Shown: in pieces, positions 1-64,000 of the stretch | How positions within the stretch are numbered: the stretch's first letter is position 1 | How the letters are laid out: each line of letters begins with the position of its first letter | NCBI GenBank assembly: GCA_026004195.1 | Contig: BPIQ01000002.1 | Coordinates: 434,001-498,000, forward strand | DNA length: 64,000 bases | Source: Candidatus Binatia bacterium | Lineage (GTDB): Bacteria > Desulfobacterota > Binatia > HRBIN30 > BPIQ01 | Reading direction: 5' to 3' | Made by a program: the position numbers and the translations under genes | The notes under the pieces: model-generated | What the model saw: only the letters and a program-made list of their open reading frames with translations | Told to the model about the DNA's origin: nothing | Database searches by the model: none

Positions 1-2
1 TC

Positions 3-392
3 CCGGGCCGTGGCCGTGCGGGCCAGCTTCGCGGCAACGACCTCCTCGACGTCGAGTTTCGCGACGGCGTGGTCGAAGGCGAGACTCCGGTGATGCTCCA
101 CGGCGGGCTCGCCGTGGACACGGACGACGACGTGGCCGACTGCACCCACACGAAAGTCCGAATCCGGCGGAGCGAGCTCGTGTCGGCGGGGCCGGAGCTC
201 CTGCTCGTCGGAGGGCGCGTCGTCGGTGGCGGCAGCGTGCGGCAGTGCGTCTTGCGGGACGTGGAATCGCGGGAAAACCGCACCGATCGGGGCACGAGCG
301 TAGCCCTTTCCATCCTCGATCAGGCCGCCGAGGACGGCGCCCCTCCGGACAGCGTCCGCGACAACTTCGTCGACGACGTGCGCCGGAACTGA
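3..392 (+). CDS. partial hypothetical protein, 3' end only
   Basis: This frame is open from the left edge of the window and ends at a TGA just before the convergent SRPBCC gene. Third codon positions are clearly G/C rich, and the amino acid mix (Asn, Thr, Ser, Ile, Phe present) is more protein-like than in the antisense frame, which is His/Asp/Val rich as shadow frames are here. I recognise no family and no domain. The start lies outside the window; internal GTG (69) and ATG (93) codons exist but have no convincing ribosome binding site. It could still be a shadow of something else, so confidence is low. Confidence 0.35.
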   Translation, partial: PGRGRAGQLRGNDLLDVEFRDGVVEGETPVMLHGGLAVDTDDDVADCTHTKVRIRRSELVSAGPELLLVGGRVVGGGSVRQCVLRDVESRENRTDRGTSVALSILDQAAEDGAPPDSVRDNFVDDVRRN

Positions 393-393
393 C

Positions 394-867
394 TCACTCG
401 GGGTCGGCAAGATCGGGCCGGAATTCGGGATGGGCCGCGAGCCAGGCCGCGGCTCCTTTCTGCGACTCTTCGTTTTTCTTGTTGATGAAGCGGTAGATCG
501 GGCCTTCGAACACCCTCAGAAGAGGATTTCGTATATGGAAAGACTCCCGGAAGCGGAGTCGCGTCCGGTTCGGCCCGATGGGTTCCAGCTCCACGGACCC
601 GCTGAGCCCCGTCCGCAGCATGACGTAGTCGTACCCTCGGTTCGGGCGAACGTTTTTCACGAGCTCGTACGACTCGCCGCGGAGCCCGAACGGCAACGGG
701 TAGACGACCTTGCGCAAGAGACCGTTTCCGTTTTCGTCGCCCGGCCAGACGATCTCCACGTCGAGAACGGAAGGGGCGAACTCCTTCCAGAGGTGGTAGC
801 TCTGGAAAAGGGCCCAGATTCGCGCGGCCGAGAACGGCATTTCCATTTCGAACTCGTGGTGGCGCAT
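394..867 (-). CDS. SRPBCC family protein (polyketide cyclase/START-like)
   Basis: A 157-residue protein with the look of the SRPBCC (Bet v1-like) fold: an N-terminal strand (FEMEMPFSAARIWALFQSY), a central beta-rich segment with paired Gly/Pro turns, and a C-terminal amphipathic helix ending in a Lys/Asn-rich stretch. Members bind hydrophobic ligands in a deep pocket or act as cyclases or dehydratases; the ligand cannot be told from sequence. No signal peptide, so probably cytoplasmic. Length fits the family. It converges on the partial ORF at the window edge and is divergent from the outer-membrane protein at 950, with about 80 bases between them. Function is inferred from fold only. Confidence 0.7.
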   Translation of the reverse strand: MRHHEFEMEMPFSAARIWALFQSYHLWKEFAPSVLDVEIVWPGDENGNGLLRKVVYPLPFGLRGESYELVKNVRPNRGYDYVMLRTGLSGSVELEPIGPNRTRLRFRESFHIRNPLLRVFEGPIYRFINKKNEESQKGAAAWLAAHPEFRPDLADPE

Positions 868-949
868 AACCGAGACCTTCCGTAGCAGCCGCTCGCTTTT
901 CCCGTCAACGGGCCTTGCCCGGCAGGGACGAGCTTGCTAGCTCGCGCGC

Positions 950-2032
950 GTGCGACGGTTTCCGGTCCTGGCGGTCGCCCTTCTGAGTCTCTTCGGGAAT
1001 GCGGGATCCGCCCGCCCCGCCTGGGAAGCAGGGCGGCCGGACTCCGAGCTCCCGGCAGGAGTGGGGGCCAGCTACTCCTACCCGGCCGGCCGGTGGTCTC
1101 TCGAGTACCGCTACGAGCGTCTTTCGTTCGGCGGCCTTCGCGACGGCGAAAAAGACCTCGTGCCCGCGCAGGTCCTCGCCGACTTCCCGGCGGTGATGAC
1201 GGAGATGGACGCGGAGACACACGTGCTGCGAGCGCGTTACGCGCTCGGGGACCGTTGGACCGTCTTTTCGCTTTTCTCCTTCGCGCTCCGGTCGATGGAG
1301 GTGCGGACGCGGGAAGGACGAAAGGTGCGGCTCGACTCGGAGGGAGCGGGGGACTGGCACACGGGGCTCTCGCGTTTTCTCTACGAGAACGGACCCCACG
1401 AACTCCACCTGGAAGCGGGGCTCGGGCTTCCGACAGGATCGATCGACGAGAAGGACCGCTGGATCGACGGCGCCCGAAGGAAGCTCCCTTACCCCTTGCA
1501 GCTCGGCTCGGGCACCTTCGACCTCCGTCCGGCCGTCGTCTACCTGGGAATGCAGGGGCCCTGGTCCTGGGGGCTCTATCCCGCCGGAACACTCCGCCTC
1601 GGGAAGAACAGCGCCGGCTACGACCTGGGCGACACCCTCGAAGTTTCCGGTTGGGCCGCCCGGAAGTGGACCCCCTGGCTTTCCACGTCGCTCCGTTTTT
1701 CGGCCGAGATCCGGCCGAACATCCGAGGAAGGGACGCCGACCTCGACCCGGCCTCGCTGCCGGCCGCGGACCCGGACCGAATGGGCGGCGAGCGTGTGGA
1801 CCTGCTCTTCGGCTTCCAGCTCTCGAGGGCTCGCGGCTTTCTCGGGGGACATCGCCTGGGCCTCGAAGCGGGCCTTCCCGTCCACGAATCGCTGGAAGGC
1901 CCGCAGCTCGAGCGGGACTGGCGGCTTTACCTGGCGTGGCGCAAAACCTTCGGAGAGCCGGTGCCTCAGGCCCCGAAGCGCATGGCCAGGCCGCAGCCGA
2001 GCACGACGAGCCCCGCGACGAAGTCGCCGTAA
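950..2032 (+). CDS. secreted/outer-membrane transporter-like protein
   Basis: A 360-residue protein starting at GTG with a short signal peptide (LAVALLSLFGNAGSARPAW), followed by alternating hydrophobic/polar strands rich in Tyr, Trp, Arg and Gly (ASYSYPAGRWSLEYRYERL; GLYPAGTLRLGKNSAGYDLG) typical of an outer-membrane beta barrel. It resembles the poorly described proteins annotated as putative transporter or MetA-pathway phenol degradation protein. The last 22 residues are low-complexity (PKRMARPQPSTTSPATKSP) and lie over the end of the convergent gene at 1966, a 67-base overlap, so the true C-terminus may be a recent extension. Substrate unknown. Confidence 0.65.
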   Translation: MRRFPVLAVALLSLFGNAGSARPAWEAGRPDSELPAGVGASYSYPAGRWSLEYRYERLSFGGLRDGEKDLVPAQVLADFPAVMTEMDAETHVLRARYALGDRWTVFSLFSFALRSMEVRTREGRKVRLDSEGAGDWHTGLSRFLYENGPHELHLEAGLGLPTGSIDEKDRWIDGARRKLPYPLQLGSGTFDLRPAVVYLGMQGPWSWGLYPAGTLRLGKNSAGYDLGDTLEVSGWAARKWTPWLSTSLRFSAEIRPNIRGRDADLDPASLPAADPDRMGGERVDLLFGFQLSRARGFLGGHRLGLEAGLPVHESLEGPQLERDWRLYLAWRKTFGEPVPQAPKRMARPQPSTTSPATKSP

Positions 2033-2658
2033 CGCTCGACCGCCGACGCCCGCAACCCGCGGGAGAAAACGAGCGCGAGGCTGGTCGCCGCGAGCATCGT
2101 GCCGAGCGTCGAGACGGCGAAGACGACCGTTACGGCAAGCGCCTCCGCCGCGGCGCCGGAAGCCACGGGATAGACGAGAAGGGGAACGAGCGGCTCGCAA
2201 GGTCCCACGACGAACACCGTCAAGAGAACCCAGGGCACGAACCTCCCCTTGCCGTGGACGTGCGCGTGCTCCCGCAGGTGCGTGTGCTCGTGGGCGTGCA
2301 CCGTCCCGTCGGAGTGCACGTGCAGGTGCGAGTGGGGCCTCTTGCGGATCGCGTTCCGGAGCCCCCAGCTCGCGTACGCGGCCCCGAAACCCACGAGCAG
2401 CCACGAGGCCACGGCTCCGCGAAGAGCCTGGATCTCCTCGATGCGGAAGACGAGAGATCCCAGAAGGACGGCGCCGACGCCCAGGAGCACCGAGGCCAGC
2501 ACGTGAGCCGCTCCGCATCCGAGAACGAGAAGCGCCGTTCGCGACCACGACCAGGATCGCGTGCGCGCGAGGACGACGAACGGAAGGTAGTGGTCGGGAC
2601 CCAGGAGCGTGTGCACGACCCCGAGCGTCGCCGCACCCAGAAGCAGGGGATCCGTCAT
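1966..2658 (-). CDS. UreH/TauE-type metal transporter with His-rich loop
   Basis: A 230-residue membrane protein with about six hydrophobic segments. Between segments 3 and 4 (residues 109-135) is a cytoplasmic-type loop with eleven histidines, mostly alternating (HSHLHVHSDGTVHAHEH), a metal-binding feature seen in nickel, cobalt and zinc handling proteins. HTLLGPDH near residue 16 and GPCEPLVPLL near residue 152 match the UreH/HutA-like group of TauE/SafE-type transporters. The start chosen is the ATG at 2658, which overlaps the stop of the upstream reductase gene by 4 bases (ATGA), arguing for translational coupling; a longer upstream reading is a shadow of the reductase. The role is probably transition metal export or delivery; the metal is not known, though a zinc uptake operon lies about 3 kb away. 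Confidence 0.75.
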   Translation of the reverse strand: MTDPLLLGAATLGVVHTLLGPDHYLPFVVLARTRSWSWSRTALLVLGCGAAHVLASVLLGVGAVLLGSLVFRIEEIQALRGAVASWLLVGFGAAYASWGLRNAIRKRPHSHLHVHSDGTVHAHEHTHLREHAHVHGKGRFVPWVLLTVFVVGPCEPLVPLLVYPVASGAAAEALAVTVVFAVSTLGTMLAATSLALVFSRGLRASAVERYGDFVAGLVVLGCGLAMRFGA

Positions 2659-3506
2659 TCGGAGTCCGCCCCCGGGTCTTTCGCCGAGAACTTCTTCGGT
2701 TCGAACTGGTCGTCGAAAAGGGCCTGGTTCCGCCCGTAGATCTGCTGGCCCCCGGCCACGTAGAGGACTTCGCCGGTGATGTAGCTCGCAGCCGGCGAAG
2801 CGAGAAAGACGACGGCGTTGGCCACCTCCTCGCGCGTCCCGAAGCGCGGGATCGGCATGCCCTCGAAAAGGCGCGTGATCCGGGGGTCGTACGTTTCCCG
2901 GAACGCTTCGGTTTCGATGGGCCCCGGTGCCACGCAGTTGACCCGCACCTTCGGTCCCCACTCGTAGGCGAGCGTCCGCGAAAGCTCGAGCACCCCCGCA
3001 CGTGCCGCCGCACTGTGGGCGATGCCGGGAAACCCCCGCCCGACGACGGCAATCACGTTCGTGATGCTCCCGCCCTCCCCCTCGAGCATCCAGCGGCCGA
3101 AGACCTGCGTCATGTTCCAGGTGCCCGTGAGGTTCGTCTCGACGACGGCATTCCAGCCCTTGGGCGTGAAGTCGCGCGCGCGCTGCGGGTACTGACCTCC
3201 CGCGTTGTTGACGAGCATGTGGATCGCGGGGAAAAGCTCGCGCGCCTTCTCCAGGAGGTTTTCGACGGCCGACCGGTCGCGGATGTTGACGTAGGCCACC
3301 TCGACGCGGCGCCCGGTGGACGTCCGGATCTCTTTCGCGGCCGCCTCGAGCACTTCCACCCGCCGGGCCGCGAGGAGGAGGTCCGCCCCCGCTTCCGCCA
3401 GCTTCTCCGCGATCACCCGCCCGAGACCGGTCCCGCCTCCCGTCACCAGGGCGACCTGCCCCTCGAGCAGGTCGGGAACGAAAACGCGTCGCGCTTGCCT
3501 TTCCAC
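2655..3506 (-). CDS. short-chain dehydrogenase/reductase, enoyl-CoA reductase-like
   Basis: A 283-residue Rossmann-fold protein with the NAD(P)-binding motif TGGGTGLG (22-29) and the structural motif NNAG (100-103). The usual YxxxK catalytic pair is absent: the equivalent stretch reads HSAAARAG (164-171), as in peroxisomal trans-2-enoyl-CoA reductase and related dienoyl-CoA reductase-like proteins rather than alcohol dehydrogenases of the family. A role in reducing unsaturated acyl-CoA, or in terpenoid/fatty acyl breakdown beside the acyl-CoA dehydrogenase, is therefore likely. It lies 10 bases downstream of that gene and overlaps the metal transporter gene by 4 bases, so the three probably form one transcript. 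Confidence 0.85.
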   Translation of the reverse strand: MERQARRVFVPDLLEGQVALVTGGGTGLGRVIAEKLAEAGADLLLAARRVEVLEAAAKEIRTSTGRRVEVAYVNIRDRSAVENLLEKARELFPAIHMLVNNAGGQYPQRARDFTPKGWNAVVETNLTGTWNMTQVFGRWMLEGEGGSITNVIAVVGRGFPGIAHSAAARAGVLELSRTLAYEWGPKVRVNCVAPGPIETEAFRETYDPRITRLFEGMPIPRFGTREEVANAVVFLASPAASYITGEVLYVAGGQQIYGRNQALFDDQFEPKKFSAKDPGADSE

Positions 3507-3516
3507 GCCCCGGCCC

Positions 3517-4677
3517 TCAGGACGACGGGCTCCCGTAGCCCTCGATTTTCGCGATCACCTGCAGCATGACCTCGTCGGCCCCGCCTCCGATGGAAAGAAG
3601 GCGCGAGTCTCGCCAGAAGCGGGAGATCGGGAACTCGTCCGTGTAGCCGTAGCCGCCGTGGAACTGAAGGCACCAGTCCGCCACTTTGCGGACGAGCCGG
3701 CCGGCGACGAGCTTGGCCATGGAAGTCTCCCGGGTGCTGTCGAGGCCTGCCACCACCATCCGCACGCAGTGGTAGTTGAGCTGGCGCGCCATCTCGATCT
3801 CGGTCTGGAGCTCGGCGAGTTTGAACTGGACGTACTGCTTGCTCGCGAGGGGCGAACCGAAAAGGACGCGCTGCTTCGCGTACTCCACGGTCCGGTCGAG
3901 CGCCGCCTGGGCGCTCGCCACGGCGCTCAGCGCAGCCACGAGTCGCTCCCTCTGGAACTGCTTCATCTGGTAGATAAAGCCCATTCCCTCTTCACCGATC
4001 CGGTTCGCCACGGGAACGCGCACGTCCTCGAAGACGAGCTCGGCGGTGTCCGAGCAGTGGTTTCCCACCTTCTCGATTTTTCTGGCGACGTGGAACCCCG
4101 GCGTATCGGTGGGGACGACGAGCAGCGTGAAACCCCGGTAGCCCGCCTCGGGGTCCGTCTTGACGAGCGTCGTCACGTAGTCGGCCTGGGCGCCGTTCGT
4201 GATGAAAGTCTTCCGCCCGTTGACGACGTAGAAGTCGCCGTCGCGCCGCGCCGTCGTCCGGATCGCCGCCACGTCCGACCCGGCTCCGGGCTCCGTCACC
4301 CCGATGGCTCCGACCGCCTCGCCGCGGATGGAGGGCACGAGCCAGCGCTGCTTGAGCTCTTCGCTTCCGAAGTCGTGGAGGGCCGGCGTGCACATGTCCG
4401 TCTGGACCATGATGGCCATGGGGATGCCGTTGCAGAGACACGACGACGCCATCGCTTCGCAGTAAGCCGCCGTCCACCAGTAGTCGAGGCCCGAGCCGCC
4501 GTACTTCGGGTCGTAAGAGATCCCGAGCATCCCGAGCTCGCCGCAGCGGCGGAAAATCTCGTGGGCGGGAAACGTGCGGGCCCGCTCCCACTCGTCGACG
4601 TGGGGATTCACTTCCTTTTCGAAAAATTCCCGGATCGTTCGCTGAAAAGCCTTCTGTTCCTCGGTGTAGTAGTCCAT
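3517..4677 (-). CDS. acyl-CoA dehydrogenase
   Basis: A 386-residue flavoprotein of normal family length. Visible are the N-terminal helical domain, the flavin/substrate loop GVTEPGAGSD (126-135), the beta-domain signature VNGRKTFITNGAQAD, and the C-terminal helices with QFHGGYGYTDEFPISRFWRD. The C-terminal glutamate base of medium-chain enzymes is missing (GGGADEV instead of an EGT-type motif), but a glutamate is present in the ERLV segment near residue 244, the position used by isovaleryl-CoA and long-chain enzymes. This pattern also occurs in citronellyl/geranyl-CoA dehydrogenases. The first step of beta-oxidation on a branched or long acyl-CoA is likely. It is first in an operon with the reductase at 2655. 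Confidence 0.9.
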   Translation of the reverse strand: MDYYTEEQKAFQRTIREFFEKEVNPHVDEWERARTFPAHEIFRRCGELGMLGISYDPKYGGSGLDYWWTAAYCEAMASSCLCNGIPMAIMVQTDMCTPALHDFGSEELKQRWLVPSIRGEAVGAIGVTEPGAGSDVAAIRTTARRDGDFYVVNGRKTFITNGAQADYVTTLVKTDPEAGYRGFTLLVVPTDTPGFHVARKIEKVGNHCSDTAELVFEDVRVPVANRIGEEGMGFIYQMKQFQRERLVAALSAVASAQAALDRTVEYAKQRVLFGSPLASKQYVQFKLAELQTEIEMARQLNYHCVRMVVAGLDSTRETSMAKLVAGRLVRKVADWCLQFHGGYGYTDEFPISRFWRDSRLLSIGGGADEVMLQVIAKIEGYGSPSS

Positions 4678-4730
4678 CGGGAGCGCCTCCGGACCGCACT
4701 ATAGAAAAACCCCCGCGCGGAAGGAAATCT

Positions 4731-5417
4731 TCAGGCGAGCAGCGTCGCGACCAGGCCCGAGAGCACGATCCCGTCGAACGTCCCCGCCCCGCCGATGCTC
4801 GCCCCTCCACGGGCCGTGCGCACGACCTCGCGGAGGTTGAGAAGATCGGCACCGACGAGAGGGCCGAACACGCCTGCCGCGAACGCGATCGAGGGGGCGT
4901 ATTCCCGGTAGAGAAGGAGTCCCGAGCCCGCCGCGAGAACGGCCGGAACGAAGGGCGGCATGAGAACACCCAGGTTCGGCACCGGACGCGCCACGCGGTG
5001 GCAGGCCCAGACGTTCAGCGCCACGGCCACGAGCAGCGCCGCGAACGCGCGCGGTCCGAGAGCGAGCATCCGGAAGGTCTCGTAGAGGGCCACGAGCGAC
5101 GGCACGACACAGCCCCCCACGTTGACGGCCAGCACCGTGTAGGTCCGCCGGCGGACGAGCCTCGGCCAGACGCGGTGCAGGCCGAAGAGGGAGACCGGAA
5201 CGACCTCGACCCACTCGTCGCGGGGGATCCGTCTCACTGGAATGTCGACGAGCCCGCCGACGAATATCCCGAGAAGGACGAGAAGAGACACCTCGGGGCT
5301 CATCCCGAGCTTCGCGAGGGCCGAGAGCATCGCGTCGACGAAAAAGAAGGGAAAGAGGAAGAAGAAAAGGGCGAGCAGAGCGAGAGCGAGACAGCCCGGT
5401 GCGAACCAGGGAAACAT
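4731..5417 (-). CDS. DUF1614 family membrane protein
   Basis: A 228-residue polytopic membrane protein. It opens with a very hydrophobic segment (LALLALFFFLFPFFFVDAML), has further hydrophobic stretches, and ends with the motif GGASIGGAGTFDGI typical of the DUF1614 family. The family has no known function; members are inner-membrane proteins. It is divergent from the small secreted protein at 5507 and 53 bases downstream of the acyl-CoA dehydrogenase start, reading the same way, so a link to the fatty acid operon is not obvious. Confidence 0.75.
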   Translation of the reverse strand: MFPWFAPGCLALALLALFFFLFPFFFVDAMLSALAKLGMSPEVSLLVLLGIFVGGLVDIPVRRIPRDEWVEVVPVSLFGLHRVWPRLVRRRTYTVLAVNVGGCVVPSLVALYETFRMLALGPRAFAALLVAVALNVWACHRVARPVPNLGVLMPPFVPAVLAAGSGLLLYREYAPSIAFAAGVFGPLVGADLLNLREVVRTARGGASIGGAGTFDGIVLSGLVATLLA

Positions 5418-5506
5418 AGGACCCGGATCTTAGTGACAACCCCGCCTTCCGTACAGTGTTCCTTCGCTTGACGTCTTCTCGGGACGTTGTCAGGCTACGT
5501 GCCACG

Positions 5507-5872
5507 ATGGTCGCCAACCGGAAGCGGGCAGCGAGAAGAAGCGTGTCCCTGCTCTCCGCCGCCCTTCTGGTCTTCTCCTGGGCGTTGCCGGTCCTCCACG
5601 GAAAAGAATCGGCGGGGTCGAGTTTCTCCGGGTGTGTCGAGACCCTCTCGGCAAGGGCGGGAGCCGACAGGACCTCCTCGGAAACTGCCTCCCACGACGC
5701 CGCGAAATGCCCACTCTGCCGCGCCGTCCAGCAGACGCGCTGGCTCGCCCTCTCCTCGACTCCGACGCTCAAGCCTCTCGGCTGCGGTCCGAACGCCCCG
5801 CTGGCCGTCCTTTGCTCGCCGCCCGCGCGCTTCCCTCGCGCCTCCGCTCCTCGCGCTCCTCCGGCCCTCTGA
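5507..5872 (+). CDS. small secreted CxxC protein, DUF2946-like
   Basis: A 121-residue protein when started at the ATG at 5507, which places a basic n-region (ANRKRAARR) directly before a hydrophobic core (LLSAALLVFSWALPVL). After the signal comes a short region with a lone Cys and then CPLCRAVQQTR, a CxxC motif followed by a Pro/Ala-rich tail. The layout recalls DUF2946-type small proteins that accompany metal transporters. It is the first gene before an outer-membrane protein and a zinc-type ABC transporter on the same strand, so a role in metal binding or redox at the envelope is inferred. An upstream GTG (5456) would add 17 residues but hides the signal peptide. Confidence 0.55.
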   Translation: MVANRKRAARRSVSLLSAALLVFSWALPVLHGKESAGSSFSGCVETLSARAGADRTSSETASHDAAKCPLCRAVQQTRWLALSSTPTLKPLGCGPNAPLAVLCSPPARFPRASAPRAPPAL

Positions 5873-5931
5873 GTGTCCGCGGGGCTTCGATCGCCCCGTG
5901 CAGCCCCGAGAAATCCACGCGAGGAGGAATC

Positions 5932-7407
5932 ATGCGAATGTCGTGTTTTGCCGTGCTGTGCGCGGCCTGTCTCGTCACGGACCCGCGAGCCCTTGCCTCG
6001 GGTCCCGGCACGGAACTCCCTTGGGCGGCCAAGCCGGGCCGGCTGCGGGAGCGGGCACCGGCCTCTCTCCGCCTTGCAGCGGAACAAAAGGGACCTTCGG
6101 CCCTCGACAAGGCGCTCGAAGAGCTTCCCGAAGAAGCCCCGCGAGCGCCGGCGGGCCTCTGGACGGCACAGACCGGTAGCGCAAGGCTTCGCCTGGTCGA
6201 CATTTCCCTCGACGTCCTCGCCGCGGCCGGCGGGTCCAGTGCGAGCGACGGAGAGCTCCAGAACCTCCAGGGCGGGGATCACGACCCGCGCAAGCGAGGC
6301 TTCACGCTCCAGCAGGTGGAGCTCTCGTTCATCGGCGCCGTCGACCCTTATCTCACGGGGGAAGCCCACCTCATCTACTTCCTCGACCCGCTCGAGGGGG
6401 AGTCGATCTTCGAGCTGGAAGAGGCGTTTTTCACGACGCAGAGCCTCCCCTGGGGCCTCCAGCTCGAAGGCGGACAGTTCTTCACGGAGTTCGGGGCCAT
6501 GAATCCCGTCCACCCGCACGCCTGGGACTGGATGGACCAACCCGTCATCCTGAACCGCCTTTTCGGCCCCGACGGGCTGCGTGGCCCCGGAGCACGCCTC
6601 GGCTGGCTCGCGCCGCTGCCCTGGTTTTCCGAAGTGCACCTGGGCGCACAGAACGCTTCGGGCGAAACCATGGTGAGCTTTCTCGCGAGCGAGGAAGTAT
6701 TCGAGGAAAGGCCGGTCGGGGGGAGGCCTTTTACGGACCGTTCGGTCGAGAACCTGGGCGACCTTCTCTACCTGGCCCGGTGGGTGAACTCCTGGGACCC
6801 GTCACCGGAGTGGACGGTGAAAATCGGCGTCTCGGGGCTTGCCGGGCCGAACGCCACGGGACCCGAGGGGCGGACCTGGATCTACGGGGCCGACCTGAAA
6901 AGCACCTGGCGACCCGTGAAGAACTTCCGGGGATGGCCCTTCGTTCTCCTTCAGGCCGAAGTTCTCAAGCGCGACTACGAAGCCGACGAGTTCGCCGGGG
7001 ACGACGGACTTCCGAGCGGCGAGGAGGAAAACCACGCGGCGCTTGCCTCCCTTTCCTCCGGGGAATTCCAGGAACCGGAAAGCGACGCCGCGCTGCCGCC
7101 TGTGATTCTCCGCGACTGGGGCCTCTACGCGCAGGCGCTGTGGGGTTTTCGCCCCCGCTGGGCGGCGGGGCTTCGGTACGAGTTCGCCCGCGGCCACCGT
7201 TCCGGCGGACTCGAGCGTTCGGAAGACCCCTTCCGCGACACGCGCCACCGGGTCTCCCCGCTGCTCGTCTGGCAACCGACCGAGTACTCCCGCTTTCGGC
7301 TGCAGTACAACTTCGACCGGGCCTCCCATCTCGAAGGAAACGACGCCCACTCGGTCTGGGTCGGCGCCGAGTTCCTCTACGGCGCCCACCCGGCGCACGC
7401 GTACTGA
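5932..7407 (+). CDS. outer-membrane porin-like protein of the zinc uptake operon
   Basis: A 491-residue protein started at the ATG at 5932, which has a GAGGAGG ribosome site 5 bases before it and opens with a short signal peptide. The mature part is a beta-rich outer-membrane barrel: repeated strands such as GFTLQQVELSFIGAVDPYLT, LQLEGGQFFTEFGAMNP and RYEFARGHRSGGLERSEDPF, ending in an aromatic-rich strand (SVWVGAEFLYG). There is an Asp/Glu-rich loop near residues 355-385. It lies upstream of znuA-like, ATPase and permease genes with only 44 bases to the next start, so it probably admits zinc or another metal across the outer membrane. No TonB box was recognised, so porin-like is safer than receptor. 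Confidence 0.7.
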   Translation: MRMSCFAVLCAACLVTDPRALASGPGTELPWAAKPGRLRERAPASLRLAAEQKGPSALDKALEELPEEAPRAPAGLWTAQTGSARLRLVDISLDVLAAAGGSSASDGELQNLQGGDHDPRKRGFTLQQVELSFIGAVDPYLTGEAHLIYFLDPLEGESIFELEEAFFTTQSLPWGLQLEGGQFFTEFGAMNPVHPHAWDWMDQPVILNRLFGPDGLRGPGARLGWLAPLPWFSEVHLGAQNASGETMVSFLASEEVFEERPVGGRPFTDRSVENLGDLLYLARWVNSWDPSPEWTVKIGVSGLAGPNATGPEGRTWIYGADLKSTWRPVKNFRGWPFVLLQAEVLKRDYEADEFAGDDGLPSGEEENHAALASLSSGEFQEPESDAALPPVILRDWGLYAQALWGFRPRWAAGLRYEFARGHRSGGLERSEDPFRDTRHRVSPLLVWQPTEYSRFRLQYNFDRASHLEGNDAHSVWVGAEFLYGAHPAHAY

Positions 7408-7451
7408 CCGGTCGGCGGCCCGTCGCCTTTCCGGGTGAGAAGGAGAGAACC

Positions 7452-8516
7452 ATGACACACACTGGTAAGCACACGCGCTTCGGGCGGCCTTTCTCGTTCG
7501 TCGTTGCGGCGTGTTTTCTTTTCGCCTCCGGTTTCGCTTACGGCGCCGCCGCGGCACCGTTGCGTGTTTGCGCGACGACGTCGGACCTGGGAGCCCTGGC
7601 TCGCGAGGTCGGTGGGGAAGACGTCGAAGTCGTCGTGTTCGCCAAGCCGACCGAAGACCCGCACTTCGTCGAGGCGAAACCGAGCTTCGTCAAAGAACTC
7701 CACCGGGCCGCCGTCTTCGTGCAGGTCGGCATGGACCTGGAGCTGGGATGGGTTCCGGCGCTCTTGCGGAACGCCCGGAACCCCAAAATCCTGCCCGGCC
7801 AGCCGGGCTACATCGACGCTTCGACGGTGATCCGTCCCCTGGAAGTACCCGCGGGCGAGGTCACGCGTGCACTCGGCGACATCCACGTCCGCGGCAATCC
7901 GCACTACCTGACGGACCCCCTGAACGGGCTCCGCGTAGCCGAGCTTTTGCGCGACCGCCTGAGTGTTCTGCAACCCGAAAAGGCGAGGCTCTTCGCCGAG
8001 CGCACCGAGGACTTCCGGAGACGCGTGGGCGCGGCACTCGTCGGGCAGACGCTCGCGGCGAAGTACGACTTCGAGAAACTCGCACGCCTCCACGAATACG
8101 GAAAGCTCGCAAGCTTTCTCCGCGAGCAGGGGGAGGAAGAACTCCTCGGCGGCTGGCTCGGCACCCTCGCGCCCCACTACGGAACGAAGGCCGTGGCGGA
8201 CCACAACCTCTGGCCCTATTTCGCGCGGCGGTTCGGCCTCGTTCTCGTGGGTTTCATGGAACCCAAGCCCGGGATCGCGCCCACGACGAAACACCTGGCC
8301 TGGCTCGTCGAGCGAATGCGGGCGGAGCGGGTGAACCTCGTGCTCGCCGCCGTGTACTACGACCCGCGCCACGCCGCGTTCCTGGCCAGGGAGACCGGCG
8401 CGCGCATCGTGCCCATGGCCCACGCCGTGGGCTCGCGACCCGGCACGGAGACGTATCTGGCCTTCGTCGACTACAACGTGCGGAAGCTCGCGGCGGCGAT
8501 CGAAGGAGCGGACTAG
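7452..8516 (+). CDS. znuA: metal ABC transporter substrate-binding protein (ZnuA/TroA type)
   Basis: A 354-residue periplasmic binding protein. The ATG at 7452 follows an AAGGAGAG ribosome site and begins a signal peptide (RPFSFVVAACFLFASGFAYG). Candidate metal ligands in the usual cluster A-1 order are His71 (EDPHFVEAKPS), His151 (GNPHYLTDP), His251 (ADHNLWPYF) and a C-terminal region carrying YYDPRHAAF and VPMAHAVGSRPGTETY. The His-rich loop of classic ZnuA is missing, which is common outside enterobacteria. It delivers zinc or manganese to the ATPase/permease encoded by the next two genes, 3 bases and an ATGA overlap away respectively. Zinc is inferred from the DxH and GxPH pattern and gene context, not proven. 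Confidence 0.85.
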   Translation: MTHTGKHTRFGRPFSFVVAACFLFASGFAYGAAAAPLRVCATTSDLGALAREVGGEDVEVVVFAKPTEDPHFVEAKPSFVKELHRAAVFVQVGMDLELGWVPALLRNARNPKILPGQPGYIDASTVIRPLEVPAGEVTRALGDIHVRGNPHYLTDPLNGLRVAELLRDRLSVLQPEKARLFAERTEDFRRRVGAALVGQTLAAKYDFEKLARLHEYGKLASFLREQGEEELLGGWLGTLAPHYGTKAVADHNLWPYFARRFGLVLVGFMEPKPGIAPTTKHLAWLVERMRAERVNLVLAAVYYDPRHAAFLARETGARIVPMAHAVGSRPGTETYLAFVDYNVRKLAAAIEGAD

Positions 8517-8519
8517 ACG

Positions 8520-9296
8520 ATGGGTCCCGCCGTATCCGAGGCGTTGCTGCGTGCCCGCGACCTTTCTCTGGGTTACGGCGGCGTTCCGGTCCTCCGCGAC
8601 GTGGAGCTCGAGGTGCGCAGAGGAGAGTTCTGGTTTCTCCTCGGTCCGAATGGCGTCGGCAAAACCACGTTCCTCCGGGCCGTGCTCGGGCTCGTCCCGC
8701 CGATGGCCGGGACACTCTGGCGTCACCCCGAGCACGCCCGAGTCGACCGTATCGGCTTCGTTCCCCAGAGGGCCGAGCCCAACCCGAATCTTCCCACGAC
8801 GGTCGAGGAGTTCGTCGGTACGGGGCTCGCGGGGGTGCGCCTCGCGAAAACCGAGGAAGCGGCCAGGATTTCCCGGGCTCTTCGTACCACCGGGCTCGAC
8901 GAGCTGGCGAAAAAGAGCTTCTGGACGCTCTCGGGCGGCCAGCGCCAGCGGACGCTTCTCGCGCGGGCGCTCGTGCGAAATCCCGAACTCGTCCTGCTCG
9001 ACGAGCCCACGGCCGGCCTGGACCTCCCGGCGGAGGAGAGCTTGCTGCTTTTTCTCTCCGGGCTCCACCGGCGGGGCTACACGCTTCTCGTCGTCACCCA
9101 CGACGTCGACATTGCCGCCCGCTTCGCGACCCACGTGGCCCTCTTTTTCGCTGGCGGCGTGGTGGCAGGCCCGGCCCGCGAGGTCCTGACCCACGATCAC
9201 CTCTCGCGGGCTTACGGCGTGGACGTCGAGATCGAGTACGACGCGAACGGGACGGCGGCCGTTCGCGTGCGTCGGGAGAACGCGAGGCCACGATGA
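8520..9296 (+). CDS. znuC: metal ABC transporter ATPase (ZnuC type)
   Basis: A 258-residue ABC ATPase: Walker A GPNGVGKT (42-49), Q-loop PQRAEP, signature LSGGQRQR (137-144), Walker B LVLLDEP followed by TAGLD, and the switch His in VVTHD. The C-terminal segment (HLSRAYGVDVEIEYDANGT) is the extension typical of metal-type (Mnt/Znu) ATPases. It energises uptake with the permease at 9293; the start is 3 bases after the substrate-binding protein stop and the end overlaps the permease start by 4 bases (ATGA), so the three are one translational unit. Confidence 0.88.
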   Translation: MGPAVSEALLRARDLSLGYGGVPVLRDVELEVRRGEFWFLLGPNGVGKTTFLRAVLGLVPPMAGTLWRHPEHARVDRIGFVPQRAEPNPNLPTTVEEFVGTGLAGVRLAKTEEAARISRALRTTGLDELAKKSFWTLSGGQRQRTLLARALVRNPELVLLDEPTAGLDLPAEESLLLFLSGLHRRGYTLLVVTHDVDIAARFATHVALFFAGGVVAGPAREVLTHDHLSRAYGVDVEIEYDANGTAAVRVRRENARPR

Positions 9297-10138
9297 TCGA
9301 GGAATTTCTCCGTTCCTGGCACCTTTTCCGCTACAGTTACCTCGCCGGCTGGCTCATCGGCGGCGTGCTCTCGCTCGTCGGCGTGCTCGTCGTCGGCCGC
9401 AACCAGATCTTCATCGGCGCGGCGGTCTCGCAGGCGTCGATGCTGGGCATCGCGCTCGGGCTCTGGCTTTCGAGTCTCTGGGCGGCCGCCGAATCCGAAT
9501 CGTTCGTCGCGGTCGTCGGTGGCGTTTTCGCCGTCCTTGCCGCGCTCCTCGTCGGGCGAACGGGCGGCGGGGCGGAAAGACAGGACGAGGCGATGACGGG
9601 TTGGGTCTTCCTTTTTGCCGCGAGTTTTTCCGTCCTCGTCCTCGCGCGGAGCCCCCACGGGCTCGAAGAAGTCCACCGGCTCGTCTCGAGCAGCATCATC
9701 GGCGCCGGACGGACGGACGTCTTCGTTCTCGGGGCCATGTTCGCGGTCACGGTCGGACTCGTGGCATTCGGAGGGAGGAGGCTTCTGCTGCTTCTCCTCG
9801 ACCGCGAAATGGCGGCGGCGGTGGGGCTGCGCGTGGGTCTCTGGGAGACGCTTCTTGCGGTGTGGCTCGGGACGACGATCGGATTCTCGATCCGGATCGC
9901 AGGAATGACCTACGCCTTCGGCTGCCTCGTCCTGCCGGCTCTCGTGGCCCGCAACCTCTCCCGGACCGCTCGGGGCATGCTCTGGTCGGCCCCGCCGATC
10001 TTTTTCGCCGCCGGCCTTTCGGGATTCGTGCTCGCGAACTCGTACGACCTGCCTCCCGCGCAGCTCACCGTGGCGTTGTTGGCTCTGGCTTTTGCCGCGA
10101 CCCGGGTCGTTGTATGGATGCGGGCGTCCAACGCGTGA
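9293..10138 (+). CDS. znuB: metal ABC transporter permease (ZnuB type)
   Basis: A 281-residue inner-membrane protein of the ABC-3 permease family with about eight hydrophobic segments. Recognisable are VSQASMLGIALGLW near residue 43, the DREMAAAVGLRVG coupling-helix region and the segment SIRIAGMTYAFGCLVLPALVA, all conserved in zinc/manganese permeases. The ATG at 9293 overlaps the ATPase stop. It closes the operon; the next 280 bases contain hairpin repeats. Confidence 0.88.
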   Translation: MIEEFLRSWHLFRYSYLAGWLIGGVLSLVGVLVVGRNQIFIGAAVSQASMLGIALGLWLSSLWAAAESESFVAVVGGVFAVLAALLVGRTGGGAERQDEAMTGWVFLFAASFSVLVLARSPHGLEEVHRLVSSSIIGAGRTDVFVLGAMFAVTVGLVAFGGRRLLLLLLDREMAAAVGLRVGLWETLLAVWLGTTIGFSIRIAGMTYAFGCLVLPALVARNLSRTARGMLWSAPPIFFAAGLSGFVLANSYDLPPAQLTVALLALAFAATRVVVWMRASNA

Positions 10139-10164
10139 GGACGCCGTGCCCGAACGTCCAAATC

Positions 10165-10359
10165 GGAGGGACCCGCTCTGTCGGGTCCGCATCCATTCAT
10201 GACACCAACCGTGATCGGACATGCCATGGTTCCCCGCCCCGCCCCCGGGACGCGACGGAGCGCGTCCCTCCGAATCACATCGACGGCGCCACGTCGATCC
10301 CTGGATGCGAACGGTCGTCGTTCTTCCGCCACACCGGAGGAGACGGAGCGCGTCCCTCC
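10165..10359. repeat. REP-like hairpin array 1
   Basis: Fills the gap between the zinc permease and the membrane protein. One forward ACCCG-type hairpin (10165-10188, loop CTCTGT) is followed by a reverse ACGCG-type copy (10248-10271) and a degenerate reverse copy (10336-10359). The stems are complementary within each intact copy. See the finding on the hairpin family. Confidence 0.85.
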
Positions 10360-10418
10360 CGGTAGCCGTGGTCGTCCATGGTAAGAACTTCCTTGTCGAG
10401 CGCGATCCAGGTCGGTGA

Positions 10419-11648
10419 ATGACGGTCACGCCGCTCGTCGAACAGCTCGCCGACCCGTGCGTGATCGTGGGTCTCCTCCTGTACGTGCCGTTTGCCCTCT
10501 GGCCCCTTCTGGCCCTGGCCCGCTCGCCGGACCCGTGGCGGATCGGATGGACGGGAGTCGCTCTCGTCGCGGGCCTCGTCGTTCTCCTCCAGCGCTTCAC
10601 GGATACTCCGCCCTTCGTCTACCCGGACGTTCCCGTCACGATGGGTGTGATGGCACAGGACCGCCCCCCGTGGCTCTGGCTCTGGCTCGAGCAAAGAACG
10701 ATCGCCGGCGCAGGTTGGAACGCGCTTCCCTGGTACCTTTTCAACCGTGCCACGGGAACGTACCTCGGCGAGCGCGTGGTAGGCCTCTTCTGGTACGCGG
10801 TTCTGGTCCTCGCGGTCGGAGCCTCGGCACCCCGGCGGGGCGTGCCGCTTGCGCTCGCTTTTCTCTTCACTCCTCCCGTTCTCTGGCTTTCTCGTCATGC
10901 GATGGGAACCGAAATCCTCGCCCAACAGGTGGCGCTCCTCGCGGCGCTCGACCGACTCCGTCGAGGCCGCCTCTGGTTCGCCCCGCTCGCGGGCCTTTTG
11001 ACGGGAGCGCTGCAATACACCTACGTGGCCGCCCGCGTGGTCGTCCTGTATCCGGCTCTCTGGCTCTGGAAGAGGCCCCTGCGGGCGCTCGTCGTGTATC
11101 TGGTTTTCGCGCTCGCGTGGGCGCCGATGTGGGCCGTGGCGCGACGGACGAACCAGGCACCTCCGCTCCGGGCGCTTCCGGGAAAGACGGACCTCTGGAC
11201 GCCGCTCACGCTCGGCAAGGTCCGGGCGAGTTTCGGATCTCTCTTCAAGACGCCCGTGCCCGGAAGCTGGGGGGCCTTTTCCTACCCGGGTGCGCAGACG
11301 ATCCCCCGTACGGCCTGGGCCGCGGTTGCAGGCGGGGCGCTTTTCGGGGGTTGGCGCTACCTTCCGGCCGCTTTTCTGGGGCTCGCGCCGGACCTCGTCG
11401 GTCCCGGCGGAGGCGTGAGCCACCGGCAGATGATGGTCCACGTCCCGCTCCTTTTCGTTGCCTCGAGCGGGCTCGCCCGCCTGCCGCGGCTCGTGACCGG
11501 GGCGGTTTCCGTCGCCGTGGCGGCCGAAGGGATCTCGATCTGGCTCGGCGAGTCCTTCTGGCGCCGCGCGGTCGAACTTCGCCCGCCCCCGGGTGGCTTC
11601 TACCCGTGCGCGACTCCCGAGCCCCCGAGGTGGTGTCCGGGCGCGTGA
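10419..11648 (+). CDS. polytopic membrane protein of unknown function
   Basis: A 409-residue protein with about ten hydrophobic segments spread over its whole length (for example VGLLLYVPFALWPLLALA, VALVAGLVVLL, ALAFLFTPPVLWL, ALVVYLVFALAWAPMWAVA). Periplasmic-looking loops are rich in Trp, Arg and Pro (DRPPWLWLWLEQRTIAG). The arrangement recalls GT-C fold glycosyltransferases and dolichyl-phosphate-mannose type enzymes, but the acidic DxD/ExD motif in the first loop is not clear, so no function is claimed. It stands alone between two hairpin arrays. Confidence 0.6.
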   Translation: MTVTPLVEQLADPCVIVGLLLYVPFALWPLLALARSPDPWRIGWTGVALVAGLVVLLQRFTDTPPFVYPDVPVTMGVMAQDRPPWLWLWLEQRTIAGAGWNALPWYLFNRATGTYLGERVVGLFWYAVLVLAVGASAPRRGVPLALAFLFTPPVLWLSRHAMGTEILAQQVALLAALDRLRRGRLWFAPLAGLLTGALQYTYVAARVVVLYPALWLWKRPLRALVVYLVFALAWAPMWAVARRTNQAPPLRALPGKTDLWTPLTLGKVRASFGSLFKTPVPGSWGAFSYPGAQTIPRTAWAAVAGGALFGGWRYLPAAFLGLAPDLVGPGGGVSHRQMMVHVPLLFVASSGLARLPRLVTGAVSVAVAAEGISIWLGESFWRRAVELRPPPGGFYPCATPEPPRWCPGA

Positions 11649-11827
11649 GAGAGAGCCCCGGCGCGTGCTTCGAGGATTTTTCCCCTGCGCATGATCTGTT
11701 CGGTCGGACCTTCGACGATAGCCACGTGATACGAAACGAGGCGAATCCGAAGAACACCGTGCGGACCTTCCGGGCCGTGAAGAGCCCTGAGACGTGCATG
11801 CGGCGGCCGCGCTCGTCCCCGCCCCCC

Positions 11828-12308
11828 GGACGCGACGGAGCGCGTCCCTCCGCGTCGAAGCGGTCGTCGGAGGGCCACGGGATCGCGAAAAAATCCCCGG
11901 TCGCCCGAATTTCGCCCGAAAAAATTCAATGAAATCAGAGCCTGCGATGGCGCGGGCGGAATTTTTTCACACGCTCCACGCTCTGTCGTGGCCATGGTCG
12001 CGGAGAACACCGGCGGTGATCGTGGTCGTCGACGTTATTGCGAGCCGGTATCTCGAAGGCGAACGATCACGTCGATCCCCACCCCCGGACGCGACGGAGC
12101 GCGTCGCTCCGGCGGATGTGCCCGGTACGTGCCGACCTCCACGCGACGTTTCGAACGTGCGGTCGGAGGGCCACGCTCTGTCGTGGCCGTGTTCGCGAAT
12201 GGCACCGGTGGTGATCGTGGTTGCCCGCGTTCTTCCGAGCCGCCGTCTCGAACGCGAACGGCCACGTCGCCATCCCCACCCCCCGGACGCGACGGAGCGC
12301 GTCGCTGC
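11828..12308. repeat. REP-like hairpin array 2, one copy interrupted by a MITE
   Basis: The 715-base gap 11649-12363 has no gene. It holds a reverse ACGCG hairpin (11828-11851), a forward CCACG hairpin split by the MITE at 11880-11976, reverse copies at 12087-12110 and 12285-12308 (last bases changed from CCCTCC to CGCTCC/CGCTGC), and a forward copy at 12165-12188. Confidence 0.85.
11880..11976 (+). mobile_element. 97-bp MITE-like element, copy 1
   Basis: Ninety-seven bases flanked by CACG on both sides (11876-11879 and 11977-11980), inserted into a hairpin of the form GGAGGGC-CACG-CTCTGTCGTGG. Ends: GGATCGCGAAAAAATCC on the left and, on the opposite strand, GAGCGTGTGAAAAAATTCC on the right, an imperfect terminal inverted repeat around GTGAAAAAATTCC. 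No coding capacity. The ends resemble those of the IS1182 element at 38037-39680, so that transposase could move it. Confidence 0.7.
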
Positions 12309-12363
12309 GTTTCCTTGACCAGGGCTTCGCTCACGGTCTAATCGTGCCCCCAGGCTTCCTGCC

Positions 12364-15300
12364 ATGGCCGAGGAACCTCCCCTTCGCGTCACGACGTCGC
12401 GGCATTTCCTTTCGTGGCTCCACGATTCGCGACTGAGCCTGGCCTTCACGACCTACCAGACGAACCGGCTTTTTCTCGTGGGCCTCAAAGCCAACGGCCG
12501 TCTTTCGGTCTTCGAAAGGCACTTCGAACGGCCCATGGGCCTTTTCGCGCAGGACGACCACCTCTACATGAGCACCCGCTACCAGATCTGGCGTTTCGAG
12601 AACGCGCTCCCCCGGGGCGAAGAGTACCGGGGTTACGACCGACTCTACGTGCCGAGAGTCGCCTACACCACCGGGGACCTCGACGTTCACGACCTGGCCG
12701 TCGACGGCGAAGGTCGCCCCGTGTTCGTCAACACGCTCTACAGTTGCCTGGCCACGACGAGTTCCCGCTACAGCTTTCGCCCCATCTGGAAGCCGCCGTT
12801 CATCTCTCGCCTCGCGCCCGAGGACCGCTGCCACCTGAACGGGCTTGCGATGGCCGAGGGCAGGCCCGCCTACGTGACGACCGTGAGCCGCTCCGACGTC
12901 GTGGCCGGCTGGCGCGAGCGGCGACACACGGGGGGCTGTGTCATCGACGTGGAAGACGACGAGATCGTTCTCGAGAGCCTCTCGATGCCTCATTCCCCCC
13001 GCGTCTACCGCGATCGGCTCTGGGTCCTGAACTCGGGCACCGGAGAGCTCGGCTACGTGGATCGGCGGGCGGGACGTTTCGAGCCCGTGGCGTTCTGCCC
13101 CGGCTACCTGCGAGGGCTTGCTTTCTACGGGAACTGGGCGCTCGTCGGCCTTTCCAAGCAAAGGCGCGAGCGAACGTTTTCCGGGCTGGCCCTCGACGAC
13201 CGGCTCAAAGAAAAAGACACCGAAGCACGGTGCGGCCTCTGGGTGATCGACCTCCGCACGGGCAACGTGGCGCACTGGCTCGAGCTCGAAGGGGTGGTCA
13301 TCGAGCTCTACGACGTGGCGGTGCTGCCGGGAGTCCGCTGTCCCATGGCGCTCGGCTTCAAGACGGACGAGATCCACCGCCTGATCACGATCGAGGAAGA
13401 GTCGGGGCCGCGATTCGAGCCCGTGCGGACCGCGGACGACGACGCCGCGGCGCAAGCAGGAGGAACGTCGCCCCCTTTCGCCGCGGGGGGCGCGGCTGAA
13501 AAGGCCGGAGCGCCCGCGCCCCCCGAGTACCGGCGCGCCAACGAGCTCGCGCGAGCGAAGCGCTACGAGGAAGCGGCCGCCCTCTACGAAGAAGGGCTCC
13601 GTGTCGAGCCTCTTCACGTGAACTCCCACGTGAACCTCGGCACGGTCCTCTACCGGCTCGGACGGCGGGAGGAAGCCCTGCGGTGCTGGAAGCGCGCCCT
13701 GGAGATCGACCCGGCTTGCGCGCGCGCGCACGGGAACCTCGCGCGGGCGGCGAACGAAACAGGGGATCTTCGCGCCGCGGTCGATCACTGGCAACGCGTG
13801 CTGCGGATCCGCCCCGACGACGTCGAGTCGCGAACGGAGCTCGCCACCGCGCTCGCATCGCTCGGCAGGGCGGCCGAAGCCGAGAAGGAGGCACGCGAGG
13901 CCGTCCGCCGAGCCCCGACGAACGCCCGCGCCTGGAACGTGCTCGGCGCCGTCCTCTCCCTCGCGCAGAAGCACGCGGAGGCCCTCGCCCACTTCGAGAA
14001 GGCGGCCGAGGTGGACCCGACGCTCTTCGTCGCACACCTGAACCGTGGCATTTCCCTCGAAGCGCTCGGCGACATCCCGGGGGCCCGCGACGCCTTCGGC
14101 CGCGCCCTGACCCTGCGTGACGAACCCCTCCTTGCCCTCCGCCGGGAACTCCTCTGCCCGCCCGTTTTCGAAAGCTCGCGGGCCATCGACCAGTACTACG
14201 AACGGGTCCGGACGGTCCTCGAGCTTTTTGCGCGGCGCGGGGGGCTCAGGCTCCCGCTCGAGCACGTGCAGACCTCGCGGGCGGAAATTCCCTTCCAGTG
14301 GGCGTATCTGGGACGGGACGACGTCGAGCTTCGAAAGGCCTACGCCGAGCTCTTCCGGGCAAGTTTCTCCGGGGTCGACCCCGCCGACCACCGCCCCTCG
14401 GGTCCACCGTGGCGCGTGGGTTTCGTCGTGACGTCGACGCACGAGGGCGTTTTCCTTCGCTGCATGGGAGGCATCCTGGATCGGCTCGACCGGAAAAAGT
14501 TCCGCGTGGTCGTGGCTTGCCCTCACGGGGGAGAAAGCGTCGTGAGACGCGGGCTCCGCAATCCGGAGACGGAAGTCCTGGCCGCTGCCTCTGCGGTTCG
14601 ACCATGCGCTCGCCGTGCTGCGCGACGCGAGGCTCGACCTGGCCTACTTCTGGGAGGTCGGAACCGATGCGACGAACTACTTCCTGCCTTTCTGTCGCAT
14701 CGCGCCGGTGCAGTGCACGGGCTGGGGATGGCCGGTCACGAGCGCCGCGCCGGAACTCGATTATCACTTGACCAGCGAACCTCTGGCTCCGCCGGGCACG
14801 GAGCGCTTTTTCTGCGAGCGACTCGTGCGCCTCCCCCACCTGCCGGCATTCATGCAAAAACCCCCGGGCGTGCCCTGGCGCCCGGCGCCTCTCGCAAGCT
14901 TCGGTCTTCCCGAAGCACGGCGGCTCTACCTCTGCACGCAGAACCTGCGCAAAGTCCACCCGGACATGGACTTCCTCGTCGAAGGAATTCTGCGGGGAGA
15001 CCCCGGGGGCATCGTGGCCTTCGTCCACGACACCTCGCCGCTTTTCGGGGAACTCCTCGAGCGGCGCTGGCAACGAACGCTCGGGCCTTACCGCGACCGC
15101 CTCTTCCTGGTGCCCCGTCAGTCCCCGGACCGCTACACCCGGCTTCTCGCCTCGGCCACGGTCGTTCTCGACACGATGTACTTCGGCGGCGCGAACACCG
15201 CCTACGACGCTTACCTGGCCCGGGTTCCGGTCGTGACCCTCGAAGGCGCGGAACCTCGCGCTCGGTATACCTCCGCCCTCCACGCGCAGGCGGGCGTCGA

Positions 15301-15487
15301 GGGCCTCACGGCCCGGAGCCCCGAGGAGTACGTCGAGACCGCCGTGCGCGTGGCCACCGACCCGGAGCTCCGATCCGAGATCTGCGAGCGGGTGGCGCAA
15401 GGAGTGGAGCGCATCTTCGAGCCGCCCGAGGCCGTGCGACAGCTCGAGACCTTTTTCGAGCAGGCCCTCGGCGGCCGCGGGTTGTGA
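12364..15487 (+). CDS. TIGR03032/DUF4915 - TPR - GT41-like glycosyltransferase fusion (frameshifted)
   Basis: About 1,040 residues if one frameshift is repaired. Residues 1-350 match the TIGR03032/DUF4915 beta-propeller-like family (FLSWLHDSRLSLAFTTYQTN near the start). A linker leads to roughly six tetratricopeptide repeats (about 385-600), then a C-terminal region like the SPINDLY/O-GlcNAc transferase (GT41) fold (LAYFWEVGTDATNYFLPFCR; ATVVLDTMYFGGANTAYDAY). The reading frame breaks at 14580-14581: removing one G restores PLPLRFDHALAVLRDARLD. The total length is a multiple of three plus one, consistent with a single inserted base. It may be a recent pseudogene or an assembly error. Probable role: protein or glycan glycosylation with TPR-guided substrate binding. 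Confidence 0.75.
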
Positions 15488-15507
15488 TCCGCCCCGCGGG
15501 CGTAATC

Positions 15508-15905
15508 GGAGGGCCACGCTCTGTCGTGGCCTCGGTCGCCGACGGCGTGACGTCGACCGCCGGATGCGAACGGCCGCCCTTTTCCCGCCACGCCCCCCGG
15601 ACGCGACGGAGCGCGTCCCTCCGCCTGGCCGTGGTCGCGGATGCCGGGGATGTCGATGGTCGAACACGAACGGCCGCGTCGATTTCCCCGCCCCGCCGGA
15701 CGCGACGGAGCGATGCGGCGTTTCGCCCAGCGAATCGGAGGGCCACGCTTTGTCGTGGCCGTGTTCGTGCGCGCCACGTCCCCCCACCCCGGGACGCGAC
15801 GGAGCGCGTCCCTCCGGCGGTCCGTGTGAGCGATGAAACGCCGCGCCGTTGCAAACGCGAATCACACGTTCATCCCCCGCCCCGCCGGACGCGACGGAGG
15901 ACAAC
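15508..15905. repeat. REP-like hairpin array 3
   Basis: Gap between the glycosyltransferase gene and the Cys-rich protein. Forward CCACG hairpins at 15508-15531 and 15737-15760 (loop CTTTGT in the second), reverse ACGCG hairpins at 15599-15622 and 15792-15815, and truncated reverse copies at 15698-15713 and around 15886-15900. Confidence 0.85.
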
Positions 15906-15906
15906 G

Positions 15907-16311
15907 CTACGGCGAAACCGAAGGCGTCGGCGTGGGCGGGAGCCCGAAGCCGCACTCTTCGACGAAACAGCGGCGGGCCTGCCGAACACAGCCGCGGAGG
16001 TCACGACGGAACTGCTTGCGTTGCTCGCCCAGGCAACGGCGGAGCGCCTGCCGGGCTCTCCGGCACTCCGGCGCGCGCAGACGCGCACCTTCCGCACAGG
16101 CCGTCTGAACCCGTTCCCGCAAGGGCCGGCAGACCGAACGGTTCTGCCGAAAAGCCTTCCGCGACACCGCAAAGCACGCCTGGCGCCCCGCGGAGCACCG
16201 CTTCGCGCACTCGTAGCGGGAAACACCGTCGGGCTTGTCGCTCGCACCCGAGGAGACGGCCGCGAACAAGAATGCCGAGAACAGGGCCGCAGGAAAGGCT
16301 CTGGAAATCAC
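15907..16311 (-). CDS. small Cys-rich secreted protein
   Basis: A 134-residue protein started at the GTG at 16311, which gives a clean signal peptide (SRAFPAALFSAFLFAAVSSG). The mature part has ten cysteines in about 85 residues (ECAKRC, QAC, SVC, TAC, PEC, RRC, RGC, RRC, EEC) spaced 3-13 apart among many Arg and Ala, then a short PTPTPSVSP tail. It looks like a disulphide-stabilised helical protein or a cell-surface peptide. The frame stays open to an ATG at 16515 that would add 68 residues without a signal peptide at the start. No family recognised. The Pro/Thr tail is shared in style with other secreted proteins here. Confidence 0.5.
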   Translation of the reverse strand: MISRAFPAALFSAFLFAAVSSGASDKPDGVSRYECAKRCSAGRQACFAVSRKAFRQNRSVCRPLRERVQTACAEGARLRAPECRRARQALRRCLGEQRKQFRRDLRGCVRQARRCFVEECGFGLPPTPTPSVSP

Positions 16312-16562
16312 GCGAAGTCCGGAAAGAAACCCCCGCCAGGCGGAATTTCGGGCGAAAGAACCCGAGAGAGCCCACAGGCCACAGTGCGGGCGAGGCGTCT
16401 TTTCGGGTTCGCCGGCGTTCCGGGGCGACCTTTCCGGCAGGCGAAGCACCAACTTCTCTTGTTTCCTCCTCGACTTCGAGGCTACACGAGAAGCGAACCG
16501 AAGGCGACCCTCCACGAAAAACGAGCGAGCGCAGGCCGGCCGCGAAGAGAAAAGGAGCTGCG

Positions 16563-17498
16563 ATGACCCGTACGATCGAACTTCCCGACTGGATGGACGG
16601 CGTCGACCCGAGCCAGATCGGATTCCCCTTCGAGCTCGACCGCTCCCTTTACCGAAAGCGCACCGGCATCGTGTACAAGAAGACCGAGAGCGGCCCCCTC
16701 GAGCTCGATGCCTACTGGCCGGCCGAGGGCGGCCCCTTCCCCGTCGTCGTGATGATCCACGGAGGCGGATGGGCCACGGGAGGCCGGTTCCAGATGGGCC
16801 TCACCAAATGGGCAGGCTACCTCGCGTCGGGAGGTCTCGTCGTTTTCTCGATCGACTACCGGCTCGCGCCTCGAGCCCGTTATCCCGAACCCTTCGTCGA
16901 CTGTCTCGACGCGATGGACTGGACCGTGGAACACGCCTCGGAGTTCCAGGGCGACCCCGAGCGATTGGGCCTCTGGGGAGACTCGGCCGGGGGACATCTC
17001 GCGCTTCTTGTCGCCCTCACGCAGACGAGGCCCGACTTCGAGGGCCCCCGAATGCGGTCGGAGAGCTGGCGACTGCGGGCAGTGGCCGCTCTCTATCCAC
17101 CGACGGACCTCCTCCGGCTTCACCGTAGCGAAGAGCGCGCACGCCGCGAGACGACCGTCGTACGGAATTTTCTCGGCGTGGATCCCGAGAATGCCCCCGA
17201 GCTCTGGCGAGAGGCTTCGCCGATCGAGCAGATCCACCCGGCCGCACCGCCGATTCTCGTCCTGCAGGGCACGCGCGACCTGCTGGTACCGCACCGGCAC
17301 ACCGAAGAGTTCGTCGCGCGGCTCCGCTCGGCAGGAGTGCCTTGCGAATTCCACCTCCTCGAGGGAGGTCTCCACGGTTTCGACCGCGTCGCCGCGGGGC
17401 CCGAAGCGCAAAGGCTGGTCGAGCGAACCCGTGATTTTCTCCTCGAAAAGCTGACCGCGCCTTCCCGGGAGACAGGGGATTCCCGGGCCGGCAGCTGA
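16563..17498 (+). CDS. alpha/beta hydrolase (esterase/lipase, HSL-like)
   Basis: A 311-residue hydrolase of the hormone-sensitive lipase type: oxyanion motif HGGGW (66-70), nucleophile elbow GDSAGG with Ser141, an Asp in GTRDLLVP near residue 242 and a His in GGLHGF near residue 273 complete the triad. No signal peptide, so cytoplasmic; it likely cleaves short-chain esters, possibly lactones or carbamates. The ATG at 16563 follows AAAAGGAGCTG, a good ribosome site. It is monocistronic and converges with the F420-type oxidoreductase at 17635. Confidence 0.88.
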   Translation: MTRTIELPDWMDGVDPSQIGFPFELDRSLYRKRTGIVYKKTESGPLELDAYWPAEGGPFPVVVMIHGGGWATGGRFQMGLTKWAGYLASGGLVVFSIDYRLAPRARYPEPFVDCLDAMDWTVEHASEFQGDPERLGLWGDSAGGHLALLVALTQTRPDFEGPRMRSESWRLRAVAALYPPTDLLRLHRSEERARRETTVVRNFLGVDPENAPELWREASPIEQIHPAAPPILVLQGTRDLLVPHRHTEEFVARLRSAGVPCEFHLLEGGLHGFDRVAAGPEAQRLVERTRDFLLEKLTAPSRETGDSRAGS

Positions 17499-17634
17499 AG
17501 AAAGTCGGCTCCGATTCCTTCGCCCCGGGCGAAGTATATCTCGGCTCGAGGTCTCGCCCTGCTCGTCGACCCGAGCGATGCGTCATGCTCCCAGGATCGG
17601 CTTTGCCCCACCCTCTCTCTCCTGCTGTCACCGT

Positions 17635-18582
17635 CTACTTCTCTCCTCCGGCCCCCACCGCGGGAACGACCTCTTTCGCGAAGAGCTCCAGCGTTTCCCG
17701 CTTTCCCCGGTCGGCGAGAAAAAAGAAAAATCCCGTGAACCCGAGCTTCTGTCTCTCCTCGATGCGCCGGAGAACGTCGTCGGGCGTACCGACGTATCCC
17801 CCTTCCTCGAGTCCCCAGCCCGGGCCGCCGAAGCGCTTTCGCGCCACCTCGAGCGCTGCGCCGACTTCTCTTCTCGTCGGCACCAGGACGAGGACGGCTT
17901 CCTCGGTGAGGCGGAGACTCGACGGGTCGCGCCCCACCTTCTGGCACTCGCGGCGCAGCACTTCGATTTTCCGCGGGGCTTCGGCGAGGGCGTAGGTCGG
18001 GCAATTCCAGGCGTCGGCGTACTTCGCGACCAGCGGCAGCGTCCACCGCTCTCCGGCGCCGCCCACGTAAATCGGCGGGTGCGGTCGCTGCAACGGGCGC
18101 GGAAGGCTCGGGGCGCATTCGAGACGGTAGTAGCGCCCGACGAACGAAGGGGAGTCTTCGTGAAAAAGGAGACGCAGAACTTCGAGCGCTTCGCCCAACT
18201 GTTCCGCCCGGCGCCTCGGGGTGTCCGCAGCGAAGCCGAATTCACGAAGTTCCTGCTCGACCGAACCGCTTCCGATCCCCAGATTCAGGCGCCCCCCGCT
18301 CGCGTGGTCGAGCGTCACCGCCATCTTGGCGAGCAGCGCGGGCGAACGGAGGGGATTGGCGAGAACGAGGTGGCCGAGGCGGATTCGCCTGGTCACGGAT
18401 GCGAGAGCGGATGCCGTCGTCCAGGCTTCGAACGAGGGGACGCGGGGCATCCCCGGCGGATAGAGGTGGTCCATGAACCAGACGCTCGGGATTCCGAGCT
18501 CGTCGCAAAGCTCCACTTTGGCCCGGAGCTCTTGCCAGGTCGTTCCGAGCTGCGGGAGATAGACGCCGATCTCGCTTCGCAT
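17635..18582 (-). CDS. luciferase-like (LLM) F420-dependent oxidoreductase
   Basis: A 315-residue TIM-barrel protein of the bacterial luciferase superfamily: IGVYLPQLGTTW at the N-terminus, LGHLVLANPLRSPALLAK, the SGGRLNLGIGSG strand-loop and PPIYVGGAGERWT. These are typical of F420H2- or FMNH2-dependent enzymes found in great number in uncultured soil and subsurface bacteria. The substrate cannot be predicted. The ATG at 18582 was chosen since the upstream 25 codons are Arg/Ser rich and unlike the family start. Cytoplasmic. Confidence 0.85.
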   Translation of the reverse strand: MRSEIGVYLPQLGTTWQELRAKVELCDELGIPSVWFMDHLYPPGMPRVPSFEAWTTASALASVTRRIRLGHLVLANPLRSPALLAKMAVTLDHASGGRLNLGIGSGSVEQELREFGFAADTPRRRAEQLGEALEVLRLLFHEDSPSFVGRYYRLECAPSLPRPLQRPHPPIYVGGAGERWTLPLVAKYADAWNCPTYALAEAPRKIEVLRRECQKVGRDPSSLRLTEEAVLVLVPTRREVGAALEVARKRFGGPGWGLEEGGYVGTPDDVLRRIEERQKLGFTGFFFFLADRGKRETLELFAKEVVPAVGAGGEK

Positions 18583-18718
18583 GGCCACGACTCTAGGAAT
18601 AGAGTGCGTGGAAAGCGAGCCCGCGTCTCCTTCTCGTCCCGGGCGGACGGATCGCACGAGTGACCTGGTAGAGGATTACGGTCTTCGGCGACGCCCGGTC
18701 GCCTCTCGACCGAAGCCT

Positions 18719-18757
18719 ACCGTGCCGCGTCCGTCCGGAAAACGAGGACGGCACGGT
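18719..18757. terminator. strong hairpin downstream of the coiled-coil gene
   Basis: ACCGTGCCGCGTCC (18719-18732) pairs with GGACGGCACGGT (18746-18757) with a 2-base bulge and a 13-base loop. It lies in the 226-base gap after the minus-strand gene ending at 18809 and could terminate it, but there is no T-run, so a Rho-independent call is weak. Confidence 0.35.
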
Positions 18758-18808
18758 GCACCGTTCCGCGCGCCGCAGACCGCCCCGGGGCTGCGCGGGT
18801 TCGGGTTC

Positions 18809-19855
18809 TCAGGCCGCGGAGACTCCGTCGAGGAGCGGCCGGACGCCCAGGGCTCGAGCGCGCTCCGCCGCGACATCCGACATCGCGCGGCCTGCCACGG
18901 CCGCGATCCAGGGCTTGCCCGTCACGCGGCCGAGAATTGCCGCACGACGAGCCGCACGTTCGACGTCCCGACCATCCACGACCCACGAAATTTCGGCCGC
19001 CAGCACGGCTTCCTTCCGGTCCTCGGGACGGCGGCCCGTCACGACGAGGTCGCTTCCCAGAGCTTCCTGCAGTTCCTCTTCGGAAATGAGACCGCGCTCC
19101 TCGGCATCCTCGACGAGCTCCGCCAGCTCGGTGTCCGGCACCACCCGGATCCGACGGAGGAGAGGGCGGAAGTACGCAGCAGCATGCCTCCGGTACCGGT
19201 CTTCGAGGACGATACCTTTCACCTCGGCGAGATCCCGCTGCACCACCACCATGGCGCCCACCAGTTCCGCGACCACACGCGCCAGCTCCTCCAGGCGGGC
19301 AGCGAGGCTCGCGAGCTTCTCGTCGGTTCGCCGCTGGGCTTCGGAGAGCTCGCCGATCCGGATCTCGGTCCTGCGCTGCGCCTCCGCCAGCTCCTGGAGA
19401 CGCTCCTCGGTCCTGCGCTGTGCCTCGGCCAGCTCCTCTACGCGGGCAGCGAGCGCCTCGAGACGTGCCTCGGTGCGCCGTTGGGCGTCGGCGAGTTCCT
19501 CCACCCGCGCGGCGAGCGCTTCGAGACGCGCCTCCGTGCGCCGCTGCGCCTCGGCCAGCTCTTCGACGCGAGCGGCGAGCCCTTCGAGGCGTTCCTCGGT
19601 CCTGCGCTGCGCCTCCGCCAGCTCCTCCACACGGGCAGCGAGCGCTTCGAGACGTGCTTCTGTTCGCCGTTGAGCCTCGGCCAGCTCTTCGACGCGGGTG
19701 GCCAGGCGAGCCAGAGCCTCTTCGGTTTTCCTCTGCGCGTCGGCCAGCGCGGAGAGCTCCTCGCCGAGCAGGAGCCGGAAGAACTCGCCCCGCAGTTCGG
19801 GGTGCTGCTCGAGAAGCTCGAGCAGGCGGCGGAAATCCGAAACCGAAAAAGCCAT
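18809..19855 (-). CDS. long coiled-coil protein with PD-(D/E)XK-like C-terminus (DUF3782-like)
   Basis: A 348-residue protein. Residues 1-30 form a short helical head; about residues 30-185 are a coiled coil built of near-identical 21-residue units ([20 protein letters not shown] and variants); residues 190-348 are a globular domain with DLVVTGR and [18 protein letters not shown]. This order is that of DUF3782-type proteins, whose C-terminus is a restriction-endonuclease-like fold; the usual ExK is ExS here, so catalysis may be lost. The DNA repeat of about 63 bases makes copy-number change likely. The ATG at 19855 is preceded by a gene-free gap. Function unknown; a DNA-binding or nuclease-related role is inferred. 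Confidence 0.65.
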
Positions 19856-19990
19856 GTGCAAGCTATGATAGCGCCGAGTTCCCGGGGGCGGCAACGCGCC
19901 AGGGGAGCGAGGCGGGGCATCGATGTTCCACGATCGTTTACGGGCGGCATCGGGCCATGCTAAGCGTTCCCGGTAGAAAGGAGGGCCGCC

Positions 19991-20194
19991 ATGGCCGTTG
20001 TCAAAGTGATCACGCTGGTGGGCGAGTCGCCCAAGAGCTGGGACGATGCCATCAAGAACGTGATTTCCGAGGCCCAGAAGACGCTCCGCGGAATCACGCG
20101 CATCGGCGTAACGGAGTTCGACGTCCGCATGAAAGACGACAAGGTGGACGTCTATCGGGTGCGCGCCGAAGTTTCGTTCCGCGTCGAACGCTGA
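19991..20194 (+). CDS. dodecin
   Basis: A 67-residue protein matching dodecins: VKVITLVGESPKSWDDAIKN, then AQKTLRGITRIGVTEFDV and KVDVYRVRAEVSFRVE. Dodecins form hollow dodecamers that store flavin or coenzyme A. The length is right and the AAAGGAGGG ribosome site lies about 8 bases before the ATG. It is divergent from the coiled-coil gene and followed by a hairpin array, so it is probably a single-gene transcript. Confidence 0.92.
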   Translation: MAVVKVITLVGESPKSWDDAIKNVISEAQKTLRGITRIGVTEFDVRMKDDKVDVYRVRAEVSFRVER

Positions 20195-20349
20195 CCCGCC
20201 CGTGCTCGGAGCGACCGTGCCCGGGTAGCACTTCGCCGGAGCCGAGAGCCCGCTAACTTCTGTTTCGAGAGCACGTTCCAGCGGCCCGAATCGGATTGCC
20301 ACGCGCCCTCCCGGCCGTCGGTATTCTGGCCCGCCCCGGGGACGCAATC

Positions 20350-20669
20350 GGAGGGCCACGCTCTGTCGTGGCCGCGGTCGCCATCCCCGCCCCCGGACGC
20401 GACGGAGCGCGTCCCTCCGGATGGCCGTGTTCGCCAATGGCACCAGGGTGATCGTGGTCGTGGGCGTTCTTCCGAGCCGCCATCTCCGACGCGAACGGCC
20501 ACGTCGATCCCCCGTCCCCCGGACGCGACGGAGCGCGTCCCTCCCAATCGAATGCCGCCCGAACCCGCGCATCCCGACGCCGCATTTCGAATCCGCAATC
20601 GGAGGGCCACGCTCTGTCGTGGCCGCGGTCGCCATCCCCGCCCCCGGACGCGACGGAGCGCGTCCCTCC
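20350..20669. repeat. REP-like hairpin array 4 with an 80-bp exact duplication
   Basis: The 559-base gap 20195-20753 holds forward CCACG hairpins at 20350-20373 and 20601-20624 and reverse ACGCG hairpins at 20395-20418, 20521-20544 and 20646-20669. The unit of forward hairpin, 21-base spacer and reverse hairpin is repeated without visible change at 20345-20423 and 20596-20674, so a whole inverted pair was duplicated recently. Confidence 0.9.
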
Positions 20670-20753
20670 GGATGGACGCGGGATCGCCGACGCCACAGGT
20701 CCCCCGGACGCGCACTCGCACCTCGTTCGTCCATTGACGAGCCGCGGGATTCC

Positions 20754-21482
20754 ATGAATTTTGAAGCCATGCCCGTCTTCCGCTTCCCCGACCCACGCTC
20801 CGCGAGCCCGGAAGGCATCGTGGCCGTCGGGGGCGACCTGCACCCGGAGTCCCTTCTGGTCGCTTACCGCCAGGGCATCTTCCCGTGGCCCGTCGAGGGG
20901 TTCCCGATGCTGTGGTTCTGTCCGGAAAAGCGCGCCGTGCTCGATTTCGGGGAACTCCACGTGCCCCGGAGCCTCGCTCGCGCACGCAAGCGCTGCACGC
21001 TCGAGTTCACGATCGACCGGGCCTTCCCCGAAGTTATCCGAGCGTGTGCCGAAACCCCACGCCGGGGCCAGGTCGGCACATGGATCACGCCGGAGGTGAT
21101 CGAAGCCTACACGAGGCTCCACCGCTTGGGCTTCGCCCACAGCGCCGAAGCGTGGCGGGGCGACCGGCTCGTCGCCGGTCTTTACGGGGTCGACGTCGAC
21201 GGGGCGTTCTCGGCGGAGAGCATGTTCCACCGGGAAAGCAACGCCTCGAAGCTCGTGCTGCTCTTTCTGGTCGACTACCTGAAAAGCCGGGGGCTCGACT
21301 GGATCGACATCCAGGTGATCACGCCCCACTTGCGGCTTCTCGGAGCGAAGGAGATCGATCGGGATTCTTTTCTCGAGCGGCTGAGACGAACGCGTGCGCG
21401 AGGGCTCAGGCTCTTCCCGAGCTCCCCCTCCGAGAGCCGGACCGCGTCCGGAAGCTTTCCCGTCGAAGGAATGCGAGACTGA
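20754..21482 (+). CDS. aat: leucyl/phenylalanyl-tRNA--protein transferase
   Basis: A 242-residue enzyme of the N-degron pathway that adds Leu or Phe from aminoacyl-tRNA to proteins with N-terminal Arg or Lys, marking them for ClpAP. Motifs: FPDPRSASPEGIVAVGGDL, YRQGIFPWPVEGFPMLWFCP, and the C-terminal core HSAEAWRGDRLVAGLYGVDV with GAFSAESMFHR and DIQVITPHLRLLGA. Length is usual. The ATG at 20754 (or 20769, ATG-CCC) fits; the upstream open frame is only repeat sequence. Confidence 0.93.
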   Translation: MNFEAMPVFRFPDPRSASPEGIVAVGGDLHPESLLVAYRQGIFPWPVEGFPMLWFCPEKRAVLDFGELHVPRSLARARKRCTLEFTIDRAFPEVIRACAETPRRGQVGTWITPEVIEAYTRLHRLGFAHSAEAWRGDRLVAGLYGVDVDGAFSAESMFHRESNASKLVLLFLVDYLKSRGLDWIDIQVITPHLRLLGAKEIDRDSFLERLRRTRARGLRLFPSSPSESRTASGSFPVEGMRD

Positions 21483-21590
21483 GCGCGAAACCAGGATGCC
21501 GTCGCCGATCGTCCGAGAAACGAAAGCACCGCGCCCGTCCCGGCACGACGGGGAAATCCCGCCCCCGCGCGGCCGCAGGGAGCACGGGCT

Positions 21591-22217
21591 TCACCGCGTG
21601 CCGCCGTCACCCTCCGCCCGGTTTTTCTCCCGCAACATCTCGAGCAGCTTTTCCGGCGTGCCCGTCGAGAGGATCTCCTGGAACTGGGAGCGGAAGTTCG
21701 CAACCAGGCTCACCCGTTCGATCACGACGTCGATGATCTTCCATCGCCCGTCTTTTTTCCTGAGACGATAGTCGATGTAGACCTCCTCGGCGTTCCCCGG
21801 TTTCACCTTCGTCTGCACGGTCCAGTCCCCTCTGGCCTCTTCCCGCTCTCCCAGAATCTCGACCTGGACGTTCCTGTACTCGTCGAGCTGCTCGCCGTAG
21901 GTCCGCAAGAGGTGCTGCTTGAACTCCTCGACGAATTCCCGCCGCTGTTCCGGGGTGAACCTGCGGTAATGACGGGCGAGCACGAGCCGCGTCACGGTCT
22001 CCACGTCCACGTTGTCGTAAGCGATCTCCTCGATCCGCTCGGCCTTTTCCTTTTGCGAGAGCGCCGGATCCCGGAGCACCGCGATGACCTGGTCGGCGAG
22101 GTGCTCGATGAGGGCACGTGGCGTTCCGTCCACCGGAGCCGTCGCCAGGGCCAGCGCTGGCCAGAAAGCAACGGCGAAAAGCCACGTGCGGATGCATTCG
22201 GATCGCTCGCGTCCCAT
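21591..22217 (-). CDS. mlaC: MlaC/Ttg2-family phospholipid-binding protein
   Basis: A 208-residue periplasmic protein started at the ATG at 22217, which lies 4 bases after the mlaA stop, has a GGGGAG ribosome site and begins a signal peptide (TWLFAVAFWPALALATAP). The body follows the Tol_Tol_Ttg2 family: VLARHYRRFTPEQRREFVEEFK, VDYRL-type strand (VYIDYRLRKKDGRWKIIDVV) and SLVANFRSQFQEIL at the end. It carries phospholipid between the outer-membrane MlaA complex and inner-membrane MlaFED. It is last in the operon. Confidence 0.92.
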   Translation of the reverse strand: MGRERSECIRTWLFAVAFWPALALATAPVDGTPRALIEHLADQVIAVLRDPALSQKEKAERIEEIAYDNVDVETVTRLVLARHYRRFTPEQRREFVEEFKQHLLRTYGEQLDEYRNVQVEILGEREEARGDWTVQTKVKPGNAEEVYIDYRLRKKDGRWKIIDVVIERVSLVANFRSQFQEILSTGTPEKLLEMLREKNRAEGDGGTR

Positions 22218-22221
22218 CTCT

Positions 22222-22986
22222 TCACTCCCCGTTCGCACCCTCGCTCGGCCCCTCCTCCCAGTCCTCCTCCTCGAAGTAGTAAAGCTCTTCCTCGTCCGTC
22301 ACGGCGCTCGGGCGATCGGCCACGAGCGTGGCCCGCCTCTGGATGTACGCGTTCCTCGCGAAGGCGTAGTAGTCGAACGAAGCCTTCTTGGCGTTGCGGA
22401 CCTCGTCGAGAAGTTCCGCGCGGCGATTGACGACCTGCACCGTGTTCACGCCCAGGGTGACGAACCGGTCGACGAAAAAGGGGTAGATCGTCAGTGCCCA
22501 GTCTCCGACGAGCCCTACGGCGTCCCGAGGATTGGAGGGCCCCACGAACGGCAGCACCACGTACGGTCCGGGAGGAACGCCCCACCGGCCGAGTGTCTGG
22601 CCCACGTCCTCTTCCCTCTCGGGGATCCCCCAGTGGCTCGCCGGATCGAAGAAACCGGCGATGCCCACGCTCGTGTTGACGGCGAACCGGAGCAGGTCCG
22701 TGCCGGTCGCTCGGGGCTTCCCTTGCAGGAGGTCGTTCACGGCGACACTCGGCACGCGAAGGTTCCGGAAGAAGTTGCCGATGGCGCGTTCGACGCGGTC
22801 CGGCAACACGGCATGCCACGCCCTGGCGGCAGGCTCGAGGACGTAGACGTCGACCCGGTCGTTGAACCAGAAAATACGCCGATTCCACTTCTCCCAGGGA
22901 TCGTGCTCCGCCGTTTGTGCCGACACGCTCCCCGCGGGGAGCCAGACGAGGACGAGCGCGATGGCGAGGTGCGCGCCGCGGCTCAT
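22222..22986 (-). CDS. mlaA: MlaA/VacJ-family outer-membrane lipid transport protein
   Basis: A 254-residue protein with the MlaA core: DPWEKWNRRIFWFNDRVDVY, NFFRNLRVPSVAVNDLLQGK, GLGRWGVPPGPYVVLP-type segment (VGQTLGRWGVPPGPYVVLPF) and SNPRDAVGLVGD. MlaA normally is a lipoprotein; here the signal (LAIALVLVWLPAGSVSAQ) shows no lipobox cysteine, so anchoring must differ. The tail is very acidic (EEELYYFEEEDWEEG). ATG overlaps the mlaD stop by 4 bases. It removes misplaced phospholipid from the outer leaflet together with MlaC. Confidence 0.92.
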   Translation of the reverse strand: MSRGAHLAIALVLVWLPAGSVSAQTAEHDPWEKWNRRIFWFNDRVDVYVLEPAARAWHAVLPDRVERAIGNFFRNLRVPSVAVNDLLQGKPRATGTDLLRFAVNTSVGIAGFFDPASHWGIPEREEDVGQTLGRWGVPPGPYVVLPFVGPSNPRDAVGLVGDWALTIYPFFVDRFVTLGVNTVQVVNRRAELLDEVRNAKKASFDYYAFARNAYIQRRATLVADRPSAVTDEEELYYFEEEDWEEGPSEGANGE

Positions 22987-23450
22987 TCCGTGCTTCCGTT
23001 TTGCAGGTTGGCCCTGTGGATGAACCGACCGAGAAGCCTCTCGAGGAGCACCGCCGATTCGGTGAAGGAGATTTCCTCCCCGTCCCGGAGGTACTCTTCT
23101 TCGCCGCCGATCTGGAGCGAGATGTACCGGTCGCCGAGGATGCCCGCCGTCAGAATGGACGCGGAGGTATCCACCGGGAGCCTGAGCCCCGGATCGAGAT
23201 CCATCTCGACCACGGCACGATAGTCGTCTCCGAGGGAAATGTTCTCGACCTGCCCGACCTTGACCCCCGCGATCACGACGGGAGCGCGCGGCTTGAGACC
23301 CCCGATTTCGTCGAACCGCGCATAGAGACGAAATCCCCCCGGCCCCTTGTAGGAAAGCCCTCCCACGCGGATCGAGAGAAAGGCCAGGGCCGCGAGGCCG
23401 GCCAGGACGAAAAGGCCCACGACGAGGTCCCTGCGCGAAGTGTTCGGCAT
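22983..23450 (-). CDS. mlaD: MlaD/MCE-domain lipid transport protein
   Basis: A 155-residue protein with one N-terminal membrane helix (LVVGLFVLAGLAALAFLSI) and one MCE domain (YARFDEIGGLKPRAPVVIAG, VEMDLDPGLRLPVDTSASIL, GDRYISLQIGG). This is the E. coli MlaD layout: a membrane-anchored hexameric ring bound to MlaE/MlaF. Length is normal. It sits between mlaE (1 base gap) and mlaA (4-base overlap). Confidence 0.93.
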   Translation of the reverse strand: MPNTSRRDLVVGLFVLAGLAALAFLSIRVGGLSYKGPGGFRLYARFDEIGGLKPRAPVVIAGVKVGQVENISLGDDYRAVVEMDLDPGLRLPVDTSASILTAGILGDRYISLQIGGEEEYLRDGEEISFTESAVLLERLLGRFIHRANLQNGSTE

Positions 23451-23451
23451 C

Positions 23452-24228
23452 TCAAACCCCCCAGAGCGCCGTGATGAAGTAGTCGAAAACCAGGATCGTG
23501 ACCGAGCCCACGACGACCGTGGAGGTGGTGGCGGAACTCACGCCGGCGGAGGTCGGCGCCGCCGTGTATCCGCGGTAGGTCGCGACGAGTCCGACGAGCG
23601 CCCCGAACACCAGGGCCTTGAGCAGGCTCCCGAGAACGTCGTCCACGAAGTCCACGTTCGTCTCGAGACTGGTGAGGTACGTCCCTCCGTCGAGGCCCAT
23701 GAGCACGACGCCGACGAGGTAGCCCCCGAAGATCCCGCAGACGATGAAAAGCGCCGAAAGGAGCGGCATGACCGCCGTCATCGCGAGCGCCTTCGGGGTC
23801 ACGACGAGATGCACCGGATTCACGGACATCATCCGAAGGCCGTCGAGCTGCTCGGTCGCGACCATCGTGCCGATCTCGGCGGCCGTGGCCGAGCCGGCAC
23901 GTCCCGTGGCGAGAAGGGCCGTGAGCACGGGCCCGAGCTCGCGGATGAGGCTCAACCCGACCACGGCCCCGAGCGACTCCGCCGCACCGAAGCGCACCAG
24001 CGTGTTGTAGCCCTGGAGCCCCAGAACCATGCCCACGACGGCACCCGAAAGGCAGATGATGAGAAGCGAGAGAACGCCGAGCTTGTAGAGCTCGTCCAGA
24101 AAGGGACGGATTCGCACGGGCGGCGTCACGACGGCGAGCAGGATCTCGGCCGCGAAAAAAGCCATCGCGCCGAGTTCTTGCGTGAACCGGACCGCGGCCG
24201 CGCCGATGCTCCGCAGCAAGGTCGCCAT
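23452..24228 (-). CDS. mlaE: MlaE-family ABC permease
   Basis: A 258-residue inner-membrane permease. The family core is plain: LSGAVVGMVLGLQGYNTL, LSLIRELGPVLTALLATGR, AGSATAAEIGTMVATEQLD and the C-terminal GYTAAPTSAGVSSATTSTVV. It forms the transmembrane part of the MlaFED lipid transporter. It follows mlaF by 12 bases. A separate mlaB (STAS) gene was not seen in the operon. Confidence 0.94.
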   Translation of the reverse strand: MATLLRSIGAAAVRFTQELGAMAFFAAEILLAVVTPPVRIRPFLDELYKLGVLSLLIICLSGAVVGMVLGLQGYNTLVRFGAAESLGAVVGLSLIRELGPVLTALLATGRAGSATAAEIGTMVATEQLDGLRMMSVNPVHLVVTPKALAMTAVMPLLSALFIVCGIFGGYLVGVVLMGLDGGTYLTSLETNVDFVDDVLGSLLKALVFGALVGLVATYRGYTAAPTSAGVSSATTSTVVVGSVTILVFDYFITALWGV

Positions 24229-24240
24229 CGCTCGAAGCCT

Positions 24241-25086
24241 TCATTCCCGGCCGAGGGCGGCCCGTTCGGTCTCCAGGGCTTCTTGCCACACCAGAGCGTC
24301 GCTCGTGTTCTCGTTGAGGAAATTCGAGACGACAGGGTCGCGGCTCTTCGCGAGATCCGCCGGAGTCCCTTCGATGGCACGGTCCGGGAGGAGAAGAAGC
24401 ACCCGCTTCGCGATCCGCATGGTCGACATGATGCTGTGGGAGACGACGATCATCGTGATGCCGTGGCGGCGGTTCGTCTCCACGAGAAGCGCCTCGATCC
24501 TCCGCGACGTGACCGGGTCGAGGCCGGAAAACGGCTCGTCGCAGAGCAGCAGGACGGGCTTCATGATCATGGCCCGCGCGAGCGCCACCCGCTTGACCAT
24601 CCCTCCCGAAAGCTGGCTCGGGAGAAGATCGTCGACGTCGCGAAGACCCACTTCTTCGAGACACTCGTGGACTTGCTTCCGGATTTCGTCTTCCCCGAGA
24701 CGCGTGTGTTCGCGCAACGGGAACGCCACGTTCTCGAAGACCGTGAACGAGTCGAGGAGAGCCCCTCCCTGGAAGAGCATGCCGATCTTTTTTCGCACCC
24801 GGTAAAGCTCGCGTTCGGAAAGCCGCGTGACGTCCTCTCCGTCGACGAAGATGGAGCCGCTTCGCGGCCGCACGAGACCCCCGATGAGCCGCAAGAGCGT
24901 CGTTTTTCCCGACCCGCTGCCGCCCAGGATCACGGAAATCTGGCGGCGAGGGAACGAGCAGGAGAGATGCTCGAAGACGGTGCGTGTGCCGAACGCCATA
25001 CACACGTCGACGAACCGGACGTGAGGGTCCGGAACCTCCCGTCCGGCCGCCTCGACCTTCGGTTCGCCTGTCGGGACGTATTCCAT
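24241..25086 (-). CDS. mlaF: MlaF-family ABC ATPase
   Basis: A 281-residue ATPase started at the ATG at 25086. Walker A GGSGSGKT (55-62), signature LSGGMVKR, Walker B LLLCDEPFSGLDP and switch His in VVSHS are present; the MVKR variant of the signature is typical of MlaF. The N-terminal 25 residues are a short extension. It is first in mlaFEDAC and powers lipid transport at the inner membrane. The frame extends further upstream but that part is Arg/Pro rich and overlaps no known domain. Confidence 0.93.
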   Translation of the reverse strand: MEYVPTGEPKVEAAGREVPDPHVRFVDVCMAFGTRTVFEHLSCSFPRRQISVILGGSGSGKTTLLRLIGGLVRPRSGSIFVDGEDVTRLSERELYRVRKKIGMLFQGGALLDSFTVFENVAFPLREHTRLGEDEIRKQVHECLEEVGLRDVDDLLPSQLSGGMVKRVALARAMIMKPVLLLCDEPFSGLDPVTSRRIEALLVETNRRHGITMIVVSHSIMSTMRIAKRVLLLLPDRAIEGTPADLAKSRDPVVSNFLNENTSDALVWQEALETERAALGRE

Positions 25087-25263
25087 GGGGACCGCCGGAA
25101 CGAACGCATTATCGGGCGGCTCCTGACGATGCAAACGCGGGAGGCAAGGAGCGGGTTCCCGCGCGGGGTGCGCCGGGTCGATTTTTCGAGGTCGCCCGAC
25201 CGGGTTGCCGGCTTGAGTTCGGCCGGGAGCTCGCGATAGGGAAAGCGAGGGAGGTTCGGCGAC

Positions 25264-25548
25264 GTGCAGTATCTCGTCCTGGCACACGACGGCACGGATC
25301 CCGAGGCGCCGGCCCGCCGGCAGGCCGCGCGGGAGGCGCACCTCGAGAAAGCACGGGAACTCAAGGCCCGCGGAAGGCTCCTCTTCGGGGCCGCGCTTCT
25401 CGACGAGGAGGGCCGCATGGTAGGCTCGGCCGTCCTGGTCGACTTCCCGACACGCGAAGAGCTCGACCGCTGGCTTGCTTCCGACCCCTACGTGAAGGGC
25501 GGGGTCTGGAGGACGATCCAGGTAACTCCCTGCAAGGTCACGGTCTAG
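25264..25548 (+). CDS. YCII-related (YciI-like) protein
   Basis: A 94-residue protein of the YciI family: YLVLAHDGTDPEAPARRQ at the start, AREAHLEKARELKARGRLLF, GSAVLVDFPTREELDRWLAS, DPYVKGGVWRTIQV. The fold is a ferredoxin-like alpha/beta dimer with a His/Asp pair; the reaction is unknown, and some members dehalogenate or act as muconolactone-like isomerases. Start is GTG at 25264. It is divergent from mlaF and about 50 bases before the isomerase gene on the same strand. Confidence 0.88.
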   Translation: MQYLVLAHDGTDPEAPARRQAAREAHLEKARELKARGRLLFGAALLDEEGRMVGSAVLVDFPTREELDRWLASDPYVKGGVWRTIQVTPCKVTV

Positions 25549-25600
25549 GGCGCGGGTCTGGACAAGCCCGGGCGAATCCGGCGAAAATGCGCCCGCGTCG

Positions 25601-26272
25601 ATGTCACTCGAGTTCGACCTCTTCTGGTCCTTCCGGAGCCCCTACTCTTACCTCGTGACGCCCCGCATCGTGAAGCTCGTCGAAGACTACGACGTCTCCG
25701 TGCGGGTCCGACCCGTTCTTCCGCTGGCGGTCCGCCAACCCGGGTTCTTCCGAACCGTGCACCCGCTCTGGCCGCGCTACGTCCTCCTCGATACGGCACG
25801 GATAGCCGACTTCTACGGCATCCCCTACGGCTGGCCCAGACCCGACCCCATCGTGCAGGACTACACGACCGGTGAGATCGCAAAAGAGCAGCCTTACATC
25901 TTCCGACTGACCCGTCTCGGCGTCGAGGCCGAGAGGCGGGGGCGCGGACTGCCTTTTCTCTTCCACGTGTCCCGCCTCGTCTTCGGCGGCGAAGTGGACG
26001 GCTGGGACCGGGGCAACCACCTCGCCGACGCCACGAGCCGGGCAGGACTGGACCTCGAGGACATGGAACGCGAGATCTCGAAAGACCCCGGAGCCCACGA
26101 CCGGATCATCGAGGAGAACCAGAAAGACCTGGAAGCGGCGGGCCACTGGGGAGTGCCCACGATGGTGTTTCGCGGCGAGCCCTTTTTCGGCCAGGACCGG
26201 CTCGATCTTCTGGTCTGGCGGATGCGGCAACACGGGCTCCGGCGCCGCGACGACGGACCCGAGCCGGGCTAG
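25601..26272 (+). CDS. DsbA-family 2-hydroxychromene-2-carboxylate isomerase-like protein
   Basis: A 223-residue thioredoxin-fold protein of the kappa-class GST/HCCA isomerase group. The active-site segment is SFRSPYSYL with Ser13 in place of the CxxC of true DsbA, and a second conserved stretch AAGHWGVPTMVFRGEPFFGQDR follows. These enzymes are glutathione-dependent isomerases in aromatic breakdown, or of unknown role in acyl metabolism. No signal peptide. It is followed 37 bases on by an acyl-CoA synthetase. Confidence 0.85.
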   Translation: MSLEFDLFWSFRSPYSYLVTPRIVKLVEDYDVSVRVRPVLPLAVRQPGFFRTVHPLWPRYVLLDTARIADFYGIPYGWPRPDPIVQDYTTGEIAKEQPYIFRLTRLGVEAERRGRGLPFLFHVSRLVFGGEVDGWDRGNHLADATSRAGLDLEDMEREISKDPGAHDRIIEENQKDLEAAGHWGVPTMVFRGEPFFGQDRLDLLVWRMRQHGLRRRDDGPEPG

Positions 26273-26309
26273 GCCGAAAAGAGCCCCAGCGACGGAAAGG
26301 AGCGTACAG

Positions 26310-27854
26310 GTGTCCCCGACGGTACACGCCAAGAAAAACCCGGAAAAGCCGGCTTACATCATGGCCTCGACGGGCGAGACGGTAACGTACGGGCAGCTCG
26401 AAGAGAGATCGGCCCGGTGTGCGCGGCTTTTCCGCTCGCTCGGCCTCCGCGAGGGGGACTCGATCGCCTTCTGTCTCGAGAACCACCCCAGGTTTTTCGA
26501 GATCACATGGGCCGCCCAGCGTTCGGGCCTCTACTACACGCCGATCAGCTCGCGGCTCACGGCATCCGAGGTCGAGTACATCGTCGGCGACTGCGGGGCC
26601 AAGGTTTTCCTCACGTCGGTAGCCAAAGCCGACGTGGCCCGCGAACTCGTGGAAAGAATGCCCGGCGTCCGCCACCGTTTCCTTCTCGGCGGTGAGCTTC
26701 CCGGCTACGAAAGCTACGAGGAAGCCGTGCGGAGCCAGCCCGCCGACCCTCTTCCCGAGGAGAGGGAGGGGCAGGACATGCTCTATTCGTCCGGCACTAC
26801 CGGACGCCCGAAGGGAGTCAAGTTCCCGCTGAGCGGCAAGCCCTTCGGTTCCGAAGAGCCCCCGATCGTGCAGCTCATGAAGTTCCTCTACGGGGCCGAC
26901 GAAAACATGGTGTACCTTTCCCCGGCCCCCCTCTACCACGCCGCGCCGCTCCGCTTCTGCATGACCGTGCACCGGATCGGCGGAACCTGCGTCGTCATGG
27001 AGCGCTTCGACCCCGCCGAGGCGCTGGCGCTCGTCGAGCGCTACCGAGTGACCCACAGCCAGTGGGTGCCCACGATGTTCGTCCGGATGCTTCGCCTGCC
27101 CGAGGAAATCCGCAAGCGCTACGATCTCTCGAGCCTCCGGTACGCCATCCACGCTGCCGCCCCGTGTCCGATTCCCGTCAAGGAACAGATGATCGAGTGG
27201 TGGGGGCCGATCCTCTACGAGTACTACGCCGGGACGGAAGGCAACGGCTTCACGGCCATCACGTCCGAGGAGTGGCTCCAGCACAAGGGATCGGTCGGAA
27301 AACCGCTCCTCGGAGAGGTCCACATTCTCGACGACGAAGGAAACGAGCTTCCTCCCCGCCAGGTGGGGACCATCTACTTCGCGGGCGGCGCCCAGTTCGA
27401 ATACCACAACGACCCGGAGAAAACGCGGCAGTCGCGGAACGAGAAAGGCTGGAGCACGCTCGGCGACATGGGTTACGTCGACGAGGACGGCTACCTCTAC
27501 TTGACGGACCGCAAGGCCTACATGATCATTTCGGGCGGGGTGAACATCTACCCGCAAGAGATCGAAAACGTGCTCATCCTGCACCCCAAGGTCGCCGACG
27601 TGGCCGTCTTCGGCGTCCCGAACGAGGATCTGGGCGAAGAAGTGAAAGCGGTCGTGCAGCCCGTCGACATGGCGGAGGCGGGCGAGGATCTCGCGCGGGA
27701 GCTCATGGACTTCTGTCGGAAGCACCTGGCCAAGTACAAGTGCCCCCGCTCGATCGACTTCGAGGCCGAGCTTCCGAGGCACCCGACGGGGAAGCTCTAC
27801 AAGCGGCTGCTGCGTGACCGCTACTGGCAGGGGCACGAGACCCGGATCGTGTGA
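26310..27854 (+). CDS. AMP-dependent acyl-CoA synthetase
   Basis: A 514-residue ANL-superfamily enzyme that activates a carboxylic acid to acyl-AMP and then acyl-CoA. P-loop YSSGTTGRPKGV (159-170), the adenine motif YEYYAGTEGNG, the hinge motif GDMGYVDEDGYLYLTDR, GGVNIYPQEIENVL and the catalytic Lys in HPTGKLYKR are all present. Start is GTG at 26310 after GAAAGGAGCG. The acid is not predictable; related proteins act on medium chain or branched acids. Its stop overlaps the next gene by 4 bases (GTGA), coupling it to the metallopeptidase operon. Confidence 0.92.
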   Translation: MSPTVHAKKNPEKPAYIMASTGETVTYGQLEERSARCARLFRSLGLREGDSIAFCLENHPRFFEITWAAQRSGLYYTPISSRLTASEVEYIVGDCGAKVFLTSVAKADVARELVERMPGVRHRFLLGGELPGYESYEEAVRSQPADPLPEEREGQDMLYSSGTTGRPKGVKFPLSGKPFGSEEPPIVQLMKFLYGADENMVYLSPAPLYHAAPLRFCMTVHRIGGTCVVMERFDPAEALALVERYRVTHSQWVPTMFVRMLRLPEEIRKRYDLSSLRYAIHAAAPCPIPVKEQMIEWWGPILYEYYAGTEGNGFTAITSEEWLQHKGSVGKPLLGEVHILDDEGNELPPRQVGTIYFAGGAQFEYHNDPEKTRQSRNEKGWSTLGDMGYVDEDGYLYLTDRKAYMIISGGVNIYPQEIENVLILHPKVADVAVFGVPNEDLGEEVKAVVQPVDMAEAGEDLARELMDFCRKHLAKYKCPRSIDFEAELPRHPTGKLYKRLLRDRYWQGHETRIV

Positions 27855-28987
27855 CGCAGGAAGAGCGAAACCCCGAGGCTCCCGACCTCCCGGAAGAGCG
27901 CGCCCTCGAGCCCCGGGAACGCCGCGCACAGCGCCGGAAGTCCCGGCGCCGGCTCCGCCGGCGGCCGAAGCCGCCCTCGGAGTGGGCGCAGTGGCCCGAC
28001 GAGAAGCTCCTGCGGCTTCGCCTCTGCGACCTCGACGTCCACATCAAGGACTCGCCGCTCCTCCGGAACTGCATCAAGCAACTCCGCTCCGAGCTCGAAG
28101 CGAAGGGAATTCGCTTCCGTCCCTACTTCTGGCTCAGCGACGAGTGGTTCTGCCCCGACGGCGTTCCCGGTATCGCCGTTCCCTTCTACCTCGCCCACCC
28201 CCGCCTTGCGCGGCTCGAGGAAAACCAGATTCTCGAGGTGGAAGGCGGCACGCCCGAGTGGTGCATGCGCATCCTGCGGCACGAGACGGGCCACGCGATC
28301 GAAAACGCCTACAGGCTCCGCCGCCGCCGGCGCCGGATCGAACTCTTCGGGAAGTCCTCGACGCCGTACCCGGAGGCGTACACGCCCCGACCCTACAGCC
28401 GGAGCTACGTGCTCCACCTCGAGGCCGGATACGCGCAGGCACACCCCGACGAGGATTTCGCCGAGACGTTCGCCGTCTGGCTCACCCCGGACTCGCAGTG
28501 GCAGAAGCGCTACGCCGGCTGGCCCGTGCTCCGAAAGCTCGAGTACGTCGACGAACTCATGAAGGAGATCGGACCGCTCGACCCCCCGGTGCGAACCCGC
28601 ACGGAGGTGGACCCGCTCCGGAGCCTCCGCAAGACGCTCGCGCAGCACTACGCGGAAAAACGGGCCCGCTACGGCCTCGACCAGCAGGCCTTCTACGATC
28701 GCGACCTGAGACGCCTTTTCTCGGACTCCCCCGAGTTCGCGAAAAACCCGACGGCCGCAAGCTTCATCCTCCGCCACCGCAAGGAATTCCGCCGCAAGGT
28801 GGCTCGCTGGACCGGCGCCTACCAGTACACGATCAACGAGGTGCTGAAAGAAATCATCGAGCGTTGCAGGGCCCTCGGCCTGAGGCTCGCCACGCCCGAG
28901 GAACAGGCGAAGCTCGACTTCCTCGTCTTTCTCACGGTCCAGACCACGAACTACCTCCACAGCGGGCTCCAGAGGGTCTGGATATGA
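27851..28987 (+). CDS. putative zinc-binding metallopeptidase
   Basis: A 378-residue protein. After a very basic N-terminal stretch (residues 15-45, over a third Arg/Lys), the zinc-binding HETGH is at 144-148, and a possible third ligand lies in DEDFAETFAVW (200-210). The segment CMRILRHETGHAIENAY matches the family of putative zinc-binding metallopeptidases. No signal peptide, so it probably acts in the cytoplasm. It overlaps the acyl-CoA synthetase and the ATP-grasp gene by 4 bases each. The company of an ATP-grasp ligase suggests it trims or matures a small peptide or amide product. Confidence 0.82.
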   Translation: MTQEERNPEAPDLPEERALEPRERRAQRRKSRRRLRRRPKPPSEWAQWPDEKLLRLRLCDLDVHIKDSPLLRNCIKQLRSELEAKGIRFRPYFWLSDEWFCPDGVPGIAVPFYLAHPRLARLEENQILEVEGGTPEWCMRILRHETGHAIENAYRLRRRRRRIELFGKSSTPYPEAYTPRPYSRSYVLHLEAGYAQAHPDEDFAETFAVWLTPDSQWQKRYAGWPVLRKLEYVDELMKEIGPLDPPVRTRTEVDPLRSLRKTLAQHYAEKRARYGLDQQAFYDRDLRRLFSDSPEFAKNPTAASFILRHRKEFRRKVARWTGAYQYTINEVLKEIIERCRALGLRLATPEEQAKLDFLVFLTVQTTNYLHSGLQRVWI

Positions 28988-30012
28988 AAAAACTCCGCGT
29001 TCTGGCGCTGATGGACGAGGCTCTCGTCCCCCCCGAGGACGTCACCGGCATCGACGTCGGGACGGCGGACTGGAAGACCGAGTACGACGTGCTGACGACG
29101 CTCCGCGACCTGGGTCACGAGGTGTACCCGCTCGGTGTCGGAAGCGACCTCGGCGCGATCCGCAAAATCGTCGACGAGTGGAAACCTCACATCGCCTTCA
29201 ACCTCCTCGAAGACTTCCACGACGTGCCCGTTTTCGACCAGAACGTCGTGAGCTACCTCGAACTCCTGCGGCTCCCGTACACGGGCTGCAACCCGAGGGG
29301 CCTCCTTCTCGCCCGGGACAAAGCGCTCTCGAAAAAAATCCTCTTCTACCACCGGATTCCCGTCCCCGAATTCGCCGTCTTCCCCATCGGCCGTCGCGTG
29401 CGCCGGCCCAAGCGACTCGAGTTTCCGCTGATCGTGAAGTCGCTCACCAAGGAAGCGTCGGCCGGGATTTCGCAGGCTTCCGTGGTGACCGACGACGAGA
29501 AGCTCGCCGAGCGCGTGCGGTTCGTCCACGAGTCGGTGGGGACGGACGCCATCGTCGAGCGCTACGTGGAGGGGCGCGAGCTCTACGTGGGGATCCTCGG
29601 TAACCAGCGCCTCGAAGTGTTTCCCGTCTGGGAGCTTCTCTTCACGAAACTCCCCGAGGACCGCTGGCGCATCGCCACCGACCGCGTCAAGTGGAGCCGT
29701 TCCTACCAGAAGAAGATCGGCGTCCGGAGCACGCTCGCAAGGAATCTTCCGGAGGGCCTCCCGGAGTACATCCAGCGAATCGCCAAGCGTGTCTATCGCG
29801 CCCTTCTTCTGAGCGGCTATGCGCGGCTCGACTTCCGTCTCGACGAGAACGGCCGGCTCTACGTCCTCGAAGCCAACCCGAACCCGCAGCTCGCCTACGG
29901 CGAGGACTTCGCCGAGTCGGCGGAAAAGGCCGGGGTTTCTTACGAAGAGCTCATCCAGCGCATCCTGAACCTCGGCCTCCGCTGGCGGGCCGGTCAGCCC
30001 TACGCCTCGTGA
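28984..30012 (+). CDS. ATP-grasp ligase, D-Ala-D-Ala ligase-like
   Basis: A 342-residue ATP-grasp protein: N-terminal Rossmann-type region with HIAFNLLEDFHDVPVFDQNV, then LPYTGCNPRGLLLARDKALSK, FPLIVKSLTKEASAGISQ, YVEGRELYVGILGN, and the metal-binding GYARLDFRLDENGRLYVLEANPNP segment (Asp, Glu and Asn ligands). These enzymes join a carboxylate to an amine using ATP. The gene differs from ddl in context: it is between a metallopeptidase and a glycosyltransferase, not in a cell wall cluster. ATGA overlap with the previous gene and GTGA with the next. Confidence 0.88.
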   Translation: MKKLRVLALMDEALVPPEDVTGIDVGTADWKTEYDVLTTLRDLGHEVYPLGVGSDLGAIRKIVDEWKPHIAFNLLEDFHDVPVFDQNVVSYLELLRLPYTGCNPRGLLLARDKALSKKILFYHRIPVPEFAVFPIGRRVRRPKRLEFPLIVKSLTKEASAGISQASVVTDDEKLAERVRFVHESVGTDAIVERYVEGRELYVGILGNQRLEVFPVWELLFTKLPEDRWRIATDRVKWSRSYQKKIGVRSTLARNLPEGLPEYIQRIAKRVYRALLLSGYARLDFRLDENGRLYVLEANPNPQLAYGEDFAESAEKAGVSYEELIQRILNLGLRWRAGQPYAS

Positions 30013-31013
30013 GGCCACGGGTTTCGGTCCTCCTTCCCGTCCGCGACGCTCGCGAAACACTCGAGCCGTGTCTCCGGAGCCTCCTCCGCCAGACCGAACC
30101 CGACTGGGAGTGTGTGCTGGTCGACGACGGCTCCACGGACGGGAGTTTCGGGGAGGCGCGGAGGATCGTGGAAGGAGACCCGCGCTTCCGGCTCGTGCGC
30201 ACGGCTCGGCGCGGAATCGTTCCTGCCCTGCAGCGGGGGCTCGAGCACGTGTGCGGCGAGTGGGTCGCCCGCATGGATGCGGACGACCTCGCGCACCGGC
30301 GTCGGCTCGAGCTCCAGCTCGCTTTCGTGGAACGGCATCGGGACCTCGCCGCCGTCGGGTCCCACGTGCGGTTCTTTCCGAGAAAGGGCCTCGGGCCGGG
30401 ACTACGCGAATACGAACGGTGGCTCCGGAGCATCGCCACCCCGGAAGACGTCCGGAGGGAAGCCTTCGTCGAGTGTCCCGTCCCGCACCCCACGCTTTTC
30501 GTCCGGGCCGACGTGCTCCGGGAGTTCGGATACAGGGACTGCGGCTGGCCGGAAGACTACGACCTCGTCCTCCGCCTGCTCGAGGCCGGCCTGCGGATCG
30601 GCGTCGTCCCCCGGCGGCTCCTCGCGTGGCGGCACCACGAAAAGCGAACTTCCCTGCACGAGGCCACCTACGACGTGCGGCGCTTCGTCGAGTGCAAGGC
30701 GTACTTTCTCGCCCGTGGGTTTCTCTCCCGCACGTCCCGCTACATCCTCTGCGGGCACGGCAGCACGGGGAAAAGCTTGCGCAAGGCCTTACGGCGGTAC
30801 GGCAAGGAGGCGGCTTACATTCTCGATCTTCATCCCCGGCGGATCGGGAAAACCGTCGACGGGGCGCCGGTCGTGCCCCCGACGACCCTCGACTCGCTCC
30901 CTGCCCTGCCCATTGTCGTCTCGGTAGCGCGCTCGGGGCCGCGGGCGGAGGCTCGGGCCTGGCTCGAAAAGTCCGGCCGCACCGAGCTCGTTCACTTCGT
31001 CTGCGCCGCCTGA
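30009..31013 (+). CDS. family 2 glycosyltransferase with C-terminal Rossmann-like domain
   Basis: A 334-residue protein started at the GTG at 30009, overlapping the ATP-grasp stop. The GT-A domain shows VSVLLPVRDARETLEPC, VLVDDGSTDGSF and the DxD-type motif ARMDADDLAHRRRL, with the acceptor region PHPTLFVRADVLREFGY. Residues about 240-334 form a second domain, ILCGHGSTGKSLRKAL ... VDGAPVVPP ... PIVVSVARSGPRAEA, like a nucleotide-binding Rossmann unit. It ends the four-gene overlapping operon and converges with the broken secreted gene at 30992. It transfers a sugar to an unknown acceptor. Confidence 0.88.
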   Translation: MRPRVSVLLPVRDARETLEPCLRSLLRQTEPDWECVLVDDGSTDGSFGEARRIVEGDPRFRLVRTARRGIVPALQRGLEHVCGEWVARMDADDLAHRRRLELQLAFVERHRDLAAVGSHVRFFPRKGLGPGLREYERWLRSIATPEDVRREAFVECPVPHPTLFVRADVLREFGYRDCGWPEDYDLVLRLLEAGLRIGVVPRRLLAWRHHEKRTSLHEATYDVRRFVECKAYFLARGFLSRTSRYILCGHGSTGKSLRKALRRYGKEAAYILDLHPRRIGKTVDGAPVVPPTTLDSLPALPIVVSVARSGPRAEARAWLEKSGRTELVHFVCAA

Positions 31014-31911
31014 GCGGCAGGAGCGGGCTCCCCGCAACCCACGGCCAGATTCCAGACGGCAGCCAGGATTTCGTTCGCCCGAACCACACCGTCCTCGTCC
31101 CGGTCCGCGGCACGGCAAGCCCTCCGGTCGAAAAGCGCACGCACGCCGACGGCGACCTCCGCCGGGCTCACGGCCCCGTCCGTGTCGCAGTCTCCCCCGC
31201 ACGTGACACGGGGCGGGCAGCCGGGTGGCACCTGCGTCTCGCTCGTGGAGGTGCAGATCGCTTCGAAGCCTGTCTCCGCAAAAGGAGCGTAGGCGCTCTT
31301 TTCGAACCGCTCGGCAAGCTCTCGGAGCGCGCCCACCGTCGCCTCGGTCGGCGAGAACAGGTGGGCTTCGGGCCCGAGAAACCGTGCAAGCCCGTTCGCC
31401 ACGACGAAGGCCCAGGCCTCGGCGTCGACTCCGGTAGGTTCCCGGACGTCGACCACGAGCGGATTCGAGCCGAGCTGCTTTTCGTAGTTCTCGTAGAAAA
31501 GCGTGGCCCGGATCTCGTAGCGGCCGGGAGCCGAGAAAGCCGGCAGCTCGCGCTCCACGTCGAAGCCGATCGTTTCGACGGCTTCGACCGCGCCGCCCGG
31601 CGGCAGGGTCACGAGATCGGCAAGTGCTTTCGTCTCCCGCGCAAGCTCGAGAGTCTTCGACACGAAAGGCACCGGCTCCGCTCCGTCTTTCGACATCGAG
31701 ATTCGCACGCGGTCGAGAGCGAACTGCGGGAAAAAGTCGCCCTCCACGGGCTCGCTGCCTCGGTTTTCGACCCGGAGCCGGACTCGAGCGGCTCGCCCAC
31801 CAGGATGCTCGTCCTCGTGGATTCGAGGACGAGCGCCAGGTCCGCAGTTCCGGCGACCGCCGTCGGCGGGAAAAGGAAGCTCAAGACCAAAAAGATGAAG
31901 CCGAGTCGCAC
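30992..31911 (-). CDS. secreted protein with C-terminal dockerin-like calcium loops (frameshifted)
   Basis: About 306 residues when one missing base near 31782-31787 is allowed for. The GTG at 31911 begins a signal peptide (LGFIFLVLSFLFPPTAVAG), followed by LVLESTRTSILVGEPL in one frame and VRLRVENRGSEPVEGDFFPQ in the next: an N-terminal beta-sandwich-like region. The C-terminus, CGGDCDTDGAVSPAEVAVG and ADRDEDGVVRANEI, has two DxDxDG-type calcium loops 23-25 residues apart framed by cysteines, like dockerin type I. The 3' end overlaps the convergent glycosyltransferase by 22 bases. Confidence 0.65.
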
Positions 31912-31994
31912 CCCGTCCCGACCTTCGGCGCCGCTTATTTGGTCGGCCTTCGGTTCCATTCGCTCCGTCCGCTCGTCGCTCACCACGCGCCTCG

Positions 31995-34900
31995 CTAGAG
32001 AGTACCCTTTCCCGGCCGCCGGGTGCTCCGGATGCGGTTGAGGCTCTTGTTGTGGAAACGCCGGGGAATAGGGGCTTTCGTAGGCCAGCCTTTGTCCATG
32101 ATTTCTCCGTCCGCGTGCGCCGCGCTCAACGTCGTGCCCGACCTCGTGGACGACGGTAGCACGCTCGATGTCGGCCCGGGTGGCTCCGTTCTTGATCGAG
32201 TCGGGTGTCGCGGCCAGGTCCGTAATGGTTTCCTGGTAAATCAACGCCGAGTCGCCGAACTTCAGGCCTGTACGCCACGCAACGATCGCGCGGACGCTCA
32301 CGTCTGGGCTGTCCCGGGATCCCAGTCCGCCGTCGAAGGGCCCCTGGAACACGGACTGGACGTAGCGCGACCCAGAAGTCATCGGTCCCGGTGGCGTCCT
32401 TGCCTCCTGGCGACCTGGGCATGGCTCTTTCTCGGCGTCGAGCGTGTTCACGTCGAGGGCGACGTTCTGCTCGTCGTTCGCCGGGTTCCCGCCGCCGTCG
32501 TAAACGGGCCGGACGTAGGCAGGAGCGAAGAGATTGTTCGCGGGATCGTCCGAATCCTGCATCCAGCCGGTATCCGGAAGGCGAGGCAAAATGGAATCGT
32601 CGTCGTCGTCGTGAAGGCGGAAGCGCGCCGGAAGGTCTCCCGCGGGAAAGCCGCAGACGTGGACGAAGTTGGGGGCGGCACCCTTGGTGTTCGCGAGAAC
32701 GGGCAGATTGAGAAAACCCGCGGGACCCTCCACGAAAATCGCTCCGCCCGCGTACTGGTTCGCGTCCTCGAGGCGCTGGTCGATCGTGAGAACCGTAACC
32801 GTGAATCCCGGAATACCGAGACAGGGCACCCCGGTGCGCCTTTTCGCCGTGATTCGTCCGGTCACGGTGTTTTCGTTCGGCGTGGTCCACCAGTCGAGCG
32901 ACGAAAACCCCCGCATGGAATCCCGCTCCACGTGGAGCCGGCGCCAGACCGTGAGGACAGGCGTAACATAGCGGCCCGGGTCGACGATTTCCTCCTCGCT
33001 GGCGCTGTCCACGATCCGCTCCTCGTCCTCCTGGTCCAGGTTTCTCAACTGGAGGGCGTAGTCGGGGTCGCAAGTGGCGGCGACGCGGAAATTGTCGCCC
33101 GGTTGCATGGTCACCTGGAACTCCACCTCGCGGGTCGCGGTGCCCGCGGGAAACGTGATCCGCGCCACGCCCGACGCATCCTCGCCGGCGATGAAGCCCC
33201 ACTTGCGGGATCTCACCGATCCCCGATTGTCTTCCTCCGCCGTGTAAAAGATCCTGCTGTTGGGATAGATACCGCTCGACCCGTCGTCGTTCGGATCGAC
33301 ATCGCTGTCCAGTGGGCTCGGGTCGTCCACGTCGAAAGCCCGAAGGAAAATGTCGAGGTCTTCCGGTGGGGCGACCGCGAGGCGCACCCGGATCGTGACC
33401 CGGTCGCGCGGAGGCCCGCCCGGGGCCCGGGCGCCCGGGAAAACCCGCAGCGAACCCGGCCAGGACGGAACGTGCGGGTCGGCATCGAGGCTATCGTCGT
33501 CGTTCACGCTGTTACCGCGGCCGATCCAGTCGAGGCTGGCGAGCTCGACGACCGTGAGGGCCACGCGGTCGGGAACCAGCGGGGTCTCGTCCGCGGCCTG
33601 ACCCCGGACCTCGAAGACGACGTCCCGGGGGGCCGAGCTTCCGATCACGCCCTCCACCCAGAGCTCGCGCGGTAGCTCCTCGACGTCGTACACCCTGGGC
33701 AGAAGCACCTGGTTTCTCTTTTCCGGGCTCTCCCAGACCTCCACGAGCTCCCCGTTCATCACGTCGCGCAACTCGACTTGCCCTGCGGCCAGGCCGACCG
33801 GCCGGCGAATCACGATTTTCACGAGATCGTCCTCGCCGGCCACCACGTCGTCCAGAAAATCGAAGTCCGCATCGCTGTCGTCGTTGTCCAGGTTCGCGCA
33901 GACCATGCTGCCCACGGCAGTCTTCTTCCGCTTCCCCGAGCTCCGACCCATCGAGGCGGAAAATGTCGAGGTCCAGGAACACCGGCGGCCGCGGCGTGGC
34001 CGTGGGCGTCCTCGTTCGCGTGGGCGTTCCCGTGCGGGTCCGCGTGGGCGTCCCGGTGACCGTTGCCGTGGCGGTGGCCGTCGGAGGCACTTCGGTAGGG
34101 GTACGCGTCGGCGTCGGCGGTGGAGGGCCTTCGCAGTTCCCCGTCTCGAGGTTGCACGTCGCACCCGGGGATGAAAAAGCCCGCCGATCTCCGCACAGTC
34201 CGCCGGCGAAACGAGCGGCCCCGACGCGCAACCCTGGGGCGGAGCCAGCTCGCAGCAGTTGTGGGGGCCCGTGGGCGTCGGGGTCGGTGTGGGACCCGTG
34301 GGGGTGGGCGTCACGGTCGGCGTGGAAGTGGCCGGCGGTCCCTCGCAGTTCCCCGTCTCGAGGTTGCACGTCGCACCCGGGATGAAAAAGCCCCCGATCT
34401 CCGCACAGTCCGCCGGCGAAACGAGCGGCCCCGACGCGCAACCCTGGGGCGGAGCCAGCTCGCAGCAGTTGTGGGGGCCCGTGGGCGTCGGAGTCGGGGT
34501 CGGCGTCGGCGTCACGGTCGGCGTCGGCGTGCCCGTGCGGGTGGGCGTTCCCGTGGGGCTCGGCGTGGGACTCGGGCTGGCCGAGGGAGTGGCCGTGAGA
34601 GCCCGCGTCAGCCGAACCCTCCCGAGATCCACGCCGCCCTGGCCCACGAGATGCATCTCGACGATCTCGATGGAAATCTCGGGCGTGGGATCCACCTGGA
34701 TCTCGAATTCTTTCGTATCGCCCTCCTGGAGAGGACCCGTCTCCGACACGAACCGAAGACCCTCCGAAAAAACAGGTCCGGAAGGTCCCTCGCATTCCTC
34801 GCTGAAAAACTCGAACGAAAAGCCCTCCGGCACCTGCGTGACCTGGGCAGCCGCCCATCTCGGGAGCCTGCTCTTCGAAAAGGAAGTCCAGGGCCTGGAT

Positions 34901-35626
34901 TCGCCCCGCTAGCTCCGGTCCCACGGGGCCGAAACGGATCCTGACCAGCACTTGCTCCGGGAAGATCGTGGTTGGCCTCCAGGAAGCCTCGATGTTTTCC
35001 ACGAGGGGCACCCACCGGACGACGAGCCGAGGCTCGGTGCCGAAGAGTGTTCCCCCCTCTCGGCTGAAAAAGGCCTTCTGCGCGAAGACCCCCTCACTCG
35101 CACTGTAAAGTTCGAATCCGTAATCGGGCCATGAGCCTCGGAGCACGCCGCCGACGTGGTCCGTAACGTCCCATAGATAGAAACCCTGGCTCTCGCCGAC
35201 GACCGCGACGGCACATGGCGGCACGGGGAAAGGAGACGGTTGGTTGAACCAGGTCGTGTGAGATTCGCTCCAGGCCGTCACCGCTCGGCAAACCGAGATC
35301 GGCAGCGGCGAAGCCCCGAAGCTCTCGGCGAGTGCGAGCGCGAGTGTGGCATCCACGAGCTGGGCGGCTGGCATAACAGGCAGCGGGAAGCGAACCAGCG
35401 CACGCCACACACCCTCGAAGTCCCGACCAACGCAAATCCGGTCGTGGGCTCCATAACGGGGGACGGGGTCGGTGCTCAGGATGCAGGTATCCGCCACGGC
35501 GGAAGCGACGCTCGTCTGGATGCGACAGAAGATCTGAGCGTCCGCTCGTTCGGCACCGAAAAGGCCCAGACAAAAGGCGGGCCCGAGCCACGCGATTTGC
35601 CTGCCCCGCAGGGGCACGCAGCGCAT
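31995..35626 (-). pseudogene. large secreted multidomain protein with metzincin-like C-terminus (multiple frameshifts)
   Basis: About 1,208 residues after repair. A signal peptide (LGPAFCLGLFGAERADAQ) is followed by a DNRLRE-like beta-sandwich, then a Pro/Thr linker with two copies of a 49-residue Cys-rich unit (CCELAPPQGCASG ... ATCNLETGNCEG), a long acidic beta-rich region, and a C-terminus which after repair reads HEVGHDLSAAHADGEIMD: a HExxHxxxxxH zinc site plus Met-turn-like residues. Frame changes occur near 34851-34855, 34167-34170, 34181-34184, 33934-33937 and 32130, each explained by one extra G/C; total length is three-fold plus two, which fits five insertions. Either a true pseudogene or clustered assembly errors. 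If intact it would be an exported protease. Confidence 0.65.
34134..34491 (-). repeat. duplicated 146-148 bp coding unit inside the secreted gene
   Basis: Two near-identical copies (34134-34281 and 34346-34491) encode the Cys-rich unit of the linker. They differ by two single-base gains in the first copy (34167-34170 and 34181-34184), which break its reading frame; the second copy is intact. Confidence 0.8.
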
Positions 35627-35680
35627 TGCGCGGCGAGGCTACGCCCGGCGAGAAACCCGTGTCAAGGGGTCGCTCGAGTG

Positions 35681-36007
35681 TCAGTGAAACGGGTCTCTTC
35701 GGGGTCCGCCGGAACCCCCCGTGCCCCACTCTTCCGGCGCCATGGTCCGCATGGAAAGGGCGTGGATTTCCGTACCCAAGAGGTCCGAAAGCGCCGCGTA
35801 GACCAGGCGCTGTCTATCGACGGCTGGCTTCCCCGAAAAGGCCGCCGAGACGATCGTCATGCGGAAGTGGCCCCCACCCGAGCGCGCCCCCGGATGCCCG
35901 GCGTGGAGTGCACTTTCGTCCACGATCTCGAGGTGCAGAGGCTCGAACGCAGCCCGCAGTTTCTCTTCGATCTTACGGACGCGTTCGGACCGAAGCTCTT
36001 CGCTCAC
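35681..36007 (-). CDS. bolA: BolA family protein
   Basis: A 108-residue protein with the BolA core: RVRKIEEKLRAAFEPLHLEI, DESALHAGHPGARSGGGHF, RMTIVSAAFSGKPAVDRQRL and VYAALSDLLGTEIHALS. The conserved His in the HFR-type position is present. BolA proteins partner with monothiol glutaredoxins in iron-sulphur trafficking. The C-terminal 12 residues are a Gly/Pro tail. It overlaps the EthD gene stop by 4 bases (ATGA), so the two are co-translated. Confidence 0.9.
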   Translation of the reverse strand: MSEELRSERVRKIEEKLRAAFEPLHLEIVDESALHAGHPGARSGGGHFRMTIVSAAFSGKPAVDRQRLVYAALSDLLGTEIHALSMRTMAPEEWGTGGSGGPRRDPFH

Positions 36008-36684
36008 TTCTGCCGAAACTCCCTCACCCTGTAGGCGGCGGCCCGTCCGATGAAGCGCGCGATGTCCTCCCGCACCCTCCGTTCGCCCTCGGGCGAATCG
36101 AAGGAATTCGCGAGATCGGTCGTTTCGGAGGCGAAGTGGAGCTCCGCTATCCCGTCGAGCTCGGGTCCGTCACCGGAAAGCTTTCCCGCGACGACGTTCG
36201 TCACGTAGCGGACGAGACCGCGATGGTGCTCGACTACCAGAGGAACGTGACGCTCGATCCAGTGACGGACGAACTCGCCGTGCCCGATTCCGTCCCGGCG
36301 CACGAGCGGACACACGAATTTCACCCCGGGGGTCCGTTCGCCCGGAACGGGGTCCGGAAGCGAAACCAGCTGAACGTACTCCTCGACGCGGTAACAGGTC
36401 ACCGCACCCATGAACCCGGCGACGTCCCGATGGATGATTTTCTCGCCCTCCGGCGAGTCGTAGAGCCGCTCGCGAAAATCCTCGAAGGTGTCGAAGAAAA
36501 GCTCGCCGATGCTGTCGAGAGCTTCCCAGCCGTGCGGTGATTCGTCGACGATGTTCACCGTGTATCGCCGCAACGTCGGGTGGTGCCGGAGTGCCAGCGG
36601 CACGTGTCCCTCGAGGAGGCGCCGCTCGTACTCCGCGTGCGTGATGTCGGGACGGCGCCGGCAGAAGAAAACGAGCTTTTCCAC
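36004..36684 (-). CDS. EthD-domain protein (two tandem domains)
   Basis: A 226-residue protein made of two EthD/dimeric alpha-beta barrel units, roughly 1-110 (KLVFFCRRRPDITHAEYERR ... GHVPLAL) and 118-226 (VKFVCPLVRRDGIGHGEFVR ... RHVPLVVEH). The second unit repeats the first in order, including a SPEGE(K/R) stretch. EthD proteins occur beside cytochromes P450 and dehalogenases and may degrade small hydrophobic products. No signal peptide. Start is ATG at 36684, just after a hairpin-rich gap. Confidence 0.85.
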   Translation of the reverse strand: MEKLVFFCRRRPDITHAEYERRLLEGHVPLALRHHPTLRRYTVNIVDESPHGWEALDSIGELFFDTFEDFRERLYDSPEGEKIIHRDVAGFMGAVTCYRVEEYVQLVSLPDPVPGERTPGVKFVCPLVRRDGIGHGEFVRHWIERHVPLVVEHHRGLVRYVTNVVAGKLSGDGPELDGIAELHFASETTDLANSFDSPEGERRVREDIARFIGRAAAYRVREFRQK

Positions 36685-36775
36685 GGCAGGGGAGGCTGCC
36701 CGAGAACGGTTTTCCGTTCAACCCGGCATCGTTTCGACCCGATATCGTTCCGGCCCCCTCGATCCCCCCGCCCCC

Positions 36776-36958
36776 GGACGCGACGGAGCGCGTCCCTCCG
36801 CATGGCCCCGTTCGTCGATGGAACGTCCATTCTCGAATGCGATCGGCCACATCGATCCCCCCGCGCCGGACGCGACGGAGCCCGTCCCTCCGGAGCGAAC
36901 GTCCCGCGATGGCGCGCATCCCAACGCCACGTTTCGAATCCGCAATCGGAGGGCCACG
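36776..36958. repeat. REP-like hairpin array 5 ending in a half MITE
   Basis: Within the 594-base gene-free stretch 36685-37278. Reverse ACGCG hairpins at 36776-36799 and 36868-36891 (one base changed), then a forward hairpin that stops at CACG (36955-36958) where MITE sequence GGATCGTGAGAAAATCCC begins (36959). The matching right end of the MITE was not found, so it seems truncated. The rest of the stretch, 37030-37278, holds nothing I can name apart from the leader of the CBS gene. Confidence 0.75.
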
Positions 36959-37012
36959 GGATCGTGAGAAAATCCCCACTCGGCCGAATTTCGCACGAAA
37001 AAATCCAATGGG
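36959..37012 (+). mobile_element. truncated MITE-like element, left half only
   Basis: Begins with GGATCGTGAGAAAATCC directly after a forward hairpin arm and CACG. The following GGCCGAATTTCGCACGAAAA matches the interior of the complete copies at 11880 and 48669. The right terminal repeat and second CACG are absent. Confidence 0.55.
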
Positions 37013-37278
37013 CTCCGGGCCCCCCGTCACATTTCTCCCGACGGATCCGAACGGCTCCCTTCTACCCGTCCCCTGTTCGCATTCCCGCGAAACATCTTCC
37101 GGAACGTGCGAAGAGTCCCGTGTGAAAAAAAGCGAAAAGGCCCGTGCCTCAGGGGCGACGCATTTTGGCAGAGAGGTTGCTCCGCTTGAAAAGGAGGCGA
37201 TGCCCGTTGTGCCGGCGGAGGAGCCTTCGGGCGTTTTCCCCGTTCCTGAATAGCGCACACGGGCAAGGAGAAAAAGCG

Positions 37279-37746
37279 ATGGCAACGGTGCGGGACCTGA
37301 TGGTGACGGAGCTCGTCACGGTCGAGCCGCAAGCGACCGTGCTCCAGGCAGTCGAAAAGATGTGCCGAAACCGCGTAGGAGCGGTGCTCGTGGTGGAAAA
37401 CGACGAGCTTCTCGGTCTCTTTTCGGAGCGCGACTTGATGACGCGCGTCGTCGCCGAGCGGCGTGACCCGGCGAAAACGAAGGTCGGCTCCGTGTGTACC
37501 GGCACGGTCGTGACCATCGATGTCCAGCAGCCATTCCGGCAGGTCCTCGAAATTTTCCGGCAGAAAAGGTTCCGGCATCTCCCGGTTCTCGACGGATCGA
37601 AGCCCGTGGGTATCCTCTCGACCCGCGACTTCCTTGCCTATCTCGTCGACGGCCTCGAACGGTTCATCGACGAAGCCAAGTACCGGGAAGCCCTCGCCGA
37701 GGGAGTCGACATCTACGACCACCTCGGCGGAAGCTACGGCCTCTAG
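37279..37746 (+). CDS. CBS-domain pair protein
   Basis: A 155-residue protein of two CBS domains, about 1-65 (VRDLMVTELVTVEPQATVLQ ... GLFSERDLMTRVV) and 70-130 (SVCTGTVVTIDVQQPFRQVL ... GILSTRDFLAYL). CBS pairs bind adenosyl nucleotides such as AMP or ATP and regulate partner proteins; nothing else is fused here, so it is probably a stand-alone sensor. ATG at 37279 follows GGCAAGGAG. Confidence 0.9.
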   Translation: MATVRDLMVTELVTVEPQATVLQAVEKMCRNRVGAVLVVENDELLGLFSERDLMTRVVAERRDPAKTKVGSVCTGTVVTIDVQQPFRQVLEIFRQKRFRHLPVLDGSKPVGILSTRDFLAYLVDGLERFIDEAKYREALAEGVDIYDHLGGSYGL

Positions 37747-37750
37747 AGTC

Positions 37751-38036
37751 GGACGCGACGGGGCGCGTCCCTCCGGAGCGAACGTCCCGCGATGGCGTGC
37801 ATCCCAACGCCACGTTTCGAATCCGCAATCGGAGGGCCACGCTCTGTCGTGGCCGTGGTCGTGTTTGGTACCGCCCTCCGTGGCCGAACACGAACGACCG
37901 TGTCCCCATCCCCCCGGACGCGACGGAGCGCGTCCCTCCGGCGGGGGCGCCGTCCGTCGGATCGGAACGTCCGCACCCCGGATTGCGAACGCGACCGACA
38001 TCGATTCATCCCCCGCGCCGGACGCGACGGAGCGTG
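37751..38036. repeat. REP-like hairpin array 6, left flank of the IS
   Basis: Reverse ACGCG hairpin (37751-37774, one base changed), forward CCACG hairpin (37831-37854), reverse hairpin (37916-37939) and a reverse hairpin cut at its centre at 38020-38036 by the insertion sequence. About 175 bases of this array recur to the right of the IS (see 39681). Confidence 0.9.
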
Positions 38037-39680
38037 GAGGATGTGAAAAAATTCGGAAATTTACCCTGGAGGGATTCGGCTCTGGGGGCGGAGTGTGGTA
38101 GGGAGGGGAAGCTACGGTGGGGAGGTGAAGGGATGGAGCAGGTGGAGCTTCTGGGCGGGGAGAGTGCGGAGGAGAGGAAGCGGAGGCTCGCGGAGGCGCG
38201 GGAGCGGCGGCGGGCGGAGGCAGCGAAGGCGGCACCGCGGGTGGTGAGAGCGGAGCGGAGCCAGCTTCGGTGGGAGGTGGTGGATCTGGACGGCGAGCTG
38301 CCTCAGACGCACCGGGCCCGCAGTGTGTTGGCGGTCGTGAAGAAGCTGAACCTTTCGGCCTTTTACGAGAGGATCAAGGCGCGGGGGAGCTGGGCGGGGC
38401 GGGATGCGACGGATCCGCAGGTGCTTTTGGCGCTGTGGCTCTATGCGACGGCGGAGGGGGTAGGCAGTGCGAGGGAGCTCGAGAGGTTGACGGAGCAACA
38501 CGTGGCTTACCGGTGGCTTCGGGGCGGGGTACCGGTGAATTACCACACGCTGAGCACGTTTCGGAGCGAGAACGCGGAGGCGCTCGAGGAGCTTTTCACG
38601 CAGGTGTTGGCGGTGATGATGGCCGAGGGGCTGGTGCGGCTTCGGCGGGTGGCGCAGGACGGGACGCGGGTGCGAGCTTCGGCCGGGGACCGGTCGTTTC
38701 GGAGGAGAAAGAAGGTGGAGGAGCTGCGGGCGGAGGTACGCAGACAGATCGAGGCGCTGCGTGGGGAGCTCGAGGCACCGGCACGGCGGAGCCTCTCGAG
38801 GAGGAAGCAGGCTGCGCAGAGGCGAGCGCTCGAGGAGAGGGAGAGGAGGCTTACGAGGGCGCTCGAGGAGCTCGGGGCTTTGGAGAGGGAGCGCGGGGGT
38901 TACAAGAAGGGGGCGAAGGAGCCCTCGGGGGAGCCACGCAGCTCGACGACGGACCCCGAGGCGCGCGTGATGCGGCAGACGGGCGGGGCGTATCTTCCGG
39001 GCTACAATGTCCAGCTGGCGACGGACGCGGAGAGCGAGGTGGTGGTGGGGGTGGAGGTGAGTCAGGGGAGGACGGATTTTGCCGAGGCGGTGCCGATGCT
39101 GGAGCAGCTTGAGCGGAGGTTCGGGAGGCTTCCGGAGCAGTATGTGGTGGACACGGGCTACACGAGCGTGGAGAACGTGGAGGAGCTCAGTGCGCGGGGT
39201 GTGGAGCTTTACGGGGCTTTACCGAAAAGGAAGGGGAAGCCCGATCCCTACGAGGTGCGGCCCCGGGACAGCGAAGCGGTGCGGCAGCTCAAAGAGAGGA
39301 TGAGGACACCGGAGGGGCGGGCGATCTACGGCGTGCGGGCTCGGGTGAGCGAGCGGGTGCACGCGGACCTCAAGCGCTGGAGGACGCTCGGGAAGATCGT
39401 CTTACGGGGGAGAACGAAGGTGCGGTGCATCGTGTTGCTGAACGTGATCACCTACAACCTGCTGCGGTGGTTCGCCCTTCTTGCGGCCGCGGGCGGAAGC
39501 TAAGGCGTCGTAGGCGAGAGAGAGGGCCGAAACCGAAGACGAAAAGACCGGAAGGAGGTGGCAAGCCGGGGCTCGGTGGGAACCCCGGAGGCCGCCACCC
39601 TTCTCTTTTTTCCTCCGACCGACCCCGGCAAGCTCCTGCTTCGCTGGCCTTTCGCCAAGACCCGAATTTGTTCACAAACC
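38037..39680 (+). mobile_element. IS1182-family insertion sequence
   Basis: A 1,644-base element with one transposase gene. Ends are imperfect inverted repeats: GAGGATGTGAAAAAATTCGG on the left and, on the opposite strand, GGTTTGTGAACAAATTCGG on the right. It sits in the middle of an ACGCG-type hairpin: the left arm stops at CGTG (38033-38036) and the hairpin resumes at CGCG (39681-39684), compatible with a 4-bp target duplication with one changed base. The coding strand is purine rich and less C-ending than the neighbours, a sign of foreign origin. Confidence 0.8.
38133..39503 (+). CDS. IS1182-family transposase
   Basis: A 456-residue DDE transposase (IS5/IS1182 group). An N-terminal DUF772-like helix-turn-helix region (DPQVLLALWLYATAEGVGSA, EQHVAYRWLRGGVPVNYHTL) is followed by the catalytic core: Asp in RVAQDGTRVRAS, Asp in YVVDTGYTSVEN and Glu in VSERVHADLKRW. 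A coiled-coil insert (RRQIEALRGELEA and RALEERERRLTRALEELG) separates the first two. The ATG at 38133 lies after AGGTGAAGG. The gene looks intact, so the element may be active and may also move the MITEs. Confidence 0.92.
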   Translation: MEQVELLGGESAEERKRRLAEARERRRAEAAKAAPRVVRAERSQLRWEVVDLDGELPQTHRARSVLAVVKKLNLSAFYERIKARGSWAGRDATDPQVLLALWLYATAEGVGSARELERLTEQHVAYRWLRGGVPVNYHTLSTFRSENAEALEELFTQVLAVMMAEGLVRLRRVAQDGTRVRASAGDRSFRRRKKVEELRAEVRRQIEALRGELEAPARRSLSRRKQAAQRRALEERERRLTRALEELGALERERGGYKKGAKEPSGEPRSSTTDPEARVMRQTGGAYLPGYNVQLATDAESEVVVGVEVSQGRTDFAEAVPMLEQLERRFGRLPEQYVVDTGYTSVENVEELSARGVELYGALPKRKGKPDPYEVRPRDSEAVRQLKERMRTPEGRAIYGVRARVSERVHADLKRWRTLGKIVLRGRTKVRCIVLLNVITYNLLRWFALLAAAGGS

Positions 39681-39947
39681 CGCGTCCCTCCGGAGCGAAC
39701 GTCCCGCGATGGCGCGCATCCCAACGCCACGTTTCGGATCCGCAATCGGAGGGCCACGCTCTGTCGTGGCCGTGGTCGTGTTTGGTACCCCCTCCGTGAC
39801 CGAACACGAACGACCGTGTCCCCATCCCCCCGGACGCGACGGAGCGCGTCCCTCCGCGTGGCCGCGTCCGTCGATGGAACGTCCATTCTCGAATGCGATC
39901 GGCCACCCGGATCCGCCCGCGCCGGACGCGACGGCGCGCGTGCCTCC
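39681..39947. repeat. REP-like hairpin array 7, right flank of the IS
   Basis: Starts with the right half of the hairpin cut by the IS (39681-39691), then a forward CCACG hairpin (39748-39771) and reverse hairpins (39832-39855, 39924-39947). The stretch 39681-39857 repeats 37763-37940 with few changes. The 435 bases 39681-40115 carry no gene; 39948-40115 has the promoter region of the next gene and nothing else I recognise. Confidence 0.9.
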
Positions 39948-40115
39948 GACGCGTGCGGGCGGTACGCCGGACGCCGCACGTGCGTGCAAACGCGACGGAC
40001 ACGATCATTGGCCCCCCGCACGCCGTATGGATGTGTCGACGCCGCGGCCTCCGGTTTCTCCTGGACTCGCGCGCGTTCTCCCGTTACGCTTCGGCGGTTC
40101 GGAGCCGAAGTCACC

Positions 40116-43100
40116 GTGAAGATTCCCCCGTGGTCGCCGTGGAGAGGATGGGGGCTCCTAGCCTGCCTGCTTCTTGCAGCATGCGCGGGCGACGGGCCCA
40201 TGCCGAGTGGCCCCGGGGAAGCCGTCCCTCGTTCCCCCGAGAGGTTCTTCATCACGACAGTCGCGGGGACGGGCGTCGCAGGCATGAACGGCGACGGCCT
40301 TCCCGCACTCGAAACACAGCTCTACCTCCCGCAGGACGTCACCGTGGCACCGGACGGCACTGTCTACTTCCCCGACTGGAACAACCACCGCATCCGGCGG
40401 ATCGTCGACGGAATCGTCGAGACGGTGACCGGCACCGGGAAGCTCGGAGAGGCCCGGGACGGTCCCGCCCTCGAGGTCGACTACAACCACCCCACGAACG
40501 TCGCCTTCGATCACGAAGGCAGGATGGTGATCGCCGCGTGGCACAATAGCCTCGTCAAGCGACTGGATTTCTCGACGGGCTGGGTGGAGAACCTGGCGGG
40601 CACGGGCGCGAGAGCTTTCGGTGGCGACGGAGGACCCGGAAACCAGGCGCTTCTCGACCTTCCGAGCTCGGTCGCCGTGGATTCGAAGGGAAACATCCTG
40701 ATTTCCGACCAGGCGAACTTCCGCATCCGGCTCCTCGAGCCGAGCGGCATCATCCGAACCGTCTGCGGCGTGGGGACGCAAGGTTACAGCGGAGACGGAG
40801 GGCCCGCTGCCCTGGCGGAACTGAACTCCCCCGTGGGACAAGCAGCGCCGCCCGCAGGTCGCATCGCCATCGACGGGCGAGACCGCGTCTACATCGCCGA
40901 CACCGGCAACCACGTGATCCGCATGGTGGACGAAAACGGCATCATCACGACCATCGCGGGAACGGGCGAGCCGGGCTACTCCGGCGACGGCGGGCCGGCC
41001 ACCGAAGCGCGCCTCCATACACCCAGCGACGTGGCCGTCGCACCCGACGGGACGGTCTACGTCGCCGACACGATGAACCACGTCGTGCGGCGGATCTCGC
41101 CGGACGGGGTCATCACGACCGTGGCCGGAACCGGCAAGCGAGGGTTCGGAGGAGACGGAGGTCCGGCCGAGGAAGCACTTCTCGACCGGCCCTACGGCAT
41201 CGGCATCGCACCCGACGGCAGTGTCTACGTGGCCGACACGCACAACCACAGGATTCGCCACCTCACGGCCGAGCCACCCGAAGGGCCGGCGCCGACGCCC
41301 ACGCCTCCGAGCGTCGAGGTCGTCCCCTGCACGAACGAGATCGGCACGATCTGCACGTACGCCGGCACCGGTGAAGAAGGCTTCAACGGCGACGGGCGGC
41401 ATCGCCTCGAGACGATGCTCTACTGGCCCGTCGACATCGAGTTCACGCCCAGCGGGCGGATCTACGTGCTCGACTGGAACAACCACCGAGTGCGGGAAAT
41501 CCAGCCCGATGGCACGCTTCGGACCGTCGTCGGCACCGACTTCGTCGGCGACGGGCCGCCCGACCTCTCCGACCTCACGGAACCCGGCGCACCGGGGACC
41601 ACCGTCGACCTCAACCATCCGACCGACGTCCTCGAGCTCCCCGACGGGCGCCTCGTACTCATGGCCTGGCACAACCACAAGATTCGCCTCTACGACCCCG
41701 AGACCGGGCGAGTCCGGGTCCTGGTCGGTGCGGAGGCAGGTTTCCGGGGCGACGGCGGTCCGGCGCGGGATGCCCTTCTCAACCAGCCTCCTCATGCGTC
41801 GTTCGACGCCCGAGGAAACCTCTTCGTCCTCGACCAGCGAAACGAGAGGATCCGCGTGATCCGGCATTTCGCCTCGCTTCTCGGCGAAGGTACGATCGAA
41901 ACCGTGGCGGGCACGGGCGAGGCCGGCTTCAACGGCGACGGCCCCGCCCTCGAGACGCTCTTCCACTTCCCGACGGGGCCCAATCCCGAACCGTCCGGAG
42001 GGATCGCCGTGGGGCCCGACGGGGCCGTCTATTTCGCGGACACGCTGAACCACCGGATCCGGAAGCTCGTCTTCTCGGACGCCGACTTCCGTGACGGCCG
42101 GGTCGTCACGGTTGCCGGGACCGGCGAGCCGGGCTTTTCCGGCGACGGCGGCCCGGCGATCGAAGCTCGCCTTCGGTTCCCGCAGGACCTGGAATTCGGC
42201 CCCGACGGCAAGCTCTACTTCGCGGACGCGGAAAACCACCGGATTCGCCGCATCGATCTCGACACCGGAACCATCGAAACCGTGGCAGGAACCGGCGAGC
42301 CCGGCTTCTCCGGCGACGGCGGGCCCGCCACGGCGGCCCGGCTCGACCGGCCTTTCGGCGTCGCGTTCGACGCGGCGGGCGACCTCTACATCGCCGACAC
42401 GTACAACGGGCGCGTCCGCAAGGTGAAGCTCAGCGAAACCCGGACGGAACCCGAACCTGTCTTCCCCGAGGACTACCGGTCGACGTTCGTCGAGGTCCGG
42501 GACTGCCGCTTCAGCATCGAGCACGGCGGGGTGAGCGTGCGGGTGCTCGCCAACCCGATCGCCGTTCAGGCTTACCTGAACGAGACTTCGCCCCTTCCCG
42601 TCGGCTCGGTCGTCGTCAAAGAAGAATTCGCGGGCCCGGACTGCACGGACGAGAACCTGGTAGGCTGGCGGGCCATGCGGAAAGAAGCTCCGGGCTTCGA
42701 TCCCGAAGACAACGACTGGCACTGGCAGTGGCTCGACGCGGAGAGGCGCATTCGCACCGAAGACAAAACCCCGTGCGTGGCTTGCCACCGAGCCCAGGAC
42801 TGCCTCGAGCGCGACTACATGTGCACGAAAGAAGAGCCCTTCGACACGAACCGTGTCCGGGTCGTTCTCGACGGTCTCGGCGCCGCCCTTCTCTCGGTTT
42901 CCGGGTTCACGCCCGAGGCACCGGACGAAGGTGGCGGTGCCCACGAAACCAACCCGCAGCTCCCTCCGACGCAAGTCTGGGCCGTGGGGGCCGACCCGCA
43001 AGACGGCCAGGGACCCCTCGTTCTCCACTACGACGGAAAGATCTGGCACAGGCTTTCGACCGGAGCCGAGGGGGACCTCTGGTGGATCAGCGTCGCGCCC

Positions 43101-44181
43101 ATCGACGGAGCCTTCTACATGACCGGGACCGACGGCCTCGTGCTCCGCTACGACCTGACCTCGCGAACGTTCACGCGCGAAGCCACGCCGCGAGGACCCA
43201 CGCTTTTCGGCATCTGGGGTACCGATGGCGCGAACCTCTGGGCCGTGGGCGGAGACCCCGCGAACGCGCAGGAAGGCGGCGTGATCTGGCACTACGACGG
43301 GAGCTCCTGGTCGGATGCGACACCGCACCGTATCCCGACGCTCTTCAAGGTCTGGGGGCGGGGTGAGACCGACGTGTGGGCCGTAGGCGGGTTCGGGACG
43401 GTGCTCCACTTCGACGGTACGGCGTGGAACCCCGTGGATGCGGGACTCACGCGCCCCCTGTTCACGGTTCACGGAAACCAGGACACGGTCGTCGCGACCG
43501 GAGGGTTCCTCGACGGCGTGATCCTCGAATTCGACGGTCGTACCTTCCTGGACCGCGCGCCGCCCGGGACCCTACAGATGAACGGCGTCTTTCTGCGCCC
43601 GGATGGCGCGGGCGTAGCCGCGGGCATCGAAGGCGCGCTCGCCCGCCGGACGGCACAGGGGTGGGTGCTCGAAGAACCGGGGAGGATCACGACCTGGGAC
43701 TTCCACGCCGCCTGGATGGACGACCGCGGGGGTGTGTGGGCCGTGGGAGGCGACCTCTCGACCGACCTTTCCTATGGCATCCTGGCCTACGGCGGCGGCG
43801 AAGACGTCCACAGCGAGATCGCGGGGGCAGGGTTGCGAACCGGGGACGCCCGGTACCGGGGGGAGCGTGAGCTACGCGGCCGACATCGCCCCGCTGCTCG
43901 AGCGGAGCGGGTGCACCCTCGGCGGTTGTCACAGCGGCGCCTTCCCTGCCTCCGAGTACGACTTGACCTCGTACGAGACTCTTTTCTCCCCCGGGCTCGA
44001 AGCCCGCTCGCTCGGCGTCTGCCCGATCGTGCCCGGAGAGCCCGAGCGCAGCTATCTCCTCGAAAAGCTCGGTCCTGCCCCCCGCCTCGGCGCCCGCATG
44101 CCCAACGGATTTCCGCCCCTTTCGGAGTCGGAGATCGAGCTCGTGCGCACCTGGATTCTCGAAGGCGCGCAACCGAACTGA
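40116..44181 (+). CDS. lipoprotein: NHL propeller, cytochrome P460-like domain, second propeller, heme-type C-terminus (frameshifted)
   Basis: About 1,354 residues after one repair. The GTG at 40116 starts a lipoprotein signal with lipobox LLLAACAG. Residues about 45-780 are tandem NHL-type blades (VAGTGEPGFSGDGGPA ... LYIADTYNGRVRK). Residues about 790-910 hold a cytochrome P460-like segment (SVVVKEEFAGPDC, WHWQWLDAE) with heme-binding CVACH at about 887-891. A second propeller of repeated VWAVGG and LHFDGTAWN units follows. The frame breaks at a run of five Gs (43823-43827); repaired, it reads GQGCEPGTPGTGGSVSYAAD and then CTLGGCH, a CxxxxCH heme-like motif. Probably a surface redox lipoprotein. 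Confidence 0.75.
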
Positions 44182-44221
44182 ACCGAAGGCGGTGGAGATC
44201 GACACCACGCGACGGAGCGTG

Positions 44222-44318
44222 GAGGATCTGAAAAAATTCCGCCTGCGCCATCGGAGGCCCTGATTGCATTGAATTTTCTCGGGCGAAATTCGGGCGACCG
44301 GGGATTTTTTCGCGATCC
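44222..44318 (-). mobile_element. 97-bp MITE-like element, copy 2
   Basis: Flanked by CGTG on both sides (44218-44221 and 44319-44322), the reverse complement of CACG. Reads on the minus strand as GGATCGCGAAAAAATCCCC ... and ends GAGGATCTGAAAAAATTCC on the plus strand. Same length and interior as the copy at 11880. Confidence 0.75.
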
Positions 44319-44322
44319 CGTG

Positions 44323-44817
44323 GCCCTCCGATTCTAGGGGGCCGGCCGCCTCCGCGACGATCGACGCCGGCCCACGCACGCACGGATGCGGAGGGACGCG
44401 CTCCGTCGCGTCCGGGGGAGTGGGGATCACGCGGAGGGACGCGCTCCGTCGCGTCCGGGGCGGGGCGGACAGGTGGGACGGCCACGCATGGCACGGACCA
44501 CGACCACGGCCACGACAAACCCGTGGCCCTCCGATCACCCACGCGAAACGGAGGCCGCGTACGGGCGTTTTCCGTCGCGTCGGCGACGAACGACCTTGCC
44601 AGGCGCGAACGCGTCCTACGCGGAGGGACGCGCTCCGTCGCGTCCGGGGGATGGGGATCGACGGGGCCGATCGCATTCATGGATCGACGTTCCTGCCATC
44701 GACGAACACCCCCCGCCGGAGGGACGCGCTCCGTCGCGTCCGGGGCGGGGCGGCGGTGGGACGTGCCACGCATGAACACGAGACCCGACCACGGCCACGA
44801 CAAACCCGTGGCCCTCC
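44323..44817. repeat. REP-like hairpin array 8, orientation reversed
   Basis: The 659-base gap 44182-44840 has no gene. Here the ACGCG hairpins point forward (44390-44413, 44433-44456, 44622-44645, 44718-44741) and the CCACG type points backward with a longer loop (44508-44532, 44793-44817). Compared with the other arrays the whole cassette is inverted, and the pairing of the two types is kept. Confidence 0.85.
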
Positions 44818-44840
44818 GATTCCGGGGGCGGGGCGGTACG

Positions 44841-45914
44841 TCAGAGGTCGGGCAGGTCCGGTAGGCGGTTGTGTGTCAAGACAAGGCGCAGGCGTTGCGT
44901 GGCTTCGTCTCCCGTGGACGGATCCCGGAGCCTGACGAAAAGGTTCGCTTCCGCACCTTCGAGGTCGGGCGTCGCGTTCGCCACGGGAAAGGCGAGCCCC
45001 CGCCGCTCCGCGAAGCCGTCTCCTCGATCCGTGAGGACGACGTCCCGCTCGAGATCCGTGTGGAGCCGGTCCCGAGTCTCCAGACGAAGGCCGAGGACGA
45101 GGATTCGGCCCGGGGGAAAGCATCGGGCTTCGACGTTGAAGCGCATCGTGACACCCGACTGCGTCGCGGCAATGAGTCTCTGCCGGTCGCAGTTCTGGAG
45201 TCGCCCGAAACCGAAGGTGTTCCGCCCGACGAAGACGACTCGTCCCTCGGGGCAGCCGGCGGCGGGCTCCGGAATGCGCACCGCTGCGTCCTGGAGCCCG
45301 GGACAGCAGCGGGTATCGAGCGGGACGAGCTCGCTCGAGCACCCCGAAGCAGGATCGCAGTCGGGGATCGTGCATGCGTCGAGCGGCGAAACCTTGAGCG
45401 GAATCGTGCCCGCGGCGGAAATCGAGGGGAACGCCTTCACGAAAACCCGAAAGCCGATCTCGTAAGCGCCGAGGTCGTTCTCGCCGGGTTCCCACACGAA
45501 GAGACCGTCTTCCGGTAGAATCGCGGCGCCGGCGGGAAGCTCCGTACCCTCGTAGCCGAGCGTGAAGCCCGCCGGGTCGAAGGCCCCGAGCGGAAGCCTC
45601 ACGGGAAAACCGGGGTAGGTGCGGTAGACAGGAAGTGGCAGCACCTCGGGCTCGGCACAACCGTGAAAGTACCGGGAGACGGCCGCGACGATCTCCGCCG
45701 CGCCAGCCGGAGCGTCGGTGGGAAGACCGCAGGGTAGACCGAGCCTTTCCGGGTCGAAGATCTCGTGGACGACTTCCCGAAGCTCGGCTTCGCTGACCGA
45801 TCCGTTCCCGTCACAATCGCCCGGGCATCCGAGGGCGCCGGGCGGAGACAGCCAGGACACCAGGGCGGCGCAGAGAGAGAAGAAAAGCCGCCGCTTCCGC
45901 GCACGGGCGAACAT
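44841..45914 (-). CDS. secreted protein with N-terminal dockerin-like calcium loop
   Basis: A 357-residue protein with a signal peptide (RRLFFSLCAALVSWLSPPG) then CPGDCDGNGSVSEAELREVV, a DxDxNG-type calcium loop framed by cysteines, and a second acidic segment 25 residues later ending in a Cys (AVSRYFHGC). The rest (about 90-357) is beta-rich with paired cysteines (CTIPDCDPASGC, CCPGLQ, QNCD). No enzyme motif seen. Reading frame is intact, unlike its neighbours. A cell-surface or extracellular binding protein is likely. Confidence 0.65.
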   Translation of the reverse strand: MFARARKRRLFFSLCAALVSWLSPPGALGCPGDCDGNGSVSEAELREVVHEIFDPERLGLPCGLPTDAPAGAAEIVAAVSRYFHGCAEPEVLPLPVYRTYPGFPVRLPLGAFDPAGFTLGYEGTELPAGAAILPEDGLFVWEPGENDLGAYEIGFRVFVKAFPSISAAGTIPLKVSPLDACTIPDCDPASGCSSELVPLDTRCCPGLQDAAVRIPEPAAGCPEGRVVFVGRNTFGFGRLQNCDRQRLIAATQSGVTMRFNVEARCFPPGRILVLGLRLETRDRLHTDLERDVVLTDRGDGFAERRGLAFPVANATPDLEGAEANLFVRLRDPSTGDEATQRLRLVLTHNRLPDLPDL

Positions 45915-46036
45915 CGCCCGCCGAAACTAGCACGCCGCCGCTTCGGCTCAACGGGGCCTTCCGGAACGGAAAGCCCTCGCATCACCGCCGTGAACAGGCT
46001 TTTTTGGCTGGAAAGCCCCCCGTTGGGCAGAAAACC

Positions 46037-46688
46037 TCAGCGCCGATGGAGCGTCTCGGCGAGGCGGATCGAGAAGAGCGTCAGGATCAGGAGCCCGGCC
46101 CCCCACGGAGTCGTGGTGGGGGCGCCCACGGGACAGGAGTGCTTCCCGGGTCCGGCGATCGTGTCGAAGAGTCGGATGGACCCCACCTTCATCCCGATCG
46201 GGGCGGCCGAAACGGGCGAATCGGGAGCCGTGAAACAGAAGACCGCCGACTCGCCCTCCTCGAGGAGGTGGTCTCCTTCGTTGTTCCACTCGGCGCCCCG
46301 CATCATGAGCGGCCCGCCGCTCGACCGGAACTTCTTCGTGTAGTCGGCGTCGTTCTCGCTCACGGTCATGCTTTGCTCGATGAGACTCTCGACCGAAGTG
46401 TAGGGCTCCTCGTCCGGAACGCCGATGCTCATGTGGGTCCACTCGCCGGGGCAGCATTCGATGTCGGCCAGGGCGGTGACGCGGTAGCACCACTGCGCCC
46501 AGCAGGCGACGCCGCCCTCACCGTCGAGATCCGGAGCCTCGGCTCGGCCCGCGAAGTCGACGCGCCACGCCGAGTCTTCGTTCTCGCCGTCGAAATCGTC
46601 GAAGACGACGGAAGTCTTCACCTGCGAAAAAACGGGCGCTGCATGAGAGGAGCGCCAGACAACAAAGAAACCCCACGGTCCTTGGCAT
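46037..46688 (-). CDS. secreted protein with C-terminal membrane sorting signal (frameshifted)
   Basis: About 216 residues when one G at 46621-46622 is removed. The ATG at 46688 has a strong AAGGAGG site and starts a signal peptide (MPRTVGFLCCLALLSCSA). The frame that follows (VVFDDFDGENEDSAWRVDF) gives a Cys-containing domain (CWAQWCYRVT, IECCPGEWTHMSIGV). It ends TTTPWGAGLLILTLFSIRL followed by basic residues, like an IPTL/PEP-CTERM-type sorting tail: a short motif, one membrane helix and arginines. Such proteins are sorted by exosortase-type systems; none is seen in this window. Confidence 0.6.
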
Positions 46689-46821
46689 CGCCTCCCTCCT
46701 TCCCGAAGCGGCCCGAGCTTACCCCCTCACGGGGTCATGTCAAGGAAAGAACGATTCGGCCCGGCTTGTCGAGCCGCTTTCTTTCCGTTACACGGGGGCT
46801 TGCAGGAATCCCGAGCTCCGT

Positions 46822-48677
46822 ATGCGCGGCCTCGTCTTCGTCGTGACTCTGGTCGGGGCCGTTCCGTTTTCTCCACGCTCGGCGCTCTCGCAGGTCCGCA
46901 GCGCCGACGACCTCTGCCCGCCTCGAACCGATCCCTGTATCGTATCCCGTGCCTTTTCGGTCGCGCCGGAGGCGGTGCTCGACTTCGGGTCTCGAGAGCT
47001 CCGGGTCGCCTCGCAAGGACAGCTCCAGGGTAGCGGCGCGAGCTTCACGGTCCTCGCTCGATCCCTTCGCGTGGACACCGGAGGTACGCTCTCCTCCCGA
47101 GGGAACTCGGCGGCGGACGGAGGCAGCATCGAGCTCGAGGCGGCCGAATCGGTACTCGTGGCCGGCGAGATCGACGTCTCCGGCGCAAGCGGCGGAAACC
47201 TCCGCGTCGACGCGACCCGGATCGAACTCGCGGGTGGAAGAATCCGGGCGCGAGCGCTCGCATCGGAGGGCTCCGGGGGGAGCGTGCTCCTCGAGGCCAC
47301 CGAACTCGAGCTCGCAGGCGAGATCGTAGCCACGGGGGCAAGCGGAGGCAGTGGAGGCCAGGTGGAAATCACCGCTACGTCCGCGGTGACCGTCAGGGGA
47401 AGCTATCGACGTTTCCGGAGGGGAGCTCGACGCGGGAGAAATCGCCATCGAAAGCGGCGGCACGTTCACCTCCACACCGACGGCATCTTTCGTCCTCGGG
47501 GCGACGAACGGAGGCAGCGGCGGGTTTTTCGACCTGGACGCGACCGGGCTCCTCCTGCTCGGAGGGTCGATTTCGGCGAGCGGCGGAAGCTCTCCGGATT
47601 TCGGTGGCGACGGCGGACAGGTCGACGTGACCGGAAGTTCCGCCTGCGTTTTCTCCGCACGGATCACCGCCCTGGCGGGAGGACCGGACGGAAGCGGCGG
47701 GAGCGTCCTCCTCCGGTGCGAGGGCAGCGACCCCACGGTCTCCTCCGGAGACGTCGACGTGCGGGGAACCGCATCGGAATCCGGGGGAGGTCAGGTGATC
47801 CTCGTCACCGACGGTGGGCTTTTCGTGACGGGGCGGATCGACGCGAGCGGGCGGGAAGGGGGTGGGGGTACCGTGGATCTTCAATCCCCCGGAGAAATCC
47901 GGGTGGAAGGGTCCGATCCTCGCCAACGGTACGGGTGGGCCGGCAGGGACGGTCGGGGTGGACACGCTCGGCGTGGGTCGGTTCGAGCTCGCCGGTACGC
48001 TTGCCGCCGACTCGACCTCCGACGGCGGTGGGCGGGTCGAGATCGTTTCCTGCCGGACCTTTGTCGAGAGGGGCGGGCGGGCCACGGCGCTCGGCCCGGG
48101 GGGCGCACTACGGTTCACGGCAGCGAACTTCCTCGAGGTGAGCGGAACGCTGCGCGCTTCCTCGGACGGAGGCATCACGTTCGTCTATCGCGACAACGCG
48201 CCCGCGATCCTCGCCACGGCAACGGTGGATCCGGCCCCCGTGATTTTTCGCGATTCCACCCTCGCCGGTTGCGGCGGAGGACCGACCCCGACACCCAGCC
48301 GAACGAGAACACCGAGCCCGACCCGGACGGTGACCTCGACGCCGACCGGAACCACGACAGGGAACACGCCGACACCGACTTCCTCCCGTCCCGTTCCGAC
48401 GCGCACGCCCACCCGAACCGGTACCCCTACCCCGACGCCCACGCGGACACCCACGCCTCGACCGACTCCGGCGGGACCGGGTGACGTCGACTGCAACGGC
48501 AGGATCGACCTGTCGCCCACGGGAGAACTCCTGGCCTTGGCCCGAGAAATCTTTCTACCTCCCGAGCTCGGCTGCCCCCTGGCCGACGTGAACGGCGACG
48601 GAAACGTCGGCGCCGCGGATTATCCCGCGCTTTTCCGTGTTCTCGCGCCTTGGAGTCGGAGGGCCACGGGATCGTGA
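46822..48677 (+). CDS. adhesin-like secreted protein with Pro/Thr linker and dockerin-like end (two frameshifts)
   Basis: About 617 residues after repair. A signal peptide (LVFVVTLVGAVPFSPRSALS) leads to many short beta-helix repeats of the form (DVSGASGG-NLRVDATRIELAGG). A Pro/Thr/Arg linker follows (PTPTPSRTRTPSPTRTV), then DVDCNGRIDLSPTGEL and CPLADVNGDGNVGAADYPAL, calcium loops of the dockerin type. Frame changes at runs of G (47396-47399 and 47909-47911) are each repaired by dropping one G, and the total length is three-fold plus two. The final residues WSRRATGS and the stop are encoded by the hairpin and MITE that begin at 48658. Confidence 0.65.
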
Positions 48678-48766
48678 AAAAATCCCCCCTCACCCGAATT
48701 TCGCGCGAGAAAATCCCATCAAAATTACAGCCCACGATGGCGTGGGGGGAATTTCTTCACATCCCC
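48669..48766 (+). mobile_element. 98-bp MITE-like element, copy 3
   Basis: Flanked by CACG at 48665-48668 and 48767-48770 within a forward CCACG hairpin. Ends GGATCGTGAAAAAATCCCC and, on the other strand, GGGATGTGAAGAAATTCCCC. Its first bases supply the stop codon of the preceding gene. Confidence 0.78.
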
Positions 48767-48851
48767 CACGCTCTGTCGTGGCCGTGGTCTCGGAGCGGAC
48801 CCGCGCGGTCGTGGTCCAACGTTCGACCGGCACGGTACGCGCCCCTCCCCC

Positions 48852-49695
48852 GGACGCGACGGAGCGCGTCCCGCCGGATGCGTGGTCGCCGTCGTGCGCC
48901 GCGGGGCGGTCGTTGGACACGCCCGCCTGTCGCGTCCGGCCCTCGGACGCGACGGCAGCGCGTCCCTCCGCGGTGGCCGCGACGGCACGCGTCCTCCCCA
49001 CGACCGCGCTTCGAATCCGCAAATCGGAGGGCCACGCTCTGTCGTGGCGCGTATCACGGAGCGCGTCCCTCCGCATCCGTACGCGCGTGGGCCGGTGTCG
49101 AACGCGCGGAGGGACCGGGCCGCTGGGATCGGAGGGCCACGCTCTGTCGTGGCCGTGGTCGCATGTGCCAGGGTCTCTCATTACGGATGCCGCCGCGTCG
49201 GCCCCGCCCCCCCGGACGCGACGGAGCGCGTCCCTCCGCATCCGTACGCGCGTGGGCCGGTGTCGAACGCCGCGGAGGCGACCGGGCCGCTGGGATCGGA
49301 GGGCCACGCTCTGTCGTGGCCGTGGTCGCATGTGCCAGGGTCTCTCATTACGGATGCCGCCGCGTCGATCCCGCCCCCCCGGACGCGACGGGGCGCGTCC
49401 CTCCGCATCCGTACGCGCGTGGGCCGGTGTCGAACGCCGCGGAGGTGACCGGGCCGCTGGGATCGGAGGGCCACGCTCTGTCGTGGCCGTGGTCGCATGT
49501 GCCAGGGTCTCTCATTACGGATGCCGCCGCGTCGATCCCGCCCCCCCGGACGCGACGGAGCGCGTCCCTCCGGATGGCCATGTTCGCAAATGGCACCGGC
49601 GGTGATCGTGGTCGTGGGCGTTCTTCCGAACCGTCATCTCCGACGCGAACGGCCGCGTCGATCCCCCCGGACGCGACGGAGCGCGTCCCGCCGGC
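48852..49695. repeat. REP-like hairpin array 9 with a 167-bp tandem repeat
   Basis: The 1,145-base stretch 48678-49822 has no gene. Reverse ACGCG hairpins occur at 48852, 48945 (one base inserted), 49214, 49381, 49548 and about 49670; forward CCACG hairpins at 49026, 49131, 49298 and 49465. Between about 49060 and 49575 the hairpin pair and its spacers repeat three times with an exact 167-base period. Confidence 0.9.
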
Positions 49696-49822
49696 CGGCC
49701 GTTCTTTCTTCGAGTCCCGGGAACGGTTAGGTAGGGGTCGAAGCTCCACTGCGTGCTCTTGCGAGAGCACGGCGTTCGGAAAAAAAGAAGGGGCTCGCAC
49801 GCGAGCCCGGGGAGGTGTTCGA

Positions 49823-50824
49823 ATGGAACTTGCCATCCAGGTCGGCGGTGGGCAGGTCCGGCGCGACAAGACCGGAATCGAAGCCATCGTCGAGCAAGCG
49901 CGGCTCGCGGAGGATCTTGGGTTTCGCGTCGTTTTCGTCCCGGACCACTACGTGTTCGAGTCGCTGGGCGTGCTGCAGAAGGACATCCCCGCCTACGAGA
50001 TGTCCTTCGTCATGGCCACGCTCGCCCAGCGAACCAGGACGATCCGCATCGGAAGCCACGTCGCCTGCGTTCTCTTTCGCCACCCCGCCATGCTGGCGAG
50101 ACTCTTCGCGCAAATCGACGAAGCGAGTGGCGGGCGCCTTCTCGCAGGAGTCGGGGCCGGTTGGACGAAGGCCGAGTTCGAGATGATGGGGATCGATTTC
50201 CCGCCCCCTTCGGTCCGCCTCGAAATGCTCGACGAAACGGTGGAAATCCTCTTCGGCCTCTGGACCCGAGAAACCTTCACGTTCGAGGGAAAGCACTACC
50301 GGTTACGCGAAGCCGTATGCCTTCCGAAACCCGCCCAGAAACCCCGTCCGCCGCTCATGCTCGGCGGCAGCGGCAAGGGCATCCTGGCGCGCGCGGGGCG
50401 CTACGCCGACATCGTCCACATGGTGCCGACGCTCGGGACGGCAGGCACGACGACGCTGGAAGAGGTCCGCAAGTTCACCGACCGGGCCGTCACCTCCAAG
50501 CTCGCCCGCGTGAGGGAAGCCGAGGAGAAAGCCGGCCGTCCGAAGGGAAGCGTGCGCTTTGCGACCACCATCTTCCAGTACACGATGACTTCCTCTCCGG
50601 CGGAAACGAAGCGGCTTGCCGAGGAGCTTTCGGGCGTGTTCGGTCTCTCTCCGGGCGAGCTTCTCCAGCACCCGGTGAGCCTCCTCGGGACGGCCGAGGA
50701 AATGGTCGACGAACTCCGCCGCCGCGAAGAGACACACGGACTCTCGCTCCTTGCGATCAATTTCACGGAGGACTCCCAGATCCGAACCTTCGGGGAAAAG
50801 GTCCTGCCGAAAGTCTCTTCGTGA
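49823..50824 (+). CDS. luciferase-like (LLM) F420-dependent oxidoreductase
   Basis: A 333-residue TIM-barrel protein: MELAIQVGGGQVRRDKTG, FVPDHYVFESLGVL, RTIRIGSHVACVLFRHPAML, SGGRLLAGVGAGWTKAEFEM, PPLMLGGSGKGILARAG. This is another member of the F420H2/FMNH2-dependent group, only distantly like the one at 17635. The ATG at 49823 has GGGGAGGTG before it. Preceded by the large hairpin array and followed by 422 bases (50825-51246) in which I see no gene or repeat. Confidence 0.88.
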   Translation: MELAIQVGGGQVRRDKTGIEAIVEQARLAEDLGFRVVFVPDHYVFESLGVLQKDIPAYEMSFVMATLAQRTRTIRIGSHVACVLFRHPAMLARLFAQIDEASGGRLLAGVGAGWTKAEFEMMGIDFPPPSVRLEMLDETVEILFGLWTRETFTFEGKHYRLREAVCLPKPAQKPRPPLMLGGSGKGILARAGRYADIVHMVPTLGTAGTTTLEEVRKFTDRAVTSKLARVREAEEKAGRPKGSVRFATTIFQYTMTSSPAETKRLAEELSGVFGLSPGELLQHPVSLLGTAEEMVDELRRREETHGLSLLAINFTEDSQIRTFGEKVLPKVSS

Positions 50825-51246
50825 CCCTTCTGCCGGAGGTCCCTCGCCGAGGACACGGAGAATCCCATCCCGCTACGTCCTCGATTCCGCGACGATCGGG
50901 ACTCCGCCGCTCCGCTTCCCGAGTTCCGGCAGCGGCTCGGCCCGCCGCGCGGGAGTGCAAACCGAGGAGACTCGCTTCACGGAGGGATCGCCTACCTCGG
51001 GGCCGGCCTCCCCCGGAGGTTTCCGCGCCCCGCTTCCGAACCGCGGTACCGAGCACGTTTCGCGGAAGCGATGGCATGGCGACGGATCACCGTACAGGGC
51101 CGGGCTCGGCACCGGCGCGAGCGTGGGTCCGGGCCTCCCACGACGAAGGTGGGGCGGCGTCGTTCCCGGAAGGAGCCAGGGGGCGCCGGACATCTTGCTC
51201 GAGACAGAACGACTCCGTCGCGGCAGCAACCTGACCGGTTCGCGAA

Positions 51247-52419
51247 TCACGAGGGCCCGTTCTTCGATTCCGGGGTTCGTCCGGGCCGGCCTTCCTCACC
51301 GGTATCGAGCCCGTAGACGGGGGTCTCCGGCCGGAAAGCCGCCCAGGCGAACCAGAACGGAGTGAAGTGGACGACGGGCTCGAGCCTCCCGCCCTCGAGA
51401 GGACCCGAAAGAGCCCTGCCGTTCACGGTCCAGACCGAGCCGGTTTCCGCGTCCGCGAACGTGCCCCCGGGAAGAGCACGAAACGTGAGGGTGCGCTCGC
51501 CCGACCGGCGCCGGAAAACCGCGACGCTGCCCACCTCCCGCGAGTGGCGAATTTCCATGTCGTCGAGCGCCGACCGGGTACCCGGCTCGTAGAAGAGCAC
51601 CACCGGTGTTCCGCCGACCTCGAGGTCGAGGACTCGGCTTTTCCGTAAGGCATCGAACGGGACGGCCAGAAAAGACGAGCCCGCCTGCACGACGACGACC
51701 CTGGCCATCATCGGAAGGCGCCGCGTCCCCGGGACGGGGAAATAGGGGCGATCGAGGCGGTCGTAGCCCGGGTAGGGATTTCGCCCGTAGGCTCTCGCGT
51801 ATCCCGTCTCACGGCTCAGGACTTTTCCCTCCGGGAACGCCTCGCGGAACCCTTTCCAGCTCGTCGTCCGCGCGGGAAGAAACGTGAGTTTTCTGCCCAC
51901 GAGCTCGCCCACGATCGCTTCGCCCGTGGCCTGCTGCCACCAGGACTCCGTTTGCCGGTCGTACATCACCAGGTCGCTGTGGCGGAGGTTTCCCGTCGTC
52001 CCGAAGTCCAGGACGCGCCCGTCGACGCGGCGATCGAAAACGATGGCCGTGTTGCAGAGCGGGCAGAACGTGACGGCGACGGGCCGCCCGCCGACCTCGT
52101 CGTTCACGATCTCGTGCCAGAGAAGAATGCGGAGCGGGTATGCCCGGGCGTCCCCACGGTGGACGTAAACCAGGACCGGCTCTTTCTCTTCGAGCGAGCG
52201 GTTCGCTTCCGTGACCGATTCGAACCGGGGCCGGTCGATCGACGGGATGCCGTCCTTCGGCGGGCCGCCGGGGAGGATTTCCTCGAGGGGAACCGCGTGT
52301 TTCGAAAAGTCCGTCCGCCAGCCCGAGCGGTCGAAGGCCAGGGTATTCGAAAACAACGCGAAGAAGAGCGGAACGGCGAGAGAAAAGCCTCGCAGGGTCG
52401 AGAGAACGGTGGGCACCAT
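51247..52419 (-). CDS. DUF3179 domain-containing secreted protein
   Basis: A 390-residue protein with a signal peptide (LRGFSLAVPLFFALFSNTLA) started at the ATG at 52419. The DUF3179 signatures are clear: PVAVTFCPLCNTAIVFDRRV with CxxC, FGTTGNLRHSDLVMYDRQTE, SWWQQATGEAIVGELVG, and the C-terminal VVHFTPFWFAWAAFRPE. The family has no known function; members are exported and often near surface proteins. A second conserved domain around residue 270-340 contains GTRSALDDMEI. Confidence 0.85.
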   Translation of the reverse strand: MVPTVLSTLRGFSLAVPLFFALFSNTLAFDRSGWRTDFSKHAVPLEEILPGGPPKDGIPSIDRPRFESVTEANRSLEEKEPVLVYVHRGDARAYPLRILLWHEIVNDEVGGRPVAVTFCPLCNTAIVFDRRVDGRVLDFGTTGNLRHSDLVMYDRQTESWWQQATGEAIVGELVGRKLTFLPARTTSWKGFREAFPEGKVLSRETGYARAYGRNPYPGYDRLDRPYFPVPGTRRLPMMARVVVVQAGSSFLAVPFDALRKSRVLDLEVGGTPVVLFYEPGTRSALDDMEIRHSREVGSVAVFRRRSGERTLTFRALPGGTFADAETGSVWTVNGRALSGPLEGGRLEPVVHFTPFWFAWAAFRPETPVYGLDTGEEGRPGRTPESKNGPS

Positions 52420-52462
52420 GTCGTGCAACACCGGAGCCGGAGCGCAGGGTTCCCGGAGGATC

Positions 52463-53481
52463 GGAGGGCCAAGAACGTGCGAAAAAATCCGCCGGGCGCG
52501 ACCGAACCTGTCGCTTTCATTGGATTTTCTCGCGCGAAATTTGGCGAATCAGGAATTTGTTGACGAACCCCACGCTCTGTCGTGGCCGTGGTCTCGGAGG
52601 GACCCGCTCTGTCGGGTCCCTGTTCGTGCATGGTACGGCGCCCCGCCCCCCGGACGCGACGGAGCGCGTCCCTCCGCGGTGGCACGCGACGGCAACGCGT
52701 TCTTCCCCACACCGCGCTTCGAATCCGCAAATCGGAGGGACCACGCTCTGTCGTGGCCGTGTTCTCGGAGGGACCCGCTCTGTCGGGTCCGTGTTCGTGC
52801 ATGGTACGGCGCCCCGCCCCCGGACGCGACGGAGCGCGTCCCTCCGCGATGGTGGTCGCCGTCGTGCGCCGCGGGGCGTTCGTTGGACGCCCCGCCTTCG
52901 CGTTCGCCGCGCCCCCCCCGGACGCGACGGAGCGCGTCCCTCCGCGGTGGGACGCGACGGCAACGCGTTCTTCCCCACACCGCGCTTCGAATCCGCAAAT
53001 CGGAGGGCCACGCTCTGTCGTGGCCGTGTTCTCGGAGGGACCCGCTCTGTCGGGTCCGTGTTCGTGCATGGTACGGCGCCCCATCCCCCGGACGCGACGG
53101 AGCGCGTCCCTCCGGATGGTGGTCGCCGTCGTGCGCCGCGGGGCGTTCGTTGGACGCCCCGCCTTCGCGTTCGCCCCGCCCCCCCCGGACGCGACGGAGC
53201 GCGTCCCTCCGCGGTGGCACGCGACGGCAACGCGTTCTTCCCCACACCGCGCTTCGAATCCGCAAATCGGAGGGCCACGCTCTGTCGGGTCCGTGTTCTC
53301 GGAGGGACCCGCTCTGTCGGGTCCGTGTTCGTGCATGGTACGGCGCCCCGCCCCCCGGACGCGACGGAGCGCGTCCCTCCGCGGTGGCAGCGGTCGCGCG
53401 CGGCGGGGCGTTCCTTCCACGCGCGACGTTCGCGTCCGGCCCCGACGATCCCCCCGGACGCGCGACGGAGCGCGTCAGTCC
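52463..53481. repeat. REP-like hairpin array 10 with a 267-bp tandem repeat
   Basis: The 1,055-base stretch 52420-53474 has no gene. It contains all three hairpin versions: CCACG forward (52734, 53002), ACCCG forward (52596, 52767, 53034, 53301) and ACGCG reverse (52652, 52822, 52920, 53090, 53187, 53357, degenerate at about 53456). Three copies of a unit of about 267 bases follow one another. One hairpin (53269-53292) is a hybrid whose arms no longer match. The last copy runs into the 3' end of the gene at 53475. Confidence 0.9.
52474..52570 (+). mobile_element. 97-bp MITE-like element, copy 4
   Basis: Flanked by CAAG (52470-52473) and CACG (52571-52574) inside a forward hairpin. Ends AACGTGCGAAAAAATCCG on the left and TTCGTCAACAAATTCC on the opposite strand on the right, more worn than the other copies. 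Interior shares TTGGATTTTCTCGCGCGAAAT with copies 2 and 3 (opposite strand). Confidence 0.65.
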
Positions 53482-53735
53482 GCCACCTTGAACACCTGGT
53501 CGTGCTCTCTCGCGCGCTCCTTGACTTTCACGCCGACCTGCTGGCCTTTGCTACCGCGCTGTACGTCGGCGTGCTCGACCTGCATCGAACGAACGGTATC
53601 CGTGAAGTCCGTCGTGTGACCCTTGACGTGGATCGTGTCGCCCACGGCGAGGTCACCTTCGGTAAGTTCGATGATGGCCACACCGATGCGGTCGTAGTAG
53701 TGCGTCACGCGGCCTACGAGGGTCTCGGTCGCCAT
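53475..53735 (-). CDS. translation elongation factor-like protein (EF-Tu domain 2-like)
   Basis: An 86-residue protein with the fold signature of domain 2 of translation GTPases: VGRVTHYYDRIGVAIIELTE, GDLAVGDTIHVKGHTTDFTD, VRSMQVEHADVQRGSKGQQV, GVKVKERAREHDQVFKV. Free-standing versions of this domain are widespread and poorly understood; they have no GTPase domain. The stop codon lies within a degenerate hairpin repeat, so the 3' boundary may have been altered by it. Confidence 0.88.
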   Translation of the reverse strand: MATETLVGRVTHYYDRIGVAIIELTEGDLAVGDTIHVKGHTTDFTDTVRSMQVEHADVQRGSKGQQVGVKVKERAREHDQVFKVAD

Positions 53736-53806
53736 GCCCGGTACTCCTTCTGGCCGGAGTCTACTCCTCCGACCGGCCGGGATGTCAAATCCTGCGTGCA
53801 GAGATG

Positions 53807-54118
53807 TCAGCCGTGGCGGCGGGGCCGGTTCGACCCGGGGCGCTTCCCTTCCTTTTTCCTTCCTGCCTTCTTCCCCGCCCTCTTTCCTGCCGCGTCACCC
53901 GTGCCGCCCCGGAACCTCCAGACGCCGTCCGGGCCCACGACAAGCGCTGCGTGCTCGACCACGTAACCGCATTCGGGGCACTTCGAGGTCGTAGCCTCCC
54001 GGAGGTACTCCTCGTCGAAGGAATCGAGCGTCAGATTGATCGAAGGCCGGTACCAATCCTGGTAGCGCTGCCCGCACTCGGGGCAGACGACCCAGATGTC
54101 GACCACGGGCGACGTCAC
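53807..54118 (-). CDS. small zinc-ribbon protein
   Basis: A 103-residue protein started at the GTG at 54118, overlapping the DoxX stop (GTGA). Two CPECG knuckles (VVCPECGQRYQDWY and SKCPECGYVVEHA) form a likely zinc ribbon; the C-terminus is a basic Lys/Gly/Arg tail (KRAGKKAGRKKEGKRPG). This is consistent with nucleic acid binding. No family recognised. Confidence 0.6.
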   Translation of the reverse strand: MTSPVVDIWVVCPECGQRYQDWYRPSINLTLDSFDEEYLREATTSKCPECGYVVEHAALVVGPDGVWRFRGGTGDAAGKRAGKKAGRKKEGKRPGSNRPRRHG

Positions 54119-54528
54119 GGCTGCCCTTCCCTCACGATCCCATCGTCCTGCGTGTACCACCACGCCCACGCGACGAGCAAACCCTGAAGGGGAAGCCTCG
54201 CCCAGAGAAGGATCTGCTGCGCAAGCGGGGAAAGGTCGGGAGCGCCCGGCGGAACGATGCGGTTCACCGCCATGTTCACGTTGGCGGGAAAGACGGCAAT
54301 GAGAAGAGCCACGATGCCCCAAGCGGCCCACTTCGTGAACCGGGGCACCAGCACGAGAACTCCCAGCACGACCTCGCAGACCCCGGAGAGAAAAACCAGC
54401 TCGCGGTGGTAGGGCAGATACTCGGGCATGATGCGCAGATAGAACTCCGGCCGGACGAAGTGCATGGTGCCCGCCACCACGTAAAAGACGCCCATGACCC
54501 ACTTGAGGACGAGTTTCACCCAGCGCAC
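54115..54528 (-). CDS. DoxX family membrane protein
   Basis: A 137-residue protein with four hydrophobic segments: VKLVLKWVMGVFYVVAGTMH, FLSGVCEVVLGVLVLVP, WGIVALLIAVFPANVNMAV and ILLWARLPLQGLLVAWAWWY. This is the DoxX/DoxD-like layout. The GTG at 54528 (VRWVKLVLKWV) gives a normal length; the open frame upstream is Arg/Gly rich. Role unknown in bacteria of this kind; some members are linked to redox or surfactant handling. Confidence 0.8.
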   Translation of the reverse strand: MRWVKLVLKWVMGVFYVVAGTMHFVRPEFYLRIMPEYLPYHRELVFLSGVCEVVLGVLVLVPRFTKWAAWGIVALLIAVFPANVNMAVNRIVPPGAPDLSPLAQQILLWARLPLQGLLVAWAWWYTQDDGIVREGQP

Positions 54529-54782
54529 GGTCGCGACCCCTCGATTCGCGCCTCCCGACGTCCGCCGCCCGTCCGCCCTGTACGGGAAAGGCGCAGAGAC
54601 ACCTTGGTCGTGGAACCCCTGCCCCGACGCTCGGGCAGCCGGCAAGGCCCACCCTGTCCGATCGTCGTCCCGTCACCTCCGCAAAATCGAGCACGAAGAA
54701 ACCGGCCGCGCGCCTGCGCGCGAACTCGGCCGACGTTTCCTTCGGGCAGTGCGTCACGTCGAGAACGGGGCGGCATGACCGG

Positions 54783-57700
54783 TCACGCCCTCGACTGAAG
54801 CCGGCTCAGCACCGAGCCGAGCTCTCCGATCTCGACGGGGACGCCCGCAGCGTAAGCAACGACCTGCGCCGAGTACGGCGACACCCGCCCCCCGGGCGTG
54901 AGGATGCCCACCAGGTTGAGCGGGTCGGCTGCGGAGACGACGACGAGTTCCTCGGCCTCCCGCTTGCGTCGCACTTCGCGCAGCGCCTCGACGGCTTCGG
55001 GAAGGGCGAACTGTTCTCCGAGAAACCCGCCGACGAAGCGTCCGCCCCGAAGCTCGCCCCGAGCTTCCATCCGCCGGTAGAGAGCGTGCAGCTCGCGCCA
55101 GCTCGGCGCGTGGCGTTCTCTCGCAAGAAGCTCCCGGAACACCACGCCGTACCGCCGCAGGAGCTGCCGCCCCCACCTCTCCACGACCTCTTCGCGCTCG
55201 CGCGGCGGTCCCACTCCTGTCCGCAAAAGAGCCCAGCGCCCCACGGGCATGAGACGCCGACTCGCGCCCCCCGGCAGGCCGCGCAGGTGGCGCCTCTCTC
55301 TCCGCCTCGGGGCCCGCTTCTCGTCCGGCAGGAGCAGCGTCCGGAGTCCCGCCACGCCGTCTCCCGTGACGAGTCCCGAGGCCACGAGCTCCCAGAGCGC
55401 ACCTTCCACCTCCGTCGGAAGCCGCCGGAGCCCCCGCGCGATGTCCGAGAGAAAGGAAGCGCCTTTCTCGGAGAGAAAGGCGAAGACCTCCCGCCCGAGA
55501 GACGAAAGCCCGGCGAGACATCCCGCGTCATCCTGCCCGGCCGTCAAGAGAAACTCCGCGTCCTCTCGCAGGAAAAACGCGAGAGGAGCCGAGCGCGTGG
55601 GCGCTTGCCGGCGCCGAATCCTGCGAACCGCCGCTTCTTCCACGGGACCCGGTGCCACGGAAAGCCTGCCCCAGGCTACCTCTCCGGAAAGGCAGAGATG
55701 CTCGAGATCCGCGGGGTCGTAGCGGGCCACGCGAGCCGGAAAGACGTCGCGCTCCCACGCCGGTCCCGGGAGCTCGAGGCCCTGGAGCTGCGCCACCACC
55801 GCGCGGACCCCTTCGCGCCCGTGAAGCCGGCTCGTCGTGTGCACGTGCTGCCACCGGAAAAGAAAGCGCAGGAAGTCCGCGGCCGAGACCGCTTCGATTT
55901 CCTTCCGCAGCTTTCCGAGCGTGAGACGGTGGATGCGCGCGAGAAGCCGCCTCTCGCACCACTCGACCCGCTCCCTCCCGAGCGGTGTGAAATGCCCCCG
56001 GAGAACGACACCCAGACTCTCGAGCCTCGCGAGCGCGGCCTCGACCGCCGACTCCTTCCAGTCGAGCCGTCGGGCGAGTTCCTCCGCCGTGACAGGGCCG
56101 AGCACTTCGAGCCACCCTTGCACCACCGACGCCCGCGTCTCTTCGGCCTCCGGCAGAGGACCGGGCGGCCGGTAGGAAAGCGGCGGCTCGGCCCGCGCGC
56201 CCGGGTAGAGTTCCCGGATTGCTTCGAGTCGTTCCGCCGCGACGTAGAAACGGCTACCCCCCGGCGCGACGAGAGTCGTGGCCCGGCCGTCGCGGACGAG
56301 CCGGCGGGCTTCCTCGCCCCACGGCTCGGCGTCCTCCACGGGCAGGACGCCGAGAGCCAGGAGAGAGTCGTGGAGTTCGTCCGCGTCGCGCACGTCCGGC
56401 CAGGCCTGCCGCCGCACCTCCTCGATGGCCTCCGGGTCGAGGGCGCCGGCGCCCGTGGCGAGCTCCGGGTCGACTCGCCGGAGACTCACGGCGCGGGCGC
56501 GCCGCTCTTCGAGTGGCGCGTCGTCGAGAAACGCGTAGGGATTCGCGTTCAGGATCTCGTGCGACATGGGAGAGGGCGCAGGTGTCTCGACGGCCACCGT
56601 CCGAACCCGGCCCGCACGCATGTCCTCGACGAGACGGCGGAGCCCGTCGAGGTCCATGGCTTCGTGGAGGCAGTTGGCGAGGGTCTCCTTGACGAGCGGA
56701 TGGTCGGGGGGCTCGATCGGCCCCGTGTGGTTGTCGGCGCAGGCGACCTGTGCGGGGAAGACGGCGGCCAGGAGGTCTTCCGCGCGCATGCGCTGGATCG
56801 GCATGGGAACCCGCTTCCCACCCTGCTGCCGCAGGAGCGCGAGCGCTCGCGTCGCGTTCCACCGCCACCGGTTGGTGAACATCGGGGAGACGAGGACGGC
56901 TTGCACCAGGTCTTCTTCGAGCCTCTCGGGGCGGAGCATGCCGAAGACGCTCTCGAGGGGAAAGCTGTGTTGCTCGCCGAGCGAGAGCACGACACCGTCG
57001 TCGGTCGCGGCGGCCTGGAGCTCGAAGTCGAACGTCACGCAAAAGCGCTTGCGGAGGGCGAAGCCGAGGGCACGGTTCACGCGGCCGCCGAAAGGTGCGT
57101 GCAGGACGAGCTGCATCCCGCCCGCCTCGTCGAAAAACCGCTCGGCCACCACGGTGTCCGTCGTCGGCACCGTACCGAGAACCGCGACCGTGTCCGCCAC
57201 GTAGCGCACGATCTGCTCGGCACCCCACGGATCCACTTTCGCCTCGCTCGCAAGCCAGGCGGCCGCGCCCGCCGGGTCGTCGAGTCTCCGGGCAACCTCG
57301 CGGCGGAGGTCGCTCACGGCCTCCGAAAGCTCGGCCGTGCGCGCGGGGGCTTCGCCGAGCCAGAACGGGATCGTGGGCGGCAACCCCTGGGCGTCCTCGA
57401 CCCGGATCCTTCCCGCTTCGACCCGCCGGATACGCCACGAGCGGTTGCCGAGGAGAAAGATGTCGCCCGCGAGGCTTTCGACGGCGAAGTCCTCGTTGAC
57501 GGTCCCCACGAAGGTTTCCCCCGGCTCTTCGACGACGGCATAGTCGGCCGTGTCGGGAATCGCGCCGCCGCTCGTGATCGCCGCAAGACGGGCACCGCGG
57601 CGCGCCCGGAGCCTCCCGTGAACCCGGTCGTAGTGAAGGTGAGCCGACCTGCGTCCCCGCCGGGTCGAAACCCCCTCGGAAAGCATCTCGATCACGTCGT

Positions 57701-59054
57701 CGAAATCTTTCCGCGCGAGGCCGCGGTAGGGGTAGGCCCTGCGGACGAGCTCCCAGAGTTCCTCGACCGTGCTCTCGCGCGAGGCGACGTGCGCCACGAT
57801 CTGCTGCGCCAGGATGTCGAGGGGGCTTTCCGGGATCTCGACGCGGTCGAGCTCCCCGGCACGGACGGCCCGGACGGCTGCCGCGCACTGGAGGAGTTCG
57901 TCGCGTGTCAAGGGAAAGAGGATGCCCTTGGGCACGGCTCCGAGAAAATGGCCCGAGCGGCCCACGCGCTGGAGCAAGGAGGCGAGAGAACGCGGTGCGC
58001 CGAGATGGCAGACGAGGTCGACGAAGCCCACGTCGATCCCGAGCTCGAGCGACGCCGTCGCCACGACGACGGGGATCCGGCCGGATTTGAGACCCTCCTC
58101 GGCGGCGAGCCGCGTCTCGCGGGAGAGGCTCCCGTGGTGCGCCGCGACCCGTTCTTTTCCGAGCTTTTCCCCGAGCGCATGCGCCACCCGCTCGACCATC
58201 CGGCGCGTGTCGACGAAAACGATCGTCGTCCGGTGGCTCTCGACGAGCTCCACGAGCCTCTCGTAGACCTCGGCCCGCACCTCGTGGGTGGCGATGGGCC
58301 CGAGCTCGAGCTCGGGCACCTCCACGCGGAGCTCGATGTCCCGCCGGTGTCCCACGTCGACGATCGTGCAGCGTGGCTTTCCGCCGGGTTCGCACCGCGC
58401 GTTGCCGACCAGAAGCCGCGCCACCTCCTCGATCGGTTTCTGCGTGGCCGAAAGCCCGATGCGCTGGAGCGGCCTCCCGCAGAGGTCGTCGAGCCGCTCG
58501 AGCGAAAGCGCGAGATGGGCGCCCCGCTTGTCGCCCGCGACGGCGTGGATTTCGTCCACGATCACGGTGGTCGCGAGCCGCAGCGCCTCCCGGCTCCGCT
58601 CCGCCGTGAGCAGGATGTAGAGGGACTCGGGCGTCGTGATCAGGATGTGCGGCGGCCGTCTGGCCTGCTTCTGCCGGTCCGTGCTCGGCGTGTCCCCCGT
58701 CCGCACGGAAACCCGGATGTCCGGAGCCGCGTAAGGAGTGGAAAGCGCGAGTTCGCGGATGCCCGCGAGCGGTACGCGCAGGTTTTTCTCGATGTCGTTC
58801 CCCAGCGCCTTGAGCGGCGAGACGTAGACGACGTAGGTGCGGTCCTCGAGAAGTCCTGCCACGCTGGCCTCGACGAGACGGTCGATGGCCCAGAGGAAAG
58901 CCGCCAGCGTCTTGCCGGAGCCCGTCGGCGCCGCGAGCAAGGTGTCCGAGCCCGTCGCGATGGCCTCCCAGCCCCGCGCCTGCACTTCCGTCGGAGCGGA
59001 AAACGTCTCGGAGAACCAGCGCTCGACGAGCGGGTGGAAGCGCACCGGCAACAT
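54783..59054 (-). CDS. lhr: ATP-dependent helicase Lhr (large helicase-related)
   Basis: A 1,423-residue SF2 helicase started at the ATG at 59054 (MLPVRFHPLVERWFSETFSA). Motifs: Walker A AAPTGSGKT (about 41-49), DEIH box near residue 165, GLSATQKPIEEVA, and in the second RecA domain ATASLELGIDVG with QRVGRSGH. A winged-helix and Lhr-core region follows (about 430-860), and a long C-terminal extension (about 860-1423) matches the full-length Lhr of actinobacteria and proteobacteria. Lhr unwinds RNA:DNA hybrids and takes part in DNA repair. No second repair gene is seen next to it. Confidence 0.93.
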   Translation of the reverse strand: MLPVRFHPLVERWFSETFSAPTEVQARGWEAIATGSDTLLAAPTGSGKTLAAFLWAIDRLVEASVAGLLEDRTYVVYVSPLKALGNDIEKNLRVPLAGIRELALSTPYAAPDIRVSVRTGDTPSTDRQKQARRPPHILITTPESLYILLTAERSREALRLATTVIVDEIHAVAGDKRGAHLALSLERLDDLCGRPLQRIGLSATQKPIEEVARLLVGNARCEPGGKPRCTIVDVGHRRDIELRVEVPELELGPIATHEVRAEVYERLVELVESHRTTIVFVDTRRMVERVAHALGEKLGKERVAAHHGSLSRETRLAAEEGLKSGRIPVVVATASLELGIDVGFVDLVCHLGAPRSLASLLQRVGRSGHFLGAVPKGILFPLTRDELLQCAAAVRAVRAGELDRVEIPESPLDILAQQIVAHVASRESTVEELWELVRRAYPYRGLARKDFDDVIEMLSEGVSTRRGRRSAHLHYDRVHGRLRARRGARLAAITSGGAIPDTADYAVVEEPGETFVGTVNEDFAVESLAGDIFLLGNRSWRIRRVEAGRIRVEDAQGLPPTIPFWLGEAPARTAELSEAVSDLRREVARRLDDPAGAAAWLASEAKVDPWGAEQIVRYVADTVAVLGTVPTTDTVVAERFFDEAGGMQLVLHAPFGGRVNRALGFALRKRFCVTFDFELQAAATDDGVVLSLGEQHSFPLESVFGMLRPERLEEDLVQAVLVSPMFTNRWRWNATRALALLRQQGGKRVPMPIQRMRAEDLLAAVFPAQVACADNHTGPIEPPDHPLVKETLANCLHEAMDLDGLRRLVEDMRAGRVRTVAVETPAPSPMSHEILNANPYAFLDDAPLEERRARAVSLRRVDPELATGAGALDPEAIEEVRRQAWPDVRDADELHDSLLALGVLPVEDAEPWGEEARRLVRDGRATTLVAPGGSRFYVAAERLEAIRELYPGARAEPPLSYRPPGPLPEAEETRASVVQGWLEVLGPVTAEELARRLDWKESAVEAALARLESLGVVLRGHFTPLGRERVEWCERRLLARIHRLTLGKLRKEIEAVSAADFLRFLFRWQHVHTTSRLHGREGVRAVVAQLQGLELPGPAWERDVFPARVARYDPADLEHLCLSGEVAWGRLSVAPGPVEEAAVRRIRRRQAPTRSAPLAFFLREDAEFLLTAGQDDAGCLAGLSSLGREVFAFLSEKGASFLSDIARGLRRLPTEVEGALWELVASGLVTGDGVAGLRTLLLPDEKRAPRRRERRHLRGLPGGASRRLMPVGRWALLRTGVGPPREREEVVERWGRQLLRRYGVVFRELLARERHAPSWRELHALYRRMEARGELRGGRFVGGFLGEQFALPEAVEALREVRRKREAEELVVVSAADPLNLVGILTPGGRVSPYSAQVVAYAAGVPVEIGELGSVLSRLQSRA

Positions 59055-59277
59055 CGTGGGGCTTATAGCGGATTTTCGGCCGAGCTTCACACGTGCGGGC
59101 TCTCGCCGCTCCTGGTGGGTCCACGAGCTGGCGGACATTCGGCATGCCGCACGGAGACCGCCCGGGCGTCGGGAGGTCGGAACTCGGCTTCCGCCTTGCC
59201 TCCGCCCTCCAGCCGCCGCCATCCGCGAACGCGAGAAGTCGAGACGCCCGGTGCTGTTATTCTTGCGACCGGTGCCG

Positions 59278-59673
59278 TTATTCTTCCGGATAGAAGAGAA
59301 ACTTCCCGTTCCCGGAAGCCACGGGTCGCGAGAAATCCTCCTGCCAGGCCACCACGTGCACGTTGGCGATCCGTCGGCCGAGCTTGAAGATCTCGGCCCG
59401 CGCCCGCGTCGTCGCGGGCCCCGCGCTCCGGAGGTAGTCGACGGAAAAGTTGATGGGCTTCGGCACGCGCTCGCCACCGGTCTCCTCGAGCAGCCGGACG
59501 ATTGCCGTGAGCTCGAGAAGCGCCCCCAGGACTCCGCCGTGGATGGCCGGGAGCCGGGCGTTCCCCACGATCTCCTCGCGGAAAGGAAGCACGCACTCCG
59601 TGCCTTTTTCCCCGCGCTCCACGCGAACGCCGAGAAAACGGGCGTAGGGAATCCAGGCGACCAGGTCGGTCAT
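59278..59673 (-). CDS. PaaI-family acyl-CoA thioesterase
   Basis: A 131-residue hotdog-fold protein: LVAWIPYARFLGVRVERGEK, AIHGGVLGALLELTAIVRLL (HGG motif with the catalytic acid in ELTA) and KPINFSVDYLRSAGPATTRA. It hydrolyses acyl-CoA thioesters. The ATG at 59673 overlaps the upstream thioesterase stop by 4 bases; the pair probably act as one enzyme with two different halves. Confidence 0.88.
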   Translation of the reverse strand: MTDLVAWIPYARFLGVRVERGEKGTECVLPFREEIVGNARLPAIHGGVLGALLELTAIVRLLEETGGERVPKPINFSVDYLRSAGPATTRARAEIFKLGRRIANVHVVAWQEDFSRPVASGNGKFLFYPEE

Positions 59674-60248
59674 TCCGAGCCTCCCTTGGTTTGCGAGCCT
59701 CCCTTCTCCTCCAGGTACCGGTCGAGGTACTGCTCGAGCGGGCTCGGCGTCGGGTTGGCCCCGATCATGAACGTGGCGAGGCAGCTCGCGAAGGGGTCGT
59801 CGGGCGTGCGGTCGTAAGCGATGCCACGGACGAAAGCCACGTTCCTGGTGACCTTGTAGCATTCGACGTCCGCGTAGAGATCGAGCCCCGGCTCCGCGGC
59901 CCGGAGGTAGTCCACGCGGAGGTCGATCGTCGCGACGGCTTTGATTTCTTCCATCGAACAGGCCACGGCCATGCCGGCCGTGTGGTCCAGCAGCGTCGTG
60001 ATGGCTCCCCCGAAAATCACGCCCCTGGCCGGGTCGCCGACCAGCTCCTCCCGGTAGGGCAGCATCAGCACGGCACGGCAGGGACCCACCTCCACCACGC
60101 GAATCCCCAGGTGGCGAGCGTGAGGCGTGTGGCTCACGAACGCCTGGTTGCCGCGGCCGAAGAGAGGCGCGAGGGCGTAGCGTTTCCCGGGCTTTCCGGG
60201 ACCTTCGGGTTTTCGGTCCTTCTCGGACATCTCGCGCTCTTCCGGCAT
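59670..60248 (-). CDS. PaaI-family acyl-CoA thioesterase
   Basis: A 192-residue hotdog-fold protein. Residues 1-30 are a charged tail; the fold begins at HTPHARHLGIRVVEVGPCRA. The motif is GVIFGGAITTLLDHTAGMAV (FGG in place of HGG, with Asp as likely acid) and IDLRVDYLRAAEPGLDLYAD. Two alternative starts exist (60248 and 60230). It overlaps the following thioesterase, so the pair form an operon. Confidence 0.85.
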   Translation of the reverse strand: MPEEREMSEKDRKPEGPGKPGKRYALAPLFGRGNQAFVSHTPHARHLGIRVVEVGPCRAVLMLPYREELVGDPARGVIFGGAITTLLDHTAGMAVACSMEEIKAVATIDLRVDYLRAAEPGLDLYADVECYKVTRNVAFVRGIAYDRTPDDPFASCLATFMIGANPTPSPLEQYLDRYLEEKGGSQTKGGSE

Positions 60249-60266
60249 CTCGTAGCGGGCCCAGCT

Positions 60267-60500
60267 TTAGCGCGGACGCCGGTTCGAAGCGAGGACGGCG
60301 GCCTCGCGGACCAGAGCGTACCCGAGGGTGCGGAGGGCGGTGCCGACGGCTCGGACGACGGCGGGCTCCGCGGCCACGGCTACGTCGAGATCCGTCGTGG
60401 CTCGTGGTGGAGCCCACGCGTTCCGGGCTACGGCTCCGATGACCGCCCATCCGTCGCCGGCCACGCGATCGAACGCCTCGAAAATCTCCGAGGCGGTCAT
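60267..60500 (-). CDS. truncated nucleotidyltransferase (AbiEii/MNT-like), N-terminal part
   Basis: A 77-residue protein with the start of a nucleotidyltransferase fold: WAVIGAVARNAWAPPRATTD followed by LDVAVA, where the family has G-x-A then R-x-T-x-D-L-D. Normal proteins of this sort are about 170-200 residues; this one stops after LASNRRPR, 18 bases before the thioesterase gene. It looks like a 3' deletion. ATGA overlap with the upstream small gene suggests a former toxin-antitoxin-like pair. Confidence 0.55.
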   Translation of the reverse strand: MTASEIFEAFDRVAGDGWAVIGAVARNAWAPPRATTDLDVAVAAEPAVVRAVGTALRTLGYALVREAAVLASNRRPR

Positions 60501-60751
60501 TCCGTTTCGGCCGGGAGCCCGAGCGCGACGCGGCGACGCGCGAGCTCCACCTGGCCATCCGCCCGGGCGTCCATTTCGGCCAGAACCGCAGGGGTCCAGA
60601 GCGACAAGCGACCGAGACGAAATCCCTCGAGCAGTCGCTGGCCCGGGTCCGAGCGTGCCGCTCGGCCGATCCGATCCGCCTCGGATTCGGCTTCCGCTTG
60701 CGCGATCGCGCGGAAGTGCGCGAAATCCTCCGGTGTCGCGCGCGAGGCCAT
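60497..60751 (-). CDS. small helical protein paired with the nucleotidyltransferase
   Basis: An 84-residue protein: MASRATPEDFAHFRAIAQAE, then RLLEGFRLGRLSLWTPAVLA and an Ala/Glu-rich tail. It is of the type found immediately before nucleotidyltransferase-like genes. Predicted helical, cytoplasmic. Its stop overlaps the start of the next gene (ATGA). Function not known; a partner or antitoxin-like role is inferred from gene order only. Confidence 0.5.
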   Translation of the reverse strand: MASRATPEDFAHFRAIAQAEAESEADRIGRAARSDPGQRLLEGFRLGRLSLWTPAVLAEMDARADGQVELARRRVALGLPAETE

Positions 60752-60851
60752 CACGAGATATGTAGCACGGGGCCGCGCGAACGGGAAAGGATCGGCGCGC
60801 GCGGGCCTCCGGCACGACTCGCAGGCCACCGCAGCGTTCGTCGCCGGCCCC

Positions 60852-60969
60852 GGACGCGACGGAGCGCGTCCCTCCGGACGCGACAGCGCGCGTCCCTCCG
60901 CGCGGCCGTGTTCGCGTATGCGACGAACCCCACGCGGAGGCGATCCGAGGGCCACGCTCTGTCGTGGCC
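60852..60969. repeat. REP-like hairpin array 11
   Basis: Two adjacent reverse ACGCG hairpins (60852-60875 and 60876-60899, the second with ACAGCG in the loop side) and one forward CCACG hairpin whose first base is changed (60946-60969). It lies between the nucleotidyltransferase pair and the divergent SMP-30 gene. Confidence 0.82.
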
Positions 60970-61012
60970 GAGGTCGCTTTTTTTCGCCGCCCCACCTTGC
61001 TAGGGTTCCGCC

Positions 61013-61948
61013 GTGCCGCTCGAACGCATCCCGCTCTCGGCCTGCCGGAAGCTCGGCTCGGGTCTCGTCCGTCCCGAGGACGTCGTCGTGGAGCGTGGCG
61101 GCCGCGTCTGGGCATCCGATCAGGCGAGCGCCGTCGCGGAAATCCTGCCCGACGGCACACTACGCCGGGTCGGCAAAGCCGGCGGAGCGCCGAACGGGAT
61201 CACGATCGGTCCCACGGGGCGGATCGTCATCGCCAACTTCGAACTGGGCCCGGTCCAGGAGCTCGACCCGGAAACGGGAGAAATCCGCGTCCTCTGCGAA
61301 GAAGTGGAAGGCCGGAGACTCACGAGCTCGAACTACCCCATCGTGGACCGGCAGGGGAACATCTGGTGCACGAACTCCACGTTCACACCGTCGTGGACCG
61401 AAGCTCTCGACGGGCGTGCGGACGGGATCCTCTTCCGGATCCGTCCCGACGGCCGTGCGGAACTCATGGCCGAAGGAATCCGGTTCGCCAACGGCCTCGC
61501 GCTCGATGCGGACGAGTCTCACATCTACGTGTGCGAGACCTCGGGCTGCGACGTGCTGCGCTACCCGATCGAACGGAACGGACGACTCGGTCGTCCCCGG
61601 CGTTACGGCCCCGTCCTGGGAGAGCTCTTCCCTCTCGAAAAGGCAAGCTCCGGGGCACTCGAGCCCGCGGACCTCGCCCGCGTCGGTGCCACGGACGGCT
61701 GCGGGTTCGACGCGGAGGGAAACCTCTGGGTGACGCTCGTCGCCGCGAACCGCATCGTGGCGATCACGCCCGAGGAGAAGGTCGTTCCGGTCCTCGAAGA
61801 CCCGCGCGGCGAACTCCTGATCAACCCCACGAACGTGAGCTGGGGTGGGCCCGGCCTCCGCGACCTCTACATCGGGTCGATCTCGACCGACTACGTCGTG
61901 CACGCGCGGAGCCCGATTGCGGGCCTTCCGCTCTTCCACCAGCGGTAG
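61013..61948 (+). CDS. SMP-30/gluconolactonase-like protein
   Basis: A 311-residue six-bladed propeller of the SMP-30 family: GLVRPEDVVVERGGRVWASD, NGITIGPTGRIVIANFELG, ANGLALDADESHIYVCETSG and TDGCGFDAEGNLWVTLVAAN. The conserved acidic and Asn residues of the metal site are visible. Members hydrolyse lactones such as gluconolactone, or strictosidine-type compounds in plants. Start is GTG at 61013. No signal peptide. It stands alone after a hairpin array. Confidence 0.85.
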   Translation: MPLERIPLSACRKLGSGLVRPEDVVVERGGRVWASDQASAVAEILPDGTLRRVGKAGGAPNGITIGPTGRIVIANFELGPVQELDPETGEIRVLCEEVEGRRLTSSNYPIVDRQGNIWCTNSTFTPSWTEALDGRADGILFRIRPDGRAELMAEGIRFANGLALDADESHIYVCETSGCDVLRYPIERNGRLGRPRRYGPVLGELFPLEKASSGALEPADLARVGATDGCGFDAEGNLWVTLVAANRIVAITPEEKVVPVLEDPRGELLINPTNVSWGGPGLRDLYIGSISTDYVVHARSPIAGLPLFHQR

Positions 61949-62184
61949 GCCGGAAGGCGAGCGCGCAGGGCCCGGCCGACTCCGTCGGACGGAGGCGACA
62001 CCCTCGTGTCGAGGAACCCTCCGGCGCAACCGAACTCGACTTCCGGGCCACGGGCCGTTCTACCGCGAAGCAAGCCCGTAGGTGGAGGCACCGAACATCC
62101 GTACCCCGCTGCCTCCGGTTCCGCACGCTTCCCGGACACCTGGCGAGGCCGAGTCGCGATCCGCTATCTATGTGCGTAGGTGCT

Positions 62185-62467
62185 ATGGACAACAGCGAAC
62201 CCAAGCGTACCACCATACCGATTCCTTTCGAAGAAGAGTTGCTCGACTCGCTTCGCACGCTCAATCTACCGGTAGAACAGGCCGTGCGCGAGCTGATCGT
62301 CCTTGAACTCTACCGACGGGGTGCCGTCTCGAGCGGCAGAGGCGGCCGAACTCTTGGGCATGTCACGCTGGGAGTTCGTCCACCACGCCTCGCACCTCGG
62401 GATCCCGTACTTTGCGATGACCCAGGACGAGTGGGAGGCGGAACGGAGTCGAAGCGAAATGCTGTGA
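62185..62467 (+). CDS. UPF0175-family antitoxin (frameshifted)
   Basis: About 93 residues after one G is removed in 62338-62343. Start MDNSEPKRTTIPIPFEEELL; the first frame runs to LYRRGAVSSGR and the second continues AAELLGMSRWEFVHHASHLG, the helix-turn-helix of UPF0175 antitoxins, ending at the TGA that overlaps the toxin start (GTGA). Length (three-fold plus one) agrees with a single base gain. If real, the antitoxin would be inactive and the toxin uncontrolled, so an assembly error or an inactive toxin is likely. Confidence 0.65.
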
Positions 62468-62934
62468 GCGCCGGGCCGGTTGTGGCCAATTCCAGTCCAC
62501 TGATCGCTCTCGAGCGAATCCGTCGCCTCGGGCTCTTGAAAGAACTGTTTACCCGCGTGCTTGTTCCGCCGGCGGTCGTACAGGAAACGTCGCCGCGACT
62601 GGCTCTACCGACTTGGGTCACGGAGCGGTCTCTGACACAACCGATCGGTCCGCAGCTTCTGCGGGGATCGTCGGGCCCGGGGGAAAGCGAGGCGATCGCT
62701 CTCGCCCTCGAAACGCGTGCTCGCTGGCTCATCATGGATGACCGCCCGGCACGCCGAATCGCAGAAGCGCTCGGGCTTCCGGTCATCGGTACGCTTGGAA
62801 TCTCGTTGACTTCCAAGCGCAAGGGGCATTTGCCCTCCGTTCGACCCTGCCTCGAATCGCTGGCCGCCTCTGGATTTCGCATTTCGCAGGAACTGATGGA
62901 CCGGATCCTCCTGGACGCCGGCGAGAGCGCTTGA
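62464..62934 (+). CDS. DUF3368 (PIN-like) toxin
   Basis: A 156-residue protein started at the GTG at 62464. PIN-like motifs: VVANSSPLIALERI (where many have Asp-x-SPLI), ESEAIALALETRARWLIMDD with acidic residues, and RRIAEALGLPVIGTLGI. UPF0175/DUF3368 genes are a usual pair, in which the PIN protein is an RNase-like toxin. It overlaps the antitoxin stop by 4 bases. Confidence 0.8.
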   Translation: MSAGPVVANSSPLIALERIRRLGLLKELFTRVLVPPAVVQETSPRLALPTWVTERSLTQPIGPQLLRGSSGPGESEAIALALETRARWLIMDDRPARRIAEALGLPVIGTLGISLTSKRKGHLPSVRPCLESLAASGFRISQELMDRILLDAGESA

Positions 62935-63113
62935 TCCGCATGGAGGAGCGGGGAAACGGGTCGTGGGGGTTTCCCCGAATTGCTGCGAAGGCTTAGAGGG
63001 TACCTCAGCAGACAACGCCGCTTGGATAGGGTGGAAGACGGAAGCGCAGAGCTTGGAAGGGAGGGACACGTCCGACGAGCAGTCGCACGCCGCGCCGTGC
63101 ACCCGTCCCGGAC

Positions 63114-63800
63114 CTACACCAACGCCTCCGCCCCCTCCGCGCGCAGGGCTTCGATCGCGTCCTCGAGCCGCCACTCGAGGAGGTATTTCTTCTCGCCGCG
63201 GTCGTCGATAAAGGGCGTCACCCTCTCACCCGGATACTCCCGAAACGCCTTCGGGAAGTGCGGGTGCTTTTCCCACGGCGCCGCCGCTCGCACCGACTCG
63301 TAACCCAGCGAGCGAGCGTGCTCGAAAACACGGTACAAAAGGTGCCGGAAAACCCTCCACGAAAGCTCCTCCCCGAGAAGGTCCATCCTCACACCTGCGG
63401 CCCCGCACCAGAAGGCTTTCTGGTGCCGGTCCACCTCCGGGTTCCCGTAACTCCGCGCGGGCCGCGAGGGCGCATCACAGTACGCGACGATCCGCCCCTC
63501 GAGCTCGACGACCAGGGAGGCAGGACGCTTTCGTACCGCGTGCTCGGCCCAGCTCCTCGTCCACTCCTCCCTGCAAACTCCGTGGAAGGACTCCCCCGTC
63601 GCCACACACGAGCGCATCAGCGCAAGAAGCTCCTCCTCGTCCCCCTCCCGCACCTGCCTCACCTCCCAGAGAGCTGCCCCCGCTAGGGCGCCACGCACGC
63701 GCTTCGGCAGAAGCGGCCAGAGAAAGCCCCCGGCCAGGGAGAGGAGAAACTTCCGGCGATCCATCCGACCGAGCTTCGAGAAGAGCGCTCTGCCTTCCAT
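63114..63800 (-). CDS. Tat-exported GNAT-like protein
   Basis: A 228-residue protein started at the ATG at 63800, which follows GGGGGAG. Residues 13-25 (MDRRKFLLSLAGG) form a twin-arginine signal, followed by a hydrophobic stretch. The mature part begins VREGDEEELLALMRSCVATG and continues with RPASLVVELEGRIVAYCDAP and HLLYRVFEHARSLGYESVRA, which looks like the GNAT acetyltransferase fold, though the acetyl-CoA loop is not clear. Export of a GNAT protein is unusual, since acetyl-CoA is cytoplasmic. Confidence in the family is moderate. Confidence 0.55.
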   Translation of the reverse strand: MEGRALFSKLGRMDRRKFLLSLAGGFLWPLLPKRVRGALAGAALWEVRQVREGDEEELLALMRSCVATGESFHGVCREEWTRSWAEHAVRKRPASLVVELEGRIVAYCDAPSRPARSYGNPEVDRHQKAFWCGAAGVRMDLLGEELSWRVFRHLLYRVFEHARSLGYESVRAAAPWEKHPHFPKAFREYPGERVTPFIDDRGEKKYLLEWRLEDAIEALRAEGAEALV

Positions 63801-63823
63801 CGATGCTTCTCCCCCTGCCCGCC

Positions 63824-64000
63824 TCAGGGCAGGACGTAATGCACCTCGAGGTACATCCGGCGGGTCAGAAGCTGCGCGGACTGCTCCTCCTTGCTCTGGA
63901 ACGCCACCACCGCAGTCACCGTGTTGTCGACCTCGTTCACCCACCGGAGCTGCCAGGAGCACTGGCCCCCGCGGTTCGCCATGCAGTCCTCGACAAAAGC
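63824..64000 (-). CDS. partial protein, C-terminal end only
   Basis: The last 58 residues of a protein that begins beyond the right edge: FVEDCMANRGGQCSWQLRWV ... AVVAFQSKEEQSAQLLTRRM, ending EVHYVLP. Alternating pattern and two cysteines suggest a secreted beta-rich protein. No family recognised. It is 23 bases before the start of the Tat-exported gene, same strand. Confidence 0.55.
   Translation of the reverse strand, partial: AFVEDCMANRGGQCSWQLRWVNEVDNTVTAVVAFQSKEEQSAQLLTRRMYLEVHYVLP

Follow-up and report, generated by a model that had tools for sequence, protein, structure and literature searches.

An IS1182-family insertion sequence and MITEs with similar ends in a REP-like hairpin family of a Candidatus Binatia genome

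Introduction

Some insertion sequences (ISs) of the IS1182 family are known for their attraction to inverted repeats. In Staphylococcus, IS1272 and TnSha1 target inverted repeats or stem-loops without preference for a primary sequence, remove the stem-loop partly or entirely, and leave no target duplication (PMC5678879, PMC4923244). Palindrome targeting in this family was noted by Siguier et al., as reported in the same two papers. There are also MITEs with ends of this type. MITEPye1, from Paracoccus yeei, has IS1182-like terminal repeats, is flanked by 4-bp direct repeats, lies in intergenic regions, and has an IS1182-family partner, ISPye18 (PMC11578231); the text of that paper does not mention a hairpin or palindrome as target. 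Finally, ISs of other families dwell in REP sequences. This association, of type 1, has been described for ISPsy8, ISRm22, ISRm19, ISPa11, ISPpu9, and ISPpu10, and REP targeting also for IS1397, ISKpn1, and IS621 (PMC1525189). In these cases 100% of the copies lie at one point of the REP, direct repeats are short or lacking, and some hybrid repeats are attributed to recombination; IS1182 and MITEs are both absent from the text of that paper. Here, we analyse a stretch of 64,000 nucleotides from a Candidatus Binatia genome (hereafter, the window), in which an earlier note had described an IS1182 element at the centre of a hairpin, with ends resembling those of MITEs.

Results

An IS1182-family element splits a hairpin

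The assignment of the element (Table 1) to the IS1182 family, already made in the earlier note, agrees with the curated model NF033551 of NCBIfam, which scores 337.6 bits on the transposase (cut-off 270), while the other models listed for this protein score below their cut-offs. The terminal inverted repeats (GAGGATGTGAAAAAATTC and GGTTGTGAACAAATTC) and the 4-bp CGNG duplication are those of a member of the family. The transposase has a match to the DDE domain PF01609, which places it among the DDE enzymes. Its residues D177, D341, and E408 (P0001 numbering) are invariant in an alignment of three sequences with 42–50% identity, and are likely to form the catalytic triad.

The interval first given for the element, 38033–39684, is exact, as are its outermost bases, CGTG on the left (38033–38036) and CGCG on the right (39681–39684); it takes in both of these 4-bp flanks besides the IS. 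The flanks had been read as the centre of the hairpin. They are instead the two copies of a target duplication, one of them altered. The element does interrupt a hairpin, but we rejected an insertion at its centre: the cut lies where the loop meets the 3' arm, 5 nt away from the centre of symmetry. A second, smaller dyad (CGGAG/CTCCG around CGCGTCC), which would have the cut in its loop, was also rejected: it is less stable than the main hairpin (−4.0 when folded alone vs −8.2 kcal/mol) and is broken in the hairpin versions with ACAGAG.

The transposase gene had been reported to be intact, and this holds for the copy in the window. The copies differ in a run of G at column 489 of the IS alignment: four copies have 4 G and an intact gene, and the other six (among L001–L010) have 5 G and a gene split over two frames. 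A further copy in another assembly (L057, see below) also has 5 G. Two copies, L008 and L010, are nearly identical apart from the length of this run, which is therefore a slippage site, a programmed frameshift, or an assembly error. The gene that adjoins the IS, at about 40240–41900, encodes many repeated motifs resembling NHL/beta-propeller repeats.

Table 1. Features of the window and of related elements. Positions refer to the window, except those preceded by a contig (C).
Feature	Position	Strand	Description
IS1182-family IS	38037..39680	+	1644 bp; 1 of 10 full genome copies
Left terminal inverted repeat of the IS	38037..38056	+	GAGGATGTGAAAAAATTCGG
Right terminal inverted repeat of the IS	39661..39680	-	GGTTTGTGAACAAATTCGGG on the minus strand
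Transposase gene	38133..39503	+	456 aa, intact in the window copy
Left part of the split hairpin	38020..38036	+	arm GGACGCG, loop ACGGAG, CGTG (left duplication copy)
Right part of the split hairpin	39681..39692	+	CGCG (right duplication copy), TCC, constant CTCCG tail
Uninterrupted hairpin beside the IS	37751..37770	+	paralogous near-empty site; right-hand neighbourhoods of hairpin and IS 97% identical
MITE L145, 97 bp	11880..11976	-	hairpin GGCCACG-ACAGAG-CGTGGCC; duplication CGTG/CGTG
MITE L158, 97 bp	44222..44318	+	hairpin of the same family; duplication CGTG/CGTG
MITE L147, 98 bp	48669..48766	-	hairpin of the same family; duplication CGTG/CGTG
MITE L159, about 97 bp	52473..52570	-	hairpin position of the IS; right duplication copy altered
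IS5-like element, four copies	C2:499531-500325; C1:35374; C1:85943; C5:20880

The hairpins form an abundant REP-like family

The hairpin split by the IS belongs to a family with the consensus GG[AC]CNCG-ACRGAG-CGNG[GT]CC, of which the host genome (G000; 3.63 Mb, 98.9% complete) contains 529 uninterrupted matches, vs none for a reversed control pattern. Together these hairpins cover less than 0.4% of the bases. The window alone has 39 of them uninterrupted, and GGACGCGACGGAGCGCGTCC has 40 matches there at up to 3 mismatches (0.18 expected). They occur in clusters, in both orientations and with compensated stems (e.g., C1:41140-44587, or 36775–40000 and 52600–53400 in the window). This pattern was not found in any of 97 other genomes from the order and class of the host, which hence lack orthologous sites.

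REP/REPIN systems are moved by REP-associated tyrosine transposases (RAYT). The hairpins of the present genome are likewise high-copy, but the genome differs from such systems in having no gene that matches Y1_Tnp (PF01797), a search in which 5 of 14 controls were positive. For want of a Y1 transposase gene, we rejected the spread of the hairpins by a RAYT and do not class them as RAYT-associated REPs.

All full copies of the IS occupy one position of the hairpin

We found 10 full copies of the IS in the genome and a partial one (L011, 1014 bp, without either end), which was left outside the scoring of target positions. The full copies are more than 99% identical to one another (mean 99.6%), and the spread of the IS is thus recent. 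Mapping them, as the earlier note had proposed, placed all 10 in hairpins and none at a random site. The hairpins that they split are all of this family, and neither the position nor the orientation of the IS varies among them, i.e., the association is of type 1 in the sense of Tobes and Pareja. Ten insertions out of 10 within the small fraction of the genome covered by the hairpins exclude chance.

In every full copy, GAG-CGNG stands before the left end of the IS, and the right end is followed by CGNG, then by what remains of the 3' arm, and then by the tail. At these sites the 5' arm is GGACGCG, GGCCACG, or GGACCCG, and the 3' arm is CGCGTCC, CGTGGCC, or of the CGGG type, followed by CTCC(G). 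The IS has thus entered three stem versions (CGCG, CGTG, and CGGG), which are compensated, while almost every site has the loop ACRGAG and the tail CTCCG. The 4-bp CGNG duplications are identical in 8 of the 10 copies and fit the local stem.

The two copies with unequal duplications are the one in the window (L001) and L004. The former is flanked by CGTG and CGCG and has a segmental duplicate, L002, with CGCG on both sides; over 1077 nt, the left flanks of the two share 97% identity. Since the two differ in one flank, one base has changed in one copy of the duplication. L004 joins a left half of the GCG type to a right half of the GTG type and shares flanks with its neighbour L006, as expected if copies had recombined; hybrid repeats of the recombination type have likewise been described for ISRm22 (PMC1525189). 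Given the flanks shared by L001/L002 and by L004/L006, there appear to have been at least eight separate insertions.

MITEs with similar ends share the target

When up to 2 mismatches are allowed, the window has 15 matches to the motif of the MITE ends, GTGAAAAAATTC (1.4 expected by chance), and those with 0 or 1 mismatch all lie at ends of the IS or of MITEs. We identified at least 13 MITEs with both ends in the genome, four of them in the window. They are short (96–99 bp, and hence without a transposase gene), have inverted repeats, occur in many copies, and are associated with target duplications, as expected of MITEs. Twelve of the 13 are in the hairpin family at the position used by the IS, and eight have identical 4-bp duplications. 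One (L159) is reversed in its hairpin relative to the other MITEs and to all IS copies. Another (L046) sits in a different hairpin, CGGGCGG-GGCTTCGT-CCGCCCG, which hints that structure is a cue for the choice of the target. Separately, a MITE reduced to its right half lies at 36958–37009 in the window and again at C3:79735-79786 of the host genome, each time about 1 kb from an IS copy (L001 and L002, respectively); both half-MITE sites belong to the duplicated segment that includes the IS.

The earlier note had stated that the IS ends are close to those of the MITEs, and this is the case: in the seven MITEs compared, 15–19 of 20 bases are alike at the left end and 13–15 of 20 at the right end. 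Shuffled MITE left ends match the left end of the IS at 7.8 of 20 bases on average and at most at 14. We found no convincing match between the interiors of the MITEs and the IS beyond these ends. The two kinds of elements also differ in age. The mean identity among MITE copies is 69% vs 99.6% for the IS copies, a MITE value that is slightly too low because the reversed copy was aligned the wrong way round; in a separate search with one MITE, most full copies were 74–93% identical. This divergence places most of the MITE movement before the present IS copies.

It had also been suggested that the IS moves the MITEs. Ends, target, and duplication match as this requires, but the MITEs are too diverged for most of them to have been moved by the present IS, which in its current form is probably not their mobiliser. 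They could instead owe their movement to a different IS1182-type element with the same target that has since been lost, the present IS being a later arrival. We take this as a serious possibility, though not as the probable course of events. The divergence just described would fit it, as would the poorer match of the right ends relative to the left ones and the unrelated interiors. Against it stand the left ends, up to 19/20 identical to the IS, and the 4-bp duplication, the hairpin position, and mostly the orientation, which are common to MITEs and IS. Furthermore, a search of the genome with the IS transposase as query revealed no second IS1182 transposase. The only other related transposon that it retrieved is unlike the MITEs at its ends, so that the better-matching transposase that could have overturned the suggestion was not encountered. 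We rejected this IS5-like DDE element (L030–L033, one copy just right of the window) as a mobiliser: its ends begin with GCTTGCTGAAAAACT and it is not flanked by hairpins of the target family. The candidate mobiliser that we favour is the lineage of the present IS, or a close relative or sister of it.

Distant relatives also enter dyads

The conserved parts of the target leave room for another reading, in which the transposase recognises GAGCGNG...CCCTCCG as a linear sequence, without regard to the hairpin, which is there only because this stretch lies in a REP-like repeat. The loop and tail, constant in nearly all IS sites, agree with this, and so does a cut away from the centre of the dyad. 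Because of this constancy, a hairpin and a linear motif are inseparable in these sites. Other observations favour structure: three different stems are used, and MITE L046 lies in a hairpin with another loop.

Further information comes from relatives of the transposase, found at 80 loci in a scan of 84,980 genomes. The ends assigned automatically in a first pass were not credible for about half of them, and we used 22 more distant relatives, from other phyla, with credible ends (GAGNNTGTGAA). Stems interrupted by the element, with a score of at least 8 between the flanks, were present in 7 of these 22 (e.g., L086, L097, L106, and L110) vs 3% of mispaired flanks. In many other relatives the target is a short palindrome, CTNAG. 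Read by eye, the relatives are inserted at or near the centre of the dyad, whereas the insertion is shifted in the host IS. Having a dyad at the target thus seems to be general in this branch of IS1182. Relatives that enter dyads despite quite different target sequences argue against the linear motif, which we consider conceivable but not the likelier cue. The cue that the transposase reads is more probably the structure, either an extruded hairpin or a double-stranded dyad.

A filled and an empty site reveal a simple insertion

A transposase 98% identical to that of the IS (L057) is encoded on an 18-kb contig of the MAG Candidatus Poribacteria KatS3mg115 (G098 contig 34). The 2.8-Mb KatS3mg115 assembly has five matches to the hairpin pattern, all of them on this contig (L170), which is mostly 93–98% identical over kilobases to contig 3 of the host genome (about 95% locally). 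It carries the IS, hairpins, and a MITE-like element. The filled site discussed here therefore comes from a contig seemingly misbinned in another MAG, and most likely derived from a near relative of the host organism. Where the relative has CGTG-IS-CGTG, the host genome (C3) has an intact hairpin, GGCCACGACAGAGCGTGGCCCTCCG. In their wider context, the empty site reads CGGCCACGACAGAGCGTGGCCCTCCG and the filled one GACAGAGCGTG-IS-CGTGGCCCTCCG. The filled site thus retains every base of the hairpin and has CGTG twice. The pair is direct evidence that the IS entered by simple insertion, with cuts staggered by 4 bp at the loop/3'-arm junction.

The same pair bears on a stem-loop replacement of the kind described for IS1272, in which the hairpin would be replaced without target duplication. 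The IS has the family and the preference for inverted repeats in common with IS1272 (PMC5678879, PMC4923244). Yet the retention of every hairpin base at the filled site, the 4-bp duplication there, and the matching duplications in 8 of the 10 IS copies make such a replacement very unlikely, and the element does not belong with the replacing type. A reading in which the hairpin halves belong to the ends of the IS itself, and the targeting is an artefact of how the ends were assigned, hardly deserves consideration: such halves do flank every full copy, but they follow the local hairpin type (GGACGCG, GGCCACG, or GGACCCG), and the hairpin is complete at the empty site.

Discussion

The observations are best explained as a whole by an active, or recently active, IS1182-family IS that inserts in a fixed orientation into REP-like hairpins, and whose lineage has moved MITEs in trans. 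We hold this reading with considerable confidence. From sequence comparison, the family of the element is established, as are its ends, target, position, orientation, duplication, and the filled and empty states of one site. We infer that the transposase itself picks the hairpin, and the match of ends, target, and duplication suggests that it may also act on the MITEs.

In the mechanism that we propose, the transposase would bind ends of the form GAGGATGTGAA/GGGTTGTGAA and cut out or copy the IS. It would then recognise a REP-like hairpin and make a 4-bp staggered cut at the loop/3'-arm junction (GAG^CGNG^[GT]CC). Joining of the IS in a fixed orientation would split the hairpin in two and duplicate CGNG. 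MITEs with compatible ends would have been moved in trans by the IS lineage, either by ancestors of the present IS or by a close sister, which would explain why they have an identical target and duplication. A further idea is that an IS1182 transposase and a MITE family have become locked onto one REP-like hairpin, that the hairpins are a safe harbour shared by both, and that the transposase reads the hairpin in its extruded form. We put this forward tentatively, as a proposition somewhat short of even.

The pairing of an IS1182 element with hairpin-targeted MITEs had been thought undescribed. We found no paper in the open-licence PMC literature that combines IS1182, MITEs, and hairpin targets, but the claim of novelty was too broad: IS1272/TnSha1 targeting and MITEPye1 are published. 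Hairpin targeting by IS1182, MITEs with IS1182-type ends, and REP-targeting ISs of other families were thus each already described separately. What is new is the targeting of hairpins by an IS1182 element together with matching MITEs on one REP-like repeat family, and the outcome of the insertion. The locus thereby brings together three separate observations: IS1182 elements favour inverted repeats, some MITEs have IS1182 ends, and some ISs dwell in REPs. It is also a natural system for asking if a DDE transposase reads structure or sequence, one that offers three stems, a clean empty site, and more than 20 insertions.

Among the known systems, the REP-targeting ISs belong to the IS3, IS110, IS4, IS256, and IS5 families, whereas the present one is an IS1182 element. 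MITEPye1 resembles the present MITEs in its IS1182-like ends and 4-bp repeats, but it has 1–3 copies per chromosome (PMC11578231), whereas at least 12 copies of the latter lie in one hairpin family. IS1272 and TnSha1 have a transposase of the same family and also target inverted repeats or stem-loops. The present IS differs from them in keeping the hairpin, in duplicating 4 bp, and in hitting one repeat family at a fixed position. Hence, members of the same family can either retain or delete the hairpin that they enter.
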